DNA of 64,000 nucleotides from Himantopus leucocephalus (Eukaryota; Chordata; Aves; Charadriiformes; Recurvirostridae). Below, one piece after another: positions 1-64,000 of this stretch. Each line of letters starts with the position of its first letter. Position 1 is the stretch's first letter. The stretch covers positions 74,861,051 through 74,925,050 of the forward strand of contig RSEF01000004.1 of the NCBI GenBank assembly GCA_003993805.1, read 5' to 3'. Below the pieces are notes generated by a model, which worked only from the letters and a program-made list of their open reading frames with translations, had not been told where the DNA came from and did not search any database. The translations under genes and the position numbers were made by a program.

Positions 1-1616
1 TTTTTTTTTTTTTTTTAGGAAAAAACCAACAAGTATCTTATTTAAAAAGTTATACTGGAAAGTGCAATTTGAAAAATGTGCAAGACCTCTGCATTTTTAT
101 GCTGGCATTAACACAATCTGCTCATTCTTATTTGAAATCAGAAGTAACTAATATTGCCCGTTTGGGAGAAAGAGAAAAACAAAAAAGCCTCCTCACACAA
201 ACCTCTTCACAGTGTGATTTGCAGGCTTGTGTTTAGTAAAGGAAAGGCTCTGAGTTTTCCTTAACAACTGGATTTTTCTATTTATTGAAGCTACTTGCAG
301 TTGGAGCATACGCAGCAACGAGTAGCCGATATTTCGCGCGAGGTGTCTTGACTTAGATCTTCATCCAGTATAAAGCCTAGGCTCTTTTTTAACGCTCTTT
401 ATTTTGTTCTTTGAAGTATATGTTGTAGTGACTGAGAATGTATGCTGCTGTCGGCGAGAGCAGGCGGGCTCTGGCCGAGAGGATGTGCAGCGTTACTTAC
501 CCATCGCTCCATCATGTTCTGTGAGAAATTTCCGAGGTACTAGGGGTGGTAGTGATACTGGAATTAGTGAAACAGGGCTAGCCTCCCTCCCGGCCTCCCT
601 TCCACGCTTAATTCCCCTTCTCCGCAACTGGAGTTGTACATGCACATCAGGGGTGGGAGCGATTAGACCCGATGATTTTAAGACATAGAGCTTGTAAATA
701 TCTTTTAATATACATTTTTAAAGTCATTTTATGTTGCAAATTTACATGGTATGTGGTTTGCCACAAAACAAAAACCTTTTATTGCGATGTTATAAAAAAG
801 TTTGTTTTATTAAGAAGTAAATATATTATTGCAGTGTTTTGTGGCCTGTTTAAAGGCTTTTATTTAGTAGTGCAGTGAATGTAAAATATAGTAAAACGGT
901 GTAGAAATATCTTGCCCATTGTATGAAGTGCATCAGTCCTGCAAAACACAGCTCCGGTGATGCGAGGTGCGAAGCAGGGAATGAGTAAACAATGTTCCTT
1001 TACTTTTTGTGGAATAAGTACCAACCAAAGGGGGTTCGTATCGAGTATATTTTGACAACTGAACCACTTCCAGACCACGTCCAGCTCAGCTAAGTGACCT
1101 TTCAATACACCTTTTTTTTTCCTTGCCTCAAAACTGAGCGGTTGTTTTTTAGGTGCTCTTGCTCAGCCAAGCTGAGCTCTCCTTAACCCCGTCGACCCCT
1201 TCGCAAAAGCACTGTGAGGAGGTTAACCATTAGGTCGGACTCTGCCCCTCCTCGCCCCTTCCCAGGAGACGTTTATTGTCTGTTCTTGCGCTTCTGGAAG
1301 CGTCCCCAGACCTTAGCCCCCCAGCCAGCCCGCCGGCTAAGCCCTTGCACGGCTCTACCCTAAACGCGGCCGTGGGTCCATGGGCTCTGCACAAACACCC
1401 CTGGGGTTGGGAAAAGGCAGTCTAGTGGTTTGGGTCTCCAACCCCACACCACGGCCGACCCACAGAGGAGGGATGAAGGGTGATGGTTCCCTTCCCACTC
1501 ATCCTCTCCCTGCCAGCAGGACGAGGGTCCTGCCACTCACAGAGGGGGCAGGGAGAGAAAGGAGCCAACAAGGGCAAATCCCGAGGAGCCCCAGGCCACC
1601 GGTGGGTGCTGCCTGC

Positions 1617-1706
1617 GCTGGGGCAGGAGCGGGCAGGAGCAGGCAGGACCTGGGGACGCAGGCAGGACGCAGGGACGCAGGCAGGACACGGGGACGCAGG
1701 CAGCCA
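1617..1706. repeat. GC-rich minisatellite, about 16-bp unit
   Basis: Imperfect tandem copies of a unit close to GGGACGCAGGCAGGAC run through this stretch, preceded by shorter GGGCAGGAGC units. The copies differ by a few bases. It lies inside the presumed 3' UTR. Confidence 0.75.
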
Positions 1707-1992
1707 GGTCATGCTGAGCCTCCCACCCGTGCCTGTCTTTTACACTTGCTTCTAAACCATTTCATGTACACTACTACTGAGGTAAGTCTGATAACTTGAA
1801 ATGTGAACATCTTTAGGTTAAGAACAAACTATTCAAAGAAAAAAAATATTAAAAAAAACAAACTAGTGTGCCTTATTCTCAAAAGAGCTGATATTTTAGG
1901 TGTTTTATTGTATCTCTGTTCTCTGTACTGTCAGAAGCCGCTGAGTTTATTTAGTTCTTGCTCCATTTACGGTACATTTCTAGGATGTAGTG

Positions 1993-1998
1993 AATAAA
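1993..1998 (+). terminator. polyadenylation signal AATAAA
   Basis: A canonical AATAAA hexamer at the right edge of the presumed RBM47 3' UTR. It is the best + strand 3'-end signal in the first 2 kb. Confidence 0.45.
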
Positions 1999-4900
1999 GC
2001 ATTCTTTAAAAATGGAGACTGTTACTTCATTGCAACATCCCACTGCCAAGTTTAGCCACTCTGCCAAAGCTGTGCTCCCCTCCTTGCTGGGGTGAGGGTG
2101 TTGGGGGCAGGAGGGGAGCGGGATGCTGCAGCCGGCATCCCCACAGGCTCCTGCGGGGAGGGGAGATGCACTGTCCCACTGGCTCCCCTGTCCCAGCAGG
2201 GGACCAATGACCTTCCCAGCAGGCTTACTAGGCTTCTCCCCGTTCTTCCAACAGCCTCTGAACAGCCTAAATCTCTTTTCACATCCACTTTAGAGTCAAT
2301 GCCTGGATGTGGATGGAGCTGAAGCTGGCATCCCCCCGTGCTTTCCATCCACCCAGCACACAAAACCCCTGTAGATCTGTTGCACCACGTCACTGCAGGG
2401 CAGCAGCTCTGTGGACCAGCACATCGTTTTCGTCTTGGCATGCTCCACCCTTTAAATGAACAGAACGCTAAGCTGCACCTCTTGGCAGTATTTGCAGTCC
2501 TCCAGAATCCCTGGCTGTTTCCTTGGTGTAAGAACACCCAGAGAAAATTTGCTGCAAATACCAGGTCTGGGGAGAAGAGCAGTGTGAGGGAGCAGAGGGA
2601 AACTGAGGCAGAGCAGAGAGATGGGAGAGGTGTTGGCCACCAAGGCAGGGACTAGCGCTAGTGAATAATCTGAAAGAGAAGGAGACCAGAATAAATATTG
2701 TATGAGATTCTATGGCCCTCATAAGAAAGCAAAAGTGTCTGCAACTTCCTACCTCTAGCATCACTTCCCATAATGCAATTAGGACACAGCACTTTATGCC
2801 AACATGCCTTGGGTTTCCTGAAGGACGTTAATCATGACAGGTTTCCCTAGTCTTTTTTTGTGCAAGGAAATGGAAAGAAAATACATTTTTTAATTTTTTT
2901 TGTAGGATTTGGGGGTGGGGATAGAGTCACCTTATTTTGCCTCTTTTCCGTGTATAAACATTGCAGGTTTGGTTTAGGAGTCTGTGTGTCCCAGAAATCA
3001 TTTCCACTACCAGGTCAATCTATCTTGCTCAGGGAATGGGTAATCAACATGGTGCTAAAAACTGCTTTCAAGGAAATACAGCCACATTAGGACTTCACCT
3101 GTCAGACAAATCATCAAGTCACACCAGAAGACTAAATCTTCCTGGCAATTTGTTGCTGACCTTTCCACTCACTAGAGGACCACCTATGTTCACTTGGATG
3201 AGAAATAAACCATCAGCAAAGCATGGCCCTTTTCAGGTGTTCAGATGTGAGGCATGTCCTTCACAAAAAGCAACATTTTCCAAGTGAGGTGAAGAACTGT
3301 GCCACACTGAAACGTGTTTCTTGCTCTTTCCTCTTTCCCTTTATCCAAACTACCCAAGATTAAAAATAATCTACACAGCTTTCTCTAAACAGACACTTTA
3401 CAAGAGAATTTTTTTATTTTCCTAGACTGCTGGTTTCGGACTTCAGTTTTGTAAGATCTTAATTAATGATTAACCTGTTGTAAGGTTGAAATATGCAAGT
3501 CATTCTCAGGATATTAACATAAACAGTGCCAGAGAAATGCAATTGTGCTTTCAAGATGACCTTGCTGCCTTGGGAATGTCAGGAGCTCTGCTGAGGCCTT
3601 GGGCACTGTGACAACCCAACACACTGCCAAGTCGATCCCATTCCCTTTCCAAACATCTTTCTTGATGATCTTGAAGAGTAGACCCGTGCTTCCCTGGCTT
3701 GTATCGACCTAAATCGCTAAAAAACAGCTTTGACTTTCTTCAGGAAACACCAGCCATTAACACAACTGTGATACAGCCACTATATAAACAGATTAACAAG
3801 AAATTCAAGTGGATTAACACCACTCTGATATTGCAACATCTCATTTACATAAACACTAGGGCTCAAAGTATATACAAAATGCATTTTTGATACATCTGAA
3901 AAGGTATATGCAGTACACCATCTCCTTCTCTGTGGCTGGTGTTACACCCCTAACGTCTCTGGTCCAGCTGGGTCCTGAGCATCTACTGACCTCTCTGCTC
4001 CCTGTATGCGTATCAGCCACAAAACTGGCCCATCTTGCTGACCTGTAAAATAAATAAAACCCAGACCTACCTCGTAACAAGAGAAACTACCTCTGCTGTG
4101 CATCTAAAAGCCAGCAAAGTCAGGTTTTATGCTCCAGTGTGTCAATTAAATGCTGAATCACACTTGACTGAGTTTCAGGGCCAAGTCCTGCCTGGCAACA
4201 TAATGGTCAGAGGAGTGTTGCAGGGAGAAGCTGCAAGTTTGGGAATAAAAAAAAAAAAAGGCAGTTTTGTGGCACCAAGTCATTCCCTCCTGGCACAAAG
4301 GCAGGCTGTGCCATGCAATTGTGGTCATTCAAGATGCCAAAGAGCAAAGAGACTATGGAAATTTTTAGAAATGTGGTACTGTAGAAATACTTCCATGTGA
4401 AATATTTCCTGTCAAGCTGATGAATTAGATCAGATTTTTTTTTCTCCAGAAGACCAGGACTGGAGTTCACTGGGTTCCTAATCAAGGAAGACAGAAGCTC
4501 TGCCTCGCAGTCCTCGCTCAGGCAAAACTGCAGATACTGCATACGGGAGATGAGCAGTCAAAAACTAAGTCTTCACAAGAAAACTTTATGGGGAAAAATG
4601 CTCAGATGTGCTCACGTTTGTCCCACATGCACCAAACGGCCATGTCTTCCCAATATGGTGGCAGATGCCTCCATCTAAATAGGCTGTGCTGGTTGATGCT
4701 CTGCCCCACAGTGGGCCCTGGGGCTTTGTCTGCATCCTCCCAGGGCTCCCCACAGCCACCATTCCCCAGGGCATTTGGAGAAGCAAGATCATGAACTTGG
4801 GCTGTGGGTTTGTGCCCACCCTGACTGTTCCTGCACTTCTGCATGCAGCTTGTTTGTAGGGTGGGTGCCACGCTGAAGGAAGCTGTGTCACTTTTCATGG

Positions 4901-7900
4901 TCTGGTTGCCCACAGTTCTAGTTTTTCTTTGAAGCAAGATAGGATTTTGTTCATTTTTTTTAACCTCTTTCCAAACACACACATGTAATTTTTGCCAGCC
5001 AGGCTGCACTTTGAACCTGTCCTTGCACGTTTTTGCAATGTCACTGAAGTTCAGCGTTAGCTTGCCCGCTGCCTGCAATCCACACGCTGGTGGGAAGCGG
5101 GAAGCCACAGGTAAGCCAGAAGATCTTCCTGAAGCATGAAAAAAAACCCCTGCAAACAGCCTACACAAGCCACAGGAGTGACCTCAAGCTAACCAGCAGA
5201 GAGAGATATGCATTTAAATCAGTCAGAGGCAAAACAGCCTATATTTAAAGCAGTTCCTTTGTTCCAAAGCTTTGAAGCAATAACAACAATGAGCGATGTT
5301 CACTCTTGTAACAAATCTGTAGGGTATGGACCTCGGTGTCTTGCAGTCACTCAACAGGGCATGCAATGACAAGGGATTACTTATTAAACTTGTTATGCAT
5401 GCACTGATTGTACACAAGGCATCCTTAGTTTCTGTAGTCTTTGGCTTTTCGGCTGCAGTCCCTCACAGGAGAGCTATCTGGCCACGTGGATAAGCTAAGG
5501 ATTCCCTCAAGGCTTGGCTTCCCTCCAGGCAGACAGATAGATCCCTTGGCTCACCAGCTTTTGTGCAGGATGCAGAGGGACACAGTCCTCGTCAGCAGCT
5601 GCAATGCTGGCATCCAAGCAGTGCCGTGAAGGCACTTGTCATCCTGCAGTCCTCCAAGCAGCAGTGTTGCGGCTGCCAAGAGCTTGGCAGAGCACTCAGA
5701 AGGGCTCTGCTAGACAAAATGTTGGGGACTACCAGCACCTCTTCAATGATCACGTCATCAGGGACATATCCAAGCAAGACAACACCCAATAGCCCGGCCC
5801 TTTAGCATCATGTAAGCAGTCTAGGCTTCCCCTCCACTAACCCTCCACTACCACCACCTGGATAGTTTCTACCACACAAAGCACTGCAGTAAACTCTTCC
5901 CAAAGAAAGACCATCCACCTCTGCACCCACACAATGGAGTGCTGCAGCACGCCTCACGCTCCACACCACCTCCTGCGGTGTCCTAGCAATGCTGTTGGCT
6001 ATTCCCTGACCCCACAGTGCTGCAGCAGGCCCTGGAGCACACCCAAAGGCTCTCATGTTGTAGATGAGCCCTAAGAACCAGAGGGTGAAGTACATCAGAC
6101 TTGGCATACACATCAAAAATGAAAGATGAAGAAGAGCATTATGTCTGACTCGGACTTGCAGCTTGAGTCATGGGGTGTTTGATGATGTACCGGTGGAGAC
6201 GTACCTGGAGAAGGCACTGCAGACATCATCCAGACAGACTGGGAAACTGTGATGATGGGGTGGCATCCTGAGGCCCTGGTCTGTGGGAAAGCTGGTCAGA
6301 GAGGACGGGTGTCAGCCTTTGGCAGGGTAGAAATTGTTTTGTGCCCTTAATTTGGACACACATCTCTCCCCGCTGGAGTTCCCTCCATGGAGGTGTGCAG
6401 AGCAGGTCTTCCCCACTGATGCAACCCACCATGTTCAGGGTTTTTACCCATTAGTGGCTTGCAAACTGAGGACATTGGCCGGGTACATTAGGCAACACCC
6501 ACAAAAGGCAGAAAAAATACCTATATCTGTCTTGTCTGCTTTTCTCTTTTGCGGACCCAGAAGGGCAGTGACACGAGTGCGTTGACTACACACCCTTCTC
6601 TCCTCCTAACATGCCCGAAGGGAGATGCATGGAGAGGCTGGTCTTGCTTCTGCTGACAGATACTGCATTCACCTTCAAGCCAGCCCCCCCAGAGTACCCA
6701 CAGGAAAAGAGTGGGCTGGAAATGGAAACAGCCAGAACTGATCCCCCAGCCCTGTGCCTGCTCTCACACAGCTGGTGAAGACAGTAAGCAGAGCTGACCT
6801 GGCTGAGACCTCCCACTCCATCCCAGTTGGGACTTTTTTCTCAGGGTCCTGCAAAAAGAGAAAACTCTGTCAGTCTGTTTGAGTCCGACTGCTTATTTCT
6901 CTTTTGCCAGAGAATATACTGAATACGACATAGAGCAAAGAAAATCTCATTTTCTCCAAGAGATGGGAATAGTCAAATATACATATGCAAAGTGACTGAA
7001 AATCAAATTATGGTTTTGTATTTAATATTGGAGTACGAGGGATGCTTTTTAAACAGCTCTAATGCTGAGCAGTCCTGTACCAGCAAGGTGACCACTATCA
7101 TCAACTCCAGTAAGATTATAGACATCAGTATGGTAGGCATCAAAGGTGTAATATTAAGTGCATCTAAGCTTAGGAAAGAGACTCCTGCTTCCCCATAGGC
7201 ACTACTGGAAGCTCATTCCGGACCTGTCACTTGCTTTCCCTAAGACCAGACAGCATCCACACTCTGCCTGACAAAGATGTTGCCAACTGCACTTTAAATA
7301 AAGTAGTTACACTCTAATTAGCAATGTGTTTTTCCCATGGTTTCACTCTTTTCTCACACAAAGCAGAAGAGGATTGCAGCAGAGCACAGACCTCAGGCTG
7401 CGTCCCACAATAGGGTTGAGATTCACCCACCAATAAGTGCTTCAGCTGAAGCTTTAGCAGGAACAAAGACTTCATCTGAGCAAGGTGGCAGCTTGTCGTC
7501 AGCATTCACAAGCACTGCCACCGCCCAGAAGCAGTGGACGAGGACTTGCCAGCTGCCAGGGCTGGCTCCAGCCAGAGCTCCAAAGCAGTGAAAGCCCAGG
7601 AGCTGCTTCGAGCACAATCGACACGAGCCTGCTGCTCATGGAAAAATAAATCATGGAAATCTGCTGTAAGTGGCAGTTGGGAAAAAAAGTCAAGTCCTGT
7701 TCAGCACTGTGCTGCCTCAGAATCCCAAACTCCTTTACACCCACCACCCCTTACTCAGGAACGAAATTCCCAAACACCAATCCAACCTGCCAACCTCCTC
7801 ACCATCCCCGGCAGGCGGGTTTTCGCCAGGTTCAGCCACGTCTCCTTTGCCTGAGCCCCCAGCCCGGCTCCAGGGGGTGCGCAGGTACCTCAAAACCTCA

Positions 7901-8357
7901 GGCAACTGCCTTGCTGCTTGCACAAGAGGCTACGTGCTGCACAAGGGTGTCCTTCTGAGCTCACCTAGCATTTCTTAATTTCACCGGGGTGACTGAGACC
8001 CGGACCCTGTCCCTGCAGCATGCATGGGGTTTTGAGACATTCTCTGATTGTTTTAAGTTACTTTGTTCCACATTTTGGCTTTCGTACCAGTTCTTCTCAG
8101 GCTGCTCCTTTTGGGGTTGGGATTAGGACAGCACTGAGGTCTTAAAGGATTAGATTTAAGAATAATAAATGCTGCTTTAAATTTATTTTTTAAAAAAAAT
8201 CCACTCCCTGAGAAAGCAAACTTCCTTGTCTTTCTGTGGCGTCTTTGTGAGCGATAGGAGGGGAGGGAGAATACGGAAATGTACAGCACTTGGCACTGGG
8301 TACACCTCAAACTAGTTTTTCAACATTTTACAACCAGCTCTGGCCATGTGACCTACG

Positions 8358-8379
8358 NTTTTTTTTTTTTTTTTTTTTT
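8358..8379. other. single N followed by a 21-base T run
   Basis: An N at 8358 is followed by 21 T. This is probably a contig join or an unresolved homopolymer, not biology. Confidence 0.6.
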
Positions 8380-11300
8380 ACCACAAGGAAGTGAATTTTA
8401 TGTGGTTGTGACCATTAAATTACAGTAAATGATTTGCCCACGAGAGAAAAAAAAAACAAAACCCAGAGTGGTTTAAGATAGGGAAGGCTGGGACAGGGCA
8501 GCTGTTGGTGACCAAATACCCTTCCCTAGCTTGAAAACTCTCAGCGAGCATCACTGTTTCTTCCTGGCTGTGGCATTTAGGGACATGTCAATGCACTGCA
8601 GGTGAGGATTGCCCACCACTTGCTTTGCAACCAGAGTATGAACAACTTTTTTCCAAAAGCCAACTGCTTTTTTGAGCTAAAGCAGCAGCAATTACCCACA
8701 TGTAAGTCGTTAGGAAGTTATTTAACAACATATCACTCTGGAAAGCAGCAAGCCCTACAACTTTTGCTTCACTTTCAGAACACCATCAACTTTTGAAATG
8801 AAAGCTGGGTGCCTGGTGAGTTGGACAAGCCGGTGTACTGGGATAGGGAAAGCCGATTCAGTCCAACAGCCAGGGCTGCTGCCACCCTGCACCGGGAACA
8901 TGCTCCCACCATTTTACTGACAGCATGAATCACGTCGCTCGTGTGGAGAGGCTGGGGTGAACTCAGTGCCTCCCTCCTGCCGGAGCATCCCTAGGGACCA
9001 GCACACAGCCCCCACAGTGACAAGGCCAGTCCATGCCTTGTCCATTCCAGATGCTTTAGGTTAAGTTATGAGTGGGGGAGCACCCTCAGTGAGGCAACGG
9101 TTAGTCAGCGTTGTCAGCTGAGGACACACGCTGGAAAAATGTTAATGGGAACAGAAGATGTGCAAGAAATTCTGCAGATGGTGCCCATGAGTCGCCCCTG
9201 GCATGGTCCATCCTGCCCATGAGGGTACACACCGCCATTTTCCTGTGAGCACAGAGAACCGCCCCACAAATGACTGACGGGTGCGATAGCCATTGTCAGA
9301 GTGCCAGTCACTGAAGGATGTCTTCTCCAGCACTGAAGGTGGCGTGCCCGCTGATTTCTGAGAACTGTGGCTTTTTTCTGCTTGGCTGCACTCCCACATG
9401 CTAACACATACCAATATTTTCTTTAGGGCAACGTTAGTCTGACTACTTAAACTACTTTTTGCTACAGTCTGCTCAACCCGTGGAAACGTTGGCCTAAGCA
9501 AGATAACAGCTAAACCTGAAAAGTACCTTTGTAAAGGTGCTGCTGCTGCTACCCCCTGGGAAACGCTACCTGTGCATCTGCACAAGCTAAGCAGGGTTTT
9601 TCATCTCAGATGCCATGAGAGCATGACGTCCACCTTTCCAGACCAGAGCTGGCTCAGCTTTACCAGCCCAGAGCAAGAGCAGGCGAGCCACTCACCTCAA
9701 GCACCCACCATCATCCTTGGAGAACTGCTGCTGCCAGCCCCGGTGCTGGGTCCACCAGCCACCACAGGGCTGAAATGGAGGAGAGACGGCTGTGTTTAAC
9801 CAGGCTCAGGTTCCTGGTGTGGTCTGCCACGTCCCCACATGAACCAGTGCACTGGCAGAGGCGGGAGGCAGAGGGGAGAGCCTGTGCAGCCCAAGGGAGT
9901 TCCCCAGGAGCAGCCCGGCATCTGCTCCCGTCTCAGCTTGCCTCCATCCACAGGGGCGACGGCGAGGGCACATGAAAAAACACACAACTAGCGATGCCCT
10001 GGGCAGGTGAGCACAGCTGAGCAATGCGGAAGCCCCACCTGCGGCGCAGAAAACATCTTGCAGGTGAAATTGGGCAATGCCACTTCTTACAACTGCAATG
10101 TGACTCTTCCCATGAGGCTGCTGACGCTCAGCCCCAGTATTTCCTGCTACGAGCCATTTTTATTCACCAGCAGCTCTCCTGCTCACATTTATTCTTGTCA
10201 GTAGGTTTTTCCCAAAGATAATTCCTGGGCTTAGTGCAGCCCCGCACTCCCTGCCACCAGCCCAGCTGTGTTTCCCCGGGGCCTGCTCCACCAGCACTCC
10301 ACTCATCTGCTCTCCTGCTGCTTGCGCAATGGCACATCTCCTCAAGGCTTAGGAAGGGCCACGGGGCTGGCAGCAAGCACTATCCGTGAGAGGAGGATCA
10401 AGCACCGATAGCTCTTTCTTACGTCAGGGCAGCAAATAAAATTGTTCTGCCCCTTTCCCTTCCTGGGAAAGCTCCAGCGCTGCCCCCACCGGCTTTCTGC
10501 TGCCGTCACCTCGGGCTCCTGCCCATGGCAGCACTCCCACAGACACCACAATCACCCCCTCAGCCTTCAAGAGGTTTGATCCCAGTTAACTCCAGAAATG
10601 GGTTTTCAGGTTTGCAAACGGGGAAAGCTGCGGGGAGAGCTGACCTGGCCATTGTGAGTCGCAGAGGTTACATCGCCTTTGAATAAGGAACAGACAAAAA
10701 AAATTAATGAAACCCAAAAGGTGAACAAGTTTCCTGTGGCAGCCCTCCTCTGCGTGTCTGATTTGACTGGTGTAGCTCAGACTGCACCTGAGCAGAGGTG
10801 TTTTCTTCTCATTTTACCATGACCACAGAAAATTCCTACCAAGAAGCATTTTAAAATTTGACTTTGACAAAACTTAGGAACACTCTGAAACGGCCTGTAT
10901 AGTTTGAGCCATCACATATAATAATCTTAAATACTCATAACTCAATGAAATTGGACTTTTCAAGACAAGTGTTTAAGAAGAGGCTACTAAAACATCCTGG
11001 CACCACACATTATGCTGGGGAAAAAAGAGAACATGCCTGCAAGAAAGATATTTCAGAATAGCCTTCTGATAGTTCATTACAAACTTAAAAGCTTTATTAT
11101 AAATTATGCTTGGCAAGCTTTCCTAGACCCCCTTCGTACTTTCCTATTGTTGATTCCAGTCTTACCAGAACAGTCTTCTTTCTTTTTCTTTAAAAATAAT
11201 TTTTACCTGTCTGTTTATTATTTGGGTCAATCCATAAGCCCCAAAAGGTTTAAATCCCATAGTGAGTAGAAGGAGTGGGAGTATACTCATTATCTGACAA

Positions 11301-14197
11301 AGTTGTATCTACGTGCACTTCCAGAATGTTTTTCCCTGGATTCTGACATTGCAGCCCTGGTGTGATGGGCAGGACAATGTCACGGGGTCAGACAGAGCTT
11401 AGAGGTCTTCAGTCTTGTTCCCTGCAAGTTTTCCACTTGCGTAGAGTTTGATGTGAAAGCAGTGTAAAAGGGCCAAGACATGAGTGCGCATGGGAACACA
11501 CACCTTCCAAAAAAAAAGATGAAAGCTACTCTTTCAATGAAACCAAAAGGGGAAAGAAAAAAAGTGAAGGTAGAGTGGAAAACCCTGCAAGAGGTCAACA
11601 AGGGAAACAAAGGGCAGCTTTATGCAAGCAGTTATTTCACTCCAGAAAGAGCAGGGTTGGTTAAGGCGCTGCCGCCCGGTGTTTTTAATTCAGAAACTCA
11701 GTGTAATTAGGGCTTTGCTTGTATAATGGAAACCGAAAAGGTAAGATTTAATAGTAGATGAGGCTTGGGAGGATGGAGAAGAGAGAACAGACAATGAACA
11801 GGGCTCCTCTTCTCAAAAAGCAAAGGATTGTTAAAGAAAATGGAAGTGATTCTCTACACTTTACTTTTCCTCTTTGATCAGATGGAACAAAAGCTTTTGA
11901 TGACTGTTATAGGTTCTATTGATCCAAAATGAGAGCCAGGTCCAAATAAGCTAATATTTCTAATTGAATAATAAATAAAGTGGATTACAGTTTTCTAGTG
12001 AGAAAGCAACTTCTGGACAACTAGTTACTGGCATAAGAAAACACACTTTTTTCAGAAACATGAGGCTCAAACTCATGAAAGCTAGAAATAGATATGTTTA
12101 AATAGACATAAAAGGATCAGTGTCAAGGATGAACTGATACAGGAACTAGCAAATGATAAAGCTGGGCAAACCATGATGAGAATTCTGCCAAAAAGCTGTT
12201 CAGAGGCATCCACTTGAGCTGCATCCCAAGCAGGACAAACGCTCACGCGCTGAGCGAGCAGCGCGGCATTGGGCAGCTGTAGCGTCAGCCCCCGTGCTGC
12301 AGCCCCGGCCCCTCACTTCTGCTCCTGCAGAATGGGTCTTGCCAGTTCGAGCTGCCAACACCTCCCTGCTTGGTAGGAAGACTTACCCTGGCAGCTTGCT
12401 GGATGACAGCTTGCTAGAGGTCTGTTGCCAAAGCGACTGCTCATGTGAAATTCTGATTTTTGGTTGGACACACCCACTATAAGGAACCTCACGTGATGGC
12501 TGTTCTGGTCCAACAGAGTATGCAGGGTTTATTGCTAGAAGAGAGAAAACTCTGCCTCACTTTAAACCCTTTCCTTTCTAGGCTTGCTCAGCCCAAACTG
12601 CAAAGTAGCTTTAATTAACCTAACTTGCTTGCCACTGCAAGGAATGCTGAGAGAAGACGGTGTTTCAAAGTAGCCCGAGATGAATGGTGTAGAAGCTGCA
12701 GAGTGATGGTATCTATTTACTTCCATGCCATTTACAGCCTAACAGAGAATTCATTAATTCCCTAGGAAGATCTTTCCGTCTCTTTAGCAGCTGCACAGTC
12801 AGAACTTATGGGCAGCTGTGCTGAGTCTGATGCAGGATCCATTTAGCCCAAGATTTAGTCTCCAGCAATGGCAGAAGTCAATAGTCAGGAAAGAAAAAGA
12901 ACAGGGCAAGTTTATCTACTGTGCCTCAGCACTCCTCCAGCCTCCAGGCACTTCCAGCTCAGGGGATTTCTGCAGGTGAACATATTTTCTGTTTATTTAG
13001 TAACTGTCAATGGACTCCTCTACCGGGTTCTCTTTCTCTCAAATCAAACTGAAGGCACTTCAGTCAGTCATCCTTCCTCTTTATTTTGCATAGGTACTTT
13101 GTACATTCCCCTGTCACACAGATGCTTCCATTTAAACTACACATGAATTTCCTGGGCCTGAAACATAGGAGGAGAACAATGTCTCATTGTGGGCAAGGTG
13201 GGAAGGAGCATTCACCTTTGGAAAGAGTGTGGTAGACGATCAGTGTTTCACTCTGACGTGCTGACCCACCCATCCAGCAGGGGCTACATTCTGGTGATTG
13301 AGCAAAAACATTTTTTTGAGACACTAAACCCAGTTCAGAGTGATGCGCCCTTGAAAAATCTCATTTTGATCACTTTTGAAAATGTTGTTGCCATTGATTT
13401 TGAGGAAGGAGTTAGGGATGAAGAGCTACTTTCCACAAGGCAATTCAAGATTAGCATATGGAGAAATAGCAGCCATGCTCTGCCCAGAGGAACAATTACA
13501 GCTTACAACATACCCACTCTTGCAGAAAGCGATTTGTATTGGCAGGTAGATGGCAGCTTCAGTGCCAGGGGTTGCCATAGGTGTTCAGGCTATTCAGATC
13601 ATGCCTGAACACTGTGCTGGATAGGAATATAGCCTGACAGCTGCCAGAAATGCAGCAGATGTAATGGACATACTGGGCACAGTACCACTCATGCATCTGG
13701 TATGTCCTGCACAAAAGGTGAAATGAAGGCTGGCTGCAGCGGGAAATCTCATCTATCTGAGATCAAGTACCGAGGACCTGCTGCCAATTATTTTCAAGTT
13801 CGGAACTGATCGAGCAGAGGAGCTGTGAAGCTGGGTTTTAGAGAAATGATGTACAGTGACTGAGTAAAAAAGGAGAAGACACAGGGACTGGATATTCTGG
13901 AAAGGGAAGGTAGGAAAAAGCATATTTTTATTTCTTTTTAAGAATAATTTTGAGTGTTGCCTTTAGATCATGTTTGGAGACATTTTATTTCTAAACCTGC
14001 CCTAGCTTCTACCACACGCTGCCTCAAAAACTGCTTTAAGGTACATCTGATCATTGCATTCACATTCTGTGCTAAAACATAATCCAGCAGAGGGGCTGGA
14101 GACAGCTGAAATCAGCTTTTCCCCAGTACAACATGACACGAATGTTACAGCATTCATTCCTCCTCCATAGGCTCTGCATAACCGCTGCAGGCCTGGA

Positions 14198-14237
14198 CTT
14201 GCAGAGAGGAGAAGAGGAGAGGAGACCTCTCTGCAAG
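14198..14237. repeat. 12-bp perfect inverted repeat, 16-bp loop
   Basis: CTTGCAGAGAGG at 14198-14209 is the exact reverse complement of CCTCTCTGCAAG at 14226-14237. The purine-rich loop has 16 bases. No transposon or RNA gene signature surrounds it. Confidence 0.7.
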
Positions 14238-16780
14238 AGAGGAGAACTGGGGTGAACCCCCAGGCCCTGGGCTGCAGCCATGGCACCCTGGCAGAGCACA
14301 ACCAGCGGCCCCGGCCCCAATGCCTGAGCTGGGGTACAGTACTGGGATCCAGATCGGCATCTAGCTGATTCACTAGTGCAAGTACGTAAGTATCTACAAA
14401 GTGCTTTGAAGGTGAAAAAATTCACATTGTTACATATTTTTGATGACTCCTCATAAGCATTTCAGGATTCTCCCATTTAATGTAATGGATTGCCTCTTGC
14501 CTCATGATTCATATAGCCATAAGCGCACTTTACTGCCTAGTTTTAAACTCATAAACTACATATTACAGGTAGCACAGTAGCTTTGCTGCAGCTGCCTCAG
14601 AGATGCTCCTGTCAGGAAAGGCAAGGCTGTGATGCTAGTCCATAGGGACCCTGGAGCACAAAGAGGAGATAGCCGACACTCGTGCACATCCCTGGGCTGA
14701 CCGCTTCTGCAAGTAGTGGTCTTCTCTGCCACAGCTGTTCTGGAGAGCTTTCTGAAGTTTGGTAAGTCTCTAGCACACCACCACGACCAGCTCCAGAAAG
14801 CTGTGGTGCCACCTTTGCAATGATGTCCTTAGTGATAGAACACAGTAGGACCACCTCGGCAAAGATGCACTGAAGGGGACAGCATGCAGAAAGTACAGGG
14901 GCATCTGCTTCGGCACATCCTCCCCCTACACGTGCTTCCAACAGCTCACACAAAGGGCCATTCTGCAGGATCAGCTCTACCTGCCCCACTGGACCCTGCC
15001 AGTGTGACTTCCAGGAAGAGCAGTGGAGACGGCCCCAAGCATTTCAGTGCGAGGGAGCAAAGGCTAACCAGGAGTGCCAGATGGAAGCAGCAGCGTGACC
15101 CCAGGTTTCTATGAAGACACCTTGGTGACAGCTGCTCCTGGTTCCCTCAAACAGGAACAGGTTGGTTTGGGACACTGGATCCTGTGTTTGTACACACGTG
15201 GGGCTTTGGAGACCAAATCTGATCCTCACAAACACCCACTTTCGTGACTGAGTTGTCTGCAGGGGCTAGAGAGTGAATGCTGAGTGAGTGCTGGCTGGTG
15301 CAGCTTTAGGTACCAAAACACCCTTGTCTTATTCTCAGGCTTTGCTCCAATTTCATCAGCCTGGAGATGTTCCTCACAAAGGCAGAAAGTTTAGAGGGAA
15401 AACAAAAGCAACAGCCTGGTTCCCGGTCTCATGAAGAAAGGGGAAGGCGCCCATGCAACCAACAGTTCAGGATCAGGTTTATGTCTCACAAAGCTGTTTC
15501 TGCCACCTGATTGCGCCTCAGTAAAATTAGAGGTTCCTAACGCAGCTCTGAGAGGTCATGCAAAAATTGGTTGGAAGTGAACTGCAAAGGCAAAATAGCC
15601 TTCCTTTATGATGAAACCTCAGAGGAGTAATTAATTTAATCAGCAGACTTCAACACCGCCTTTCATAACCTGAGATGCACCAAGAGGTTAAGCTATAGGG
15701 GCCAAGTTATCTTTGTGACCTTTACCACCAGGGAAATTTACAAACGGCAATTAGTAGATTCAGAGGCTGAAAAAATTAACCCAGATAGAAAGCATGTAAT
15801 AAACCTCTGGCATTTAACTCGGTGAGGTTAAAGCAGAGAAGCCAAGACAGCAGCAAGGCTGTGCTACAGCCACTGACTGCAGCAAGAGGAATTAGCACTG
15901 ATCTTCTCACAGGAGGAGGTTTGCAAAACGTCACATAGTTGTTAGATACTGAGGTCACAAAACTGAACCCACTTATTTCATGCAGGACCTGGAGCTGTTG
16001 GACAGTATTTAAGGGAACAAAAGCAAACTACAAGTGACTGTATAGATCCCTGATAAGATAGTTTTTCACCCAGTTTTGCGATGAACCTTGGAACTTCTAG
16101 CTCGGTACCAGAGTGAAACCCTTTTCTCTCAATAGCATGCAATTAGGTGAATTACTTGGTATAGATAAAGTTGGTCTTTGGAAAGATATTACTTACAGTT
16201 AGACAGCATAATCCATAGGAGTGATAAAAAGAGGGGAGGTTCACGTACCAGGTAAAGAGTAATGAAATTCTAACAAAGCTGTGTTCTGTTGGGCACACCC
16301 TACTCTTCCCCCCTCCCCCCCGTGCCTCTTCCTGGATTAAAGTAATTCTCTAGTCCCTTTCCCTGCAGTTTTAATCCATTTTAAGAGAAATCTTTATCTC
16401 TGTAACACAAATTGCCTGTGTTTGTTTATTCAGCAATATCGCCTGGGTGCACTTGAAGGGTCAACACCTGAGACCTGCAGAGCTGTAGGGAAGCTGCACA
16501 CACCTTTGGGACATCTCCAAAGCGGTGGTCCTGCTCCCAGGGCACAAAGCACCCACAGGTGCCAGCAGCCTAGGTGGAATCCAGAGCCTCATCAAAGCAG
16601 CTATTCTAGCACCATGCTCTATTTCTACAAGTGCCTTCTCTAAACTTATCAAGAAATGCTTTAGTTTGGAAAAGCGCTACAGTAGTAAGTAGAAGGAATA
16701 GGGAAATCACTAACAATACACACTGGCCTAGCTAGGCATCCCCACTAAACATAGCGGTCAATAGAAAAAATCAGTACTGC

Positions 16781-16870
16781 TCTGTCGTGTCTTGTATTCC
16801 CCCCATCTACAGCAATTTAGTCATCNTCTGTTGTGTCTTGTATTCTCCCCATCTACAGCAATTTAGTCAT
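16781..16870 (+). repeat. 44-45 bp direct duplication around one N
   Basis: Copy 1 is 16781-16825 and copy 2 is 16827-16870, separated only by the N at 16826. The copies differ at two positions. The arrangement is typical of unmerged overlapping contig ends, so it is probably an assembly artefact. Confidence 0.8.
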
Positions 16871-17538
16871 ACACCCTGCAAGAAAACCATGGGGCGCAAT
16901 CACAACAGTGAGACCATCAGCAGCAGGACGACGGCCCAGAGCTACAATGGTATTTCAGTGCCTCATTTTTGACATCCTAAAGCATCTCAGTGAAACTAGA
17001 TGCCTAACCACTGCAAATCTGCCCATTGGCTCTCTCTGGTCTGTCATAAAGCCCCATCATCCACATACAAAACCTGTAATTTTAGGTCCCACTGCAACCT
17101 TTCTTTCTTTTGAGTTCACCACTTGTAACTTTTCAGACGTCCTGTATGGACAGGATTTTCTGAAATCAGTAATTGTCCCGTGCTCCTTCACTACAAGCAA
17201 GGCTTGATGTATTTAATGGATTTAAGCCAATACTCATACAAATCTGGTTAAATAATTACCTCCTTCTTCTGGCTGGGGTGCATGTTTGTTGTTTTTTTTA
17301 AAGAAAACACATGCTACGAAATAGCAATGTAACAGTCACAACTGCAGTGCAATGGAAATGAATGATGACTTACATTTTACTGCTACACAAAGATGAAGTC
17401 CTGCTCCCCAAACTGACCATATCACCAATTCAAGCAAATACACCCAGATCGATGACAGAGTCTGGTAGTGCCTGCAGCCATTCTGCCTTCTCAGCAACAT
17501 TACCTCCTCCCCTCTGCCACATGCAAGGAGAGCTTCAG

Positions 17539-17615
17539 GTGCAAGTCCCTCTGGAACGGAGAGGGAAGGGGAAGGANGTGCAAGTCCCTCTGGAACGGAG
17601 AGAGAAGGGGAAGGA
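17539..17615 (+). repeat. 38-bp direct duplication around one N
   Basis: Copies at 17539-17576 and 17578-17615 differ at one base and are separated by the N at 17577. It has the same pattern as the duplications at 16.8 and 20.3 kb and is probably an assembly artefact. Confidence 0.8.
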
Positions 17616-20187
17616 GTCACCCACCTAGCTGGGCTCAGGAGGACCGCCTCCAAGAAGCAGAAGAAGGTTACAGTGGAAGCGGTGTCCTGGGGGAAGGTTA
17701 GACCATAGGCAAGGATGAGGCTGCAATTTAAGTGCTGTGCATCACTTGAACTGGACCAAATTACCTCCAGCAGTGTCTTATTCCATCCGTTATCTCATAT
17801 GAGCTGCACAGTCTCCACGCTCCAGGAATCCTCCAGAGGACTGCAGTCTGATGTGACAGTGGAAGTTTAAGTTGGCACTTTGAGAACCACCATTGTCTCC
17901 AGGAACAAGTGCAGGGCTGGATTATAACAGTGAATCAGCCAGAACACTGTTTCTTCTGACTTCTTCAGAAGTGTTACAAATTGCATTTACCAATGTGTCC
18001 ACCTTTGGAAGTGAAAGCCAGCTATGAAACTGCCTCAATGATTTCCTCCTCCTCAATCTAGCTGGCTGTAGAGACAGTCTCATACACAGAGAGGACCCCC
18101 TTTAACACTAATATTGTGTGTTTGCAGTGAGCAGGGTAGGACATTAGTTGTAAAGTAATCGTGAGAGCAAATGATCCCTCCTTCTTCCATGTCAGGGGTG
18201 TTGCCTTATCCAGTCAACCTCTGTGGCTACTGAACTCAAGGAGACACATTTGTGGGACACAGGGAATAGTACCACGATGCTGAAGTTGTTTCTTATAGCG
18301 GGTATGGTCATAGTGTAGGACTTAACAGGATTCTTTCTACTCTCAGAAGAGAATATAAGGACTAGAGGAGAAAAAGGGCTGAAGAACCCAGAAGCAACTC
18401 AGAGAAGAGCAAGAGCAATGGAAGAAAGCCATTTGCACAAGATCCGTCATTTGAAGTTGGTCAGAAACCCTAAGTTAACACATGTCTACTGACTTGGCTA
18501 AGGGCTCAAGTTCCTCCTACTGTTGTGCCCAATGCCTTCAGCAGGTATTTTCTCTTAGTCTCAGCACTATGTCTCCACTGCTCATGAAGCCTTCAATCTG
18601 CAGTACTTTGAGGACTAATGGACTACCTCAAATCACTTCTGTTCATAAGACTATTAGCCTCCAGATCGCACTATAAATTAAAGCATGGCTTCTGAGGAAG
18701 GCATGAGACAGCCTTTCAGAACAGCAGTCTTTGCACTTGCCCATGGGATACAATTCTTTATCTACCCAGACCATGCTAACTATCATGCTAACACGGCACT
18801 GAGTCAATATCACTTGTTGCACCTTGGAGAAAACAGAATATTTAGAGTTAAGAGCAGCTTATTTTTTTTTTAGTCATTAAAAAACTGTCTAGAAGCCTTA
18901 CCTTGAACCACCCAGGCAACTAGAACAGCACTCGTATGACCCCTAGAGGTCTCAGGATTTAGGTGAGGAATTGTCTCCACAGGTGGAGCTTTTGCACGGT
19001 GCTGACTTTCACAGCGGAGACTGGGCCCTGGATTAATTCTCACCTCCACCCTTCGCTCCTCTCTTCCCCTTCCCTGAGGGCTGAACCTCCAGGCTGGTTT
19101 GCTGCTGATGCCTCGGGAACCGAGGGTCCCAGTGACACAAAACTTGCTGGCTTGAAGTACTGCTGAGAATTCCTGCAGCTCAAGGGTGCGCTGGTCCAGC
19201 CTTCTCCAACTGGAATCATGGTGTTCAGAAATGCTCTTTGTTATAGTTCAAACGACCTCCGCAGGGTAGCGAATGTGGCATTCAAAAGCAGAACTAAGGC
19301 AGCGTACCTGAAGGTGACCAAGTTTTGCCCATACCTGAACACCAGACCCCTGAGCTCACTTGCTCAGTGCTCACTACACTACTGGTTCAGTGCAAGGGGT
19401 AAACCCAGTTTACCCTTGGGTTTGTGACATTAGTGTTAAGACCTTGTGAAAAATTCCCATCCTTTAGCTATGAGGAAAGAGACTGTCTCATGATCGCCAT
19501 TCTTTTTTCCAGCTATGCCACCAGAATAAAAGCAACACAAGTTTTACTCTCCACAGATATCTTATTGGCAGTCACTTAGAGCATTAACATGCTGAACAAA
19601 AGTGGGGACAACCCGCAGGACACGACAATACATTTAAACAGCTCTGAACCATGTTAGAAGCACGTCTGTCAACTTCCAGTGAGAAAGCGGGTGAGCTGGA
19701 CAGAACGGAATTTGAACATACATGGGAGGCAGGAGGAACTTACAACTATAAAGTAACCCAGAGGAAGCCAACCTTCCAGACCACGTAAATGATAACCTTC
19801 ATCCTGAGGGCCACCAGACACTTACCTTTGGGGGGCTGAGGTAGGACTAATTTATCAGCAGGACTGTGGGTAAGCTGGCACCCTCGCCCCTGACCGAGCC
19901 AGTAGCCCTTACCCCAGAACAGACCCACCACTGCAATACAGCCCCAGGGTAGGAGCTGCCTTTGACTTGGTGGCAGTCCACCCCTGGACACAGACTGGCC
20001 AGTGAATGAGGCGCGAAATGGAAGTAGCTATACCACAGCAAGAACATGCTCTAGTGAACTCACAGGGGCTGAATGATATCCTCTGTAATTTTACATCTTT
20101 TCACGCATTTTTGGTTAGTTTTTCCCCTCTTTCCTCATTTTGCAAACACCATGCAGCATTTTTTGCAACACAGATGTGTCTGCCTCC

Positions 20188-20390
20188 ATCCTCTAAGCAA
20201 CTTTGCCCTATGGAGGTCACACCATCACTTTTATCATCATTGAACGTGGACCCCACGTTCTAGCCAAATGCTTTATCTGTGAAGGGCTNATCCTCTAAGC
20301 AACTTTGCCCTATGGAGGTCACACCATCACTTTCATCATCATCGAACATGGACCCCACGTTCTAGCCAAATGCTCTATCTGTGAAGGGCC
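20188..20390 (+). repeat. 101-bp direct duplication around one N
   Basis: Copies at 20188-20288 and 20290-20390 flank a single N at 20289 and differ at about five positions, mostly transitions. The divergence is what two alleles would show. It is probably an unmerged haplotype overlap and not a true tandem repeat. Confidence 0.8.
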
Positions 20391-20877
20391 TTTCTAACTT
20401 CTGGAGGCTACTCCAGATGACATTACCATTTATTTAACTTTATTGTTACAGTCCATTTTTGCTACAGTGAAACACTAACAAAAAGCACTCCTGCCACTGC
20501 AATGTAGTGAGCAGCTCAGTAGCGTTCAGCTAGAACTGAAAATACAAAATGAATAAAAGAGCCAGGTCTATTACTTACCTACAGCACACTAACAACAGAA
20601 CCATACAGATGCATGCATTAATCACAGTATCATTCTTTTATTTGTTCACATTATATTGGCTCAAAAATTTCCTGCTAGCATGTTCTTAAGCATACTGATG
20701 GAGAATTCACAAGCAAGCAAAAACAGAATATGATGCTATTATACAGTATTTAAGACCGCTATTAATCAAAGTTATCTGTCAGTGGTGACACATAGCAAGC
20801 AAATACCCAGTGAATCCCAATTTACTCATTTCATTCACTGAAACACTCTGCCTACGATAATCTGGGTTAGGTTTAAG

Positions 20878-20980
20878 CAATAAGAAGTGGATCCAGAGGA
20901 GGCCCCAGAATATGGTTGGCCTTCTGGACTGTGAGCCCACATTGCTGGCTCATGTTGAGCTTCTCATCAACCAACACCCA
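20878..20980 (-). mobile_element. CR1 LINE ORF2 C-terminal remnant, cut by gap
   Basis: Read on the minus strand, this encodes a peptide with VDEKLNMSQQC and QKANHILG, hallmarks of the end of the CR1 reverse-transcriptase ORF in birds. The frame is decayed downstream. The element runs straight into the 100-N gap at 20981, so its upstream part is probably hidden in the gap. Confidence 0.8.
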
Positions 20981-21080
20981 NNNNNNNNNNNNNNNNNNNN
21001 NNNNNNNNNNNNNNNNNNNNNNNNNNNNNNNNNNNNNNNNNNNNNNNNNNNNNNNNNNNNNNNNNNNNNNNNNNNNNNNN
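20981..21080. other. assembly gap (100 N)
   Basis: A run of exactly 100 N, so the true size is unknown. The left flank is a CR1 LINE; the right flank is unique-looking sequence. Confidence 0.98.
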
Positions 21081-24000
21081 ATACAAAATCCTCTGCTACC
21101 TCTTGTCCATTCCACACAGCTGGACTTGCCTCTAACAGAGGAAAGATTTCTCCTTTTTAGTGGACTTCAGAAACAGTGAGAAAAGAGATATTCAGCTTGC
21201 TCTCCCTGCTTTAATTGAGCTCTAGGTTACTCACTCTGCCTGCAAGCACAAAGGAGGCAGTTGCACACATACTCCAGAGGCCACCTTTGGTCCTATATCC
21301 TGTCACTGATGAAAAGATTTTAAGAATGAAAACAAGAGTTGACGTATTCTTTTCTTCAACGAGTAATAGAAGCTTCTAAGAAGAAAAGATGGATTCTTCC
21401 CAGTTTTATAAACAGAATGAAAGGAATTCCCTCTCACCTCGCCCTCTTCTTTTGCCATCCCCTAAACAACCACATTACAGGTCTTCCGTTTCTGAAATTG
21501 GGACAGAGATACACAATCAGGATTCTTGCCACACTCCTGCACTTCCTGAAAAACAACTCTCGGACACTTCCCATACTTCTGGCAAGATCAGAGAACAAAG
21601 CTTTGTTAACCAGAGGATGAAACATGCAAATAGCTGAAACATGGTGAAACCCACTTCTCTATTTCAAGATCTCATTTACTGTCCAGGATGATCCTTTTGG
21701 GTTTAGCCTGAATCCTCAAGCTGCAACTGCCACAAACAGAAACAGATTTCCTGGGGTAGCTAAGAACATCTCCTACCTTCCTGCACTGTTTGGAAACTCA
21801 ACACCCCAATATCCCATGACACTACATCTTCAGTTCTGTAATCCTGCTCGCAGAAGAGAGTGCAGTGAAGGCATCACAGGAGATAGCTTACATTTCTCAT
21901 TTTAACACCGCAATGACTCAATACAGGAGGGGAGAGGTGATGTCTCTGCCAAGACATGGTAGCAAAAAAAGCTGTTAACTCATTCCTCAAAGGCCTCTGC
22001 AGCATGCAGATCTCAAATGGTATTTTTACAGCATCATTGCCCTCCTCAGTAAATATAAAGTCACCCCTCTGCCTTCATGTTAAGCCTGCAGAGTTACTCA
22101 GACAAGTACATAAATAGTTATTTTTCTGCTACTGTAATCATAGTCATTCATCATCTCTGGATTTAATCTTCCTGAAAGATTACTGGATCTGAGCATGAGA
22201 CACACAAAGGAAAGAGGAAGAGACCAGGACAGACAGAATTAGATTAAATATTCCTGTCTCCACTCAGCACTAGGGTTGTCACATACAGTTCTGATGTAAA
22301 CACACTTGGTTGATTTAGAGCAGGTTTTTTCTTACTGAAATAGCCAAATACAGAGATATACAAACTAAACATAAGACCTTGGAGGGACACAAACTACAGC
22401 CCCTACAGTTTAATTAGAAGCTCCTGAGCTAGCTTTAAACCGGCTGCACTAGCATGGACCTTGGGTCAGCCTCATCATCAGAAGCATGGCCCTGCAGCAT
22501 CACACTATGTTTTTACCCTGGAAAATGATCAAGTCCAAAGACGTGACTCTGAGGATCCTAGCACGAGGCTTCACAATAACAATTCAGGTACCAACTTCTA
22601 CCAGCACCCGTCATCTGCTGCTCAAATTCTTTATTGATTTCAGGGCTTTTATGAACTAAAACCGGAAAAGTGTTTGTTATAAGAGCAAGAACAACATTCA
22701 CCGTATTTAAATAAAGGAAGAGAAACACTTGAGAGTGCCTGGTGATCCAGAGAAAGGATAACCGAAAATAATGAAAAAGGAGAAGTAGTAGTTAATAAAT
22801 TCAAATAGCTAGGAATAACTTTCAAATCATATTCTTGTAAGGAAGAGAATTCTTTAGTACTATCACATCTTCACATAAAACATGCTAGGGAAGTTCAAAA
22901 TAAGATTTCAACATCATTATCCAAGCATGCAGCATACTGAGGAGCACCAGCATGATAAAAAGGCCCATGATCCACCTATGGCTGCAAGCTTTCCCTCACA
23001 CACGGGAACCCCACAACTGCAGCAGATTGTTTTGAACAAACTGGCATGGGCACAATCTGAATTTCTAAAAGAGATATTCCAAGTCAGACTAAAGGCCTGT
23101 CTAAACCTGGAAGCTGTCTCCAATGGGTGGCACCAATGGGATGAAGAGCACTGAAGAACACCACGCAGTCATGAATCCCTATAATATTGCTCCACCTTTC
23201 AACACTTCATGACCTTATTAAGCAGTATGCTGATATATTTTTCTTCCATGTTTTCCCCTGACTCTTTAAATCCGTACAATATTTCAGCATTCACAAATCC
23301 TGTTTGGAGTTCCTCAGCCTTCTCACACATTGTACAGACTTGTCCCCCATCACACACCATATATATTTGGTGTACCCGGTTCCTATATGGGAAGGGACAG
23401 TGAACAGTAACTCTCTACGTGCTTTATGCCACCCATAAGCCTTGGTCAAACCCTCAGTCATCAGTTTTCCATGCCAAATACTCATGTTCCGAATATTTTA
23501 CCTTATCTTTAAATACTTTGCTCCCTCAGCTTTTGGGGCAGCATTTTTTTTCCACAACAAAGAAAAAAAAATCCATTTCCTCAAACAGGCACTAATTGCC
23601 AAACCCTGAACTCCACGGCAAATGGGTGCAACCATTTTTCTGCACAGTGAAACTGTACAGCTTGTCTTCTAGAGGAGCTATTCAAACTTACTCTGCTTGA
23701 CAGGGAACTGGTAATATACAAGGAACGCACTTGAAACTTTTTCCACATACTGAGTTTATTCTTGGCTAGCCACCCAGTTTAGCTTTACATTAGAACCTGG
23801 ACTTTAAGACTTGCATTATGTATGAGAATCCAGATAAGCTTACAGCATTAATTATTCCACACAAAAGAAAACCTGCCATTAGCAAGTCAATGTATCATTT
23901 ACATCATAATAATAGCAATAACAATTCCCTTTCTTCCAATAAATTTGGCCATAGCAACTGCATCACTTTGTCATTTTGATTCCTTGCTCTTAAGTTACAG

Positions 24001-25221
24001 CTCCACATGTATGCTCTTATTAACTGCAACAATTATGAAAATGAATTTTATCACATGAACTTTTGACTGGGATCCATTACAGTGTCATTCTGCCTCTCCC
24101 ACTGCATCTAGAATATCATGGTTTCAAAGTTCAGGGCGCTTTGTAAAAGCAATTTATCTGCCGCAGGCATGCCTGGGGTACTAGCTTCTCACTTCACTAC
24201 ATGAGACATCTTCCAGAGCTCCAGTAGTATGAGAGGGTTAACAGAAATTAACACACAGAAAAGGGGGTTTTGGTGTTAGCGATGAACACATTCACATACA
24301 CAGAAGTACTAAGGTGTTGAGCAAACAGTGTTGATTACGGCACTACTTTAACGAGCCTGTAAGATCAAGCTTTTGTGCTAAGTAATGCACAGAGTAACCT
24401 TGGCATTCCTGTAAACACTTTAAATTTTAAAGTATGAAAGAGGATGTAAGAGTGAACAAGGGACATATGGGGTGAACATTGCTGAAGGTCAATAAAATTG
24501 GCAGAGACAAAAGTCACAGCCTCCTATTTTACCAGTCTCAAGTGGCATTTAAAGGCCCATCTTGCACAAATGCCCAGGGGAATGAGACATCTAGGAAAGA
24601 CAGGAGTTCTTCCTGTTATTAGGGTCAAGAGAAAGAGAATGGAAAATTGGCCCTCGGACTTGGTGAGAAAGAAGCCCTGGGAATCTGGCTTCCTGGAGCC
24701 ATGGTGACAATAGGGTAATATTCAGCAGCAGGAAATGATAAAGAGAAAGATCAAGGTAATCATCATATTCAGTAAGCTCAATGGTATTAGAAGTGAAACG
24801 CACAGCAGACAGACACGTAGAGCCTATGAAATGATAGGAAGAGTGATCAGAAAGAGCCGTAACAAGAAGATAAGTTAGGAAGACAAGCTAACAAAAGGGA
24901 AAAAAGGCAATGCCCTGAAGGGATGATTTTCAGGAACTGCCACCATTTCACAAATACACATTTTTTCTTTCTAGGGGAGACAAAAGGCCACTCAAGTTAC
25001 AAGGTGCAGCTAGCTCTGTGGATACAGTGCTCCCATCGCTGCAATGCTCCACCCCATTCAGCCTGAAGCCATGGCCACCACCCACCAAGATGGAGCACAG
25101 AGTGCTAACCCAGCAGCTTCATCAGGGCTGTGCTCCCCTACCAAAAGGCAAGGACAGTCACTAACAAAGCCCTTGGCCGAGCAATGTCTAAACACGCTTG
25201 TGACAACCTACAGAATCAATG
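21081..25221. other. intergenic region 3' of CHRNA9
   Basis: No recognisable coding sequence or RNA gene is seen. The sequence is AT-rich with scattered short open frames (none over 95 codons) and ends at the CHRNA9 polyadenylation candidate. Confidence 0.5.
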
Positions 25222-25227
25222 TTTATT
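25222..25227 (-). terminator. candidate CHRNA9 polyadenylation signal
   Basis: TTTATT on the + strand, which is AATAAA on the minus strand, about 95 bases past the CHRNA9 stop codon. It would give a short 3' UTR. A longer UTR using a later signal is possible. Confidence 0.45.
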
Positions 25228-25321
25228 GTTACAGAATGCAAGACAAAGATCTCAAAAGCACCCCTGTCCCAGAGCTCCACCAGTATATTCAGATTTACAA
25301 AAGGAATGTGTTCATCTTCAG

Positions 25322-25878
25322 TTAAGCTGCTTTCCCAATGATCAGCACGCTCATAAAAAACACCATGATAAAGAAAACCCACATAAAAAACCTGTCCATC
25401 ACTTTTGCGACTTTTTTCCACTCAATTCCTTTGGCCCGGTTTGCTTTATGGTCTCGGACACAATTAGCAATATACTCAATATTTTTAATCAGCATTTTGT
25501 AACAGGAACAGCAATTAACAGTCTCCCTAACACTTTCACCATGAACTCCATAGCTTTTATTCAAATTTCCATTGAGCTGCTCCTTAAGATCAGGGTCATC
25601 ATTCCTATTGGAAAGGTGACTCTTTACCTCTTTGTGCCTCCTCTGACACCCATCACCCCCCTCTAACTTACATTCCTCTTCCTTCTCTCTTTTCGGACTT
25701 GTGCAATTTTCACCCACATCGTAAACAAAAAAGATTTTTGACATGTAGTCCAAAATAACCACCCTGGCCCACTGTGGAACCGGCTTTGCTTCTGAGCCAC
25801 AGTGATGGAGATTCATGATAATTATCGTCAATGCAGTGGAAGCTGTGATCATGGTCATAGTTGCTATGTAATACTTTC
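25322..25878 (-). CDS. CHRNA9: CHRNA9 exon 5 (TM3, cytoplasmic loop, TM4)
   Basis: The acceptor is ...TTCCAG before GA AAG TAT TAC, supplying two bases of Gly302. It encodes residues 303-486: TM3 (YYIATM onward), a charged Lys/Glu-rich loop that varies most between species, the amphipathic segment with NIEYIA and [13 protein letters not shown], then TM4. The protein ends GKAA, stop at 25324-25322. A 178-codon open frame on the opposite strand (25130-25666) is only a shadow of this exon. Confidence 0.95.
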
Positions 25879-28800
25879 CTGGAACACAAAATAAAATCGT
25901 ATTAAAGATGCTACACTAATGAAAAAATACAATGCAGAAATAACAATGTGACAACATAGTGCTAAATGTAAGTGCAAGTGAAACCAGTTTTCAGATCACC
26001 CTGATTCTCTATATACTCAGATCACACTTAATTTACCATTTAAAAACAAAGATTAAAGCCATTAAAGTAAAACCTCATACTCTGGCATGCCTTTATCAGA
26101 TGAGTAAGTGACTATTGTATTAGCATGGTAAATATTTGCAAACCAAAACCTCTGATTTCTCGAAATACACCCATCCAAAAACAGCTTAAAAATGTTTATC
26201 AGGAGCCCTGCTTTTTTCCTGGCGTCTGTAAAATCCCAGGGTTGATGGCTTCACATGGCACATTTGTTAATGCATCAGGAAGTGGGATTTCTAGAGCGGA
26301 GACAAGGCTTTGTTGGAGCTATTGATGCACCCCACACCAGCAGATGGATGCCTTCGCGTTCACACAGGCCAGTGAACACCCAGACCTTGCTGGTGTCCAC
26401 AAGTAGCGTGGCGCCAGCTGAGGCCAGGCGCAGAGCTGAAGGGCGGCTCCGTTGCCTGTTGAGATTTGTCATCTGGATTTTCTTCAGACCGTGCAAATTT
26501 TAGCACGGCTAGTCCAAACCAGGACAAAGCTCACTCTGGCCAGGAAGAGACAGCAAATACAGTGACGGCAAGCTGTGCCCCTCAGCCGCTGCTTTTGACA
26601 ACTGAAGAGCACAGCTGAGCAGCCAACCTACCCAGGCTTGTGCCTGGGCAAAGAGGCAGCTCCCAGCTCCGCTCTGCTGCTGGGCAGCCTCTGCGGGAAA
26701 AGCAAGGGCTGGCATCGATGGCACAGGATGCACCACAGACAAGCGGGATATGATCCCAGTTTTCAAGGGGGTTGGAAAGGATGGTGAAGCAACAGAGAAA
26801 GCAGACTGAGGATAGGTCCTGGCTCCTTAATTTAGACAGCGTGATAGGAGGGTAGGGAAGGTACTCCAGTACAGCAAGCCCATGTTCTGGGCGGGAATAG
26901 TTGCCGCTTGTGTGGGAAATGCATTAACTTTCCTATTCATTGACCAGTTTCTGGCCTCAGTAAGCCGTGTACGTTTCATACATACAGTAATAATGAGAAT
27001 AAAAATAATGAGATCTGAATTATCTTAAAGCTGGAAGCCAATGTGGAGCCAACTGTGTTCCTAGTCCTCCAGGAATCCCACCAGGGCAGCTGGGCAGCCT
27101 CCTGCCACAGGGGACGGAGCAGCTAGGAGCAGGAGGAGGGTCCTGACAGAAGGCAGACGGGACAGTGCTGAACACCATCCCTTTTCACTACACATCAGCT
27201 CTTCCAAACTCTCAGACATGAATTAAAATTCAGCATAATGGATTGCCAGGCATTACAATTCCATTTAACAATTGCTGGATATTAAGTCAACCCTGAGTGT
27301 CCCAACCAGGCCACCCAACCATCTGCATCTGACATAAACATACTTGAAATAGTCTGGTCTTGCGCATACAGTTCTTGTTTACATTTTGTATGCTGGTTCT
27401 AAAATTGTTTTCCGTTACTAGCTTTATTACAACATGTAGTTCTAAATTTCTAACCATATTTGATAAATAGAAATACCTAGGTAATATATAATTTAAAATA
27501 AACACAAAATAACTTTTAAAAGTTTCTGCATACCTGTACAAATCACAGAATGGTAGAGGTTGGGAGGGACCTTCGGAGATCATGTAGTTCAACCCCCCTG
27601 CCAAAGCAGGTAAATTCCATGCACATTTTAAGTATTTCCCTATGTTTTAAAAATGCAGCTCCTTGATCTTCCCAGAAGCCACAAATTGCGTATGGTCTCG
27701 CTGACATACAGCCCTGCTATTAATAAGCCATGTTGAAAGACAAAGCATGTAAAGCTCACCTATCAAAGGTACGTTTTCAGAGGGAGGCATGATCTCTGCA
27801 ACCATCAGCTGAAACACGGTCAGGGCAAGCAGAACTGTAACACCCAGAGACACTTTTTCTCCAGAGTCTGCAGGGAGATAGAATCCCAGTGGGGCCAGGA
27901 AAGAGATCAAGATGCAAGGCAGCAACAGATTAAATATGTAGAACGAAGATTTCCTTTTCAAAATCAGTGTGAAGGTCACATCTGGATAAGGCTCAGAGCA
28001 GCAACCATAAGTGATAACATTCTTAACTGCTGGCATACCATGAATCTCCCATTCCACATCTTCTATGAAGTCAGAGAGGTCACCACTATCAAGAGAATTG
28101 ATGATGTCTACCTGATTACCATTATAGGTCCAGGACCCAAATGTAAGGTTGCACTGCTGGCTGTCAAAAGGAAAATAAGATACATCCACTACACATGAGC
28201 TCTTTGTGATAGCAGGTGCATCCCAAGTGATTTTTCCATCATATCTCAACACAACATTAGTATTCACTGGTTCTGAAAAGTCATCATCAGCCCTAAAAGA
28301 CAGAAAAGTAACAGTCAAGATCAACAGGCAAGAACTTAATGGGGGGGGGTAGAGAGGAGGGAGGGAAGTCCCTTGCTTCACACCATTAAAAGCATGCTTC
28401 TGAAATAATATTATTTATTTATACTGAATTTTATTAGGAATTTACTATTAACTATTATTTACAGGTACCAGTGCCCATTAATGCCAAACGTCAGTGCTGC
28501 TAAATTATGTTGTATTTGTTTGCCATAGCTTCTTCAAACAGGGTACAGCAGGGAAAGCATCCATTCAAAGATGAAAATAATCCGTTGGTCACTACTGGCC
28601 TGGGAGAGCAGTCAAGGAGTACCACCTTTTTGTGGACACACAATCTTCCAGAGCTCTTCAGCAGCCTCAGCAGAAAGCACTCAGACTGCCAGGGTGTTCA
28701 ATTCCCAGTGCAGCAAAATTCAGAACAGCTTTGCTGTGTAGCAAAATCAACTGCCAAACCCTATTTATGGCTTTATTGCAAAATATTTAGATGATCAACA

Positions 28801-31211
28801 ACAAATGTTAAGACAACAAACAAACCCCTTGCTAAGGTAAGGTAAAGTGATGCAAATTCAGTCTGTGGGTCAATTCCTTCTTCAACCCCCTCCCTCCCTT
28901 AGGCAAATATTCAATCTTATTTTTCTCCAGCCACACTCACTTGTTATACAGGACAATATCTGGTCTCCAAACCAAATCGCTTGGAATCCTGATAGAATCC
29001 AGCCCATCATATTTATCTTTGTCCCATTTGAGGTATGCATCATACCAGCTTTGTCGAATCCATAAGTAAGCTGACAAAATTTGGTTCCTTTCATCCTGCA
29101 TAAAAATGTAGAAATATTTCTAGCTGAAGGTGACAAAAAGCACATCCAAGATGCAGATGACATTTGTTGTATGGCTTCAAAGTAGTGCCCAAAACAGGCC
29201 AGAAAGCTGACAGGCCACAAAAGTACCTCTCAGACAGGTACATATGCCCATACACCATACAGAGAGGTTATTTATTGGGTTTTTCTCTTGTCCAAACCTT
29301 CTTCCCCCCTGCACACTCCCTTAGCTTTAATAACAGTTGTCTAAGGCTCCCAGTATCTTAAAAATTTCCTTTTGTGAGCTTCAGAATACAAAAAACAGCT
29401 CACAGATTCAGTCTAACAAATTCTGTGAAAGGTTGGTCAGGCCTTGAAGTTGTAATTTAGAAATCACAGAAGTGATTTTCCATTCTCCTTCCAGACAAAT
29501 TTTCTTTTGCCTTAAAAGTATATCTGGCTGAAAGAAATTTATTTTAAAAGTTACTGAAGGTTAAAACAGGGAGTTTATGTAGAAATTAATTGCATCTTAG
29601 ACAAAGCATTTGCTTTTTCTATTTAAAAGTCAGCAAAAGTTGCCTGAAGGGTGTGATGCCAACACATAACTACAAAAGAATTCTTAACAATTCAGCAGCT
29701 GTAAGTTTGCAGACTTATAATGGAAGTCTTAGTGTTGCAATCGGACAAGAATCTGTGAAGAACTGGAGAACATGACCCTTGTGAGGCTGTCACAACAAAA
29801 TGCAAGTTGCTTTTCCTAATCCGAGCAAAAGGTTTACAGCTACTACATTTCTGCACATCTTTAGAAAAACAGAACTGTACTCCTACTCACCATGTCTTTA
29901 ATTTGGGACAATGTGATCTGAAGGGTGACATTCAGTACTTTATCTGTGTCTTCCACTGGTCTTAGAGCATTTGAGTAGTCTTCAAACAGTTCATTAAACA
30001 GCATGTGAGCATATTTTCCTTTGGCTGACTCTACAGCTAGATAACACAGATTTGTTTAGTACATCAGATTAAGCACTGAGCAGTATCAGAATACAACCTC
30101 CTTCTGCACCTTCAAGTAGTATTTACTATAACTGTATTGTTCACACACCGTAGAATATCATTTAGCGTGGAAACAGAAGTAAACCTGATGAAGCTATTTA
30201 AGCAAGGACAACATTCACCTGTAGTAAATGAATAGCTAAGTCTAGCTTTTCATGCCCACTGAAAAAAACAACCCTCTGCATCCAGAGATTCCTGCCTTTT
30301 TTGAAGGTAAATATCATTTATTTATTATCATTACCTTTATTTTACTGATCTTTTTTATAGGCACATAGATTATTGACTTACAGTCAAACATCCGCCATGC
30401 TAAAATTAGAAGCAAAGTCTGGGAGCGGGTTTGACTTTGGGCTAATGATTTGAGTTACCTCCTTAAATGCATCGCTGATTCATGTTACTTTCAGAATTTA
30501 CCCCTTTGGGGTTTTTTTAACTACCACTTAGAAAAAGCCTGAGCTGCTTTTCTTCACAAACTGGCAACTGCATGATGTATGAACACACCCTTGGACTAAC
30601 ATCTCCCCCAAACCATGTGTTTGGAGATGCTTCTTGCTATCCAGACTTAGTCACTAAAGATAATCCGCTGAAACTTTAGATTTTAACCAAGACTTTTGCT
30701 GTTCCACGCTGTTTTGTGCATCACAGTTTCTCTAGGTGATGTCTGTGTTACGTTTAGATAGATTCACGTGTTCCTGCAAGCAAAGGGCTAGGACAGTAAC
30801 ACTCCTAAGACTTGCGTGAATGCCAGCTGGCACTATGTAGGAAGCAAATGCTTTGGAGTACATCAGTCTCAGGTGACTCACAGTGACTTCCTGGGCTAAC
30901 TAGAGTTCAAAGCAAACCTTTCTGATTAAAAAGAAATCCTAACAAAGCAAAGCTTCAGAAAGAGCATTTAAGTTCTCTATGTACATAATCATTCCTTTCG
31001 CCTACGCATCGGTGAGACAAAGTAAAACAAAGCAGAGGAAGGACTTCAGAGCTCAGCTGTGTAAGACACATCAGGACACCAGTTCCTGTCCGAATAAAAC
31101 AAACCTCAATGCAACATTTAGCGATCAAGCAGTATTCTCACCTTGAAGTATCACTGCTGTGAACAGCAACCACAGAGAGACGTAAAAGGAGGACAGGCCA
31201 TTTCTCTTCAT
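25322..31211 (-). CDS. CHRNA9: CHRNA9, nicotinic acetylcholine receptor subunit alpha-9
   Basis: Ligand-gated cation channel subunit. From family knowledge it forms the alpha9/alpha10 receptor at the efferent synapse of cochlear and vestibular hair cells. Five coding exons join with matching phases: 31211-31142, 30036-29891, 29095-28941, 28292-27760 and 25878-25322. Together they make 1461 bases, or 486 residues plus stop; the human protein has about 479. Visible features are a signal peptide (1 to about 23), N-glycosylation site NVT at 59, Cys-loop C157-C171 with 13 residues between, vicinal Cys 221-222 that mark an alpha subunit, TM1 from about 241, and TM2 with the conserved EKVSLGV start and Glu 269. 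TM3 starts near 304, a long variable cytoplasmic loop follows, and TM4 is at the C terminus. All introns begin GT and end AG. The gene looks intact and functional. It is called alpha-9 over alpha-10 because of the close match across the Cys-loop and TM segments. Confidence 0.96.
25879..27759 (-). other. CHRNA9: CHRNA9 intron 4
   Basis: GTGAGC donor at 27759 and AG acceptor at 25879-25880. It contains one CR1 tail (27541-27612) and otherwise no recognisable feature. Confidence 0.9.
27541..27612 (-). mobile_element. CR1 LINE 3'-end fragment in CHRNA9 intron 4
   Basis: Read on the minus strand it holds TTTGGCAGGGGGGTTGAAC, a diverged ATGATCTCCGAAGGTCCC and CCATTCTGTGATT, the typical end of a CR1 copy. 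It is in the same orientation as CHRNA9 and about 70 bases long. Confidence 0.85.
27760..28292 (-). CDS. CHRNA9: CHRNA9 exon 4 (ligand-binding domain to TM2)
   Basis: The largest exon. It encodes residues 125-301 with [11 protein letters not shown] at its start, the Cys-loop (C157-C171), the [13 protein letters not shown] region, vicinal cysteines [12 protein letters not shown]1 and TM2. It begins with one base finishing Lys124 and ends in phase 1 at ATAG/GTGAGC. The open frame continues some 38 codons past this donor (to 27647) and before the acceptor (to 28381), but those parts do not match the family and are intronic. Confidence 0.96.
28293..28940 (-). other. CHRNA9: CHRNA9 intron 3
   Basis: GTGAGT donor at 28940 and TTTTAG acceptor. 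A run of nine G on the + strand (28341-28349) lies inside. No other feature is seen. Confidence 0.9.
28941..29095 (-). CDS. CHRNA9: CHRNA9 exon 3
   Basis: 155 bases encoding residues 73-123 plus two bases of Lys124. It starts [15 protein letters not shown] and holds the family-defining loop A region [10 protein letters not shown]. In many nicotinic subunits this is split into 45-base and 110-base exons, while here it is one exon, as in alpha-9 genes. Acceptor TATGCAG, donor GTGAGTG. Confidence 0.95.
29096..29890 (-). other. CHRNA9: CHRNA9 intron 2
   Basis: GTGAGTAGG donor at 29890. AT-rich, with no recognisable feature. Confidence 0.9.
29891..30036 (-). CDS. CHRNA9: CHRNA9 exon 2 (start of mature receptor)
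   Basis: 146 bases encoding about residues 25-72: [41 protein letters not shown]. The Asn of NVT (59) is the conserved glycosylation site. Two AG acceptors lie six bases apart (before 30036 and before 30030). Both keep the frame and differ by two residues at the signal-peptide border. A good branch sequence, TACTAAAC, stands just upstream. The upstream acceptor is used here. Confidence 0.9.
30037..31141 (-). other. CHRNA9: CHRNA9 intron 1
   Basis: GTGAGA donor at 31141 and CTAG acceptor. No repeat or coding sequence is recognised. Confidence 0.88.
31142..31211 (-). CDS. CHRNA9: CHRNA9 exon 1 (signal peptide)
   Basis: ATG at 31211 begins [20 protein letters not shown], a basic start then a hydrophobic core, as expected of a secretory signal peptide. 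It ends in phase 1 at CTTCAAG/GTGAGA, matching exon 2. The start is the only in-frame Met that gives a signal peptide next to a good donor. Confidence 0.85.
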
Positions 31212-34200
31212 TTCTGGACCTTAAATAAAACCATTCACCCAAGGGCACAAAAATGTTTATCAATATCAAAAAATAACAACAAAAAAAATATCAAGTGGCA
31301 CAGCAACAATATCAAGAGGCACTGATGAGCTGCTAGAAGCAACTCAGTCCTCCCTCTGCAGCTGTCAGAGTCCTAGAGCGATGGATGGTCTTTGTCCCTG
31401 CCACCGCCTGGGGCTCTGATCAACCCTCCCTCTCTGTAACTTGAGAGCTGCCTGCTCTGAAGCTAATGCTGAGAGAGAAGACAAACGGATGGGATATCAG
31501 CTAGAAAGCTGTATTCCATTGCATTTTTTTAATTACAAATGTAAGATTTTTTCCAATTTATGAAGAGTTCTTAAGAGTTCTTTGGTGGCCCACGTTTTTA
31601 CTGCCCCTATGTTCAGGAATAGGTTGCTCGGAACCAGTTCTGTGGAATTTGTGGATCCTCTCAAAAAAAGAAAAAAAAAGAGATCTCTCTCAGTACTTTA
31701 ATTGGTATAGTCACACTGTATATCACATATATCCAGTATGTCACACAGAGAAAAAAAAAAACCAAACAAAAAGACAACACAGACTACCTACTCCCATGCT
31801 GACAAAACAATGTTTTTCACTTACCAAAGTGATGCCACAAGGAAGAGATGCAGCTGCACCAAAGTTGGACAACACAGGCAGCATTTGCAGTAGCCCAGTA
31901 TCACTGTGCAAACAAGAACGTCCACCGGTGTAGACAACTAAGACCAGTACTCAGCACAGTAAATCAGGAGCAAAACCGGACTCTGCAGATAAAATGCCAT
32001 TTCCCAATACAGCACAATTTTTCCCAGGTGAACTTGGCAAGACTTTACAAAGAATTACAGAGTTACTGGACAGCTCTTGCATTTAGCCAAAGACTTACAG
32101 GAGAGAAATATGAATATGAAACAATACCACACCAGGTCTCATATCTGCCCCGATGGTCAGATCTTCATTAGCTCTGTCTATATTACTCATGTTGCCAAGT
32201 TAATTTCCTAGTACTGCAGGCTTTTTCTTACAAGTTTCACACAGACAAGAAGAGATGACTTCCTCCCTTGCCATAGTCCAATCCATCCTTTATGATATAC
32301 TGCACTCCGTTTTGCCATCCTTATAGAACAGGTAATAAAAGAGTCACTAAAATAGAAAGGTGAAAATATAGAACGAACTACCAGCAAAAAGAACTGGTCC
32401 AGAATAGTTCCGATCCACACAAAATATAAAATACTGTTGCTTTACTCTTGTGTGGTCTTTAGGCTAGAAGGAAGCTGATCCCTCTATACACATAATTTCT
32501 ATATAGTAGCACTCTTGGCACTCACTGGCTAGTGTTTGTGCTTTTGCGGGGTCTATAAATCAATGACATTTATGGCCAGGTTTAATAGGTAAGCAATAAA
32601 TAATTTCAGTCAAAGCACCTGTAATGAAATTCATCTCTGTCACTTCATTTGCTGAATTGTCAGAGGGGAAAAAAAAGTGGAAAACAGTTTAGGAGCCAAA
32701 AGGTCAGAGCAGCCCATAGGCAGTAGGTAATAACCTGCTGGTTTTGTGGGAAGAAAGTACATGCTCTCAGAGACAATAAAATCAGAGTCAGAAGATGAAA
32801 GATTTTTGGATACAGTGAGATCAGCGCATTCTCAGGGGATACCTTTAGTCTGTAGTACATTTGCCATTATGTCACCAAGTAGCTACTGCTTTGCTGCTCT
32901 TACTGTAATTACAAGAGTGACCAGGGGTACTGCTTTAAGTGTGCTGCTGTAAACACTACTGGAACCAAGACCAAGTTTGCTTTGCCACAGGCTTGAGACA
33001 ATCTTGTGACCTGTTACACCAGCAATGTGCATCTGCCAAGTAGTGCAGACTGATGTACTTTAATTTGCATAAGATCATGCATAATGAAGAACCCTGCACC
33101 TTTATTGTAATGACATCTTGAAGGGAAACTGCAGGTTCTTAAAAGACAAAACCAAGAAGTATACTTACATGTGTTGTTGACTCAATTTATTCTTACACAC
33201 ACATATATTCCTCATGTTATTCATTATAAACTTGCAAAGGGATAGATCATAACTGAGAGGTTACGATCCATCATCTTTCCAGTCATCAAATATACCCAGT
33301 AGTTGCCACCTATTGGACATATAGACTGGCAAACATGAGCACACATATACAAAAAACCACTTGTTACGCTTGAGATGCTGCATTGAGATGCTGCGTTGAT
33401 TGCACCATGCTTTAAAAATAAAACTAAAATACATCCAAAAGCTTTTTCAATATTACGGATACAAGAAATTTAACAATCTTAGTATGTCAGGTCATTTGGC
33501 TTCTTTACATTTGTTCACAAGAAATCTGATCTGTAATTTTAATCAAAATGTCCCTAATGTAGACATTTTGTGTGAAGACCAAGTACTAACATTAATCAGT
33601 GTTCATTGATCTGAGAGATTAATCTACAAACCCATGCTTCCTTGGAATATAGTTTTAAATTGTGGCATAATCTATGGCAATACTGCTCCCAGATCAAACA
33701 TCCCATTTAACATTTGAATGGACCTCAAATTTATAGTTAAGCAGTTCTCTATTTTTACAATAAGACGTTCTGCTACCAAGTCAGGAATTAATATAAAGTA
33801 TGCAGCAGCTTACAAAGACAATTTAAGAAGAGTCACGGGTGTTTGGAAGTTAGAATCAAGCCATTAACCTCTCCCAGAACTAGACCCATTCCCAGGGAAA
33901 TTCAAAGGTATCCTGTTAAAGTGCATCTGCCAGCAGATGGCCCTGTTAGCCAGCCTACTGATCTACCCAGATATTCAAGACGATTTTTGTTTATCACACA
34001 GAAATCACATCACATTTTAATATACTTTGATTAATTTGGATGATTATTTGCCTTACATTTGAAATAAGACAAGCGGAGACAAAGTGTTCTTCTAAAGAAA
34101 AAAGACAAGCCGAAGGAACAAAACCGCTTCGTGGCTGAATCTAGCTCTCAGCTCTGGCTGCCATACACAAGACCAGTCACGAAAGGGTTTCAGGGCAAGC

Positions 34201-37200
34201 AAATATATATCATTGTCAACAACTGAACGATACGAAACCATATTTAGAGCACAGACCGCTTCTGCTGATGCAGAGAGCGGTTAAGGCCCATGGCACAATA
34301 TCCAATCCTGCTTCCACATATTTTATTCAAACTTTTGACTTTGTGAGAATGTGCATGGGCTATTAACAGAGCAGAACCTTGTGTTCGTACTTACACTCAG
34401 TGGGACCAGAGCATACCATTCATTTGTGCACTGAGCTTGTACGACACTCAGGACATGTGTAATTTTTTATGATTCTAGACACACACACATGCTGTTATCA
34501 AGACAACCTAAAATCTGAATTCAGTGTACAGCCATGTAAGGGAAGTTTAGCTTCGCATGCGCTTTAAGGGCAGACTGAAATGGAGATTGGAAGGATCCAA
34601 CTTTAGATATTTATCTTAGCCAAACTATAAGCAAAGCAGGAAATAAGTTTAAAAATATTTAAAATTTTGTTCTTTCAATTAAACAAATCTTTCCTCTCCT
34701 GCCTAAAACAACAATTTGCTCCTGAGGTTTTTACACATACATTTTCAGAATTTTTTTTTAATGGATTCTTACCCTTTTTTGCATAAAAAGCATTAAGAGT
34801 TTTTTAAGCCTCCAACTGGAAAAGCTACAGATATTGTATTATCACAGGCCTCAAGGCCGTCTGTACCATTTATAATCCATCCCTTCATCAGAGAACAATA
34901 AAGAAGAACAGATTGGTTTCTAAGCACAGTTTGTAAGAAGTGTCTCACAGTCTGCTTCTACTTGCCTTCCTGCCAATTTTTCTCCCCAGAAGCTGTTGCG
35001 TTCACATTCTTCGGAGCATTTGCTACAGAATATTATCTTGTGATGGGGTCAAGCAGCACACTAACTCTTCAGAGTCAGACTTCTCTCCTTAGACTAACTG
35101 AAGTCTTAACAGCACGGGTAACAACAGCTCTTCTTGCCAGTAGAATAGCCTCACTGGGCCTGCTCTCAGAAGGAGAATACAGCACTTCATTTAGATGCAG
35201 CGTGTTTCTGTCCGCCTCATTTTTTCTCACCCACCCAGTGCCTCCCTCTTCCTTCTCTCTAAAAATCCCCTACCACCTGAAACCACCACACTCATTCATG
35301 TTTTCTTCCACCCTGTTGTACACATGGAAGATAGGAAATACATTAGGAAGCATTCACAATGTCAGGTCGTGAGATAGTGTAGAATATTAGCCACATTTTC
35401 CAGAGACGGGAAATCCTAATTTACATGTTACAGCTGTGAGTTTTTCTGAATACGAATTTTATTTGGATTCACTTACACAGGCAGTTCTGCTGACCACCTC
35501 CCAGCACCTGAAGTAGAGAAACAGTTTGCCCCTAGAAGCCTTGTATAATTTAATGTGATATAAAATGCAGCATGTTCATCCTTTTTCACCATGATGCTTG
35601 CAAGCTGACTGGTATTTTGTCCATCCTTGAGAAGCATTCAATATCTGGCAGGGTTAAGAGCAAAGCTATTTTGGAATTTTAGTTATCAGAAATCCATTTT
35701 ATACACAGCTCCTTCTCATTGGGATCATTTCCAGCTTTGTGCCATGCTTCTGAATGGCTGATCACAGACAAAGACAACCTCTGGGCCTAGACACTCTTCC
35801 AGATCAGAGGCTTGCTCTGACAGGCAGCCCGATGCTCCAAAACAAACTGTGCTGCAGAAATATTTCTACCCTGTTACAAGGATGCAGACAGATTCAAGCA
35901 TCTTCCTCTGCATGATCACTCTTGAGCCATGGAAGACAGCATGCTACCTCAGCTTTCGGAAGCAGAGGGAAGCCCTCCAGCTACCAGTGCGGGCTGAAGA
36001 CAACTCTAGGTTCCCCAGAAAGCAATTGCTTCAGCTTACGTGCACATCGCAAAAAACAGATTAAACCGATATCTGAAGAAGCAAGACTGAAGGGCAACTG
36101 TTCAGATACTAACTCAAAACTAAAGTTTCACTCTCTCCAAAATTCAAAGTGGGGAGAACATCCCTTTAAAACACTACTGAAACTCATCATGTTCACAAGT
36201 GTATCTGCATCGAGGGTCTAGCATCCCTTGAAAACATCTGCTTTCCTGATAAGCTCATACCCACCTTGCAATGCATAAAATGGTATACCTAAACTTCTGT
36301 GTCATTATCCGAGCTCCTCAGAGTTTAAGAGTTCCCTACAAAGAGCTAAGACTAATGCTGTGCACTAATACAGTGCAGCTGGCAGAAAAGGTAGGATGCC
36401 AAAAGATGATGAAGACAAGAAAAAAAATGCAGACCGTAATGTATCCACCTAAACTATGTTTGCAAGGAACTCATAGAACTCCAATTGCAAGATCACTGCT
36501 AAAACAGTATTAATACATGCTACTTGACCAGTGTTGTATACAGTTTTACTTACATTGTAATAGAAATCTCCTGGAAAAAGACACTAAGCAAACATTTATA
36601 TTGCAGCATTTGGCATTATCTAATTGTTTCTGCTCCATCTAATCACACACAATCTACCCAGGGGATTGCTCCATGTTCCTGAAATTTACAGGAAGAAAAC
36701 AAAAATACTGCTTTACTCAGAGTGCAAAATACCCACCTTGGCAATCCACTCCAAGAGCAAGGTTTTTCTAAACCAAATAAACTAGTTTCCAAGCTTACAA
36801 ATACTGCAGAGCTGCCCACTTTAAAAATACCAGAGCAACTACATGGGGGAGGACACAACTCTAAATTATCACCATGTATTTATGCCTGAACAAACCTCCC
36901 TGTAAGATAAGGCGAGCAGCAGCTACTCAGCTCTTTGAGGGAAAAGAACTTTTAACAAGTCGTGGTTTTAGCTACTGAAACGTCCATTCTTTAGAATGTC
37001 CTAGCATGAAGACAGATACATTATGCTATAGATTAAGCAAGAAAATGTCCTAGAGCAAAATACGGTAGTAAACCTGCCGTTTTATTCAAACGCTCCCAAC
37101 TACGCTCATTCTGTCACAGTCATTTAGATCTTGGGGACAAAGCACCACCATCTCAGCTGAAGACAGCATCCCTTGCCTTGAGCATCTCTGAGCACAGTGG

Positions 37201-40200
37201 CTACAGAACAGTTAAGGCTGTATTCAGACCATTGGTTTTTATCTGCAAAATTCTAAGCAATTGTCCAATGCAAAGATAATGAATCTTAGAACACCACATT
37301 GGAAGGGACCTCAAGGATCATCTGGTCCAACTCTCTTGGCAAAAGCACTGTTCCTTCTTTTCAACCCGCAACAAATGCATTGAAATGAAGACTTAGTACT
37401 TCCAAGGGACAAAAGTTCAGTGTTAATATAGGGAGTCAGCACCAAGGAACATCCTTTTCTTTGGTTAACTGGGCTGACAAAACTTATTTTGCCTATAAAG
37501 GCAAACAATTTGCTCTCTAGAAGTGTTAGCCTACAACACTGATCTGAATCTTACAGGATGAGTAACTGGTATTTTTCAAGTTCTGTGGAAGGTGATATGA
37601 GGTATAAAAGCTGTTAATGAAAAAAAAACCCAAACAACTGTGCTCTAACATTAAAATGCTACTACAACCACATATTATACCTGGTTGGTTTGTGTGCTTT
37701 GGAAAATATTTGCTGCTTGCCTGCCAACAATTGGCAGGGGGCTGTGAAGTATCTTCGCCAATTGCTCAGCTGCCTTTAGCTTAAGGAAAGGCACAAAGGG
37801 CATTTTATTCTGAAACAGAACCAAGACGTTGGGGAAAAGGCAAGAGGGATTAGTGCACAGCTTATAGCTATAGCAGAGCTATGAGAAGACAGACTATCCT
37901 ACAACCATCCTGTGGTTATAGCTTCTGGGAAATGTATATGGAAGTGCAAAAGCCAGTTCCTCAAACTAGTATAAAAGAGCTAGTATAAGAACATTGCTAG
38001 AACTTGGAACAATTTTAGCAAAAATTCCATACTAGCTTTACTCCTGGGCTTTAGCAAAAGCAGCATATTACATTGCCATTTCAAAGAGCTGCTCCTAATC
38101 CCATGGTATTAATGACTGAGGTATGGTCAGGTCTGGACTCTGATGGATAATTGATTTGTTCTTGGTGGGAAGCTATACATAAGGAAAAAAGCATGGGATT
38201 TGTGATACATGTTGTTCTCTAGCTCTTTCCCTTCTGCCAATACTTCAGAGCAATGTAAGTAGCAAAAGAGACACTGGTACAGTTAAGCAACATGTTGCAG
38301 CGAATACACAGCCAGCCTCAGAGAATGAGATGGCAACACATTTTGACATCTCATTGGAAGAGGTGATTCAGTGAGTCAGTAGCAATTGGTGCATTCGGCA
38401 CTATACCAATGCTTCTGGCCAAACTTGCATCACAACACATAAAAGAGAGCCTTCTTCACCTATCTTGATTGAGAAACAGCGCTTTTCCATTGGATATCTT
38501 AAAATAAATGTACTTTTAATGCCTATACAGCTTCCAAGTTTGCAACATTAGCAATTACAAATCTCCTGAGGAGGTATGACTTAAGAATATGAAATGAAAC
38601 AAAACATCTTCAACAGAAAGCCAGAGCAGGGTAAACAGAGTGCTGGCATGTTGTGCCCAGTGTGCTGCTACTAGAGCTGCTGCACAACGTCAGTGTCCTC
38701 CTTGCTATGGAGTAGAATGATCAAGTCTCTTCAATTTACAAGTAAACATCGCAGCTGACGGATATACGCATGTTAAAGTTAGTAGAAGGAAGAAGTCAAG
38801 GTGACAAAAAAGGACTTCTAGGTACCCAAAAGGCACTTTGGGGATGTTTCAGGTAACAAATCAATGGAAGTGCTCAATCTTTAAGGTCTCCTTTTGCTGG
38901 CTAGTTCCCATCCAGGTGCTGGTTGCAAACAAGAAACAAAAAGTATGGGAGATGCAATTGCTTGCATTTGCAGATTGCCTAAAAAAGCCTCATCAGCACT
39001 TTTTATAGCACAGATAATTCTCTATATAACCACTGAAAAGAAAACCCTAAGAGGCTTAAAGCCATTTGCTTGTTTATCCATAGCTTTCTGGACTTGGGCC
39101 TTCGCTATCAAAGGACACTGAATGCTGCTTAGTCAGACTAGCAGGGGATGCTTTCATTCTACAAGCGAAAGCAAGAAGTACTCACGGATCCCGGTGTGAA
39201 ACCTGACAAACATCTGGTTTAGTTACCTACTTCACTTTCAGTAGATATGGAAAGAAGCCATTTCTTGCAAATTTCATTTGAGGAACATGAATGAACTCTG
39301 AGGTACACTTTCAACAATGAAAATTTTAGCTGTGTAAGGAGATAAGCTTGATATTTGATTAATTAGTACTGCAGTAATTAATGGGTAACATTATTTCTGT
39401 TATTCTAAGGAATATGTATTTGATATAAGCATCACAATCAGAATAGAATCAAATGCAAACCAACCAGGAATACAAAGAAAGTTTGGGGTTTTTTTTTAAT
39501 TAAAAAAATAATCACTTCCCCTTTATTCTTGAAAAGTCTAATTACTTAAATTCAACAATTAGAAATTGTAAGACTTCAGGCTTCCAAATGAATGATTCAC
39601 CAGTATCTCCACATAATACAGCAAATTCCCACAGCAGACAGTGATCAGTAGTATAAGAGTAATTTAGCTCTTTCTAGTCAGCCTTTCACCCTCAACATGA
39701 TAAAAATGTGTGAAATCATTAATTAACATTGTAAGAAAGAATTTTGAGTTTGAAATAATTCCCAATTTTGCTTCTCAAAGTATATACCTTCCTTATATCC
39801 CCTTCTGCTTCTATTCAGGATCTTTAGAACAGCTAAATGGAAAAACCTTGCAAATGTTAATTTGTTGTAGAGATAACCATTTCAGGACTCTGACCTGATG
39901 ATGTGAAACTCCTAACATTCAGGAGAAAATGGGTCTCATTTACTTACCAACTGTCTCAGTTTCATTTGTCACAGAAAAGGAGACCTATAGCTCCAACAAG
40001 TAATTATAGATCAAGCACTGCATTTATAACCCTGTTATCTGAAAATATGCCAGCCTATCAAAACAGGGTTTTTTAAAAAGTTAATTCCTTCTGTGATGGC
40101 TGTTCCTTAAAAACAAATTTCTCCTTTACTCAATGCTAGGATCAGAATTCAGTAAAGTTGATAATTATAGTTGATTCTTCGTTATCTCTCCAGCTACTTC

Positions 40201-42322
40201 CTAGATTTTACTTCCTCTTATGGGGGTACTAGATCAAAATCTCTGGCTACAGCTACAGAATGTAGGTAGAAATAAGAACAAAGGTAATTTTCAATTTTGC
40301 TTCATGTACCGCACAGACACAGAAATTACAGATGAGACAGACATCCATTTTCCCAGTATTGTAGAGCAATCATCATGGCATTTATTTGCCAAATACCAGG
40401 TTCCCCAGAAGACAGACTTACCTCTCTCTAAGCTTTAAAACCAGCCGATATATTAAAGGTACTAGCATTAGTACGGCCATTCCTGTCTTACTAGAACATC
40501 CATTTACATTCTAAAGAGATATTTGTAAGGCTTTCCTGTCTCCCCATTTAGGAAGCACAATTTATTGCTGAAATCAATTACATGGGAGAGTCGTAGCACA
40601 GAGTTAAATGGACAGGCACATCCACTGAGCTGGTTTTATACGGAGTTCATTTTGATAGGTCTGTAACTGGTGCAGCTGCTTTGATCTACTTCTATAGAGG
40701 GCTAAAGACAGGGAGAACACTTCAATACTGTCACAGGTAAAACAGACTCAACTTGGGAAAAAATAATTTATTGCCAATTAAAATATTTGGATACTGGGAA
40801 ACAAAAATATGAACTGGGCAGCACCCCTTACCTTTTCCTATAGAGGCCACCCCCGCAGTCCCCCCCTGCCACCACTACCAAAACCATGCCACATATAGCC
40901 AATACATAGACCTCTTCACAGCAAGGCAACAGACAGTATTGGAAGCTGGCATGCCTGGCTACAGCACAAGCCAGCGAGCAGACACATCATGTACACAGGG
41001 GACAGCAAAAATCCATCAAAGCTTCCACAGAGCACAAAGCAGTTCCTTATCCAGGTATGTTCCAAGTGTCTGCTCAGCCCAATAAGCAGCAGCAGCTGGT
41101 GGGCACCTCAGGATAAGTTCCTGTGCAGATGCTACATTTGCATCACCTTAGCTCTATTTACACTTAGATTTCACACACAGAAACAGAAATTACAATATAA
41201 ACAAGCATTTCTAGTGAATAAAGCCACACAATGAAAAAGACAGTTTTTAGCTGAACTGCAGTTAAAGATCTGATATGGTTGTAACCACGGAAGTCTTGCT
41301 GCACTGTAGTTAATTCCCACAGTGAACACAATGACACTCTTGTAGTAAAGAGCAGCACATCAGTGCTGCCCTACATAAATGGTGTTAATTTCTGCTAATC
41401 AAGTCTCAGAAATCATGACTAATTATCCACATGGAGATCAAGCCAGCATTAAATTTGATCTAGCTCCCACACTTCTGTAACCCACAGTTTTGTTAGAAAA
41501 GGGCAGAGTAAGATACAAAACTAGCCCAGTTAGCAATAATCATGGCTCGGGTTTGGAGAAGTGATAGTAATAAGAGTGATTGAAAGGCTTGCTCACCACA
41601 GTTCTCGGCCAGGGGACAGTCTGACTCACCAGCTCCCTTACCAGTCCAGCCATATGGCGAAAAAATATATTCCACCACATGCTATCAAAGTACTAGAAAT
41701 GCTATAATTACAAAATTAGAAGTACTCAAGCTATTGTACTTTATGATTGTGGTTGAAAACGCCTCAATTTTAAAAACTTAAAATTCAGGCAAAAAAGAGC
41801 AGGTTGAATTAAGGACAGCAAGTACCACATCCTAAGGAAATCATTAACTGTTAAATGAACCATGTGCTATTTTTGTTATTTAAAATACTGATTAGGCTAA
41901 TTATGCTCAGAGGGAATTGGGTCTACAGGATTAAATGAAATATTTTCAGAGGCAGTTTGCTGAACAGAAAAGCTGCTGTCCCCCATTTAAATAGTACAAG
42001 ATATCTATTTGAACATCTTATGAATATCAGTGCTTTAAAAAGCTCATCCTTTGGTGTCTGTTATTGGGCTAATAGTGTGGCTTGTATTTCCCTTTTGACC
42101 TTAGTGACATGTTGGTGTTAAAAAGTGTACAGCGATACCAGAAGATGTTACAATTTAACTACCTCCTGTTTTACAATGATTACACCTTAAAGTCTCAAGA
42201 CTTTTCCTTCAAAACTTTGGCATCTCTGTCATTCATTGCTCTCAAAGCCAAGACTACAATTTCTTCTGGGTAAAGAGCAACAATATTACTAGCAGGCAGA
42301 GACTGGTTTTAAAAAGGAAACA
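31212..42322. other. intergenic region upstream of CHRNA9
   Basis: AT-rich spacer between the CHRNA9 5' end and the 3' end of the minus-strand recombinase-like gene. It should hold the CHRNA9 promoter just above 31.2 kb, but no clear core element was identified. The longest open frame (34962-35372 +, 136 codons) matches nothing recognised. One CR1 fragment lies at 37.3 kb. Confidence 0.5.
37281..37347 (-). mobile_element. CR1 LINE 3'-end fragment
   Basis: On the minus strand it reads TTGGACCAGATGATCCTTGA, then GGTCCCTTCCAA and a decayed GTTCTAAGATTC tail, characteristic of an old CR1 3' end. Confidence 0.8.
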
Positions 42323-42328
42323 TTTATT
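42323..42328 (-). terminator. polyadenylation signal of minus recombinase-like gene
   Basis: TTTATT on the + strand, which is AATAAA on the minus strand, about 290 bases after the stop codon at 42617. It is the first such signal downstream of the gene. Confidence 0.6.
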
Positions 42329-42616
42329 AACTCACACTATACAAGATAAAAACTCTCTGCAGACTTGCTCTGCCAAGACGGGCAGAGGAAGCCCACACAC
42401 AGCAGGTTTGACACCCCCACCCTCCCTCAACACTACAGGCAGCACAAGCAGCAACTGCGAGAGAACTTCAGATACCATCGCACTGTGAGGTAGAAAATTC
42501 ATTACAGGTGCTAATAGTAAATTACTGCCAAAGACTAGAAACTACACAGTTAAAAGCTGACTCTACCAAAAAGCAGGTAGTTCATTAGCATCAATTTTCC
42601 CCATTGGTCTCCGTGG

Positions 42617-43533
42617 CTATGATCTCTCTGGGATGACACAGGGCCATCTTGCCAGGCGAGTGATGTCTTCCCCTGGATACCCGCAGCGTGCAGCTGTGAT
42701 GGCAGTCCCCAGCCAGAAGGAATGCACACCATACTGCTCCGGGCACAGCCCCAGCAGCCGCAGGGCCCATCGGAGAACAGTCAGGAACTCCTTCTTTGTT
42801 ACAGTAGTATTATCCCAGTGCATAAAGAGGGGCCCTTCCAGGTGCGAACGAACTGTCATGTAGCTCTGGAGGGCCAGAACAGGGCACACCCATGGCTCTC
42901 CAGACAGCCCAAGGGTTATGACATGTCTCTCCTGACCCACAGGAGAGTTAGGCAGACAAATCACTGCTCTCCTCTCCGTCAGCTGGAGGTCACTCAGGTA
43001 CAATAGCTCAGGCTGCTGTACATCATGGTGCTTTGCCACCATCTCTCCTATTCGAAGTGCCCCAAAAAAAGCTACAGTAAATAATGCACGGAAGAGTAAG
43101 CATTCATAATGAGTTATACATACAGACTCCAGAGCTCCTAAAAGAGATCGCAAGACCTCAATTGTTATAGGCAAGTATTTATCCCTCAGGATGCCTGCTC
43201 GACGTTTCAACCCTATCACCATGCAATGGGTTATAGGGTCTACCAGAGGATCAGGGTTACCAGTCAATTTTGATAAATAAGACAGTGCTGCCACATACAT
43301 CAGTGTCTTTGAAGAGGAATAAAGAGATTCTACAGCCAAGAACCCTCTAACCTGCTCCTCTGGAATTGGCCAGACTGCAGGCATTCCCATGCTTTTCCTA
43401 AAGAGAAGGAATTTCTTCAGTCCTTCGAGGTAGGCTTGCCAAAGCCTACTATTCCCTGAGCACTCCAACAACGACAAAGTCTTCAGAGGCCAAGGTCCCA
43501 AAGAGTGTTTCCGAGGACAACTAAACTCCCTTC
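42617..43533 (-). CDS. exon 2 of minus recombinase-like gene
   Basis: The acceptor TCTCTTGTAG ends at 43534. The first two bases complete a Gly codon, then the frame reads REFSCPRKHSLGPWPLK and stays open to TAG at 42617. The homologous exon of the partner gene begins DELGKVPEKHPLGPWPLK in the same phase, and the intron sequence just before it (GCTAATGTGGAT) is also shared. The TTG codon at 43501 is internal and not a start. Confidence 0.85.
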
Positions 43534-44339
43534 CTACAAGAGAAGATCCACATTAGCACAAGTATGCCACTCAGCGCAATAAAGATAGCATTCCTCAGTG
43601 CAATATACCCCTAGACAATGTTCTGCTACTTTATTTAACTCAAGATAATTCACACACATCTACACCAAGAGCTGTTAAAGAGCTAAGATTTTTCAAACAA
43701 GAAACAAGAAGAAACACACCAGGCCCATTTCAGGCAACAGATCTGGTAGCACTCTAGGAATTTACAAGTTTGTGGAATACTAACGGAGAAGACAAGTAAA
43801 AAAAGCAAGTTTAAACCTTATAGTATAGCTTACACAGATTATGACTGCAAAGGGCACACAGCACACTCCCACCAGAAGGCAGCACGTTTCCCAGCCCAGG
43901 AAGGTGAAGTCCCTCGAGGCCTCCAAAAGCTCCAGCCTCACACAAGAACTCGAGCACAACCAAGGAAACGCCGGCCAACGAGAGCCACGGCTACCAGCGA
44001 CCCGCTCGCCCCCCGCCCGCAGCCAGAGGACACCCCCCGGCCACGGCGGGGCAGGCGCCGAGCCGCCACCACCGCACATACTGGCAGCCCCACCACAGAG
44101 CACGGTCCGTACTTACCAGCCGCCGCCGCGCTGCGCTCCCTGCACCGCCAGGAGCCCCCGGGGTGCGCCACCGCCACCACCTCGGTCCTACACGCTGCTC
44201 CTCGGCTGCCATGAGAGAAGGTGGCTGCTTGCCCAGCGAGGCCCAGCTCCAGCCACGCCATGCCCGGCTCCTGGGCTAGCAGCACCAGCATCTCCCAGAA
44301 GGGCGAAACAGCAGGCCCGGCCAGAGGACTACGGGACAT
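42617..44339 (-). CDS. tyrosine recombinase-derived protein, minus copy
   Basis: Two exons, 44339-44117 and 43533-42617, joined in phase 1, give 379 residues. Exon 1 starts at the first ATG after a TATA box and holds SPFWEMLVLLAQEPGMAWL. Exon 2 has a helical SAM-like DNA-binding region (about 104-170) with VWPIPEEQV, then the catalytic fold: FFGALRIGEM with the first catalytic Arg at 235, and YGVHSFWLG near 345. The family's HxxR reads HxxW, the Lys hairpin reads PNSPVGQ, and the chain stops after LARWPCVIPERS without the Tyr nucleophile. The layout resembles the vertebrate DIRS/Ngaro/Crypton-type recombinases (family knowledge); the exact source family is not certain. It is inferred to bind DNA but not to recombine it. 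No second element ORF or terminal repeat is seen, so it is probably a host gene. The strong GTAAGT donor supports the structure. Confidence 0.8.
43534..44116 (-). other. intron of minus recombinase-like gene
   Basis: 583 bases, GTAAGT to TTGTAG. Its 5' half is GC-rich and belongs to the CpG island. Confidence 0.75.
44117..44339 (-). CDS. exon 1 of minus recombinase-like gene
   Basis: 74 codons plus one base. MSRSPLAGPAVSPFWEMLVL starts about 80 bases below the TATA box. The latter half is Ala/Gly/Arg-rich and less conserved. The donor GCTG/GTAAGT parallels GCTG/GTGAGT in the partner. A shorter form ending near EPG would need a poor GC donor and is less likely. Confidence 0.7.
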
Positions 44340-44416
44340 GACCAGAACACCAGCACCGCGCTCGCCCGCCCTGACACAGCACAACTCTTACAGTGAGGCC
44401 CCTTGCCCCCCATGGG

Positions 44417-44427
44417 CCTTTTTATAG
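44417..44427 (-). promoter_or_regulatory. TATA box of minus recombinase-like gene
   Basis: CTATAAAAAGG on the minus strand, about 80 bases above the ATG at 44339. This is consistent with transcription starting near 44390. Confidence 0.7.
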
Positions 44428-44457
44428 CCGCGGAGCCGCTCGCAACGCCCTCCTCCG

Positions 44458-44503
44458 ATTGGGTGCTGGGAGCGGCCGCGGTGATATGGAGCGCTGCCAT
44501 TGG
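44458..44503 (-). promoter_or_regulatory. pair of CCAAT boxes (minus promoter)
   Basis: ATTGG on the + strand at 44458-44462 and 44499-44503, 41 bases apart. These read as direct CCAAT for the minus gene and are likely NF-Y sites. Confidence 0.6.
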
Positions 44504-45005
44504 CTGCTCGCCCGAGGCCGCGCCCCTCCCAGCGCGGCGGCCGGCGGGGAGCGGCGGCGGGTGTGAAGCCGGGTAGCGAGGGGCGAAGCCGGGCCCGGCC
44601 TGCGAGCCGCAGGGCGTGAAGCTTACAGGCGTTTCTCACGCTGCCTCTGCCGCAACCTGAGATAGGGACGGGTTTTCTTGATAAGGTGAAAATGAGCGAG
44701 GAGTACCTGCCGTTACCTACCTATTGTTCTCCTAGCTGAGTCACGCAGCGGAGGCGCACCCGCGGGCACACCCTCTGTCACCGCCGGCTCCTCCTTAGCC
44801 CCCAATTTTGCAGCACAACGAAGGCGATAACGGGCCGTTGTAGCTCCAGGCGGTGAAATCCCATCCTCCGGGGCGTTTCCCGCTCCGGGCCGGTGAGCGG
44901 CCCCCGCGGGGGTGGCAGGGCGGGGGGACGCCGCGGAGGCACCGTCCCTCAGGCACCGGCTCCGGCGGGCGGGGCGGGGCGCAGAGCCTCGCGGCTCGTT
45001 CCGCG

Positions 45006-45051
45006 ATTGGGTAAGAGAGGGGCGGGGGCGCGCGAGAGACGTTCCGATTGG
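45006..45051 (+). promoter_or_regulatory. pair of inverted CCAAT boxes (plus promoter)
   Basis: ATTGG at 45006-45010 and 45047-45051, again 41 bases apart and in the same absolute orientation as the pair at 44.46 kb. The second lies about 20 bases above the TATA box. Confidence 0.6.
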
Positions 45052-45070
45052 TTGGAATTAAGGGCCAGGC

Positions 45071-45080
45071 TATAAAAGGG
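45071..45080 (+). promoter_or_regulatory. TATA box of plus recombinase-like gene
   Basis: TATAAAAGGG, 79 bases above the ATG at 45150. A GCGCCATTTTG sequence, possibly a YY1-type site, lies just before the ATG. Confidence 0.75.
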
Positions 45081-45149
45081 CAGCACGGCACCACCGTTGA
45101 GGAGTTGTTACTTCGCGCTTCGGGCTCTGCGGGCGCCATTTTGTTGGCG

Positions 45150-45315
45150 ATGCAGCGCGGTGCGGTCGAGTTGCCCACTGCCCCTTCACCTTTCTGGGCC
45201 CTGCTGGCGCTACTGCGGCGGGAGCCTGGTATGGGGTGGCTGCCGCGTGGTCTGGATGGCTGCGCTGGATTGTGGGGTCCTAGTGGAGCAGAGGCTGGTA
45301 GTGGGGATGGAGCTG
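45150..45315 (+). CDS. exon 1 of plus recombinase-like gene
   Basis: 55 codons plus one base, MQRGAVELPTAPSPFWALLA at the start. The chosen donor is GCTG/GTGAGT at 45316, the best match to consensus. Weaker phase-1 donors occur at CCTG/GTATGG (45229 region) and GCTG/GTAGTG (45297 region), so a shorter exon 1 is possible. Confidence 0.65.
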
Positions 45316-46690
45316 GTGAGTGTGGCACTGTGGGGTTGGCCAGCTTGTGGTGAGGGAGGTGGGCGGAGGCTTGTCAGGTTCTTCTGTGGGATCTGACCCT
45401 AGTGCTGGAGGACTTCTGGGACCTGTGTGCACAGCTCAGTCTATTGCTAATTTGTGGTGGCTTTGTTGCTCCCAACCCCTTGTGTCCATTGATGGAGGTC
45501 AGGTGTTGCAGAAGCATTGCAGTAGTGTGCTGGGACTGTCACTAGGCTTGATGTGTTGCTTTAAAGAGGAAAAAACACTGGGTTTTTATGTTTGAGTCTT
45601 TAATCCTTTTCCTGTGCTCTGGCTGTTGGAAGGTGTGCAGGGGAGGGTCATATGAATGCATGGGACAGGTGTTTTCAGTGAAGTTCAATCAAAAGCTGAA
45701 GTGTGTTGAAAGGGAGGAAACTTCTGTCTGCTTTACTGTATGTGAGACTGCCTTGTTTGCCATTGCTAATGTGGATTTTCTTCAGCAGATGAACTCGGCA
45801 AGGTTCCTGAGAAACATCCCTTGGGCCCATGGCCCCTGAAGGCTCTGCTGTTACTGGAAGACTCAGGAGATAACCACTTATGGCAGGTCTATCATGAAGG
45901 CCTGAAGAATTTCCTCGCCTTTAGAGAAGGCATGGCTCTGGCTGCAGTCTGGCCAATTCCAGTGGATCAAGTGAGAGAGTTCTTGGTTGTCATGGAGTAC
46001 TGGGATCTGCCTCCCACAAAAATAATAATGTATATGGAAGGACTGTCCTTCATCTCCAGAATGGTGGATCTTCCTGATCCTCTTCAGGATCCTGTTATCT
46101 GTCACATGATATCGAAGTTGAAATATAGGACTGGCCCTTCAAATGATAAATACTCTCCTGTAACTATTGAAGCATTAAGATCTCTCCTGGGGACTCTGGA
46201 ATCTGTGTGTAGCTCTTCTTATGAGTGTGTATTGTTCCGTGCCATGTTTACTGTAGCTTTTTTTGGTGCACTCCGTATAGAAGAGATGGTGGCAAATCAC
46301 CGAAATACAGCACAGGCAGAGCTCCTGTACTTGAGTGACCTCCAGCTGACTGAAGGGAGTGCAAACCTTTGTTTGCATACATCTCACATGAGCCAGGAAA
46401 GGTGTTTGATCCAACTGAGACTATCTAGAGAGATGTGGGTGTGTCCTGTTGAAGCTCTCCATATCTATGTGGCAGCACGGCCACAAGGAGAGGGCCCTCT
46501 CTTTGTGCATGCAGACAGTATGGCTGTAACAAAGAGGGAGTTCCTAACTGTCTTCCGCTGTGCTCTTGGGCTTGCTGGACTTCCTCCAAACCAGTATGGC
46601 ATACATTCCTTCTGGCTGGGGACTGTCGTAACAGCAGTGTCTCATGGGTATTCTGATGAAGCTATTAACAGAATAGCAAGGTGGTGGTGA
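45150..46690 (+). CDS. tyrosine recombinase-derived protein, plus copy
   Basis: Divergent paralogue of the gene at 42617-44339. Exons 45150-45315 and 45786-46690 join in phase 1 to give 356 residues. The ATG at 45150 is the first after the TATA box. Exon 1 has SPFWALLALLRREPGMGWL, matching the partner's SPFW...EPGMxWL. Exon 2 carries the SAM-like region with VWPIPVDQV and the catalytic fold: FFGALRIEEM with catalytic Arg at 219, LYLSDLQLTE, and YGIHSFWLG with His 329. As in the partner, HxxR is HxxW (Trp 332), the Lys hairpin is replaced (HTSHMSQ) and the chain stops at RIARWW, before any Tyr nucleophile. About 60% of aligned exon 2 residues match the partner. Catalysis is very unlikely; retained DNA binding is an inference. 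It is not a processed copy because the intron position is conserved. Confidence 0.8.
45316..45785 (+). other. intron of plus recombinase-like gene
   Basis: 470 bases, GTGAGT to TTCTTCAG. Small open frames inside have no meaning. Confidence 0.7.
45786..46690 (+). CDS. exon 2 of plus recombinase-like gene
   Basis: Starts after TTTTCTTCAG. Two bases finish an Ala codon, then DELGKVPEKHPLGPWPLK. The frame is open for more than 300 codons to TGA at 46688-46690, with no frameshift. The TTG at 45821 is internal. Confidence 0.85.
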
Positions 46691-46965
46691 AGATCCTGAA
46701 GAAGACCTAATTCCATCTATATGTTGGGCTTTCATAGTAAGGTGTATCTTCTGCAATGCAGAAATACTATGCTTTATACAGACTAAACTTCCAGTGCTCT
46801 GTAAAGTTACAGAGAAGGGGAGTAACTAGTACAAGGTGACTTTTCCCACCTGGGATGGTTTTGAGAATGGAGTGTCATGGTTTTAAAACTGCTGTGACTT
46901 ATGGGTCAGTATGCATGCTATTCAGTGTGTTTTTTCTAATTGTATTTTTACTCGTGTAATCTTAT

Positions 46966-46971
46966 ATTAAA
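46966..46971 (+). terminator. polyadenylation signal of plus recombinase-like gene
   Basis: ATTAAA, the commonest variant signal, 276 bases after the stop codon. The 3' UTR length is nearly equal to that of the partner gene. Confidence 0.55.
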
Positions 46972-46989
46972 CTGCATTTTCTTTTAAGA

Positions 46990-49900
46990 ACTTCTCTAAT
47001 CTCTCTGTTACACCCTGGTCAAAGGCTATTCATCACAGTGGTGACAAGATAACTGGATACAAACGTGCATCCTTCTTACTGTCTAATGTAATGAGAAGTA
47101 AAGCTAGCTGATAGTTGGTGATTGGAAGCTGTGAGTGTGGCGGGAATTTAGCTGCTAACTGACATGACGCCAGTAGGGAAGTTCACCCTGTTGTCCAAGT
47201 TGCAGTTCCATAGCAGCTGCATCCAACTTCAGGTGCTGCTGCAGTCTCAGTCTCCTAACCTATAAAAGTGTTCCCCTTGATGATTCTTAGGATCCTTCAG
47301 TGAGCCCTCTTCAAAGTATGTATCAAGCCTAGATACTGACCAAAATCAGCCTTTAATTGAAATGTGACTAACACATCAAAGATGACCCTGTTCAGCTCAA
47401 AGGACCCTTTGTAGTAGAGAACATAAGTAAGAGAGCTAACACAAATAACCCTTATTCTGTAATTGGAGCACTTTTTAAAGAAAGACTCTAAATACACATT
47501 AAATAACTCATATCTGAGAAGCAGGATCATAAGAAGGTTGAGTGTCACCTTTCATAATGAGGGTGTTTGAAGAAGTGGCATCCACTGTTATGTATCACAT
47601 CAGCATGCTCAGGCGCTACTTAGGTGACAACTAGATATACAGAAAACAGCCAGCATTATACTGTGCTTTTTAATACCCAATTAATTTCCAAGAGAATCTT
47701 CAAAGTTCTTGCTCTGCTCCCCATGCAGAGCACACTGCAAAGACAGAGCTGTGATAGTAGACAACAATCTGTTAGTTCCCTGGCGTATATTTGGTAGCTC
47801 CCTTTCTACAGCTTTACTACAAGCTGTTGCAGAATTAGCATGCTGTGATGCTAATGCTGAGTCCCAGTCATCCTGCTCGTACTCACGGGTGTGCAGTGGT
47901 ATGTCAGAGCAGCTAGAACTCTCTCTGTGACTGCAGGGTAATCGGTTCAGTTAAAATATCCATGTGCACAGTGCCAGAGGAAGCAGAGGTTTTAGGCTGG
48001 GTGGTGAGAGAGAGAAGGAAGAGTCTGGCTCACAAGCCTTGGTTATTGAGGAGTGGGGGGAGGGAGAAGGCTTGCTTCAGGAATGACGGGGGAAGGCTTT
48101 GGTTTATTGTGAGAATGCAAGGCCTTTCTCTGGGTCACAAATGTTTTACTCAAGAGGGAAAAGGGATTTGTTAGGGAAGGAGAAGCAGGATTCTGCATTG
48201 TGCATAATGGTGGGGATGGAATTGACTGCACAGGCCCAAGTGTTCGTGGGCATGACTGCTCAGCCTTATGTTGTGTGATCACACATGGACTCCTGGACTG
48301 CTCTTTCAGCCTGAAACTCAAGGGCTGGCATGTGGCAATGACAGGTTGGATGACCTGTTTTACTGTCCCTTGTGCTACCAGAAAAGCACTGATGTACATC
48401 ACGGAAGCGTAGCGGGCTGCGGTAACCAAGACAACATGGGGAACAGCAACCTTGAGGCTGTCCTGGGGCGTGCAGTTGAAAGTTCGTTCCATCCCTACCC
48501 AGCAGGTCTCTGTTAAGATCCAAGTCTGAATTGATAATCTTTTCAAGGCTGTGAGAAGAGTGCTTTCAGCTACAATGGTGGTAAATGCTCTCATTTTACT
48601 GCTCCTTAAATTTCTGAGAGGGAAAGGGATGCTGGCCTGCCTCAGATAGAAAGCAGGGTATTCATGGTAGTAACAGAGATGGCTTCACACTAAGAATCTC
48701 ACAGAAATGTGTTGTCTCTCCATATTGATGTCATTACAGTTCACCTAAAAGATGGGACGAGAAGGAACATACTGCTCACTACAGCCAACTCAAAGCCAGG
48801 AAAGCCTCTCTGGGTGTCCCCAGTGATGATCTCCCTGATGCCAAGCAAGCAGGGAAGAACAGCGTGGGGGAGGAAGAACTCACAAAAATTGTCTGAATGC
48901 CACTGTGCAGAGCAGCTGTCCCACAATGGTTCCTTGTCAGCTCTGTAAGCAGTTCCAAATGGCAATGGTTACTTTTCTCCCAACAGGGAGAAGAAGAGTT
49001 CCTCAACAAATGCTTAAGGCTGTGCTGCACTTACAGGTTCACAAGAGTTTTCTCAGCAGCTACCAGCTTAATATAAGCCCTTTCTCTTCCACCGCTGTTG
49101 ATTCCCTCGCTGTGCCATCTCCCTTGGCTAAACCTGAAGCAAATATAGAAACAAATGTAGATTAAAAATAATCAGATAAGCTTTATCATGTAGATCTACA
49201 AAACGCTGTACTGACACAGCTGAGGCCAAGTAAAAAAAAATGGCAGAGGTTGGTTCTCCTGCCAAAAAGTTTTCATCAAATTATGTCCTAAAAACAGCTC
49301 CGTGAAGTAGTCTTCCTGGGGCACTGTCTTCCTACAGTGCAACCACCCATAGTTTTAATTGCTGCGTATCCTGAGGCTAACCAGCAACAACTCCTGGATA
49401 ACAAAGCCAGCAAGGGAAAAAAAATTACATCGATTTAACTGATGTATTGTTAAAACTTCCAAGGAGCTTTCCCTGCTGGGTTGTGAAGCATTGTGCACAT
49501 CACAGGGGTGAAGCTTTGCATCACAGGGTAAAAAATTCTGTAATCCATTGGGCACAACAGCACTGAAATGCGGCCACTCCCTAATGAAGGGGAATCAATT
49601 GACAACTTAAACAGACAAATTTAACCTTGTTTTACCTTAACAATGCGACCAGATGGATGCAGATAGATACTTCACTGATAGATACTTGTTTTCTTCTTTC
49701 CAGGCTCAGTCTGTAGCAGAGTAAGGCAAAATCATATATAAACATGATCCTCAAAAAGTCAAGGTAAACTAATGTAAAGTCTGGAGCTAGCACGCAAACT
49801 CCTTATGGAGATCAAGCCTTAGACACCATAGCCTACAAGTCTGGACTTGGAGAGCTCAGACCTTAAAATTATTAAAGCCTTTTGTGTTATTTCACACATG

Positions 49901-51465
49901 CATTCTGCATTGAGTATTTATAAACATATCTAATACTCTTTAGCCACAAATTCCAACAGCGTTACGTAGGCTGGACCCCAATATCCAGTACAAGCCACTC
50001 ATTTAGATTTACTCACCTCTTTACCTCCTGGCACGTCTCCCTTGTTCCTTCAGAAACTCAGATTTACTTCAAGACTACGTCAATTTGGAACCAAGTCTTG
50101 CATCTCAGCTTGGCTTTCACGACAGCACACTGTAGCATTAGCTGCCTGGTCACTTCATGGCCCACCCCATCCTCTCACCCCCAGCTGCTCGGCAGCATGA
50201 ACTCTCACATCCTCATGCTACAGCCACGTTGTACAGTTTCTTTGCTACTAACCTTTGGAATGAAAGCCTTTAGGGGAGTTAAACAGCAAAAATCATAGAG
50301 GATTTTACTGAAAATGCACTGCTGTTGGTCATGCAATAGAATAAACCAGCACATCTAGTATTAGTGACTGGTATACCCTCTGCGCAATGTCTGAGGGAAA
50401 TTTAACAATGAGGTGAACTTCCACAAGCGTGGGAAGAACAGAGGCAATGCATGTTCTCTGTAAAGCTCCAGCAACCCACTCCAGCATCTCGTTCCTGTTA
50501 CAGTATCTCCTCCAAATCTGAATATAGGGACGTGGCTATCTTTCTGCCACTGAGGTCACATTAGCGTCAGAGCATTTTCTGTTGGCTTTCTTTTTTTTTG
50601 TTTTTTAGTAAAGATATTTTTTATTCAGTGGCTATTAAGTTTTAACCCTCAGCTGATCCCTGGTCTTTTCATGCCTCAACATGAGATGGTGGCTAAAGGC
50701 TAGTTCTTCCACAAGCGTTTCTGGCCCTCACCACGTGGTTCACAAAGTGGGTTCTGCAGATGCCCAGGCTGCACCCTTTCGGCATACTTTGGCAGCTTCA
50801 CAAAAGCCTACCTACTACAAACCAAAATGCTAAAAGACATATAGGAGACACATCCGCCGTGTCCTGAGAGCTGCTCTGCACTGGGTGGTGCTCACAACAA
50901 GTGGCAGTGTGAGCTGTTCAGTGCCTCAAGCACGCTCAGCCCTCAGAGCCACCACTTTCTGCAAGTCTTGCTAACTGCCGTCACCCGTACAGACACCTGA
51001 AGGGAGCTAGGAGTGAGACCAAGTGACTGCACACCACTCCAGACCCTGCTGCAGCCACGCAGATCACCTGCTTCTCTCATGGACAGGGAGGAACTGGTGG
51101 GCTCAGTGCACTGCTGACCAATATCCACCTGTGCATCTATATGTGCATTCACGCATGTGTTCATCCATGCATTCGTTCATCCAAGCGTCCCACACATCCT
51201 CCCAGAGGTGTGGGTAGGAGATGACGCTTGGAGGGTTAAGAGCTGTCAGACCCAGCTGGGCTTGCATGACTCAACGGATGGCTTTCATGGGCCACAGGTA
51301 ATGTCCCCACCAGGGTCACCATTGCGAGAACTTACACCTGCCTGTTGGAAAAACGGTACACACGGCAAATATACCAGATTTAGAGAGCTTGCCAAAAGCC
51401 GCCTGTGCTTTTTCTGGGCCCATTTTAGCAAAGTTTAAAAGAGGCAGGGTGACTTTTTCCCAGAT
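46990..51465. other. non-coding region, no recognised gene
   Basis: No domain was recognised on either strand. The only long open stretch is 48043-48594 on the minus strand (183 codons) with other open frames overlapping it; its identity is unknown. Confidence 0.5.
48043..48594 (-). other. unassigned 183-codon open frame
   Basis: Open on the minus strand from MRAFTTIVAESTLLTALKRL. A second minus-strand frame is open over 48266-48523, and + strand frames also overlap. The first 20 residues look protein-like and amphipathic, and the rest is Pro/Ser-rich. There is no recognised domain, promoter or splice pattern. It may be a decayed coding fragment of a repeat or chance. Confidence 0.2.
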
Positions 51466-51565
51466 NNNNNNNNNNNNNNNNNNNNNNNNNNNNNNNNNNN
51501 NNNNNNNNNNNNNNNNNNNNNNNNNNNNNNNNNNNNNNNNNNNNNNNNNNNNNNNNNNNNNNNNN
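51466..51565. other. assembly gap (100 N)
   Basis: Exactly 100 N, a placeholder of unknown true length. Confidence 0.98.
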
Positions 51566-54500
51566 GTGGACCTCAGAGGACAAGACCTAGTCCTTTCTGC
51601 ATGCACCTGCGTTTTCTCCTCCATGAAGGGGATAAAGAGAGTGGGTGGGAGAGCTCAGCTCCTGCCTGAAGGCACTAAGGGCTGAATTATCGCGTCAGCT
51701 GTAGGTACGACGCCCACTGAAGCAGCTTCAGCTCTCCTCCCCCAGAACCTCAAGGAAAATTACCAAGTGCTTAGCCAGGTGGAAGGAATAGTATTTCATC
51801 GTGATAATTCAGCTGGCGTACGCTTCTGTAAGGAGACCACATCAAAAAGTGAAACTGCAGTCTCATGCGGTTGTTTGCAGAGGAGATGAGTCAGACCCTC
51901 TCTCTTTCCATGCTGCTGCTCACTAAACCTGCACCGAGTTTAATAATTTCCATTCCCTTCAGGAGAGACAGCCACATTCATGCTGGGTGATCACCCAAAC
52001 ACTCTCCACCATTTAGGGAAAGATTTTAAGGTCTTAACCTTAATGTGTGATTGATGAACAATACTTCATTTAAATTGTTAGATTTAACACACATCTGCCT
52101 TGGCAGAAAACCTCATGGCTAAAAATCTAAGAACGGAAAAGCTTCACGGCTAATCCAGTGTCAAAATGAACTCTGGATTCCCCTCTGGATTTAAGTCCAG
52201 CTGCAAAGTTGACGGGGACCATTTTATGACTGAGAGTGGCTAAAGAGGGAGGGCTCTACCCATTGCGTAAGCATCAGGCCATGCATTCATGCTGCACATC
52301 CCTCACACCCCATCGGTGTCCATCCCTGTCTCAATAAATCCTACGTCTGACATCAACTCATCACAGTTGACTTTATACCCTGTCCAACGGGAAGCCTCTG
52401 AAGCGGCTGTCACCAGATTAAATGCATCAACTCTACAGCGTAGCATAAGCCTGTCTTGATCTTGATGCAGAAGTTGAACTTCAAACATTTAGGCCCATAA
52501 ACTTACCTTTGTCTCTAATTCCTCCGAGTTTTATTTGATTCTACGTCAAATATAGATGACCATACCTTTATGCCACTTAGTTGCACAAAGTCGTTCCTGG
52601 CAGTTTCTAGTTGTGCCTCTGGTGTGACACGCGGGGAAAAAAAAAACCTTTAAAATGCAGTTAACTTCAGAAAGACAAACAATAGCTGTGACAAGTGCCT
52701 GCATCCCTCTCAATGGTGTTGTAATATAAAATAAGGTTTACATGTAAGTAGAAATCTGTTTTGTTTTATCTCTGCCCACAGTTTCAATAGCAGCATCTTG
52801 ATCATGTGCATTATGTAGCTGAATACGCTGTTTGTTTGGAAACATTTTTCCCTAGGCATCAGACTAACCACAGAAATAAGGGGATCACTCTAGTTACTTG
52901 AATTCCTACGAAAACAAGGATTATGTGATTGCTGTGTGCTTGTCTCTCTCCTCTCCAACAACTTGTTAATGCATTGGTAAATTTCAATTAAATTCGATGG
53001 AGGAGCAAAAACCTCAGAGATGCTTAGTTCTTAAAAAGTGTCATGGAAATATGCAAACAACTTCAGTGAAAATGCTGTGATCTGAGCTGAACTCATCCAG
53101 CTTTAAGAGACACATCTCTGGGAAAGATACATTTACCTGTTCTGCTGCGAAGTACAGGCACTGCGGTGGTCATAGCTACGGCAGGACTCACCAGACCAGT
53201 ATCAGACAGGGTACAGAAGGCTGCCAGAAGCTGTGCTAACTGTGGTCTGTGCACAGTGTCTATGGACAAGGGTGGAATGAATCTCCGCATCTTCAGATGT
53301 CACAGCATAGACACCTATGGCAGAGTGAGTTGTCTAGACTCCTTTTACAACAGAGAAACGTGCTTTTCCATGGCACGGTTCACTTTACCAATCTATGTAT
53401 GAATTGTATGAATGAATTGTATGTCAGAAGTATCTATTTATCTCTGCTACACTTCTAGGCTTGTTTTTTGGGAAAGTGGGTGGGAGGCAGAAGCAGATCC
53501 CTGCCCACACCATTGCACATCTGCAAATGGCTGGCACCGATGGAACCTGTGAGCGAGCTCTTGCAAGGCAAGGAGAGAAGAATACAGCCCACGACCGCAT
53601 TACCTACAGCTGCTGATTAGCAATCTTTCGTCTCTGTTCAATTCTGTGAATGCTCCTTTCCTTATAATTCTTCTGAAGTGCTGTGCAGATGGGCACGTGG
53701 ATCTGAAACACTTTGAAATACCAGCTGTTGGGCCAGCAGCTCTGCTCTAAGCTATGCTTAGAGTAGTTACGTTGTTCCAAAAGCAAACACTGCCAAAAAC
53801 CACCGGTATGTAGAGCTCATATCCCAAGAGGACTACGCATCATCACAAGCCACCTGGTCTCTCAAGCATCTGCAGGACTTTGCAGCAGAACGCTGGTCCC
53901 CCAGCACGTGCTCTGAAGGCTTTCTGTGTCACTTCATCTTAGGCACAAGGTATTTTTTTTACCCTGATCACTCAACTGACAAATGAGACTTGCTTGTGCA
54001 AACTGCTGGATGCTTGGCAGGCTGCTCCCCAATGGTCTGCAGCAAACCTGGGCTGGATCAGTGCCACAGGTTGAGTCCCAGCAGAGTGAAAGGCTCCTGA
54101 GGCAGATGCAAAACTTGTCTAAGGTGAGGCCATATCTTGGAAACCTTTCCTTTAGCAATCCAAGGTCACCAAGCCTTGGGTTTCCCTACCAGTTTCATGA
54201 TGTTTGTAGTAAGTATGCAGGCACTGAGGAAAATATCAACCCTGGGTTTCATTGCCACAAACACTACTGCACCCTGGCTGCTACCACTTGGTGTCACTGG
54301 GTATCACAGACCCGGTGCCTCCCCCTGGGGCATTCACAGGTGCTCTGTCCTCTCTCCACAACCCCCCTCCCCCAGCATCCCCAAAATAGCCACCTTACTC
54401 AATTCTATTCTCAGACCAAGCTCCTGGTCCTGGGCAGGGCCATGCTGGCCAAGGGGCAGCCTCTCCATCCCCTGTGCTGCCGTGCCCTGAGCCGGGGACA

Positions 54501-57500
54501 CACGCCCTGAGCCCTGGGCAAGGTTTGGGAAAGGAGCAGGCAACTGGGGAGGCACATGTAGGGCCACACGCAGGTGTCACAGCCTGCTGCAGTGCAGGCA
54601 CAAAGCGAATTTGCTTTTTGAAGGGAATGTATTAAGCTTTGCCTCTAAGTCTGCCTGAGAGCACCGAGTTGCGGGTGGCCTTAGCCACCCTTCCATGCTT
54701 TCCTGCGAGGCAGAGTCTGATCTCGCAGGAGAGCCCTTCGATTTGACCAGCAAATGCAGGTCATTCCTCATGTTGCCTGTTGGTCAATGAATTCCTAGTT
54801 TGGGATATCACCTTTGTTGCTCTTCTCTCGGCAGAAGAATCAGAGCAAATTGTCCGAATAACCCCTTGTGCTTCAAACCACCCCGAGTGAACAGCTTCTG
54901 AAAACAGGAGCGGGGAGCTGAGGAAAAGCTCCCTTCAGCTACATTGTCTCTTCTCTGATTTCTTCAGTTCTCAGTAACCTTTTTCACTTTTTACAGCCTC
55001 AGCTATTTCCTTTCACTACGCTTTACCTCCTACCGTTCTGCTTACAGCAGCCCACCTCTCTATCCTCCTTCCCCCTCCTACCTTCTTTCAAGACCTTCTT
55101 GAGAGCAAACCACATCCTTATGTTCCTCTCATTGTTAGAGCCTCCACCACTGCTGCTTACAGCTCTACTTTTTGATCAAGTGGTCTAGCGTGGCTCTGAA
55201 TCTAAACTGCTTTTCAGATGTTCCCATCTGCAGGTGTGCAGACCATCCCAGTAAGCTATATTTTACACTTTTCAACTAAGTTCCCCTTAAGTACACTGTA
55301 TACACCTCAAAACTGTAACTTATTCCTTGCAATAATTGCAAGCTCTCCATGAATTTGAAAGTCAGGGCAGGTTTGTGGTCCTGTAAAAACAATTTGTTAA
55401 ACAAACTGTTGGACATTTCAGAGAAAGAAAGAAAAAAGATTATTCCTGTTTGTGCCATTTACCATGGGCTTAATTTTGTGGCTGGTAATGCCAAATCTGT
55501 GCATTGTTGGATCATTCAGTGATTTACTCAGACTTGAGCGAACTGAAGCACAAGTACGTGGCTGAATTCTCATTGCACTGCTGGCAGTGTTCTCACTTAC
55601 CTGCAAAGGGCATGCAGCAGTGATCACAAAATCCAGTTGGTGTCAGCTCCTGCAGACCGCATCATCTCCATCCCTCGGCTCGCCAGTATTTTTCATTCTG
55701 TGTCCCCAACCCTCTTTGCAAATGTTTGGGTTTATATTTGTCTTAGGGGAGTTACGTCATTGTGTCCAAGCAGCATCTCTGTCACATTCAAGTGGTTTTG
55801 CAGTCTGATCAACACTTGCTACATTGAGAGGGAGCTTTCTCATTGACCTGGGACCAGGCTGGAGGGAGGCTTAAGATGCAGACCTGCTTCTTAGTGATCT
55901 GTTCCATGTATGTACTCAGTCTGCAAAAGGAAAATGATTTTGCAAGGCTTATACTGCACATGTGGGAAGATCAACAGTGGAGGCCTCTGGACTGAAAAAG
56001 ATGGGAATCTACTGTGCTAAACTGGCCAGATGGGGAGCAACATGAGAGACATATTGGTCTTTTGACGTCTGGCAGCTGGCAGCCCCTAATTCACTGTTTT
56101 GCCAATGGAGTCAAACCTGAGAATATGACCACCACGTCAGGAGGTGACATTTCCATTCCTGCAGGTCTTGTCCCGAACAACCTTCAGAAGATGGATGCAG
56201 AGGAATTCACAGGGGAGTTTTGCTTCCCAAGCATTTGGCATGGTCAACAGGAAGCATGGTCCTACAGGCTGGCTCCCTTAACCAAACTCAGTTCCTCATG
56301 GGGAAACAGAAATATGACTGCACTGTCAAATATCATGGATGCTTTACTCCTCCAGCTGGTCTGATGAGGCACATGACAGCTGTACTTTCCACATCTCCTG
56401 CCTCTTTGTTGAGTTCAAATAGGTCTGGCCCAGCCCTGACCCTTGATCCTCAATCCACAGAGAAAAATGGAGTTCCTGCACCAGCCTCCATAAGTGGCGC
56501 TCCTACCTACCTAGCTGATGTTTTGATGCCATTACCAAATCCCTTCAATTACTTCTATATGGCCAGTGAATGTCTGTATAAAGTACTGACAGAAAACCTA
56601 TTTTTGCAGACTTGAATCTGACCCTACTTGACTCTGACTCTGTCTCCTCTTTGCCCTCTGTGTCCTGTGCAATATTTGTGAGATCAAGAACGAGCAGATC
56701 TCAGTCCATCACGATCACTGCCTGATCCAGCTGTGGCTCCTTCACTCACATCCCACTGGGACCTACAAATCATGAGATGCTTGCAGGGATGCAAAGTCCC
56801 TCACAGCTGCTTGCTGTCATGTAAAGCTGTGCACACATGGGAGTCACACAATGAACTTGTCATTTTTTTACTTTGATTTTTTTTGCACCTCTTTCTATGA
56901 TTGCTGTATTATCCTGCTAAGCTGCTCTTTCAAATTCTGGTTCTCCAACCATTCTCAGTGTCTTGCAGCCCAGTCCTGAAGCTCACTGCACCCTGTTAAA
57001 CCCAGGTCAAAGTGTGCCTGGCATTGTTGTGAAGCCATCTCTCAGTGCCACATCAACACAGGCAGACACTTCCCGCTTCAGGGACTAGTGGCTTAAGCTC
57101 AGGCACCTCTGCATGCTGCTGCCATGTGGGCTACAGATGTCCCTCAGAGGCCCATCTCCTATGTCTCTCATCCCTAGCCAAGCCAGGGGATGGTGAGAGT
57201 TAGACTCAGCCTTGTCATCAGACATGGTCCTCCACAGCCCCCAGGACGTCCGTGTGGCCTTGTGGACCCATCACTGCCACCCCAGATATTGACATGGCTC
57301 TTTTTTGTTTCGGTTGTGGCTCAGCTTTCTCAGGCTGCTGCCTCTCGCAAACCTTCTCAGCAAAATGGCTGATTCATCGCCTCCTTCCCTCTGGGCTTCA
57401 GAGAAAGTGTGGCTCATTTCTCTGTAATATGTACCTGCCAGGGCAAAACCAGCACGGGGCCGTGCTTCAGAGTCCCCATTGTTCATGTTTCCCACCAGAA

Positions 57501-59888
57501 AAGCACAGCATCACCTTCACAAAGCGGTAGCAGCTTCGGGAGCCCCAGGTCCAATCAAAGGCTTTTATGTCCCTATCTTTTCATACACCTGCAAGTCCTC
57601 AGAGGCCCTGGCACAGCTTTTTTTCCATAGCCCAGGGATTTTCTTAAGTGTTACATAATTATCTTTAGCACCACCGTTGCTTACGTACCTCTGCCCTGTA
57701 CAGAAATGAATGTAATTTCCATTCACATTCATGCTGACTCTGCCCATCTCCTGCTGCTACAGCTTCATCCACTTCTCTTGTGAAGAGCATCTCTGAGCTC
57801 CCAGGCTTTTGTTGTCTCACCCTGCCCCGAGTGCTTTCTCCCAGTGCTCGCAGGCTCCTGTGACACAATGCAGTCTGCTGCTGCTTCTGCATCTCACGCT
57901 CCTCATGCCTGGCACACTCGTAGTTTCTCTTGTTTGTCACAGCACACGCAGCTCGGCAGACTGATTTTGTGGAGTTAAAGGGAGGGTTTTTTCATGCCAC
58001 CCTACCTCAGGTTTCAGTTTTCCCATTGCTTTGGTTCTTCTGTCATACGCACAGCATCAGAGCACTACCCTGCAGACATCTAAGCTCCTCTGCTCAGCGA
58101 ATGCCCTGTTAATTCTGGGTAGTTCAATAGCATCACTGAGCGATTTGTACCAAATCCAAATTAGAACTTTTTCGGGAACCCAGTTAACCCACCCTTTCTG
58201 CCTTAGATCTTTCCAGAACCCATCTCTGTTTTCATATGCTATTTGTAGTCTCTGCTTAAAGTCATATCACTCATTTATTTAATACACAATGAAGTCAAAT
58301 CCCTCCAGTCTCTGCTGTGCAGTTTCACAGAGAGTGAACTCCGCCAGCTCTGGCTGACACCGATTGCAAAGATTGAGTCCATCAGAACCGGCTGTTCTTG
58401 GGGGGAAAAGCAACTTCCCAACTAATCTTCTTTTTGCTAGGCCAGGTTCGTAGGATTCCTTTCATCTGTAAATTAAGTTAAATCGGGATGTCTCTGTAGT
58501 GGGAGTCAAAAGTATGTGTCAGCTATGAAAGCAGGAAGGGATTTTCTTGGGTAAAGATGCCTCGTTTTCTTTAAATGCCTCTGGATAGTCAAGGAAAAAT
58601 AGCAAAGCTATGGCCCTGAACATTACAGAGCCAAAAACCTGAGGATAGTCCAGAGCAAGGGCACTGCATCTGTTTTCTTGGCAGCCAGGTGGAAGATTGT
58701 GGAAGACGTGGAACAGAGTCTGAAGCTCCTCTCCTTGGGTTAATCTCCTTGAGTTATGCCTTGTACAGTGTTGGGAGCCTGAGACTCCATATGGGCACGC
58801 CTGACCCTTCCCACTGCAGAAAAAAAAAATCTTTCCCATCACAAAGGAATTATTTGGGAAACTTCAGTAATTTCTCCCCAGTATTTTATCATGGAAGGGT
58901 GAAATTCTAAGGGTGCAAAGATCTTAGTTGCTCACTTTGTGGCAAGAATTCTTGCTCAGGTTGTGTTCAGTCTCTTCTGTTCACCCATAAGGGAAAGGGG
59001 AACATTTTCAAGGTGATGACATTTCAGTGAGACCTGTCGATTGGGCACTAAATCCTTACTGTAAGAATGTCCCTATTACACACATCGAGATCAGTAGTGC
59101 CCCAGAGTCCAGTCACTACAGGGAATGCAAGAGCGTGCTCCAGAAAGAGCAGGTAGGGGTAAGGATGGAGGGACCTTCCCTCTGCTTTACCCTCTTAGCA
59201 TTCAGCATAACTCCCTCAGGGAGAATTTGATTTCTAAATATGTCACTGATGAATCAGGTGTTAGCTCAGCCCATATCCATGTTTTGTACAATTAAAAAGG
59301 GCATCATGTTGATAGTCGTGATTACAATCTGTTAAAATAGTAATTAATGCATTGTTATATATTGTCCCTTCTCTTTCTGTCCATTATGCTTAACTACTCC
59401 CTATCCCTTCAGTGAATTGAAACGCTGGAAAGCCCTAATCCCATAATGTTGTGTTACAAATCCATTCAGAGCAAATTCTGCAGGTCAAACCCGTCAGCAG
59501 AAACATTTCTCAGAAGGGGAGCTAGGACCCGGCAAAGTCAGAAGTACTCACCAGCACCAGGATCTTTCATGACTGATCCGAAAGTACTTTAAAAAAAGGT
59601 CACTGCCATCTCCCCATTTCACATGTGGGGCAGGTGGAGCCGTGGCTCACCCGGTGTCACCCAGCTGCAACAGTGGAGCCTGGGACAGCCGAGGTGTCTG
59701 TGCAGCAGCGTTTCACATCTGCAGTTCATCCTCCTGCATTCACCAGCCAGCCACAGAGAGCCGGCTCGGGCAAGGTGAATCTGTTTGGATCAAGCTGATC
59801 CTGAACAAGTCAGTTGCACCAGCAGTCAGTTTGGAGTTGTGTATCCGAAAGTTACTTGTGCAGGCTTACACAGGCCTGGTCTGAAGCC
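51566..59888. other. non-coding region, no recognised gene
   Basis: Mixed-composition sequence with no recognised domain. Two overlapping + strand open frames at 56014-56364 and 56220-56615 form a continuous open stretch of about 600 bases in different frames, unidentified. No RNA gene was recognised. Synteny places RHOH (minus strand) on this side of CHRNA9, but no GTPase motif such as the P-loop GDSAVGKT is found. Confidence 0.45.
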
Positions 59889-60020
59889 TGGAGGTGTGTA
59901 AAAGACATGTAGACGTGGTGCTTAGGGACATGGTTTGGTGGTGGTGGTGGCAGTGTTAGGTTAATGGTTGGACTCGATGATCTTAAAAGTCTCTTCCAAC
60001 CAAAATGATTCTATGATTCT
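59889..60020 (+). mobile_element. CR1 LINE 3' end
   Basis: The sequence reads GTGGTGCTTAGGGACATGGT, then GGTTGGACTCGATGATCTTA, then TCTTCCAACC and the terminal ATTCTATGATTCT, the textbook end of an avian CR1 element. It is truncated at its 5' side, as is usual. A short GGT expansion sits inside. Confidence 0.92.
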
Positions 60021-63000
60021 AAATTTAAAAGCTCCCCAGTGACCTGACCAGGCTTTGGCCAAGCTCTGCGTGATGGGAGAGGGATTAAACACCAACATTC
60101 TTTGTCTAAGCTGATGCCCTAATCACGAGCCAAGGCTGCAGCTCTGGTTGAGTTGGTCAATAATTCTATGACAGATCAGATACCAGCCCAAATTCCATGT
60201 CCTACATAATGATTTAAAATATATGTATATATAATAATGCCCAAGATATATTAGAAGTCCTAAAACAGTCTCTTATGAAATCTTGTGAGACCTTTAACTA
60301 TTACTTGGGCGCACGCTCTGTTGAACACTGCATTGTTCACAGCAGGATGGCGCTGACACTGGCTTTTAAGCAGCAGATCTGTTGTCATGGTGGCAGATAA
60401 ATGCAAGTGTTTAGTCAAGGTAATAGCCAGAAAGTCACTTAGAATTTTATGTATTAAAAAACCAGAGTTTTCTGAGAAAGAGGAAATTCAGTGGTTGCTT
60501 ATGTGTTACCAGAGATTTAGCATATAAGACACGTAAGTCTCCCTCCAGTTGCTTCTACATAATTAATTCATCTACCAAGTTGAGAAGCATCAGTCTTGGG
60601 TCTCTCCTTTCATGCCCTGGGGCTGGCTGTGTGTCTTTGGCCACCATGGCCCTGCCTGTGGCTAGTGGACACGCTCAACCACCTCCAGGGCAGTTGGCAC
60701 TTGCAAGGGATCTTGATTTTCAAAGCAAATCCTGCTCTTTTGAAAATCTCACCTTTTTTGCGGTACCTGAACAGCGATGGAGCCTTTAGGGAAGGCAGCC
60801 CAGGGGCTAGGGGACACACCTGGGTCTCAGCATGAGAGACTGGGTCGGCTTGGTCCTCTGAGGCACAGCCGGGAGCTGCTGGGGCGCCCGCGGGAGCCGG
60901 CGCTCACCGGAGGCTTCTTGGAAACGCTGTCGACGCGGGCGGGCGAGCACCTCACGCCGTGCGGAGGCATCGGTCGTCGTTTCCTTCCTCTTTTCCAGAG
61001 AGAGAAACAACCACCCGCCGTACACGGGCCTGTGCCCTTCTACTCCGCCCCTGCATGAATCATACCCACGGCTGCCCAAGGTGAGAGGAGTCATGACAGA
61101 AATCCCCCCGGCCAGCCCTGTGCCTGTGTTGTGTTGTGAAAGACCTGCGACAGGCACATCGCTCCTTCACTTCTTCTTCATAACCAGAAAGGCAGCAATA
61201 GCTGTTATTTCGGTTGCTAATAACTAATTCACGGTTGGTGCAAGGCCAGAGGCCGGCTGCCCGTGCTCAGGAAGGGATGTGCCATAGGGGTTTGGCTCAG
61301 TGCTTTGAGAGCAAATGCCACACACACACACCAAAATGCCGGAGCCCAGCAAAGCTGAGACATGCCCTCCGGCCCGTGCTGCCAGCGCAGCAGCGCCTGC
61401 AGAAACCAGGCCTGGGTAACAACTGAGAGAGACGCTGATTTTAAAGTAAATCTGTTACTGCAAGGGCACCTGCAAGTGACAGAAGTCTGACGGAGGCAGG
61501 GCCAGCTCTCTGCGCAGAGCAGAGGGCAGTTGCCTGTGATGCCTGGTGAGGGGAGCCCTGAGGAGCATCTCTTCTGTCCTGCTTAAAACCCGTCTCCCCC
61601 AGGGCTGCGTGGGTCAGGCTGCCCGGTGGCCACACTCTCCTCCTGCCTCCCCAGCAACACGGGCCACGCTGGCACACACAGCGGCTGCGTGGTCGCGCCG
61701 CAATGGAGCGAGCGGTCCAGGGCAGGGGAAGGGCCACGATAGCTACAGTTAGAAGTTGCAGCAACATAAACACCTAGATACGCACAGAGTTTGTTTTCTC
61801 CCTGAATTTTGTTTTCAATAGCTGGCGGCTCAGAGCACGAGGTGAAGGGCACGCAGGTCAGCTAGGGCAGCTACCCGTTGATAAATGGTCAGGATGTTTT
61901 ACACTTACAGCTGTGAAGGAAATCTCCGAGACATAAAATCTGCTTCCTCACATCCAGAGACAAAAGTTCATTACTGTCGTTTCAGAGCACTTTCTAACAA
62001 GGGAGTTTGGCTAACCTGATTGTGCTCACATCTGGCTTTTTTCAGAGGCTGAACTGACTTTTAATTAAGTCAAGGTAGTTAACTTGCTCACAAAGGCAAG
62101 AGCAGACAAGCCATTCTGATGTTCTGAAATGAAGCTTTTTATTCTTTGTATATTAACCTGAGCCCTGTGTAGCAGAGGCATTAGGAAAAAGTGCTATGAG
62201 ACATGAATTGCCCCATTTATTTGAAATTAGTTTAATGGCTGTATTCACTCGAATGCAATAGTAATACAGGAAAGGCTGAGATGTCAGAGTGCCGACATTT
62301 CTTTTTTCTTCACGTCTGATCCCTGTGGTGATTTATTTCATAGTGGTGCCATGTATAAAGGAGACGACTGCTTTAAATGCATTTTCTTTATCAACGCAAG
62401 CATCAGCTAGTATGTGTTCACACGCCTTGGCAATCGCAGAGTACCCACAAAAATTGCACAAGTATTTGCAAACTGTTAATTGCAAATAACAGGCAAAACA
62501 GTATCAATTATATCTCACAAGCTTGAATATGAAAAATCGGAGGGTGGGGGGTAAGATCTGAAACCTATTTTTATTATTTATTCTTAGAAAATATTTATAT
62601 TGTACGCTGCAGATCAAGCAAGTATAAAAAGGCTGGGAAATCTGGATTTAAAATAATGTAATGTGTACTCACCACATTTTGCAAATTACTAAGGAAAACA
62701 TTTATTTTTCTGCTAAAAGAATAGTTTCCAATTTTAATCACAATTGCCTATCTATTCAACTTTTTATCCAACTTGCAGAATTCAGTAAAAAATTAGTGAC
62801 TGAAAATGACATTTTCTGTCAAAATGAGAAGTCAAACACTGACAAAAATAACAGTGCTATTGCTGTTCTTATTTTAAGTTCCAAGTATTTTCTCTTTTTT
62901 TTAAAAAAAAAAACAAAAAACTTTTAACCTATTTTAATAGCAAGTGAAAGTAAAATTAGCAACGGAGTAACAAACTGAAAGGGATCGGTTTGAGAAGATA

Positions 63001-64000
63001 GAAAGGGAACATTTGGGCATGGTGTCTTCCCTTAGCTGAACAGCTCGACCCGACTGAGGCAAGGTGGCACATTGTTTCAGTCTCCCCCAACCTGCTGTTT
63101 TTCAGAACAAAAGAAGTTGAAACTTAACATGTGTGCCCAGCTGTTGTTTGAATATATTTTGAATATTAGAGCCAGATTTTTAGCACCGAGCTGTACCCAG
63201 CGACCCCGTTGCCCAAGTAATGCTAGCAAAACCACCCTGGTAGGGCTTCACGGGAGACCTCAGCAGTCCCTCGCCGTTTGTGCCGTGGGCAGCACGGCTG
63301 CAGTTGTGCAAGCCCTACCGCGATAAGCCATTTGGCCGAATCTTCGGTTGAATTCTGATAAGTCCAGCTTTCACTGCATTTGAGTTGCCACACTTTTCGA
63401 GCACATCAGTTTTATAACTCAGGGAAAGCTGCATAATTACAGACACTAAAATAATGTGCTTCACAGTTTGTTCCCAGTGAAAAGTGCCTTTTAGCTTTGA
63501 GAGTCTGAAAATAACCAGGCTGTGAAAATTGGAACTGGGTTTTTTTTTCACATAGCACCAAACCAAAATCCTTTATACTCTCTCCAATTTGATTTTAAAA
63601 ATCAGCCGGTTTTCAGTGGCCTCACACCTTGCACTGGCTCTAGAGTGCACAATCAGGAGTATATCTAGCCAGCCTAAATTCCCTGTGCATCCTGTAATGT
63701 CAGCTCAAGCATCTCAGGGAAGCCTATACACTTTGCTTCACTGAATTGCAAGCAAAACTTGAATTCTTAATTTTGTAACACACTGTAACAAGCCTTATCA
63801 AGCAAATACAGATGACACAGGATTTTCAGTTATGGTGTGATTCTGGAGCATACCTTCATCTGGCTTTGTCTGGTATAACAACTCCCTGGAGCTTTCTGGT
63901 CCCTGAATACTGGCATCCTGTGGCAGATACCACAACACAGCCTCCTGGCTTAGCAGTTACTGCTCTTCAACACACAAAAACAGCAGTATGAAATCTTGTA
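60021..64000. other. non-coding region, no recognised gene
   Basis: A GC-richer patch near 60.6-61.8 kb has several short overlapping open frames on both strands but no motif or splice structure. The last 2 kb are AT-rich. A short CA run lies near 61320. Confidence 0.45.

Follow-up and report, generated by a model that had tools for sequence, protein, structure and literature searches.

The 64-kb window analysed here, meaning the whole stretch of 64,000 nucleotides, contains two divergent two-exon genes, referred to below as left and right. In the left gene, on the minus strand, the coding part of exon 1 occupies 44117..44339 (ATG at 44339, phase-1 donor GTAAGT) and exon 2, with its stop, 42617..43533. 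This second exon encodes a tyrosine recombinase (YR) core-binding and catalytic domain, ends shortly past the equivalent of the GRW motif and is without the catalytic Tyr. The right gene, on the plus strand, comprises the coding part of exon 1 at 45150..45315 (ATG at 45150, phase-1 donor GTGAGT) and exon 2 with its stop at 45786..46690. The exon joins were set by splice-site consensus, and the intron phase is 1 in both genes. The two-exon coding model of the left gene yields a product of 379 aa; that of the right gene has 356 aa, or 355 aa if the second acceptor of a NAGNAG site at 45783-45788 is used. The motif SPFWxxLxLLxxEPGMxWLxxGL is common to both first exons. The architecture, coordinates and lengths given in the earlier note on this DNA proved correct, its intact frames, equal splice phases and first-exon motif were all found again, and its figure of about 60% identity was measured as 59% across the exon-2 protein (297 aligned codons). 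Identity is 46% in the exon-1 protein (56 aligned codons) and 70% at the DNA level over 839 bp in inverted orientation. The exon-2 frames are the two longest N-free stop-free runs in the 64-kb window (311 and 306 codons), followed by a CHRNA9 exon of 255 codons.

The ATGs of the two genes lie 811 bp apart within a common CpG island and divergent promoter region (43750..45250). CpG observed/expected ratios in 500-bp windows were 0.63-0.97 inside the island (~43.75-45.25 kb) and 0.05-0.32 in the remaining windows between 42 and 48 kb, save one island-edge window at 0.45. A TATA box was located for the left gene at 44421..44426 (minus strand) and for the right gene at 45071..45076 (plus strand), each preceded by two CCAAT boxes (44458..44503, with ATTGG on the plus strand at 44458 and 44499; 45006..45051, with ATTGG on the plus strand at 45006 and 45047). 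The gene ends are marked by the poly(A) signals AATAAA at 42323..42328 (minus strand, left gene) and ATTAAA at 46966..46971 (plus strand, right gene). The single CpG island, TATA boxes and poly(A) signals proposed beforehand are thus located for both genes. The spacing within each CCAAT pair is 41 bp in both promoters; a promoter duplication is not claimed from this equality, as the orientation of the boxes relative to the genes differs.

CHRNA9 exons, for which alpha-9 scored best in the PDB (E 2.8e-72), were identified at 25-28 kb of the window, on the minus strand. A Ras-family gene with a Pfam Ras match, which we take to be RHOH, follows ~20 kb past the pair. An exon ~7 kb ahead of the window presumably belongs to RBM47, and frames beyond RHOH are tentatively assumed to be N4BP2. 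The pair therefore sits between CHRNA9 and the presumed RHOH gene. The turkey chromosome-4 interval, as printed in the excerpt, has the order RBM47, CHRNA9, RHOH, N4BP2; that it puts no gene between CHRNA9 and RHOH says little, as it lists named genes only (PMC7460020). Regarding the assembly, a single N at 17577 has duplicated sequence on both flanks and looks like an assembly join, more single Ns of the same kind occur ~9-10 kb ahead of the window, and gaps of 100 Ns were found at 20981-21080 and 51466-51565.

One search of the 1.1-Gb assembly, in which six candidates were scored, returned three matches: the pair and one broken relic. A low copy number is therefore borne out by this search. 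The relic (305 bp, L004:4895-5199 on another contig, G000:C129, ~29.53 Mb) spans the last coding part of the right gene and part of its 3' UTR, and is 76% identical to it over 325 alignment columns. It carries a frameshift and an internal stop, and it terminates without a poly(A) tail. K80 distances to the right gene, which allow rough dating, were 0.21 (189 coding sites) and 0.27 (116 UTR sites), and codon positions 1/2/3 gave 0.22/0.12/0.30 (63 sites each). The relic has the final TGA of the right gene as well, which places the truncation of that gene's protein before the two separated.

Descent of the pair from a tyrosine recombinase was assessed against elements of the DIRS order. A DIRS-type motif scan gave 7 stretches in genome_contigs and none in viral_contigs. 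Four loci with long YR frames were used (L005, L007, L009 and L010); L006, whose frame was just 58 aa long, was dropped, as were L008 and L011, which looked unrelated on reading of the translation. The elements lie in bacterial or symbiont bins (GTDB representatives), apparently as host contamination; the bin titles of two loci name the hosts Escarpia and Bathymodiolus, and the two other element-bearing bins are presumably sponge-associated. Pfam Phage_integrase passed the cut-off in one of the four element YRs. L010 has a Ngaro-like layout, with the YR followed by a GDSL/SGNH-like ORF (E 0.00055, under the curated cut-off).

The comparison with DIRS-type elements that the earlier note had proposed was positive: by blastp, these DIRS-order YRs match most of exon 2 at 1e-14 to 1e-39, and the homology spans the core-binding and catalytic domains. 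In hmmsearch, an HMM built from the four element YRs matched the pair at 3.6e-55 and 1.9e-49, and a joint profile matched Cre at 1.8e-12. A Cre/Xer-like fold was predicted for the left exon 2 only, with a model that was confident only when element YRs were in the alignment and whose whole-chain TM against Cre was only ~0.5. Since a good model needs the added element YRs, the fold and homology evidence are not independent. A two-sequence AlphaFold2 model of the pair was poor (pLDDT 36.4) and was not used for structure search. Profile, Cre match and predicted fold together support the tyrosine-recombinase origin.

Other searches with the pair by itself gave no such match. For either exon-2 frame alone, no Pfam family appeared at E<=1 and PHROGs returned nothing. 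Sequence searches of the PDB, whether run with the left exon or the pair profile, found no recombinase, only pectate lyase (E 1.4 and 0.31). The pair alignment yielded 99 stretches in viral_contigs and 25 in genome_contigs, none of them confirmed. Exon 1 showed no convincing match to element proteins (best E 0.14). We consider it likely that the pair descends from the YR of a DIRS-order (DIRS/Ngaro-type) retrotransposon and became duplicated host genes between CHRNA9 and RHOH. A Crypton YR would be another conceivable donor, as for ZMYM2, QRICH1 and KCTD1, and the available portion of PMC3212892 describes Crypton YRs as one origin of YR domains domesticated in vertebrates. We find this donor highly improbable, given the extent and strength of the DIRS-order blastp matches and the lack of any Pfam match at E<=1 for both frames of exon 2, the Crypton side being judged by Pfam profiles.

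The active site was compared with the seven catalytic positions R, D/E, K, H, R, H/W and Y, as listed in the excerpt of PMC10516654. Both proteins retain four of the seven (R, E, H and W). In both, K is replaced (P/H), Arg-II has become W and Tyr is absent, so neither carries the full active site of an active tyrosine recombinase, in agreement with the loss of catalysis claimed previously. The GRW motif reads ARW, a Gly-to-Ala change common to both proteins. These common Arg-to-Trp and Gly-to-Ala changes suggest, at the level of sequence, that catalysis was lost prior to duplication.

Selection was estimated from the paralogue pair only. The GY94 model gave an omega of 0.325 for exon 2 (dS 1.06, dN 0.34) and 0.316 over 353 codons, and NG86 gave 0.27 (bootstrap 0.18-0.37). 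The reference was an omega of ~0.5, the mean of one neutral and one perfectly constrained copy. Since this value was rejected (p 0.0096 and 0.0025), both copies are probably under constraint. The long maintenance by selection put forward in the earlier note is supported by these values well below 1. Should the two genes derive from independent insertions, some of this constraint would have acted on the element itself. In a YR tree of the pair and only four unnamed elements, the protein branches were 0.66 for the right and 0.28 for the left gene, and the longer branch, together with its acidic composition, suggests that the right protein is less constrained. The dS of ~1.1 nears saturation; the pair is old, and its age is left without a figure, as this would depend on an assumed mutation rate for birds. 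Intact ORFs, low copy number and purifying selection (between the paralogues only), three features of a domesticated gene, are present; both genes are presumed to be transcribed and to have orthologues in other species.

One or both genes could instead be decaying pseudogenes that are open by chance. The faster right branch, the truncated YR that terminates both proteins and the third copy, already a broken relic, fit such decay. It is nevertheless very unlikely, as none of 5000 base shuffles remained open for either exon 2, tested separately, the paralogue omega is significantly below 0.5, identity between the paralogues at codon positions 1/2/3 is 0.69/0.75/0.54, and splice-site consensus and promoter motifs are present. 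Two recent or lineage-specific retrotransposon insertions, the case that the earlier note named as its refutation, would also account for YR descent as such. This has next to no likelihood: it is contradicted by the high dS, by the intron position and first exon common to both genes, and by the single further relic among the six candidates scored in 1.1 Gb. Furthermore, reverse transcriptase (RT; four queries), gag (three elements) and hydrolase (one) queries found no match at E<=0.1 within 184 kb, although these queries are distant and a degraded vertebrate-type remnant could escape them. The gag and RT/RNase H linked to the YR in a DIRS-order element were thus not found at the pair locus.

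In the history we propose, one YR frame would have been joined by splicing to a small first exon driven from a CpG-island promoter, giving a host gene that then lost catalysis (Lys, Arg-II and Tyr). A later inverted duplication would have produced the divergent pair, in this presumed order of events. The products may be two pseudo-recombinases without DNA cutting, driven by one promoter region and acting as a binding module made of homo- or hetero-oligomers. The net charge of the matched YR region falls from +13.6 to +17.2 in the four element YRs to +4.1 in the left protein and -7.4 in the right; the core-binding domain is still basic in the left protein and has a pI of 4.9 in the right. Accordingly, the left protein may touch DNA, and the acidic right protein may act mainly via protein contacts. 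Because of this fall in charge we favour, tentatively and as a possibility short of probable, a pseudo-recombinase pair that works through protein contacts and may form a heteromer; contact with DNA is then likely for the left protein alone.

The main rival to this mechanism is that both proteins are DNA-binding regulators like MrpR and Ndc10, in which the dead fold would bind specific sites, for instance residual DIRS-order ends, and repress or organise chromatin. MrpR, the SPbeta master repressor, offers a precedent, having a YR fold and acting as a binding protein without recombination, as proposed here, according to the portion available of PMC10516654. Yeast Ndc10 likewise has a YR fold without recombination, its YR relation being taken from a cited title and structural matches. 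Both differ from the pair in being phage or fungal and of separate origin. We rate the DNA-binding model as rather unlikely in view of the matched-region charges and the acidic right core-binding domain, and because MrpR keeps the Lys and Tyr (PMC10516654, same portion) that are gone in both proteins here.

The pair was compared with known domestications. Crypton-derived genes (KCTD1, KIAA1958, ZMYM2/3/4, QRICH1 and WOC; DUF3504) are likewise host genes from a transposon YR that lost most catalytic residues, and the excerpt of PMC3212892 traces vertebrate YR domestications to Cryptons. Their source differs, being Crypton DNA transposons. In the pair, the YR makes up most of the protein, the genes are divergent, and the exon-2 frames show no curated DUF3504 match. 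LAP2alpha and ZNF451-L2a resemble the pair as DIRS-order domestications in a single large exon under purifying selection, with overall dN/dS of 0.38 and 0.16, but derive from ORF1 (GAG), are fused to host genes and are mammal-specific, as the excerpt of PMC4495291 states. LAP2alpha and ZNF451 are also the human DIRS-derived domains named in the part of PMC5753468 consulted. The four DIRS-order elements keep Lys, Arg-II and Tyr with a linked RT, whereas the pair is without these and stands alone.

DIRS-order elements are described as missing from birds and mammals (PMC9210276, abridged text), DIRS elements as undetected in birds (PMC5753468, same part) and as not identified in chicken (PMC5006616, excerpt); the available section of PMC3266345 mentions neither bird nor Gallus. 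In human DNA, 37 DIRS and 28 Ngaro protein fossils of pre-amniote age are counted, from which the order was present in ancestors of the tetrapods (PMC9004415, excerpt), and a donor element in an amniote ancestor is therefore plausible. The titles and abstract openings listed by literature searches name no vertebrate YR gene of DIRS-order origin, and an unnamed annotation may well exist. A bolder proposal, which we consider unlikely, is a sauropsid-wide, co-expressed pseudo-recombinase pair, the first vertebrate host genes from a DIRS-order YR, whose members would depend on each other in an obligate heteromer and serve an essential function in chromatin or the germline, in a lineage from which the elements themselves were lost. 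A conserved pair, if true, would be a DIRS-order remnant turned host genes, and would represent another route of recombinase exaptation beside Cryptons and DDE transposases. With two diverged copies and one promoter region, the pair would provide a clean test of what becomes of the recombinase fold after its chemistry is lost.
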